Positions 1-20,994 of a stretch of DNA of 20,994 bases are shown one piece after another. The stretch is from a virus. The stretch covers positions 1 through 20,994 of IMG/VR virus record IMGVR_UViG_3300031973_001096; one strand, 5' to 3'. Made by a program: the position numbers and the translations under genes. Position 1 is the first letter of the stretch. Each line of letters opens with the position of its first letter. The notes under the pieces are model-generated. The model was given only the letters and a program-made list of their open reading frames with translations. It was not told where the DNA came from and did not search any database.

Positions 1-1
1 T

Positions 2-304
2 GAGCTGTCGCCAACACCTAAGTATCTGTCTGATTACGTACATCGGGTTCTGGCTGAACGGGACGAGAATAAAACGCCCGAGGAATGCTTGCCAGTTGAC
101 CCGCTGGCCGATCTAACGGCTATGTCACAGGAGCTGGGCGTGGGGTATGGGCAGGATGATTTGCCAATTGAGGTGCTGCGCATCTTGAGGTTCATATTCC
201 ACTACTTCCGCGAGCCGCACATGGCAGCAGAGCTGCCCGATGAACTGGTGCCTGATATCCGGGCGCTTGAGGCGATGTTTAAGGCACAAGGGGTCATTGT
301 ATGA
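2..304 (+). CDS. C-terminal part of an unknown phage protein (5' end outside window)
   Basis: The frame is open from base 2, so at least 100 residues of C-terminus are visible and the true start lies upstream of the window. A TTG at 89 could be read as a start, but the frame continues before it (ELSPTPKYLSDYVHRVLAERD...) with equally natural composition and no SD precedes the TTG, so it is rejected. The visible part is soluble, acidic and probably helical (LPIEVLRILRFIFHYF, then a Pro/Glu-rich turn and a final helix). I see no domain I can name. The TGA overlaps the next start as ATGA, so it belongs to the same rightward operon as the next three genes. Being in a short-gene cluster opposite the late operon suggests an early/accessory phage gene; that is inference. 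Confidence 0.75.
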   Translation, partial: ELSPTPKYLSDYVHRVLAERDENKTPEECLPVDPLADLTAMSQELGVGYGQDDLPIEVLRILRFIFHYFREPHMAAELPDELVPDIRALEAMFKAQGVIV

Positions 305-678
305 GCAATCTATCAAACGAACAGCTGGATGCGCTGCTGGCGCTGGCCAAGGCCGCAACGCCTGGCAATTGGCGGCCGGTGATAGATGCTAGCTTTGCCG
401 CCGTGGCAGTTGGCGACCGCGTCGTCTGTGGCGACATGTATAACCACAGAGATGCCTCATTCATCGCCGCTGCCAGCCCTGCCACTATCACCGCGCTGGT
501 TCAGCAGCTACAGGAGGCGCGGAGGGATGCGGAGCGGTATCGCTCACTTGAATGGACGCAAGAGGCCGATTCGATAGGGCCGATATTTGTTGCACGGGTG
601 CGGCGCAATTCACCAAAAACACTGTTTAACGTGGGCCTAGCAATCGACGCCGCCATGTCCAAGGAGCGCCAGCCATGA
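301..678 (+). CDS. Ead/Ea22-like phage accessory protein
   Basis: This 125-residue protein resembles the Ead/Ea22-like family found in the accessory early regions of many lambdoid phages, whose molecular role is not established. The recognisable parts are the N-terminal ALAKAATPGNWRPV stretch, the central DASFIAAASPATITALVQQL segment, and the helix EARRDAERYRSLE leading to a C-terminal AIDAAM motif. The ATPxxW and FIAAA-PATI pieces are the family hallmark as I know it; the RDAERYR...AIDAAM tail is a separate short module common in phage proteins. The start is set by ATGA overlap with the upstream stop and by AAGGGG about 8 nt before it. It ends by ATGA overlap with the next gene. The family assignment rests on motif recall, not on a search. 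Confidence 0.7.
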   Translation: MSNLSNEQLDALLALAKAATPGNWRPVIDASFAAVAVGDRVVCGDMYNHRDASFIAAASPATITALVQQLQEARRDAERYRSLEWTQEADSIGPIFVARVRRNSPKTLFNVGLAIDAAMSKERQP

Positions 679-794
679 AAGCATTATTGGCAGGCCTCAA
701 AGACGCTGCCGGCGTGCTCGCCCTTGGGGCTGTCATGCTCGGCGTATGGTGGATTATTGAGGCGTTCGCTCGGGCTGTAGAGCGGGCGCAGTGA
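675..794 (+). CDS. 39-residue single-pass membrane peptide
   Basis: A short gene beginning MKALLAGLKDAAG, followed by a hydrophobic span (about residues 11-30, rich in Leu, Val, Ala, Gly and Trp) and an amphipathic tail ending AVERAQ. One transmembrane helix with a Lys-bearing N-terminus is predicted by eye. Support for it being real: AAGGAG lies 9 nt before the ATG, it starts by ATGA overlap with the preceding gene, its TGA overlaps a GTG, and it fills exactly the space between its neighbours. No function can be assigned; small phage membrane peptides of this kind can be superinfection-exclusion or lysis-modulating factors, but nothing in the sequence distinguishes these. Confidence 0.7.
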   Translation: MKALLAGLKDAAGVLALGAVMLGVWWIIEAFARAVERAQ

Positions 795-805
795 AGGAGA
801 CAGCA

Positions 806-1027
806 ATGCTACCAAGCAAACCCGGCCACAGGCTCTCTGAGTCAGGCCTCAGTGATTACAAGGCATTCGTGGCGCATGTCCAGAAATGGCAATGCACCTG
901 CAGCCCGGTCAAGCGCTGCGAGCGGTGCCGCCACCCAGGAAACCCGATCAACCTGCAAAACAGGTCGGATGCCTGGGAGCGGGCCGGCTCAACGGAAGCG
1001 TTCGATGCCATCAAGGGGATGATTTGA
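806..1027 (+). CDS. Small Cys-rich protein with a possible zinc knuckle
   Basis: A 73-residue unknown protein. It carries four cysteines in a C-x1-C-x5-C-x2-C arrangement (about residues 30-41, CTCSPVKRCERC), followed by basic residues and a helical tail ending AFDAIKGMI. The cysteine spacing would suit a single bound zinc ion, with RCERCRH giving a basic, possibly nucleic-acid-facing patch; that is inference. The start is placed at ATG 806 because AAGGAG lies 6 nt before it. An in-frame GTG at 791 overlapping the previous TGA (GTGA) is possible and would add five residues. It is the last gene of the rightward operon and its stop codon overlaps the end of Rz1 on the opposite strand. Confidence 0.7.
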   Translation: MLPSKPGHRLSESGLSDYKAFVAHVQKWQCTCSPVKRCERCRHPGNPINLQNRSDAWERAGSTEAFDAIKGMI

Positions 1028-1265
1028 GCGCTGCCGCCCGGCACTTATGGTACTGCCCGGCGACCTCGGCCAGTTTGAGCGTGGTCGCACCAAAGCTCGG
1101 ATCAGTCAGCGGAGCCAGCTCAGGGCAACTTGCTATCACTAGCGGGCTGAGGCTTGCCGGTAATGGCGGAGTTGAGGACGCGCAGGCTGTCATCATCATG
1201 GCGACAGTCACGGTAAACAACGCGCTCCTGTATTTTGGTCTGTAGCTGCTGGCGGACTGTGACAT
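1011..1265 (-). CDS. Rz1-like spanin, outer-membrane lipoprotein subunit
   Basis: This 84-residue protein is the o-spanin. A basic N-region (RPKYR) precedes a hydrophobic stretch and a lipobox MTAC with lipidated Cys at residue 28, leaving a mature protein of about 57 residues. Ala at +2 fits outer-membrane sorting. The mature part begins Pro-rich (STPPLPASLSPL), as Rz1 proteins do, and ends with LKLAEVAGQYHKCRAAA, a tail common in Rz1 proteins of proteobacterial phages. It starts inside Rz in another frame and runs past the Rz stop, the usual overlapping spanin arrangement. A TTG start at residue 16, with AGGAG before it, would remove the positive residues before the signal, so the ATG is preferred. 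With Rz it would bridge and fuse inner and outer membranes after peptidoglycan is cut. Confidence 0.88.
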   Translation of the reverse strand: MSQSASSYRPKYRSALFTVTVAMMMTACASSTPPLPASLSPLVIASCPELAPLTDPSFGATTLKLAEVAGQYHKCRAAALKSSP

Positions 1266-1458
1266 TTTGCACCTCGATTTTACTGATGGCCTCCGCGGCG
1301 CCGCGCTGGGCGGCTTTCTCGACCTGGGCTAGCTTGAGCGCTTCGGCATCGCGCCGGCCGGCTTCCAGATCCTCGCCGTCGCTGCGGCCCTTGACGTAGG
1401 CGCTACCGGTGGCCACGACGACAGCCAGCAGGGCGGCTAGTAGGATATAGGGGCTCAT
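1120..1458 (-). CDS. Rz-like spanin, inner-membrane subunit
   Basis: A 112-residue protein with an N-terminal transmembrane anchor (about residues 4-22, ILLAALLAVVVATGSAYV), no cleavage site, and a long charged helix (about 30-75) likely to form the periplasmic coiled coil of an i-spanin. The C-terminal third is variable and carries YRDCRHDDDSLRVLN, a segment familiar in Rz proteins. The start overlaps the stop of the lysozyme gene as ATGA, which couples the two. Rz1 begins inside this gene in a different frame. The order lysozyme, Rz, Rz1 is the standard end of a Gram-negative phage lysis cassette, and length and topology are normal for the family. Confidence 0.88.
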   Translation of the reverse strand: MSPYILLAALLAVVVATGSAYVKGRSDGEDLEAGRRDAEALKLAQVEKAAQRGAAEAISKIEVQNVTVRQQLQTKIQERVVYRDCRHDDDSLRVLNSAITGKPQPASDSKLP

Positions 1459-2165
1459 GCTCTGCCCTCACATAGCCGGCGCTCGGCAGCTCGCCGTCTT
1501 ACTAGGCCATTTACCACGCTGCCGCCAGCCATGTTCCAGCGTTCAATTGCTGCGCATGCGCCAGGCCAATCCCCGGCATTGGCACGTCTGGCCGCCGTAG
1601 AGCCGCAGAAACCATTGACGCCTATGTTGTAGGCCAGGGACGTAAACGCGGCCGCCTGATGGTCTTTCATAGGCACGCTGACGCATTTCCGCACCCCGGC
1701 GTAGTATTGCCCAAGTTCTTCCTCTAGCCACTGCTGGCACGTGGCGTCCGATACTGTCCTGCCGGGGATAGCGCGCGCACCGGTCTGGCCGTAACAGATC
1801 GTCGGGATGCCCACGATATCGTTGTAGGTTGTATTCCTCTTCCCTTCCCAGCCCGCTACGAAACTAACGGCAATCAGCAAAGCACCAGCGGCGCCGGCTG
1901 CAACTTTCCCTCCAGTCGTGGCCGCGCCAGACTGCTTGTTAATGCGACGCTTTGGCTTATCATCCAGCAGGCTAGGCTGTGCCACAACCCGTGCGACGGC
2001 AGCGCCAAACGATATCACCGCAGCCACCAGCACAAGGACGGGAGCACTACCGGTGGCGTATAGGTTGAACCCCACTTCCACGCCTGACGCCAGCGCTGCC
2101 AGCAGGGATAGGCGTACGCTCCAGAGTTTCGGCCACTTGCGCTTCCAATCATCGATTAGTTTCAT
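1455..2165 (-). CDS. SAR-type lysozyme (GH24) with an extra N-terminal holin-like two-TM domain
   Basis: The C-terminal portion (about residues 85-236) is a phage lysozyme that cleaves the glycan strands of peptidoglycan. It has the T4-lysozyme catalytic spacing: Glu107 (WEG), Asp116 and Thr122, i.e. E-x8-D-x5-T, with the ICYGQT block following. Just before the catalytic Glu is a weakly hydrophobic Gly/Ala-rich span (87-105) typical of a signal-anchor-release (SAR) domain, as in phage 21 and P1 lysozymes. Unusually, about 75 residues precede it: an amphipathic start (MKLIDDWKRKWPKLWSVRLS) and two hydrophobic spans (about 18-37 and 42-62), resembling the small holin-like DUF7940 proteins normally encoded separately. 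A basic linker KPKRRINK follows, which would lie in the cytoplasm. No internal ATG, GTG or TTG with an SD was found at the junction. The gene overlaps the upstream stop by 17 nt. Confidence 0.88.
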   Translation of the reverse strand: MKLIDDWKRKWPKLWSVRLSLLAALASGVEVGFNLYATGSAPVLVLVAAVISFGAAVARVVAQPSLLDDKPKRRINKQSGAATTGGKVAAGAAGALLIAVSFVAGWEGKRNTTYNDIVGIPTICYGQTGARAIPGRTVSDATCQQWLEEELGQYYAGVRKCVSVPMKDHQAAAFTSLAYNIGVNGFCGSTAARRANAGDWPGACAAIERWNMAGGSVVNGLVRRRAAERRLCEGRA

Positions 2166-2523
2166 TTGCGGCGCCTTTCGTCACGTGTGAGGGGGAGCCA
2201 GCGCTCGTCGCGCTTGCGGTTAACTTGCCGGATGTGTAGCTCCATAATGCGCTCCCTATAACACCGACCACAATCAGCACGACGGCGTTGAGTACATACT
2301 GCAGCGTGTTGCGAAACATCGCGCTGCGGTTTTCCATTTGGCGTATCATTGCCTCGTGATACCGACGGTGGCCCTCTGCGTCCCCGCCGGGGAAGGCGTC
2401 TGCGCAGTTATTGCTCGCCTTTTCCAGGGCGCCGACCTTCTGGGCTAGCTCTGCGATGTCCTGGCGTGTTCTTTCCTGGTTGGTCAGAAACAGCAGCCAC
2501 GGCGGCTCTTTTTCGTCGCTCAT
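2149..2523 (-). CDS. Single-TM lysis-cassette protein, candidate holin or antiholin
   Basis: A 124-residue protein with a charged helical N-terminal half (about 15-72; ERTRQDIAELAQKVGALEKA, then HRRYHEAMIRQMENR), one clear transmembrane span (about 77-97, YVLNAVVLIVVGVIGSALW) and a polar Ser/Thr-rich tail. It lies immediately upstream of the lysozyme gene, the usual holin position, and small phage proteins with an HRxYHE helix before a TM are often seen there. That makes a holin or holin regulator plausible but unproven; a single TM with a long cytoplasmic helix is not a classical class I or II holin. It starts by ATGA overlap with the 163-residue gene and has AAGG 8 nt upstream. Confidence 0.75.
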   Translation of the reverse strand: MSDEKEPPWLLFLTNQERTRQDIAELAQKVGALEKASNNCADAFPGGDAEGHRRYHEAMIRQMENRSAMFRNTLQYVLNAVVLIVVGVIGSALWSYTSGKLTASATSAGSPSHVTKGAANETNR

Positions 2524-2620
2524 AGTTTCGCCTTAGCCACACCAGCAGACCATACGCGAAAAATAGGCCCCAGATCATCCAGGCCATGAGCGTCAGCGCC
2601 AGCCATGTCTCGTCGGTCAT
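2408..2620 (-). CDS. Nested 70-residue single-TM protein, possible holin
   Basis: This frame overlaps the last 101 nt of the 163-residue gene and the first 116 nt of the 124-residue gene, yet its content looks like a real membrane protein. The N-terminus MTDETWLALTLMAWMIWG... gives one strong hydrophobic helix (about 5-29) followed by a very basic stop-transfer segment LRRNYERRKR, and a polar Arg/Gly/Pro-rich tail. GAGGG lies about 9-10 nt before the ATG. By contrast the overlapping tail of the 163-residue protein is low in hydrophobics and featureless. A Trp-rich TM with a basic flank directly in front of lysozyme could be a holin. The overlap lowers confidence; the tail in particular may only reflect constraint from the other frame. 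Confidence 0.5.
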   Translation of the reverse strand: MTDETWLALTLMAWMIWGLFFAYGLLVWLRRNYERRKRAAVAAVSDQPGKNTPGHRRASPEGRRPGKGEQ

Positions 2621-3011
2621 CGTCTGTCACCCTCAGCATGCGCACAGCTTGCCACGCCCACAGCGCCATGATGACGGCCGTATATAGAGGCGGACTTTCC
2701 AAATCGACGCCGGCATACCAAAGGCCGTAGAAAAACGTCGTTGCCGCGATGGCCAGTATGTTTATGCGCATGATGGCCATCAGAAACGATGATGCACCAG
2801 AAACGGCGCCTAACATATAGATACAGACGCAGGCTAGTACATCTGCTAGCACTGCGGTGCCGAAATACACATGACCATCATCTGTAGAGATCAACAGCCG
2901 GTGAACAGCCTGGAACCCGAGCACCGCCACCACCGCTGGCAGCCTGTTGGGCAGCACCATATTGCGTGCTACACACAGCACGCTGACCAGCAGCATGGCG
3001 GCGCTCATCAT
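2520..3011 (-). CDS. Multipass membrane protein of the lysis region
   Basis: A 163-residue protein with four or five hydrophobic spans (about 3-20, 24-41, 50-72, 82-100 and 108-126) and a hydrophilic C-terminal tail from about 127. I do not recognise a family. Position between the fibre-tip gene and the lysozyme suggests a lysis-associated role (holin, antiholin) or an exclusion function, both inference. The ATGATG start has no SD, only an A-rich run, but it overlaps the TGA of the 23-residue peptide gene, so it probably depends on reinitiation. Its last 100 nt are shared with the nested 70-residue frame. Its TGA overlaps the ATG of the 124-residue gene. Confidence 0.7.
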   Translation of the reverse strand: MMSAAMLLVSVLCVARNMVLPNRLPAVVAVLGFQAVHRLLISTDDGHVYFGTAVLADVLACVCIYMLGAVSGASSFLMAIMRINILAIAATTFFYGLWYAGVDLESPPLYTAVIMALWAWQAVRMLRVTDDDRRDMAGADAHGLDDLGPIFRVWSAGVAKAKL

Positions 3012-3079
3012 TTCTTTTTGGGCTTGGTGGCTGTCTTTTGGCGTGGTTTCGGTGGGGTGCCGCCTGATACTTGTTGCAT
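3008..3079 (-). CDS. Tiny 23-residue Lys/Pro-rich basic peptide
   Basis: The peptide starts MQQVSGGTPPKPRQ and ends KPKKK, with about seven Lys and one Arg and no acidic residue, so it is strongly cationic and likely unstructured. Evidence that it is translated: AGGAG stands 7 nt before the ATG, the best SD in the area; the SD itself overlaps the TAG of the fibre-tip gene; and its TGA overlaps the ATG of the following membrane-protein gene, which has no SD of its own. It could be a leader whose translation allows reinitiation downstream, or a functional cationic peptide acting on nucleic acid or membrane. No family is known to me. Confidence 0.6.
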   Translation of the reverse strand: MQQVSGGTPPKPRQKTATKPKKK

Positions 3080-3088
3080 AGTGCTCTC

Positions 3089-3604
3089 CTATTTCACTCG
3101 GATGATCCAGCGCCCTACTAGGGATCGCTGGCGGTTATCAATTGCGGCCTGCTCTGGCCCGCTATTGAGCGTAAACGGGTGTTGATGCACCCCTGTATTC
3201 GTGCCGTGCGTGCCAGTCTGGGTAAGGGTTTGCACCATAGGTGACCCTAGGCCTAACAGCTGTGCGTTGGCAAAGTTCGCTGTCGCCCTGTCATGCTCGT
3301 GCGTGTGCCCCCCAGCGCTGCCGGTCATCAGGTTGTCTTTCGGCAGATTGCTAATGGCAATATTGTAGCTGTTCGCCCCAACGAAACTACCGCCCGCGCC
3401 AGCCGATCCGATGAACGTAGCGTTCTCACCGTTCATGTTTGGTATCGTCATGCCATGCAGCGGACTTACAGGGTCGTCCAGCACTTGGCCATTGCACTCT
3501 ACCCATCCGGCTGGCAGAGGCAGGCCGAAATGGGCGTATAGGGATGCCACTACGGTCGCAATAGGCACCGGCTCACCGCGCTGCCTCTTTTTGCTGAATA
3601 GCAT
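3089..3604 (-). CDS. Phage tail-collar/fibre-tip protein with HxH metal motifs
   Basis: A 171-residue protein built like the C-terminal collar and tip of phage tail fibres. Residues about 22-60 resemble the tail-collar domain (LPLPAGWVECNGQ, the usual 'PxGWxxCDGQ' turn, then TIPNMNGE). Two His clusters, HTHEH at about 100-104 and HQH at 140-142, match the HxH motifs that coordinate metal ions along trimeric T4 fibre tips. It ends SLVGRWIIRVK, a typical fibre C-terminus. It is short and lacks a shaft, so it probably attaches to another virion protein. The start is ATG 3604, overlapping the previous stop as TAATG; the frame is open further upstream to 3802 but that part lies under the preceding gene. 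It may act in receptor binding; partner and receptor are unknown. Confidence 0.8.
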   Translation of the reverse strand: MLFSKKRQRGEPVPIATVVASLYAHFGLPLPAGWVECNGQVLDDPVSPLHGMTIPNMNGENATFIGSAGAGGSFVGANSYNIAISNLPKDNLMTGSAGGHTHEHDRATANFANAQLLGLGSPMVQTLTQTGTHGTNTGVHQHPFTLNSGPEQAAIDNRQRSLVGRWIIRVK

Positions 3605-3942
3605 TATGCAGACCTCACGTGTGCTTTCCAGTTGCCGGAATGCGATTTGATCTTGATAGCCGTTGGCGTCATCTCCAGGAAATCCAGCCTGGATGAGTTC
3701 ACCGTGCCCTCGTCCCACAGTACCCAGTGATCGCCCTCCGATCCGCCGGCCATCTCTGTCGCCATATCGGCCTGCGCAACGGTAGTCACGTAGACCGAAC
3801 ACGTACCCGGAGTGATCGGGCGTACCTGTATCGACACGCGCTCGACTTGAGGAACTGGCGTTATGTACAGAGTGTCGCCGGAACTAATCATTTGCCCCGT
3901 GTTCCTGATACTATGGAAATTGTCAACCACTACGATAGCCAT
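3604..3942 (-). CDS. Small beta-rich virion-associated protein, function unknown
   Basis: A 112-residue soluble protein (MAIVVVDNFHSIRNTG...) of alternating hydrophobic and polar residues, predicted by eye as mostly beta strands, ending KIKSHSGNWKAHVRSA. No transmembrane span, signal or catalytic motif is visible. It has a strong SD, AGGAGG about 6 nt before the ATG, and is the first gene after the only sizeable gap in the operon. The stop overlaps the fibre-tip start as TAATG, so the two proteins may be made in equal amounts and may form one fibre or attachment assembly; this is inference. Phage beta-sandwich linkers of this size often join fibres to the tail, but I do not recognise this one. 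Confidence 0.75.
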   Translation of the reverse strand: MAIVVVDNFHSIRNTGQMISSGDTLYITPVPQVERVSIQVRPITPGTCSVYVTTVAQADMATEMAGGSEGDHWVLWDEGTVNSSRLDFLEMTPTAIKIKSHSGNWKAHVRSA

Positions 3943-4065
3943 GCTAGCCTCCTATGTACACCCTGTTAATCATTGCCCTAGGCAGCCTAGTGTGTGGCTC
4001 TCTTGTCGGGGCTGAGCGCTGGATTATCGAGCGTTGCCGATCCAGCAAAAACCGTTTCCTGCGTG
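3943..4065 (-). other. 123-bp intergenic gap with a perfect dyad
   Basis: This is the largest non-coding gap of the late operon. On the minus strand it carries the AGGAGG of the following gene and, at 3978-3990, a perfect 13-bp palindrome CTAGGCTGCCTAG with a single central base. A GATAAT hexamer lies about 80 nt upstream of the next start but lacks a convincing -35 element. There is no stem followed by a T-run. The plus strand can be read as an ORF from 3954, but it has no SD. The gap separates ejection-protein genes from the fibre-tip and lysis genes, where an extra promoter or processing site would make sense, but none is demonstrated. Confidence 0.4.
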
Positions 4066-6255
4066 CTATTTCTGCGGATCTGCCAAGAGCAGCCCGGCAG
4101 GTGCGCCAAGATAATAGCCAAAAGGGCCGCCTGGATTAGGGCCGGCCGCTCTTAGATTAGCGTCGGCCAGCTCCCCAAATAGGCTTGGCTGTTTATACAC
4201 TTGCGCTGCAAGCTGTGCTTGTGCTTGGTTCGCAGCGCTAATCTTATTACCTACAGAGAGGGCCATGTTTAGTGCTGACGGCATGCCAGGAACAGGCATG
4301 CGCTGCAGCAAATTGGCAATGTATTGGCCTGTCCCGCTGTTGTTGGCAACAATGCCAGCCGGTTGGTTCATCATTGCCCCCCCTGCGCGCAATATTGCTT
4401 GATATTGCGCCCATTGCTCAGGGCCGAATAACATCACCCCTTTTTCTGGGCCTATCTGATCCAGCGCACGCCGTAGGCCTGCTTGGCTAAATTTGCCCCC
4501 GGTTTCGCTCTGCAGCACCGCTCTATCTCGGATCATGATTGCCGCCGCATCGCGCAATTGCTGGAGACTGTTTGTGCCGAAGCGCTGATCTGCGCTGATC
4601 ATCCCCTTTAGGTCGTCCACGCGCATAGTTTTCATTATGTCTGGAAGGCGCTCAGGCGTAAATTTCCCCGATGTTATGGCCTCGGCAAGAGGTGAGCTTT
4701 CCTGGTATGCGAACCTCTCTGATGCTGCGCGCCTTGCTTTTGCGAACGCCTCCGACAGCTCCATAGCGGTTGGCGTTGCGCCATCACGTACTACGGGCAT
4801 GTGGTTATAGTAACCTGAAGGCACAACCCCAAAGCCAGCCGCTTGGCTGAATTCTGGCTGCGCCCCTTTTAACGCATTAAGCAAATGAGACTTTACAACG
4901 TTAAGAGCAAGCCTTTCTGCGGAATCGTTGGTGTTGTATATTAGCTTGTTAATTGCCTCAAGCCTCTGCGCGGCTACTCCAAATGTGAACGGCTCTTGTA
5001 CGTTGCCATTAACATCAGGCTGTAGTTTCTGAAACCACGATACAACCGACTGCGGCAGTTTACTGCCCAGCATTGTCTCATCCAACGCCATAGCAACATC
5101 ATTGTTGAATTTTGCCGGGTTTAGTTGGATATCCCTGCCACCCATATCCCTAAACCGCTTATACATTTCGTCCGCTATAGCCTTTAGTTGCTCGTCGCGC
5201 TTAGTTATTGTGCTCCTGAGAACATCCCCAGATTGATAATCAGACAGATCAGGGGCGGCATTCGCTAGCCTGGATGATAGTGTCGCGTCAGCCTGCGCCC
5301 AGCGCTGTGTGACATCATTATTCACCCCTTTCATGCTGTGCGCAGCAAGCCAATCATTAGGCTCTCGCGTTACCCACCCACGCAATGGGTCTACCCCTAC
5401 GGCCTTAAAGTCTGCCATGCGCCTTGCAATAGCAGGGTTTAGTTCGGCTCCAGCGGCGTTCGCCTCTGCGGCCATTTTCCGCAATGCCTCTTGTGCGCCT
5501 CTCGGTATTGCGTTGAAATCAAGGCCTTCTGCGGAGAGCGCCGCAGTTAGTTGTTGGTCGACGTCTACATTTGCGCTGGCAGACGCATGGCCACCAATGC
5601 GTCTCGCTACAGGCTGAATGAGGGCTTTTGACGCAGTTGCCGCACGTGCGATGCCCTGCCCAATAGCGCGGCCTGCCGCTCCACCAAGTCCTCCTGCAGC
5701 AGCCCCTGTGAGCCTGTCACCGAGTCCGCCCTCAGTCATCAGCGCGCCAGCGGCCGCGCCAGCCCCTAGCGCCTGTTTGTAGTTGGCCGGGGCCATCAAG
5801 GCCTGACCGCCAGTTCGCAATGCATTTGCCGTGCGAGCTAGCCCAGCAGCACCAGCAAGACCGCCAGCGCCCTGCAGCGCCCTGCCACCAAGGTACATTT
5901 GCCCAGCAGTGCCGGCGACGTCACCAGCGATAGCCGACACAGGATTTGCTTGCCGGTTAGCCGCCTCCAGCGCGGCCCAGTCGTTCCGGCTATCCTGACC
6001 AAGCCCGAGTGCGCGACCGGTACGCATGACCGACCCGCCAACCTGAGATAGGAAGCTCCCCAGCTTGCCTTCATCGCCAACCACCTGCGCCATGGCATCA
6101 CCAAGGCCGGCTTGGCCAATCTTGAGCGGCGCAGCCGGCTTCTGCTCGGTAAATTGCTGGGCGGCGAACTGTTGCACCTGGTCTGGCGTGGTGCCGTCTG
6201 GCACCTCAAACCGTGCTATGCGGCCATCAGGTAGCTGTACTTTGGCTATGGGCAT
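4066..6255 (-). CDS. Large DNA-ejection/internal virion protein
   Basis: This 729-residue protein is the largest in the window. It opens with a small domain (residues 1-35, AKVQLPDGRIARFEVPDGTTPDQVQQF) that I associate with phage ejection and other virion proteins. From about 107 to 205 it is extremely Gly/Ala-rich with hydrophobic stretches, resembling membrane-inserting segments of internal virion proteins that form a conduit through the host envelope. The remaining 500 residues are charged and mostly helical. No lytic transglycosylase motif was seen. It ends the run of five Gln/Gly/Ala-rich genes, comparable in place and build to P22 gp7-gp20-gp16 but without recognisable identity. The start overlaps the preceding stop as TAATG. 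Confidence 0.72.
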   Translation of the reverse strand: MPIAKVQLPDGRIARFEVPDGTTPDQVQQFAAQQFTEQKPAAPLKIGQAGLGDAMAQVVGDEGKLGSFLSQVGGSVMRTGRALGLGQDSRNDWAALEAANRQANPVSAIAGDVAGTAGQMYLGGRALQGAGGLAGAAGLARTANALRTGGQALMAPANYKQALGAGAAAGALMTEGGLGDRLTGAAAGGLGGAAGRAIGQGIARAATASKALIQPVARRIGGHASASANVDVDQQLTAALSAEGLDFNAIPRGAQEALRKMAAEANAAGAELNPAIARRMADFKAVGVDPLRGWVTREPNDWLAAHSMKGVNNDVTQRWAQADATLSSRLANAAPDLSDYQSGDVLRSTITKRDEQLKAIADEMYKRFRDMGGRDIQLNPAKFNNDVAMALDETMLGSKLPQSVVSWFQKLQPDVNGNVQEPFTFGVAAQRLEAINKLIYNTNDSAERLALNVVKSHLLNALKGAQPEFSQAAGFGVVPSGYYNHMPVVRDGATPTAMELSEAFAKARRAASERFAYQESSPLAEAITSGKFTPERLPDIMKTMRVDDLKGMISADQRFGTNSLQQLRDAAAIMIRDRAVLQSETGGKFSQAGLRRALDQIGPEKGVMLFGPEQWAQYQAILRAGGAMMNQPAGIVANNSGTGQYIANLLQRMPVPGMPSALNMALSVGNKISAANQAQAQLAAQVYKQPSLFGELADANLRAAGPNPGGPFGYYLGAPAGLLLADPQK

Positions 6256-7460
6256 TATTCAAACCCCAGGAACTTGATGCCGCCAGATGGGGCCGCAGGA
6301 GCCAGCCCCTGCGTTGCATTCTGCAGGTACTTGCGTTGCAGCTGCTCAATCACCTGTAGGGCTGCTTCCTTGTTTTTTGCCGGTTTCATCGGATCGCCGA
6401 TCTCGCCAGCCATCTGCCGGTACATGGCGACGTCTTTATCGGACTGTGGCCCGGTCATCTTGGGCATCTTGGATATCAGCGCCCCTTCCAGTGCTCGCAG
6501 CTGCGCAGCTGCCTGTCCGCTCTCTGTAGAGACGCCCATGAAGTTCATTACGGCATCCGTAGCCGCCCCCATACCGCTGCCGGTCGCCTTGTTTATCAGC
6601 GGCCTGGCCTGGTCAATGATTTGCAGCGCCTCGCGGGCGTCCTTTGCTGCAACATTGGCAGTAACTGGCTTGGTCTGCAGTGCGGCTTGACGGTACGCGT
6701 CTTCTGCTAGGTCGCGCTTTGACTGCCGGCTGAGTTCCTGCCCACGCAGGCCAACATTTGCCCAGCCCAGCGACGCACTTGATTGCTCGCCAGGCGTCAG
6801 AGTCTTTTGGTACTGCTGTATCGTCTTCATCGTGGCGGGGTCGAGCATGGCAATGCGCCCGCCAAGATCTAGCCGCTCAGGGGCTTTCCATGGCGTTTGA
6901 CCCGTCATCACAGGCTGGCCGTACTCGTCGAAGCCCACGATTTGTGCGCTGCCACCTTCACCACGGATTTCGCGGTAGTCCTTGACTTTGGGCCGCATGT
7001 CGCGAAGCTGCTTCTCTACCTCCATGGCGTCCTGCACATTGCCGGACTGAGCAAGAAGTCCACGAAGGTTCTCTAGCCCCTGCTGCATGCTGACTGGCTT
7101 GCTGGACGTTGCTATCGAACCATAGTCGTTGCCCATGATCTTGGACGTATCAAAGGTCATCTGCGGCGTGAACGCTTGGCGCTGCAGCTCCTGAAACTGC
7201 TTGGCGGACTCTCGCGCGGCCTGCTTGTCGGCGCGGGCTTGTTCGTAGTCTTCCATCTCCATCTGGCGGCGCTTGCGTTGTTCCGCTGCCGATTTGGCCT
7301 GACCATAGCCCTGCATGCCGGATAGCAAACCACGACCTAGCGCGCCACCAAGGGTGGCCCCTGGCTGATCGCGCGCCGCAAGTAAAGCAGCAGCCATCTG
7401 CATCATGGCTGCGCTGTTCGGATCCTCTGACTGTCCGAAAAAGTCCATTAGGCCGGCCAT
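6255..7460 (-). CDS. Putative ejection/internal virion protein
   Basis: A 401-residue protein. An N-terminal Ala/Met-rich hydrophobic stretch and Gly-rich segment (about 15-55) is followed by a very charged helix with coiled-coil character (AAEQRKRRQMEMEDYEQARADKQAARESAKQF, split here as two runs around residues 58-90), then a mostly helical polar body. No enzymatic motif is visible. Position among the Gln/Ala-rich genes and between two likely ejection proteins suggests a virion component injected with the DNA; a structural tail role is an alternative. ATG 7460 overlaps the preceding TGA (TGATG), with GGGGG upstream; a GTG one codon before it is possible. The stop overlaps the 729-residue start as TAATG. 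Confidence 0.65.
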   Translation of the reverse strand: MAGLMDFFGQSEDPNSAAMMQMAAALLAARDQPGATLGGALGRGLLSGMQGYGQAKSAAEQRKRRQMEMEDYEQARADKQAARESAKQFQELQRQAFTPQMTFDTSKIMGNDYGSIATSSKPVSMQQGLENLRGLLAQSGNVQDAMEVEKQLRDMRPKVKDYREIRGEGGSAQIVGFDEYGQPVMTGQTPWKAPERLDLGGRIAMLDPATMKTIQQYQKTLTPGEQSSASLGWANVGLRGQELSRQSKRDLAEDAYRQAALQTKPVTANVAAKDAREALQIIDQARPLINKATGSGMGAATDAVMNFMGVSTESGQAAAQLRALEGALISKMPKMTGPQSDKDVAMYRQMAGEIGDPMKPAKNKEAALQVIEQLQRKYLQNATQGLAPAAPSGGIKFLGFE

Positions 7461-8086
7461 CACATCCCCCAGATGTTGTATGTCGCCATGCGCTGGGCGC
7501 GCTCTTCTGGCGTCTCCATCATACTGGACAGATCACCAGGCTGGTAGTTGATCATCATTGGCTGAACTGGCTGCTGTTGCTGTCTGCCGCCCATTCCCGG
7601 CATGCCGCCCTGCATCAACTTTCCGAAATCGAACCCACTACTCCCGCCGCCGCTAGCTGCTCCACCGCCCATCCCGCCGAATGAGCCAGCGCCGAAAATC
7701 TCGCCGCTGCCATTAACCGGAGAGAAATTGAATGCTCCGCCGGTTGCGCCTGTAGACGCTCCGCCACCGCTAGCCCCTGCGCCACCGCCAAGACCGCCTG
7801 CGTTCATTAAGCCCTGTCCACCATAAAATGCGGCCACTGCGTGCGCAACGTCGTGGGCTTTGCGCGCCTGTTTGGTGTCGATGCCGGCCTTTTCGGCCGC
7901 TTCAAATGAGCCTTTCGTGGCGCCGCCCATTTGGTCTACGATTGGCTCATAATCCTTGCCAAGAATCTTCCCCCACACCTTGCCGCCGAACGGGTCTGCA
8001 GCGCCTAGAAACAGCCGCTCCGGGTCGTCTCCGATCTGCTTCAACATGCGCTTTGCGTTGAACGCCTCAAATTTTCCGCAGCTCAT
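7460..8086 (-). CDS. Gly-rich virion protein of the ejection cluster
   Basis: A 208-residue protein with three parts: a helical N-terminal domain (about 1-90, MSCGKFEAFNAKRMLKQIGDDPERL onward, with PFGGKVWGKILGKDY), a low-complexity Gly/Ser/Ala linker (about 93-165), and a Gln/Met/Pro-rich stretch leading to a short C-terminal helix ETPEERAQRMATYNIWGM. The linker suggests two binding modules joined flexibly. Start ATG 8086 is chosen because it overlaps the previous stop (TGATG) and has GGGAGG 9 nt upstream; the frame stays open to 8128 but that would be overlap only. No family recognised; a virion role is inferred from composition and neighbours. Confidence 0.7.
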   Translation of the reverse strand: MSCGKFEAFNAKRMLKQIGDDPERLFLGAADPFGGKVWGKILGKDYEPIVDQMGGATKGSFEAAEKAGIDTKQARKAHDVAHAVAAFYGGQGLMNAGGLGGGAGASGGGASTGATGGAFNFSPVNGSGEIFGAGSFGGMGGGAASGGGSSGFDFGKLMQGGMPGMGGRQQQQPVQPMMINYQPGDLSSMMETPEERAQRMATYNIWGM

Positions 8087-9408
8087 CAGCCGATACCTCC
8101 CAGAATGCCGCCTGCTAGTGCGCCCCATGGGCCGCCCATTTGATAACCGGCCATGCCACCGCCCAGGATGCCTGCTGCGGCGCTGCCGCCTGGCCCTTGG
8201 CTGACTTGTGACTGACCAAGCTGCGCGCCTGGCTGCAGGACGCCTGCGTAGCGCAGGAAATTGTTGTTCACTGCGTCGATCTGCGCTTGGCTCAGCCCTT
8301 GCATCTGGCCGCCGATGCCGCCTAGCATTGCCAGCTGTTGGTATGGCAGCATGGATGCTTGGTTGGCAAGGTTGGTGCCCTGCAGAAGCGCGTTCATATC
8401 AAACTGCTGTTGCTGCATCCACCGGTTGGTGTCGAACTGGCGCTGACCTTCGCCAAACTGCTGTTGCCAGTTCCCCTGCCCTGCATTGAACTGCCGCTGT
8501 TGCTCGCCTAGTTGAGAGCCGAACTGCTGTTTCTGCCAGCCTAGGTTCTGCCCGAACATGTCGCGCTGCGCGGCAAGCTGGGCGCCCTGCATTTCGCGCT
8601 GCAGGTTCCGCCCTTGCTCGGATTCGTAGCTCTGGCCGTACAGATTCGCTAGAGAGTTTGCAAGCCCTTGCTGCATGTCCCCTAGCGCGATGCCCTCGGC
8701 TATCCCCTGGCGGCTGCCGCCGTACCCGCCTGCTGCTATCGCATTGCCGCGAAGCGAAGGCGCAACCCGGCGGTCGTAGTTCTGCTGCAGCTGCTGGCCC
8801 AGCGCATCCGCCATGCCGCCTAGGAATGGATTGCTCGGCGCCCCCATGGTCGGAGTTGAGCCGGCGGAACTGGTCGGGCCTTGTGTGCCTTGCCCCGCCA
8901 TGGCGTTGGAGTCATAGAACGCGGTGTTTGTCTGACCAGATTTCGGCGTGTACTGCCCTGCAGCGTACTGTGCGACTTGGTCACCTGTAATCTGGTCGCC
9001 ACCATACGCATTGCGTGCCGCCGCGATCTGATCAGGGGTAAGGCCGCGCGCGTACGACCAATCCAGGATGCGATCATCGTTCCAACCAGAATCCCTAGCG
9101 CCTTTGTACATGTCGGCAAGCTGCTGCTGACTGTAGGTCTGGCCATAGCCCTGCTGGCCGCCGAATGCGGCTACGTCACCTGCGCCTATTTTCGCGCCTG
9201 GCGTGTTGGTGTTATAGGCCGTTGCAATCTGGTCGTCAGTCATGCCCCGCGCGCGTGCTGCGTCATAGATTTGACTGTTTGTCGCGCCAGCCCCTTTCAG
9301 GCTGCCAAATCCCTGGTTCACATACTGCTGAGTCCAGTTTTTGTTGGTCGGGTGCGGCTGCATCTGATTGACAGCAGTCGTGCCAAACCCTAGGTTTTTA
9401 GCGGCCAT
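8086..9408 (-). CDS. Gln-rich virion protein with N-terminal duplication and 11-residue helical repeats
   Basis: A 440-residue protein. The N-terminal 150 residues hold two related copies of a helical unit (IYDAARARGMTDDQIATAYN at 47-66, and YARGLTPDQIAAARNAYGGD near 119-138), each followed by a D-Q/A-VAxxxxGQ turn. A Gly/Ser/Thr linker follows. Residues about 200-345 are helical and, from 285 to 336, Phe recurs at 285, 296, 307, 318, 325 and 336, an 11-residue rhythm with Gln-rich filling that suggests a right-handed coiled coil. The end (about 410-440) is Gly/Ala-rich and hydrophobic and could insert in a membrane. Such builds occur in internal virion or tail-tip proteins; the exact role is inferred. 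Start and stop overlap both neighbours (TAATG, TGATG). Confidence 0.7.
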   Translation of the reverse strand: MAAKNLGFGTTAVNQMQPHPTNKNWTQQYVNQGFGSLKGAGATNSQIYDAARARGMTDDQIATAYNTNTPGAKIGAGDVAAFGGQQGYGQTYSQQQLADMYKGARDSGWNDDRILDWSYARGLTPDQIAAARNAYGGDQITGDQVAQYAAGQYTPKSGQTNTAFYDSNAMAGQGTQGPTSSAGSTPTMGAPSNPFLGGMADALGQQLQQNYDRRVAPSLRGNAIAAGGYGGSRQGIAEGIALGDMQQGLANSLANLYGQSYESEQGRNLQREMQGAQLAAQRDMFGQNLGWQKQQFGSQLGEQQRQFNAGQGNWQQQFGEGQRQFDTNRWMQQQQFDMNALLQGTNLANQASMLPYQQLAMLGGIGGQMQGLSQAQIDAVNNNFLRYAGVLQPGAQLGQSQVSQGPGGSAAAGILGGGMAGYQMGGPWGALAGGILGGIG

Positions 9409-9905
9409 TATTTGCCCCCGTATTGGCGAGTCTGCGTGTCAGGCTGGCGCATGTAGCCGGCGCCGCTCACTATTCGCAGCACATCGGCATCAGTAAGCCC
9501 GATTGGGCCAGGCTGAGACATGGGCATCTGCGCCACGGTCTGAGGTGCCTGCTGCGGCTGATATGGCGCAAACATCTGCGATACGTCGAACTGCGGCATC
9601 TGGAACGTCTGCGGCTTCCAGTCAACGCCGGCCTGTTTCAATAGCTTCTGTGCTGCCGCATTACTGGCGTTCATGCCCTGGTTGAACTGCCCACTCAGCA
9701 GGCCGCCGGCCATGTTCTGCATGGCGAATTTCTGCAGCGGGTTGAAGTCCGCGACCAGATCGGTGCCCTTCTTCCCTAGAAACTGCTGGGCGGCCATGTC
9801 ATATAGGCCAGGCTGCCCACCGCTGCCGTAGAGGTACGCCTCCATGCGGGGATCAAGCTCTTGTTTCTGCACCGTGGTTTGTGTTTTGCTGCCGCCGCAT
9901 CCCAT
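9408..9905 (-). CDS. Gln/Met/Pro-rich virion protein, first of the ejection cluster
   Basis: A 165-residue protein opening MGCGGSKTQTTVQKQ, with a helical middle (NPLQKFAMQNMAGGLLSGQFNQGMNASNAAAQKLL) split by Gly, and a Pro/Gln-rich segment (about 95-130) before a short helical end. The MGCGGSK start resembles an N-myristoylation signal but bacteria lack that pathway, and it is not a lipobox. GAGGTG lies just before the ATG, within the end of the upstream gene, and the stop overlaps the next start as TAATG. Gln-rich composition is shared with the following 440-residue protein, so both are probably parts of one virion structure. No family recognised. Confidence 0.65.
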   Translation of the reverse strand: MGCGGSKTQTTVQKQELDPRMEAYLYGSGGQPGLYDMAAQQFLGKKGTDLVADFNPLQKFAMQNMAGGLLSGQFNQGMNASNAAAQKLLKQAGVDWKPQTFQMPQFDVSQMFAPYQPQQAPQTVAQMPMSQPGPIGLTDADVLRIVSGAGYMRQPDTQTRQYGGK

Positions 9906-9908
9906 GAT

Positions 9909-10340
9909 TCACCTCGTCATTTCTTTGATGTACTCGCCTAGTCCTTCATCGTGGATGAATCGGCGGATCTGCAAAAACGTGGCCATATCCTGGCCGCGCT
10001 CGATTTGAACACATGCGCACAGCAGGTCTACATAGCTGGAGCGCACCACAAAGGAGATGTGCAAATCGCCGTCCTGCTGCTGCTTCTCTAGCTCGTTTGC
10101 CAACTGCCAATTGCGCACCGCGTTTTCCATTAGCGGGTTCAGCACGGCGAAATTGGCCATATAGAATGGGTTTCGCGGTATGGCGAAAAACGCGCTATAC
10201 ATGGCGCGGTGGATGTCGTCGTCCGGGACTGGCTTGTCTTTGTCGATCAGATCGTCGTAGATCGCCACCACATGCAGGAAATCATTCACGAAGCGCGTTG
10301 CGTATTCGCTTAGGCCAAGCTCTATCCCAGCAGATTCCAT
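9909..10340 (-). CDS. Conserved-looking phage protein of unknown function
   Basis: A 143-residue soluble, mostly helical and acidic protein. Notable segments are IYDDLIDKDKPVPDDDIHRAMYSAFFAIPRNPFY (two runs, about residues 27-60), which I recall from uncharacterised proteins encoded near tail genes of several phages, and the C-terminal RSSYVDLLCACVQIERG followed by IRRFIHDEGLG. No catalytic or membrane motif is visible. The frame is open to 10388, but that extension reads over the preceding gene and has poor composition, so ATG 10340, with a 19-nt overlap, is preferred; its SD (GGGGCGG) is weak. A tail-assembly or chaperone role would fit the position between hub and ejection genes, but this is a guess. 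Confidence 0.6.
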   Translation of the reverse strand: MESAGIELGLSEYATRFVNDFLHVVAIYDDLIDKDKPVPDDDIHRAMYSAFFAIPRNPFYMANFAVLNPLMENAVRNWQLANELEKQQQDGDLHISFVVRSSYVDLLCACVQIERGQDMATFLQIRRFIHDEGLGEYIKEMTR

Positions 10341-10555
10341 GTTCCGCCCCTGTATTGGTATGTCCCAGCCCCTGAGCCAGGATCCCATGACGTCCCATCC
10401 GCCAACACTATATCGCCCTCTCTTGGCTTGGCCGGCTCTGCGTACAGCGTATCCAGCGTCATCTTGGAAAACGAACCGTTCAATTGCTCCTGTATTTTCC
10501 GCAGCTCCCGGAAAACATCAGCAAACGTCAGAGGCGTGTTGTTAATTTCGTACAT
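10322..10555 (-). CDS. Small tail-associated protein
   Basis: A 77-residue protein with an N-terminal helix (TFADVFRELRKIQEQLNGSF) and a C-terminal beta module, GDIVLADGTSWDPGSGAGTY then RGGTWNLLG, a pattern seen at the ends of phage tail or fibre proteins where a short trimerising helix leads into a compact beta fold. ATG 10555 overlaps the previous stop as TAATG; a GTG two codons upstream is possible but less consistent with its neighbours. Immediate linkage to the hub protein gene suggests a partner in the tail, perhaps a needle or plug-like part in the place where P22 has gp26, though it is far shorter than gp26 and shows no similarity that I can see. Confidence 0.65.
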   Translation of the reverse strand: MYEINNTPLTFADVFRELRKIQEQLNGSFSKMTLDTLYAEPAKPREGDIVLADGTSWDPGSGAGTYQYRGGTWNLLG

Positions 10556-12090
10556 TACCACAACCCCATAGGCTCTATTTCAACATCCATTCTACGCAAT
10601 CGCCAGGAACTTTGTGCTGTGCTGGTGATGCGGATAGCCAAATACCGACCAGTGGCGAACGTGTCGAATTTAACGTCTGTTCCGACCGTAAACGGCTGGG
10701 CTGCATTCCATGTGGTGCCAGCATCCAAATCCATCGCGCCGCCTGTGGCTATTTGAACCACTGTTCCTGGGTTGGCCTCAATCACTGGGCGAATCTGCTT
10801 GAGCATCTTCACCGTAGAGGGATCGCCAAACATCATGCCTTCTTTTTCCAGCATGACAGATATGCTCGCACCATCGAACGTCTTGCCACTATCTGCCAGG
10901 TATATCTCCGTATTCGCCAACGACGCCATGACGAGGCGCTGTGATGCCTCGGTGAATTCAGTGCCGTTCCATGTTGTATCGTCCGAGTCCCAGCTATTTG
11001 GATCTGAATCCCAACTATTGCTGGCCACGAAATCGACGATACCTGTATTGGCGTGGTTGATGTTTGGCAGGTCTCGAAGCGATATGGTGTTGTCGCGGTA
11101 ATTCCAGATCAGCGCTGTAGTGCAGCTCGTCGCGCCGGTCTGCGGGAAGCACACCCAGATTTCGTTTTGCGTGAGGTTCTGCGCCACAAACGACTGCGCG
11201 TATATGGTCGAATCGATGTTGTTAAACAGCCAGCGCCTCATGCGCCGGTCGATGATGGACTGCGGGCCTCCGCCTGCGTGCGTGATCAAGTCGCCCTGCG
11301 CAAGCACCACGTGCCCACCTGGGTACTCTGCGGCGCAGTTGAGCGATAGCGCGCCGGCCATGTTGCTGATTTTCTGCTGACGGAATATCTGAGGCGGCCC
11401 GATGTACTGCAGTGCGTAATACGCGCCCTCCTTGTAGACGATGAACTGGTCTCCAAGCTGCATGGCATCCACAATACGTGTTTGGTCGTCTGCAAGGTCG
11501 AACTCGCCAGCGTCCTGCGCGGGGTCTGTCTCGTCCCACGACGGAGGCACTGCGCCAGGCACTGCAGGCGCCGACCATTTGACCATGTGCGGGTAGGCTG
11601 TGCCCGATTTTGTGACGTTGCACGCCATCAGGAAGTTCTTGAACGGGCGCATGACCTTGCAGGTCGTGCTTGCTGGCCAGTTCGTCAGGTCTGCCGCGTT
11701 GCCGGTGCCTGCCCAGAATTGCGGGGCGTCCACCTGGTTATTGATGATCGCTATGCCACCAAGAACGCCACCAGACAGCTTGCCGGCGGCGTTGGTGTAG
11801 TCGCCTCCCGAGCCACGTGTGATATCGTCATGGGTGACATTCGTCACGCTGTAGAGCTTTGCCGTGCCTGCGTAGATCATGAATCGACCGGTCGCCGTGG
11901 ACATGGGCTGCAGGTATAGCGGCGCCACCGATGGCGTGCCATAGATACTGGCGTGACCGGCAAATTTTGCCGCGTACCCGTCCTGAAACCGGGCGTTCTG
12001 CACCCGGCTCCAGGCGTTATTAGGCAGGTCGGCGGGGTATTCATCCGCGACCACGCCAATATCCCCAAGGCCTGGCATAGAAACTATCAC
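10555..12090 (-). CDS. P22 gp10-like tail hub/packaged-DNA stabilisation protein
   Basis: A 511-residue beta-rich protein in the position of P22 gene 10 (after coat and adaptor genes), whose product sits below the portal and helps retain packaged DNA. Similar features are the N-terminal Gly/Pro-rich strand region (PGLGDIGVVADEYPADLPNNAW), many short Gly-Trp-Asp-rich loops, and a C-terminal strand pair (YLAIRITSTAQSSWRLRRMDVEIEP). Length is close to the 472 residues of P22 gp10. Start: an ATG exists at 12105, but GTG 12090 overlaps the upstream TGA (GTGA) and has GGGAG 8 nt before it, whereas the ATG has no SD, so GTG is chosen. A local 6-7-residue duplication (NSWDSDP/NSWDSDD) occurs near two-thirds of its length. 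Family assignment is by position and texture, not by search. Confidence 0.65.
   Translation of the reverse strand: MIVSMPGLGDIGVVADEYPADLPNNAWSRVQNARFQDGYAAKFAGHASIYGTPSVAPLYLQPMSTATGRFMIYAGTAKLYSVTNVTHDDITRGSGGDYTNAAGKLSGGVLGGIAIINNQVDAPQFWAGTGNAADLTNWPASTTCKVMRPFKNFLMACNVTKSGTAYPHMVKWSAPAVPGAVPPSWDETDPAQDAGEFDLADDQTRIVDAMQLGDQFIVYKEGAYYALQYIGPPQIFRQQKISNMAGALSLNCAAEYPGGHVVLAQGDLITHAGGGPQSIIDRRMRRWLFNNIDSTIYAQSFVAQNLTQNEIWVCFPQTGATSCTTALIWNYRDNTISLRDLPNINHANTGIVDFVASNSWDSDPNSWDSDDTTWNGTEFTEASQRLVMASLANTEIYLADSGKTFDGASISVMLEKEGMMFGDPSTVKMLKQIRPVIEANPGTVVQIATGGAMDLDAGTTWNAAQPFTVGTDVKFDTFATGRYLAIRITSTAQSSWRLRRMDVEIEPMGLW
10981..11019 (-). repeat. Short tandem duplication inside the hub gene
   Basis: Two imperfect 18-nt copies (10981-10998 and 11002-11019), three bases apart, encode NSWDSD twice in a row. 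Mismatches fall mainly at third positions, so selection has kept the peptide. It probably forms an exposed loop. Confidence 0.6.
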
Positions 12091-12383
12091 TCTTGGCGCT
12101 CCCATTCTTGAATCGGGGCTAGTGATATCTCGTCAACTCGGTGGGCTTCCAGAATTTGCTTCTCCACTAGCGCTTGTAGGTCAGCAATGGCCAGCGGTGA
12201 CTTTGGGTCGATGCCCTGATCGTTGGGGATCGAGTCGATATCGCTCAGCATCGACTTGACCTCGCTATCCGTCTTCGCCGCCTCTTCGATTCGGCCGCTC
12301 TCTTGACGAGTAAATCTCCGTCGCCATGCGAACTTCGTGATCCTATCCACAGTAGACCTCTCGAATCCTGGTACCGTAGCCAT
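12087..12383 (-). CDS. Small helical protein next to the hub gene
   Basis: A 98-residue charged, helical, soluble protein (MATVPGFERSTVDRITKFAWRRR..., ending IQEWERQE). The middle (EVKSMLSDIDSIPNDQGIDPKSP followed by LAIADLQALVEKQILEAHRVDEI) alternates helix and acidic turns. No known motif is visible. The start overlaps the stop of the propeller gene as TAATG with GAGGG upstream, and its TGA overlaps the GTG start proposed for the hub protein, so it is translated with both. It may be a connector or assembly factor; I cannot assign it to a family. Confidence 0.65.
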   Translation of the reverse strand: MATVPGFERSTVDRITKFAWRRRFTRQESGRIEEAAKTDSEVKSMLSDIDSIPNDQGIDPKSPLAIADLQALVEKQILEAHRVDEISLAPIQEWERQE

Positions 12384-13600
12384 TATGCAACCCTCAGATA
12401 CATGGTGGGAGCGCCCGCAGCGCCGGATGCGCTATATATAAGCGGAGACCCAACATAGTCAGCGTTGTTTGGGAAATCCGTGCTGTAGAGCGCTGATGTT
12501 GACGCCGCTACCGCGCTATTGTCAGCGGACGGCAGCGCAATAATCCTGTTGCCGCTGCCTATGACCAGCCACTGAGCATCGTTGTTCACCGCGTGGGCAG
12601 CAGACAGCCATCTGCGCTTCCAGTTGCTAATCCCGTTAGCGCTGTAGTAGAGCGTTGGATTGCCACCAACCGAGCCATCCGATGTGCTGGTGATAAGAAA
12701 ATAGGTGCCGGTGTATCGAACTATCGTGCCAGCCCGGAATCCTCGCGGTTGGCTGACCGTGGCATTCGTCGGCAGAAAGCGTGTTGTAAAGGTAATGGCA
12801 TCAGTTGACGTATGGTACGACGTCGGGTTAGATGGGCCGGTAATCACAAATAGCGTTGAATTGGCAGCCATGTCCCCAACTAAAGCGAGCGGGCTGGTGC
12901 GGTTCGTCCAAGACGTCCCGTTCGTGCTGCTCATTGCTGCCGTCGTTCCACCCAGCACCAGGTATATGGTGCCGTTGTGTGCGATCCTGACTGGCGCGGT
13001 AATGGCCTGGGAACCGTTGCGGGCCGTCCACGTAATGCCGTCTGGCGATGTGCTCACCTGGCCGGTGGCGCTGGTGCCCCCGCAGACAGCGACAAACTGG
13101 CTCCCGGCAAATATTACCCTGGGCGTATTGGCTGTCGCTGTGGTAACCGTACTGCCAGTACGAACAGTCCACGTTGCCCCATCTGGCGACGTAGATGGCT
13201 GGAATGCGGTCGTGCTGTTCCCCATCGCCACAAACACGCCAGCGCCATAGGCTACTGAATAGACAGCGCCTGCTGCATTGTGCGCAACTGCGTTCCAGCT
13301 GGCGCCGCCGTCTGTAGATACCAGTACGTTTGTAGCGTCGCCATACGCGGCAACAATGGTATTTGAGCCGTTGCTAATCGCATCCAGTACCGTTACTGAA
13401 GACGGAAGCGTGGCCGACAGGCCTATGACCTTCATCCAGTCTAATTGAGCAGCGGTTGGGTAGGTAGCTGCGGTCTCATACACGCCCGTGCGAAGCCAGG
13501 TCTCTGCGCCCCTCGGAAATGACTCGCCTCGCTCTTCGCACAACATGGCATCACCAATTTTGAATAGGCCGCCACGAAAATCACTGAGGTTCGAGGCCAT
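12383..13600 (-). CDS. Asp-box (BNR/sialidase-like) beta-propeller virion protein
   Basis: A 405-residue protein. After an N-terminal region of about 75 residues come six related units 40-55 residues apart, four with the Asp-box pattern S-x-D-G-x-x-W: STDGGASW (95-102), SPDGATW (138-144), SPDGITW (185-191) and SSTNGTSW (224-231), with degenerate ones at STDAITF (265-271) and SANGISNW (320-327). Each is preceded by strands like VYSVAYGAGVFVAMG or RIAHNGTIYLVLGG. This is the layout of a six-bladed sialidase-like propeller. Sialidase catalytic residues (the Arg triad, Tyr/Glu pair) are not evident, so carbohydrate binding is more likely than hydrolysis. ATG 13600 overlaps the preceding stop (TAATG) with GGAGGG 7 nt upstream; an upstream in-frame start at 13633 is rejected. 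It may be an accessory fibre or receptor-binding part. Confidence 0.78.
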   Translation of the reverse strand: MASNLSDFRGGLFKIGDAMLCEERGESFPRGAETWLRTGVYETAATYPTAAQLDWMKVIGLSATLPSSVTVLDAISNGSNTIVAAYGDATNVLVSTDGGASWNAVAHNAAGAVYSVAYGAGVFVAMGNSTTAFQPSTSPDGATWTVRTGSTVTTATANTPRVIFAGSQFVAVCGGTSATGQVSTSPDGITWTARNGSQAITAPVRIAHNGTIYLVLGGTTAAMSSTNGTSWTNRTSPLALVGDMAANSTLFVITGPSNPTSYHTSTDAITFTTRFLPTNATVSQPRGFRAGTIVRYTGTYFLITSTSDGSVGGNPTLYYSANGISNWKRRWLSAAHAVNNDAQWLVIGSGNRIIALPSADNSAVAASTSALYSTDFPNNADYVGSPLIYSASGAAGAPTMYLRVA

Positions 13601-14202
13601 TACAATACCCTCCAGGTGTCCACGCCATCCCACGCCAGGACGAAATAGGCGAATTGATCAGTCACAAGCATCGTCTCCAACACAGATCGATTCTCAATTT
13701 TTTGCCCTGCCGCTGGCTGTATGGTCAATGCGTTAATATGCCAGTTGGCTGCGGCGTCTTTGTAGCCGATTTTCTGATACTGGGCTGGGGATGATGGCAG
13801 CGTACGTGTAACCGCACCGCCAGTTGTGTTGACCCACTCCCGCGTGCCTACAGCGCTAGTGCCTGCCGAACTAACCGGCGTGTCAACAAGGTCAACCAGT
13901 GTGCCAGTTGCCGCTATAGCGCTCATTAAGGCGGTGAAATTGACAATCTGCAGGGCAGTAAGGCCATCGCCTGTCGGGGCCGTTGGCGTGCCTGTCAGGG
14001 CCGGCGAATTGATGTTCGCCTTGAGCGTCACCGTATTCAGGTCAGTATGCGAAACGGTCACCGCGCCAGCGATGGCGGGGAAACAGTTCTGCAGTACCTG
14101 CTTGATCATGCGCAGGTGGTTGTCGCCCTGGTCTTTCCCGTCTGCGCCATCCGGGTTGGTGGGGACGAACTGTGTGATATAGGTAGCCGATTCCAGGCCC
14201 AT
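13600..14202 (-). CDS. Fibre-like structural protein
   Basis: A 200-residue protein. The N-terminus (ATYITQFVPTNPDGADGKDQ, then GDNHLRMIKQVLQNCFPAIAG) is the attachment-like segment that begins many phage tail and head fibre proteins. A stretch NINSPALTGTPTAPTGDGL, resembling the collagen-like SPALTGTPTAP repeats of fibre shafts, occurs once. The C-terminal half is beta-rich (AGQKIENRSVLETMLVTDQF, ending DGVDTWRVL). It is short for a full fibre, so it may be a base to which the following propeller protein attaches; the two genes overlap as TAATG, which fits equal synthesis. Start ATG 14202 overlaps the adaptor stop as TAATG. Confidence 0.72.
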   Translation of the reverse strand: MGLESATYITQFVPTNPDGADGKDQGDNHLRMIKQVLQNCFPAIAGAVTVSHTDLNTVTLKANINSPALTGTPTAPTGDGLTALQIVNFTALMSAIAATGTLVDLVDTPVSSAGTSAVGTREWVNTTGGAVTRTLPSSPAQYQKIGYKDAAANWHINALTIQPAAGQKIENRSVLETMLVTDQFAYFVLAWDGVDTWRVL

Positions 14203-14849
14203 TATTCGCCCCTCAGTATTCTGCCGTAGCCACGTTCAGGCATGATGCCTGGATCTACGGTTAGGGTTGATTCGCGGCTGCGCGCCTCTTTGGCGTTCAC
14301 CATCGCTATGGCCTCTTCAAACAGCGCTTTCCATGTGGGGAGTCGGTTGTCGCTCACGGTATAGGGGGCTGACTCGCACAGTGCGCCGTAGAGGTAGACG
14401 TTCGGGTGATTGGTCAGCAGCCAGTTCGTTGTAGCGCTGTCCGATAGGGCGAATTTCTGCACGTACCGTAGCGTCACCGTGTATAGCTGATCCACCGGGC
14501 AATCAAATCGGACGTTGGCGCCCTCAACGGCCCATAGCTCCGGCCTAGTGGAGGCCTGGTTCTCAGGCCTAGGCAGAGTCTGCGGCAGCCGATTCCCCAG
14601 CTCACAGCGCCCGCTGCCGTCATCCAGCCACAGCACGATCGGGCTAACGTAGTCGCTCGGCAATGGCGCCGTGCTGACGTTCAGCGTCAGCGTTAGCGCA
14701 GCTTCAGCCTCGGCCGTGCGCACTATCAGCTTGCTGTTTATAGTGCTCTCAGCCAGCGCGATGAAATCAGGAATGCGGGCCGTCAGGTCTGTGCGGTGTA
14801 TCCATTCGGCCACCGCAGTCTGCAGATCAGCATAGGTAGCCAGGGCCAC
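14202..14849 (-). CDS. Head-tail adaptor protein (SU10-type)
   Basis: A 215-residue protein that starts ALATYADLQTAVAEWIHRTD then LTARIPDFIALAESTINSKL, the characteristic opening of the phage SU10-type adaptor family, which forms a ring under the portal and connects it to the tail. The middle is strand-rich (PLPSDYVSPIVLWLDDGSG, YTVTLRYVQKFALSD) and a C-terminal helix bundle (ALFEEAIAMVNAKEARSRES) is followed by a tail ending GYGRILRGE. P22 gp4 serves the same position. The start follows the 63-residue gene's stop after 2 nt. The stop overlaps the next start as TAATG. Confidence in the role is high because sequence texture and gene order agree. Confidence 0.82.
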   Translation of the reverse strand: MALATYADLQTAVAEWIHRTDLTARIPDFIALAESTINSKLIVRTAEAEAALTLTLNVSTAPLPSDYVSPIVLWLDDGSGRCELGNRLPQTLPRPENQASTRPELWAVEGANVRFDCPVDQLYTVTLRYVQKFALSDSATTNWLLTNHPNVYLYGALCESAPYTVSDNRLPTWKALFEEAIAMVNAKEARSRESTLTVDPGIMPERGYGRILRGE

Positions 14850-14851
14850 GG

Positions 14852-15043
14852 TTACACCTTAGCTTTCGGCGGACGGCCACGGCCGCGCTTGGCTGGCTCG
14901 CCTTGAACAGGGGCTTCTGCGTCTTCTTGGTAGTCGGGGTGCTTGCGACGGCATACCGCCCAGCCATTTTGCAGCATGTGCGCGACCTCTCCGCCTGTAG
15001 CGGGGTGCCGGCCATGCTCGGGGTGTTCCATCCAGGTAATCAT
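14852..15043 (-). CDS. 63-residue protein with C-terminal AT-hook
   Basis: The protein starts MITWMEHPEHGRHPATGGEV and ends AKRGRGRPPKAKV. The RGRGRPPK segment (about 53-60) is a canonical AT-hook, a motif that binds the minor groove of AT-rich DNA. The N-terminal half, HPEHGRHPATGGEVAHMLQNGW, resembles small uncharacterised proteins found in phage head clusters. The chosen start, ATG 15043, has GGAG 7 nt upstream; the frame is open to 15151 but the extension is His/Arg/Trp-rich and lies under the upstream gene's end. Its place among capsid genes suggests a minor head or DNA-associated protein, but that is inference. Confidence 0.72.
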   Translation of the reverse strand: MITWMEHPEHGRHPATGGEVAHMLQNGWAVCRRKHPDYQEDAEAPVQGEPAKRGRGRPPKAKV

Positions 15044-15056
15044 GAGTGCTCCAATA

Positions 15057-15080
15057 GGCCAGGCAGTTGCCCACCTGGCC
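15057..15080 (-). promoter_or_regulatory. Hairpin in front of the AT-hook gene
   Basis: A 7-bp perfect stem (GGCCAGG/CCTGGCC) with a 10-nt loop occupies the 44-nt gap and ends 2 nt before the SD of the 63-residue gene. No T-run follows, so termination is unlikely; modulation of translation or mRNA end protection is possible. Confidence 0.5.
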
Positions 15081-15087
15081 CACTTGG

Positions 15088-15579
15088 TTAGGAGGTAGCG
15101 AACGGAGTTGCCAGGGTGCCAGCGCCGACGGTGGTGCCGGTGATGAGCCACTGTGTGGAGCTAATCGCCCGCACGCGGTAGTGGCCACCAATCAGGCCGC
15201 CCTTGGTTGCGCCATCCTCGGAGATCGCCACGATGGTCGAGCCGTCAGCCTGGAACACGTCACCAGATTCAGCCACGGTGAGCGAGCCAATCATGACGCC
15301 GCCAATGAGGAATTCGGACGCGCTGGCGGTGATGACCTTGTATGCGTTGCTGGTCACTGCCACGGTGGCGACAAACTCGAATTCCAAGCCTTCTTCGCAG
15401 GTCGGCAGGGTGTAGACAACACCGGCAGCGCGATCCAGCAAGCAGGTGCTGCCCGATTCCTTGGCCAGCAAGGTGCGGGTCGCGCCTACGCTTTGGATAA
15501 TGGGCTTGCGCTGACCGCGTACGACGCAGCCATTGGGGCCGTTGTAGCCAATCTGTTCAACATCGGTAGGGATTGCCAT
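15088..15579 (-). CDS. Probable head-decoration or accessory capsid protein
   Basis: A 163-residue beta-rich protein directly downstream of the coat gene. The first part (MAIPTDVEQIGYNGPNGCVV then RGQRKPIIQSVGATRTLLAKE) is followed by regular strands (GVVYTLPTCEEGLEFEFVAT, ASEFLIGGVMIGSLTVAES, DGSTIVAISEDGATKGGLIG) and a final HYRVRAISSTQWLITGTT, a compact sandwich-like fold without catalytic motifs. Proteins of this size and place often coat or cement the capsid surface. Start ATG 15579 has GGAG 7 nt upstream; the frame is open to 15657 but that part overlaps the coat gene and is Arg-rich and atypical. A hairpin stands in the gap upstream. Confidence 0.68.
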   Translation of the reverse strand: MAIPTDVEQIGYNGPNGCVVRGQRKPIIQSVGATRTLLAKESGSTCLLDRAAGVVYTLPTCEEGLEFEFVATVAVTSNAYKVITASASEFLIGGVMIGSLTVAESGDVFQADGSTIVAISEDGATKGGLIGGHYRVRAISSTQWLITGTTVGAGTLATPFATS

Positions 15580-15598
15580 ATTTCTCTCCAAATTGAGC

Positions 15599-15618
15599 GG
15601 GGCGACTATTGCCGCCCC
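15599..15618 (-). promoter_or_regulatory. Hairpin between coat and decoration genes
   Basis: Six-bp GC stem (GGGGCG/CGCCCC) with an 8-nt loop, 5 nt after the coat stop. The transcript continues GCUCAAUUU, too few U for a strong terminator; it may protect the 3' end of coat mRNA or attenuate read-through. Confidence 0.5.
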
Positions 15619-15623
15619 TGTGA

Positions 15624-16820
15624 TTAGCCAGCGGCGCCTATGATCCGGCAGGCCCACTCGGGACGGAGCGCGGCGAACCCGTAGAGGATGTCGATACGCA
15701 TCAGCAACTCGTCGTTTCGGATGTCACCATCCTGCCAGACACGCATGCTCAGGCCCTCGGACTGACGACGGACGCACTTGTCAGCGCCGCCCATCAAAGG
15801 CAGGTCAGCGGTAACGAACTGGAACGCATCTTTGTGGTACATCAGCTGCTGCGCGTAGTTCGTGCTGGCCGAGCCGACAAAGGTGATGTCGTCGTTGTCG
15901 GTGGGCTGGCCGCTGCAGTTCTGGCGGGGGTCGGTGGTGTCCCAGATCACGGCCGGGGTAAAGTTGATCGTGGTCGTGGTTGCCGAAGTAACCGTGAATT
16001 GCTTCAAGTGCGGGTAGGCGACCTTGGTCTCGGGGTGTACGTCGTAGGTGCCTTCAATGGTAAACACCATGCCGGCAACCGGCGCAGCGGTGAACCCATC
16101 CACAGTCAGCGAGGTAATGCCGCTAGTCAGGGTGCCGCCGTTGATTTCGCCAGCGACGTCGCCAGAGTTCGGCATCGTCCACATGCGGTCGTTTTCGTAC
16201 CAGTCGGCCATGGCGGTACGGCCGATCATGCCCTCACGGTATTGCTTGCGGATCTGCTCGGAGTCCTGGAACAAGCCCTTCAAGCCGTTTACCATGCCAC
16301 CCATGGCGACAGAATCGCACTGTATGTACCGCTTGCCGTCTTTGGGGGCCAGTTGTTGGTTCAGCTTGGCACGGGCTGCGCCTACCGCTACCAGGTCGGT
16401 CAGTGCGGTACCGGCGGTGCCAGCTACCTGTGCTGTCATCTTGGTTGCGTAGGCGATGTAATCAGCCTCGATACCGCTGATCAGCACCGATACGGCCGGC
16501 TCGATGTAACGCTGGGAGAATTCCTCGATATCGAGCGACAGCTCAACAGAGGTAAACGACATATCAATGTGGTCTTGGGTGGCCACAGTGATGGTGCCGT
16601 TTTGCTCGTTTTGCTCCTGCACCGACATAACGCGGGTGCCGGTGGTGCGCTTGTACTGGTTCGGCTTGCGAACGCGCAGGGTGTCGCCAATCTTTGCCCC
16701 GGTCTTGGCGAACGAGGAATCGTACTGGCGGTCGGTGGTTGCGATGAACTGGGTCTTCTCGTGTGCGATCTTGAGAGATTCCCGCGTGATCATGTCGATG
16801 GTCAACAGGCTGTTTGCCAT
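15624..16820 (-). CDS. Major coat protein, P22 gp5 type
   Basis: A 398-residue capsid protein of the P22 coat family (HK97 fold; P22 gp5 is 430). It begins MANSLLTIDMITRESLKIAH, with DTLRVRKPNQYKRTTG, LSLDIEEFSQRYIEPAVSVL and, further on, a strand-rich insertion (about residues 228-300, GGTLTSGITSLTVDGFTAAP onward) corresponding in place to the family's inserted domain. The end, MRIDILYGFAALRPEWACRI, is typical. Start ATG 16820 has AAGGA 6 nt upstream. The gene sits after scaffold with a 47-nt gap that holds one copy of the 18-bp hairpin repeat, and is followed by another hairpin, consistent with separate control of this very abundant product. Confidence 0.93.
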   Translation of the reverse strand: MANSLLTIDMITRESLKIAHEKTQFIATTDRQYDSSFAKTGAKIGDTLRVRKPNQYKRTTGTRVMSVQEQNEQNGTITVATQDHIDMSFTSVELSLDIEEFSQRYIEPAVSVLISGIEADYIAYATKMTAQVAGTAGTALTDLVAVGAARAKLNQQLAPKDGKRYIQCDSVAMGGMVNGLKGLFQDSEQIRKQYREGMIGRTAMADWYENDRMWTMPNSGDVAGEINGGTLTSGITSLTVDGFTAAPVAGMVFTIEGTYDVHPETKVAYPHLKQFTVTSATTTTINFTPAVIWDTTDPRQNCSGQPTDNDDITFVGSASTNYAQQLMYHKDAFQFVTADLPLMGGADKCVRRQSEGLSMRVWQDGDIRNDELLMRIDILYGFAALRPEWACRIIGAAG

Positions 16821-16834
16821 GTCGTGTCCTTTCA

Positions 16835-16852
16835 GCGCCTCACGGCGTTAGA
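16835..16852 (-). repeat. Hairpin repeat, copy 2 (scaffold/coat gap)
   Basis: The 18-bp sequence TCTAACGCCGTGAGGCGC, identical to the copy at 17808-17825. It folds as CGCC-GUGA-GGCG, a 4-bp stem with a GNRA tetraloop, and lies 15 nt before the coat start. Confidence 0.8.
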
Positions 16853-16867
16853 TTCACAGGGACTGAG

Positions 16868-17761
16868 TCACTTTTTAGCCGCTTTTTGGCGTGCTCGCCA
16901 CTCGGCATATTGCTTGTCAGTCATGTTTTTGTGATAGCCAGTCGGTGCGCCTGAGCTTTTGCCGCCCTTGACCGTCGTAACGGGCTTGGCTTGCGGCTGC
17001 GGCTTTGCGTCCTTCTTTGCCATCATCTGGTCATACAGATACGCCTTGTGGAGAACCTTGACGGCCCTGGGGTCGTCTACTCCTTGAAGCTCTGCAGGCT
17101 CGAAGCCAAATGACCGAGCACCATATTCGATCAAGGCCTTGCCTACCTCTGGTGACCAACCTGGAATGTCGCGGGACAGAACCTGGGCGCCCTCTTGCAT
17201 ACGCTGATACAGCTCCTGCTGCTGCACATGCATTAACGCCTGCTGCTCCTGCGCTACCTTTGCTGCCACCTGCTGGCGGTGCTCTGCCAGTTGGCCCCTG
17301 GCGATATAGAGGCGACTTGCCTCCGCGGGGTCTTCCACCGATAACCGCTGCCAGTCTACCCCGTTGTACTGGGCCAGCTGCTGATCAACGCTTATCAAAT
17401 ATGCCTGGCCCTGGATCGTCTGCTGCTGCAGCTGAAATTCCTGGGCCTTGGCCTGTATCATTTGCTCGACTTGCCTGCGCTGGTTGGCCACATCCTGGGT
17501 CTTGCGGGTGTAGTCCTCCTGGCGGAGCAATGCTTCCTTGAGTTCCTTTGGCAACTTGTATTGCTTGCCGTTGTACTCTACATCGTCGAGCGGATCTTCT
17601 ACTTCCGGTTGCTCGTCCCCGCCTTCAGCTTCCAGCTCCAACGCCTCGTCGCCGTTATCTTCTGGTATGGTGGCATTTGCCGGGGCGACATAACCATCAT
17701 CGTCGTCGCCTACATCCTGCTGTACGGGTTCCGCTACGGGATTATCCGACGTTTCAAACAT
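16868..17761 (-). CDS. Capsid scaffolding protein
   Basis: A 297-residue protein (P22 gp8 is 303) that guides coat assembly and then leaves the procapsid. The N-terminal 62 residues are strongly acidic (GDDDDGY, ELEAEGGDEQPEVEDPLDDV). A motif EYNGKQYKLPKELKEALLRQ leads into a long Gln-rich helix (about 82-195) with coiled-coil character. The C-terminus is basic and helical (NMTDKQYAEWRARQKAAKK), as in the coat-binding end of P22 scaffold. Start ATG 17761 has GGAG about 8 nt upstream. It is flanked on both sides by the same 18-bp hairpin element, and on the upstream side also by a UUCG hairpin. P22 scaffold is known to control its own synthesis after transcription, so these structures may matter; that link is inference. 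Confidence 0.92.
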   Translation of the reverse strand: MFETSDNPVAEPVQQDVGDDDDGYVAPANATIPEDNGDEALELEAEGGDEQPEVEDPLDDVEYNGKQYKLPKELKEALLRQEDYTRKTQDVANQRRQVEQMIQAKAQEFQLQQQTIQGQAYLISVDQQLAQYNGVDWQRLSVEDPAEASRLYIARGQLAEHRQQVAAKVAQEQQALMHVQQQELYQRMQEGAQVLSRDIPGWSPEVGKALIEYGARSFGFEPAELQGVDDPRAVKVLHKAYLYDQMMAKKDAKPQPQAKPVTTVKGGKSSGAPTGYHKNMTDKQYAEWRARQKAAKK

Positions 17762-17783
17762 TTTCTATCTCCAGTCTAATGAT

Positions 17784-17799
17784 GGGGGCCGAAGCCCCC
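17784..17799 (-). promoter_or_regulatory. UUCG-tetraloop hairpin upstream of scaffold gene
   Basis: The transcript reads GGGGGC-UUCG-GCCCCC, a perfect 6-bp GC stem closed by the very stable C(UUCG)G tetraloop. No U-run follows, so it is not a classical terminator. It lies 22 nt before the scaffold start and just after hairpin repeat copy 1. Confidence 0.75.
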
Positions 17800-17807
17800 G
17801 CCATACG

Positions 17808-17825
17808 GCGCCTCACGGCGTTAGA
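17808..17825 (-). repeat. Hairpin repeat, copy 1 (portal/scaffold junction)
   Basis: The 18-bp sequence TCTAACGCCGTGAGGCGC, which includes the TAA of the portal gene, identical to the copy at 16835-16852. The CGCC-GUGA-GGCG stem-loop begins directly after the stop codon. Confidence 0.8.
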
Positions 17826-19938
17826 CAGCACCCTGATTATCAACCTCAAATGACGATAATTGCAAGGGCTGTTGCATCAAGCCGTCGATTGAACGGCTAA
17901 TTTCGTCCATGCGCTGCATTATTGGCTGCAGCAGCTGGGTCATTTTGTCTACCTCTAGCGTGTCTTGCTTGAGTTGCGCGTCGGTGAGCACCTTTATTCG
18001 CTGTGTTTCGGCGTTCATGCGGTCTATTTCTACCTTGCTGGCCTCGATCATGTTGGCGGCCTGCTTGTCCTTCACCTGGCTCTGCATCGCCTGCAATTGA
18101 GCGCTCATTTCCTGCAGCTGGGCCTGCCCTTGCTGGATTTGCTGCTGCAGCTGGGCCACCTCGGGATTTTGCCCCTGCAACTGCGGCGGCAGCATGGCCT
18201 GTAGGCGCTTGGCTATCTCATCCGCCCCCGGCCAGTCCTGTGCTTTGGCTATCAGGTCGCCAATCAGCGGGGCTAGGGATTGATTGCCCTTGACCATTTC
18301 CATCATTTGCGCGGCGGATTCTTCGCGGCGGGTAGTGAATGACGGGCCAGTGTTTACCACAACATCGTATTTCCCTGTCGTCAGGTCGAAAACCCGCTCC
18401 ATGCCCTCGTTCTCGAACTTCTGGTTGATCGGCACCATGCCGGGCGGCTGGCCTGGAATAGCGGGGGCGGGCTTGCCGTCCTCGCCAAGTATGCGGATCA
18501 TGCGTGGCGTGTTGTACACCTTGGGTATCAGATCCACCAGGATACAGCCGCAGTGCTGAATGGCTCGGGACAAGTTGTCGATGAAGTGGAACGTACTAAC
18601 GTCGCCCTCCATCTGCCGGGCGCGGATGGCCACCCCCGATGTTTCGTTGCCCCTGGCGCCAAGCGAGGCATCGTATATGCCCATGATGGACTTCATGTCA
18701 TCGCTTGCAGACATGGCCATCTGCAGGTCGCCGGCCGGCACGCCTCCGCCGAACTGGCGCTGCGGCGCTGGCATATTGGGGACTGGGTCGTACTCTATGT
18801 ACGCATGGTTGGTGTTGTTGGCAGTCGACCACTTGTCAGCGTCGGTAGAGAACGAGCCCTTAGGGCCAACCCACGGCGCTTTGGTGTCCAGCGCCACCTT
18901 CTCCACTGCGGAGGTTCGCCAGTAGTTGTAGCTCTGCTGCGCGTCCTTGGCCGAGTGGATCAGCGACTGGAAATAGCGCTTGCCCTCTATGTTTATCTCG
19001 TCCCCATAAACGGGGATAATCGGGATGTAGCGGCCTGGCCATTCGTTGCGCTCTAGCACCTCGTCGCCGGTCACGATGTACTGCATGACCTTGTACGACA
19101 TGACGTCGCGCTGGTTCACAGGGACGATCTTGTTGGCCTGGAAGAACTCCAGGTTCTCGGCGTAATCGTCATCGAACATGATTGAGCCGTTGTTCATCAG
19201 CAGCACCTGGCGCTTGTACTTCTCCCGCGTCCAGTATTCCGCGATACGGATCATGTTTTCCGAATACCACATGTGGTCGCGCGTGTCGTTCTCGCCGGTC
19301 GACCATCCTTCGTTATCATCCTGCACGGAGTCGGGCCAGCGCTCCCGCTTCTCTTCCTTGGTGATCATCTCAGTGATGAACGCGCGGTTCCAGTCGCTGG
19401 AGTCAGCGGCGGTGCTCTCATAGTCGCCATAAATCGTGAAGCGGTTCACCACCCGTTCAATTTTGATATCCAGGTCAAACGTGTCATCACAGCTGTAATC
19501 GGTGTTGACGCGGAAATACCCGATGCCACTAGAGACCGACGAATCGATGGCGGTGTCGTATGCAATCGAGGCCTTGCTCTGCACCTCGATATTGCGGATC
19601 AGTCCGTTGAGCACCTCGGCCGTCTCTGGGTCTGCACCAGAATCAACAGGCTGCACCTTGATGGCAGGGCGGTTCATGCGGCTATCGTTCACCACCTGGC
19701 GGATAAACGTCGGCAGGCGGTTTAGCGTGAGGCATGGCCGGCCGTCTCGCTCTCTGGCTCGGCGCACCTGCTCGGGCCACTGCTCGCCCAGCTTGGCGAA
19801 TTTCAGGTCATCTAACCCGGCTTCTCGGTTGTCCTCTTCGGCCTCGGCGCAGCGCTCAAAGTCGTCATGCGCGCGCTTAAGCACCTCTTCGTCGCTCAGT
19901 TCTTTGTAGCCGTACTGATCGTTCGGTTTCTGTTCCAT
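17821..19938 (-). CDS. Portal protein, P22 gp1 type
   Basis: A 705-residue protein of the P22 portal family (P22 gp1 is 725), forming the twelve-membered ring at one vertex through which DNA is packed. Family features are the charged N-terminus (DEEVLKRAHDDFERCAEAEE), RPCLTLNRLPTFIRQVVND then SRMNRPAIKVQPVDSGAD, and YWRTSAVEKVALDTKAPWVG in the middle. The C-terminal portion (about 590-690) is a long Gln-rich helix (QLQQQIQQGQAQLQEMSAQL onward) that would form the barrel extending into the head, as in P22. The gene follows the terminase stop after 3 nt with GGGG upstream, so packaging motor and portal are translated together. Its stop codon lies inside hairpin repeat copy 1. Confidence 0.93.
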   Translation of the reverse strand: MEQKPNDQYGYKELSDEEVLKRAHDDFERCAEAEEDNREAGLDDLKFAKLGEQWPEQVRRARERDGRPCLTLNRLPTFIRQVVNDSRMNRPAIKVQPVDSGADPETAEVLNGLIRNIEVQSKASIAYDTAIDSSVSSGIGYFRVNTDYSCDDTFDLDIKIERVVNRFTIYGDYESTAADSSDWNRAFITEMITKEEKRERWPDSVQDDNEGWSTGENDTRDHMWYSENMIRIAEYWTREKYKRQVLLMNNGSIMFDDDYAENLEFFQANKIVPVNQRDVMSYKVMQYIVTGDEVLERNEWPGRYIPIIPVYGDEINIEGKRYFQSLIHSAKDAQQSYNYWRTSAVEKVALDTKAPWVGPKGSFSTDADKWSTANNTNHAYIEYDPVPNMPAPQRQFGGGVPAGDLQMAMSASDDMKSIMGIYDASLGARGNETSGVAIRARQMEGDVSTFHFIDNLSRAIQHCGCILVDLIPKVYNTPRMIRILGEDGKPAPAIPGQPPGMVPINQKFENEGMERVFDLTTGKYDVVVNTGPSFTTRREESAAQMMEMVKGNQSLAPLIGDLIAKAQDWPGADEIAKRLQAMLPPQLQGQNPEVAQLQQQIQQGQAQLQEMSAQLQAMQSQVKDKQAANMIEASKVEIDRMNAETQRIKVLTDAQLKQDTLEVDKMTQLLQPIMQRMDEISRSIDGLMQQPLQLSSFEVDNQGAV

Positions 19939-19941
19939 CGT

Positions 19942-20994
19942 TTACCCCATCCATCCGCCAGCGCCTATTGCCCTTGGAGGGGCGCGCTTGACTGGTTTGG
20001 TGATTGCGTGCCTTAGCATCATAACGCCATAGCGTGTGGCGGACATAATATCATCAGCCTCTTTCACCACTTTGCCGTCCTTGCGGTGGTATAGCCGGAA
20101 TTCCTCGAACCAGTCGTGCAGGTGGTCGAATACCTTGAACCGCCCAGTTTGCATGCGCTCTAGGATCGCCATTAGGCCAGCCTCTACGCCGTTCGATCCA
20201 TCCTCGAACGTGGCCCGCTCGCCCAGCATGGGCAGCCCTTGACTACGGTACTGCTCCGCCAGTGGCTCGCCGCTGCCCTTCTCGCTGTTCAGCCCGTCGT
20301 GCGGCCAGGCAATCGGTATCCAGTCGCCGCGAGGCTTGATTGATGCAGCGTGGATGACTGGCGTTGCCTCGCGCTCGCGGTAGCAGTCTGTCACGTATAC
20401 CGTATCCGTATCCCGATCCCACGCCAGCCACGCAGCAGCGAACGGGTGATCCCAGCCGAAGTCGATGCCGCAGATTCTCGGCCAGTGCGCGGGGACAGGG
20501 AACGCATGCACCCGGATGGATTCCTCTGTCACCGGGTAGATCCGGCCACTTCCCAGCGTCGGGATGCCTTTAGCCCGGGCCTCTCGCTCATGCGCAGGGA
20601 AGCTGGCGATGATGCGCGCACGTTCCTCTGGCGGGATGTGCTCTGCGTCCTCGATGGTCATGTTGGTATCGCTCTGGTCAGCGCTGGGGGTGACGAGGAA
20701 GCGGCGCACTACCTCGCTCATGCCCTGCAGCGGGGTGAATGTCATGGCTGCGCATCCGCCTGTTGCAATCGTGCGGGCTAGCCCCTCGTCGTAGATGTCG
20801 GCCGGCGGCTCTTCGTCGAACCACACAAAGTCAACGGGCGGCCCCTGCCACTTGCGCCGGCCCTGTGCGTAGTTCTTGAATCGTAGCGTGCTCCATCCGC
20901 CCGACACGTGCCGCACTTTGATGAAGTCGAATAGGTTGCTGACGCCCATGGCCATGCCGTAGGCGCCTAGGTGCTCTTTGGGGATTGCGCCGGT
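19942..20994 (-). CDS. Terminase large subunit, C-terminal part (5' end outside window)
   Basis: The DNA-packaging motor ATPase and nuclease. The frame is open to the window edge, giving 350 visible residues; the first Met at 20955 is internal, because sequence before it (TGAIPKEHLGAYG) is in frame and continuous. Residue numbers here count from the window edge. Walker B is VDFVWFDEEPP (about 54-64), with the catalytic Glu after the Asp, and FTPLQG (about 86-91) is the coupling motif. The nuclease domain starts ICGIDFGWDH with Asp178 as first metal ligand, includes AWPHDG, and has the final Asp pair in EADDIMSATRYG (314/315). Walker A lies outside the window. The tail ends IGAGGWMG. The small terminase subunit is presumably upstream. 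Confidence 0.92.
   Translation of the reverse strand, partial: TGAIPKEHLGAYGMAMGVSNLFDFIKVRHVSGGWSTLRFKNYAQGRRKWQGPPVDFVWFDEEPPADIYDEGLARTIATGGCAAMTFTPLQGMSEVVRRFLVTPSADQSDTNMTIEDAEHIPPEERARIIASFPAHEREARAKGIPTLGSGRIYPVTEESIRVHAFPVPAHWPRICGIDFGWDHPFAAAWLAWDRDTDTVYVTDCYREREATPVIHAASIKPRGDWIPIAWPHDGLNSEKGSGEPLAEQYRSQGLPMLGERATFEDGSNGVEAGLMAILERMQTGRFKVFDHLHDWFEEFRLYHRKDGKVVKEADDIMSATRYGVMMLRHAITKPVKRAPPRAIGAGGWMG

Follow-up and report, generated by a model that had tools for sequence, protein, structure and literature searches.

Here, we describe a lysis gene in which a holin-family membrane hairpin and an R21-type SAR lysozyme are encoded in one reading frame, an architecture that recurs in other loci and is a real though uncommon lysis design, of which the copy studied here is itself a candidate. 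The gene lies in the window, by which we mean the whole stretch of DNA analysed, a virus record of 20,994 bases that carries a P22-like portal (phrog_156) and terminase. Its frame, domains and catalytic triad can be read directly, as can the two-gene layout of its relatives, the one-base difference from the nearest of them and the recurrence of the fusion elsewhere. No paper describing a fusion of DUF7940 to a SAR lysozyme turned up in our search of the open, non-subscription literature. The prevailing view of SAR endolysins is that they require a free, short N-terminus for membrane exit, and a conserved family with a two-TM holin-like hairpin before the SAR helix offers a direct test of that rule. 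Lysis by such fusions may dispense with a separate holin for the enzyme; they illustrate the repeated merging of overlapping lysis genes and make a natural single-gene lysis module available for study.

Sequence and domains of the fused gene

The fused gene is a single ATG-started frame of 236 amino acids on the minus strand (2165-1455; ORF list and translation). The other two minus-strand frames across this interval hold 9 and 11 stops, and the plus strand there is full of stops. A first-pass annotation of this DNA had proposed one frame joining hairpin, linker, SAR span and lysozyme; its coordinates were right, it did not state the minus strand, and the frame is indeed open, with Pfam and PHROG in agreement. 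The elements that it listed, two hydrophobic spans, the linker KPKRRINK, a SAR-like span and the residues E107-D116-T122, are all present. The features of the gene are as follows:

1455-2165, minus strand: ORF of 236 amino acids with DUF7940 hairpin, basic linker, SAR-like helix and GH24 lysozyme (ORF, Pfam, PHROG)
2174-2179, minus strand: Shine-Dalgarno-like GAAAGG, 8 nt upstream of the ATG (sequence inspection)
1977-2162, minus strand: DUF7940 domain, residues 2-63, with predicted helices 15-38 and 43-62 (Pfam, PHROG holin phrog_1356, model)
2055-2114, minus strand: TM1, residues 18-37, weakly hydrophobic (GRAVY 1.1), containing Glu30 (sequence, alignment)
1980-2042, minus strand: TM2, residues 42-62 (sequence)
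1905-1979, minus strand: predicted cytoplasmic linker, residues 63-87, QPSLLDDKPKRRINKQSGAATTGGK, a low-confidence coil in the model (sequence, model)
1851-1904, minus strand: SAR-like helix, residues 88-105, Gly/Ala/Ser-rich (sequence, R21 alignment, model)
1482-1853, minus strand: Phage_lysozyme (GH24), residues 105-228, with E107, D116 and T122 (Pfam, R21 alignment, structure match)

Pfam assigns residues 2-63 to DUF7940 (PF25612; E 4.4e-11, 43.6 bits, the cut-off being 27) and residues 105-228 to Phage_lysozyme (PF00959; E 1.2e-40, over the cut-off), while PHROG matches residues 1-78 to the holin phrog_1356 (E 3e-8) and gives an endolysin match to phrog_7 (E 5e-57). DUF7940/phrog_1356 as a rule has a gene to itself, some 70 codons long and immediately upstream of that for the lysis enzyme, whereas here it shares the lysozyme frame with no stop between. 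The linker contains six basic residues. As in SAR endolysins, the span 88-105 is weakly hydrophobic, 61% Gly/Ala/Ser and placed immediately ahead of the catalytic domain.

By sequence, the closest relative of solved structure is R21 of phage 21 (PDB 3hde), to which window residues 77-232 align (E 2e-25), with E107-x8-D116-x5-T122 falling on the R21 triad. R21 and DLP12 RrrD (4zpu) share with the window protein the weakly hydrophobic helix, the E-x8-D-x5-T triad and the GH24 fold. R21, however, starts with its SAR helix, whereas in the window protein this helix is not at the extreme N-terminus, being preceded by 87 residues that include the two TM spans of the hairpin and the basic linker. An AlphaFold model built on 41 aligned sequences (pLDDT 84) predicts two hairpin helices (15-38 and 43-62), a disordered linker and the lysozyme, and the PDB entries that match its fold best are those of DLP12 endolysin and of full-length R21, among them chain 3hde_C at 1.1 A rmsd; an earlier model on 15 sequences (pLDDT 56) was set aside. 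The lysozyme frame contains no ATG, GTG or TTG from residue 62 up to the SAR helix, so that, as sequenced, the SAR lysozyme would be obtainable only as a fusion, barring a rare start such as the ATT at residue 75.

The surrounding lysis cassette

The fused gene is flanked by further small genes on the same strand:

1120-1458, minus strand: Rz-like i-spanin overlapping the end of the lysozyme ORF (phrog_1152, E 1.6e-9)
1011-1265, minus strand: Rz1-like lipoprotein overlapping Rz in another frame, with a lipobox-like MTAC (phrog_2425, E 1e-6; phrog_456, E 0.002)
2149-2523, minus strand: 124-aa protein, hydrophilic towards the N-terminus and with a single TM at the C-terminus, a candidate for a holin or an accessory role (weak 'hemolysin' PHROG match only)
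2408-2620, minus strand: 70-aa protein with a single TM at the N-terminus, a lysis candidate of no family (ORF, Pfam/PHROG)
2520-3011, minus strand: 163-aa multi-TM protein, candidate holin (phrog_15451, function unknown, E 4e-4)

The two downstream genes (1011-1458) form a two-component Rz/Rz1 cassette, and the upstream trio (2149-3011) consists of overlapping small membrane ORFs nearly without family matches, each a candidate holin or antiholin. Given this arrangement, the fused protein supplies the enzyme in what is otherwise a normal Gram-negative lysis cassette and, with a possible holin among the upstream ORFs, need not be the sole membrane disruptor. The adjoining Rz/Rz1 pair had escaped the first-pass annotation, as had the two-gene rule among relatives and the one-base distance from it, both described below. 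We also considered the upstream one-TM coiled-coil proteins as Mu-type releasins, a candidacy that we dropped since a profile search gave no DUF2730 match near the window gene or near its fused relatives. Phages with related coat proteins carried only unrelated or separate-gene lysis modules.

Two-gene relatives and the one-base junction

The first-pass annotation held that small DUF7940-like membrane proteins are usually separate genes, and in the relatives the two-gene layout is indeed the rule: in most, DUF7940 and lysozyme are neighbouring genes in different frames that overlap by a few bases. A similar DUF7940 occurs in only 2 of 50,697 phage records, Pseudomonas phage Touem01 and Sinorhizobium phage phiM6, each time as a separate gene overlapping a lysozyme gene. 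In IMG/VR and bacterial genomes, 32 lysozyme frames (a few of them duplicate records) adjoin a DUF7940 in a separate frame. No fused DUF7940 was found among 399 genomes of one order, and Sulfitobacter (Rhodobacterales) keeps DUF7940 and lysozyme as two genes. Long DUF7940 frames in three loci (L097, L100 and L114) were examined as further fusions and hold no fused enzyme. DUF7940 is also found before T4-like and GH19-like enzymes, types that we read from the sequences, and this placement before unrelated lysis enzymes fits a putative holin-like role.

The nearest relative of the window is the two-gene locus L087, whose hairpin is 70% identical. Alignment of the DNA shows the window to be one base shorter than L087 exactly at the 8-nt stop/start overlap of the latter, whereby both frames are merged:

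1956-1964, minus strand: junction, residues 68-70, aligned with the L087 stop/start overlap (DNA alignment)

The catalytic Glu is preceded by 37 residues in the free L087 enzyme and by 38 in the window, counted from the junction to E107. The window fusion thus depends on a single base in one virus contig, and is either a very small recent evolutionary event or a one-base consensus indel. Were it the latter, the phage would really possess overlapping genes for a holin of the DUF7940 family and for an ordinary SAR lysozyme, with the contig off by a single base. That L087, the closest DUF7940 relative, has separate frames that differ by one base at this very place speaks for such an error, as does the two-gene state of the other near kin (L001, L088, L089 and L090), and contig searches found no near-identical contig carrying the window fusion. 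On the other hand, comparison with relatives of its other genes, which covered about 9.9 kb of coding sequence, revealed no further frameshift, and the same architecture is real and stable in other loci; apparent frame changes near 15.6 kb proved to be antisense matches. Because no other frameshift is seen and fusions occur naturally, we favour a real fusion, which we think is about three to four times likelier than a consensus error, a figure that is a judgement, and we place the error on the unlikely side, though by no means beyond consideration.

Recurrence and independent origins of the fusion

The fusion recurs: leaving aside the window and its own copies, DUF7940 and SAR lysozyme are fused in 25 loci. 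The second fusion to be identified, L119, came from a phylum-wide genome sample and is 38% identical to the window protein over nearly its full length. Relatives of L119 are found full length in one frame on 18 IMG/VR contigs (59-100% identical), and three more of 199 genomes of its family have DUF7940 and lysozyme in one frame. Fusions also lie on plasmids of Tritonibacter mobilis and Thioclava (alphaproteobacterial order Rhodobacterales), two of them in complete plasmid records; we use the name Rhodobacterales for this whole fusion family on the strength of its named members and of sequence kinship. Pfam recognizes both DUF7940 and Phage_lysozyme in most scanned fusions, two falling just below the DUF7940 cut-off. 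Within the family, dN is far below dS in hairpin and enzyme alike, and the linker evolves faster; both parts are thus under purifying selection. Many identical homologues described as ordinary endolysins, the case that the first-pass annotation had set against itself, did not come to light, and some homologues are annotated simply 'lysozyme'.

The window fusion does not descend from this family. In a tree of hairpin plus enzyme it groups with the two-gene loci L001, L087 and L089, and a single clade of all fusions is rejected by the AU test (p-AU 0.003), which likewise rules out the window as a member of the Rhodobacterales fusion clade. If the window copy is real, the fusion therefore arose at least twice. 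The prophage fusions of Rhodobacterales (Thioclava XBA80116.1, annotated 'lysozyme', and the Tritonibacter mobilis plasmid) share with the window the order of DUF7940, linker, SAR-like helix and lysozyme in about 240 amino acids, and differ from it in their separate origin, in a conserved SGA linker motif, in the mostly lost TM1 Glu and, in some, in lying beside a u-spanin-like gene. This Glu (window residue 30) is conserved in most free-standing DUF7940 proteins, in the window and in the Thioclava fusions, and is replaced in most other Rhodobacterales fusions, where the hairpin may serve another purpose.

Translational fusion of holin and endolysin is already known in nature from Clostridium sporogenes, where the TpeE type occurs in six genomes (PMC9527704). 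Unlike the window protein, it has an unrelated single-TM holin of the TpeE family, belongs to a Gram-positive host and has an endolysin not described as SAR (PMC9527704).

Topology and mechanism of lysis

The charge distribution of the fusion, read by the positive-inside rule, places the enzyme outside the membrane, as a SAR enzyme requires, with N-terminus and linker on the inner side, in accord with the first-pass annotation, which had both ends of the hairpin in the cytoplasm. Its further proposal, an enzyme that remains tethered to the membrane after SAR release, fares less well, for the cytoplasmic linker would then need to carry its six basic residues through the bilayer while the hairpin stays. 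Of its overall reading, then, a recurring fusion of a holin-family hairpin to an R21-type SAR lysozyme stands, and tethered release as worded there is not supported.

In phage Mu, basic residues ahead of the SAR domain of the endolysin gp22 keep it in the membrane until a second protein, the releasin gp25, acts, and the addition of basic residues at the N-terminus is reported to lock SAR domains (PMC9239132). Gp22 differs from the window protein in having no fused hairpin, and the window region and the fused relatives differ in turn from Mu in having no DUF2730 match. Because the six-basic-residue linker must cross the bilayer, and because basic residues lock the SAR domain in Mu (PMC9239132), we favour a locked SAR endolysin: the DUF7940 and SAR endolysin genes would have merged into one whose product is a membrane-locked enzyme freed by a membrane lesion, a reading to which we give an even chance. 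We infer the topology, production of the protein, locking by the hairpin and trigger of lysis as follows. Loss of the frame change at the stop/start overlap would have made one gene of the DUF7940 gene and the overlapping SAR endolysin gene. The product would have three TM segments, with an N-in hairpin, a cytoplasmic basic linker, the SAR helix and the lysozyme folded outside. Ordinary SAR endolysins are slowly and spontaneously released from the membrane; here, hairpin and basic linker would hold the SAR helix in the membrane with the enzyme off and so prevent such release. Once the fused hairpins, a small membrane protein encoded just upstream, or both had opened or depolarised the membrane, linker and SAR helix would leave the bilayer and the enzyme would refold to an R21-like active form, whereupon Rz/Rz1 would finally disrupt the outer membrane.

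The hairpin might instead act as a built-in pinholin, still oligomerising and depolarising the membrane, so that the polypeptide triggers its own SAR release. PHROGs do annotate DUF7940 as holin, the domain precedes unrelated lysis enzymes, and the window hairpin has changed little from that of L087, with Glu30 kept. Yet the linker of the enzyme would still have to cross the membrane, other candidate holins are encoded upstream, the holin activity of DUF7940 is putative, and replacement of the TM1 Glu in most of the older fusions suggests relaxed holin function there. We consider this explanation unlikely.

A conserved motif in the Rhodobacterales linker

Release of a membrane-locked enzyme could also be achieved by cutting the linker on the cytoplasmic side, which would free a normal SAR endolysin; in Rhodobacterales the agent might be the host prepilin peptidase, acting at an SG-A site. 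Every fused SAR linker of this family contains GA just before the SAR helix, in a motif [DEN]..(S/R/G)GA that is mostly D-x-S-G-A, and GA is kept throughout although the linker evolves fastest; it also appears where DUF7940 has given way to another one-TM module (L206, L209 and L220). The motif resembles the site of Flp pilins (type IVb prepilins) of the same host family (KDESGA, ADQRGA) and is rare before other TM segments, with a background of 10 in 293, three of those pilin-like. A cut after the Gly would leave an enzyme about as long as the free-standing relatives, whose starts mostly lie 26 residues ahead of the Glu, and an A24 peptidase was found in 6 of 6 hosts checked. Such peptidases are, however, near universal (12 of 14 controls), and while the substrates of prepilin peptidase have Gly-Ala before a hydrophobic helix, as this family does, they also have a Glu at +5, where the fusions carry Arg/Lys or another residue. 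The site moreover coincides with an ancestral start codon, which many members have as GTG or ATG and which offers an alternative origin of the motif; an obligatory internal start codon there was rejected, the codon being ATC, GTT or GCC in others. The window itself has only KQSGAAT, perhaps by chance, and the titles and abstracts from our literature search do not treat prepilin peptidase acting on endolysins. The SG-A motif thus makes cleavage a speculative suggestion, and as an explanation of the fusion we hold it to be improbable. Its boldest form, in which holin hairpins were joined to SAR endolysins more than once during phage evolution, each hairpin locking one enzyme in the membrane, and the Rhodobacterales linker mimics the pilin-processing site, so that the host prepilin peptidase releases the endolysin and joins the lysis timer, would be a long shot.

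The near-invariant D-x-S-G-A-like motif is seen in the linkers of L119, L130-L148, L206-L210, L220, L223 and L224. In L206, L148, L209 and L220, other N-terminal one-TM modules stand in frame with the same SAR lysozyme lineage, so swaps of the hairpin may be common. Reading frames some 260-340 aa long in L211, L212, L214 and L215, in which a DUF7940-like hairpin is followed by a further hydrophobic segment, a Pro/Ala-rich linker and a lysozyme without SAR helix, represent another membrane-anchored lysozyme layout. Finally, a short protein, with a lipobox at its N-terminal end and a hydrophobic stretch towards its C-terminus, is encoded directly after the fused gene in L131 (3729-4109), L138 (3708-4112) and L142 (3726-4103), and is likely a unimolecular spanin, judging from its match to phrog_30566 and a weak Rz-like match.
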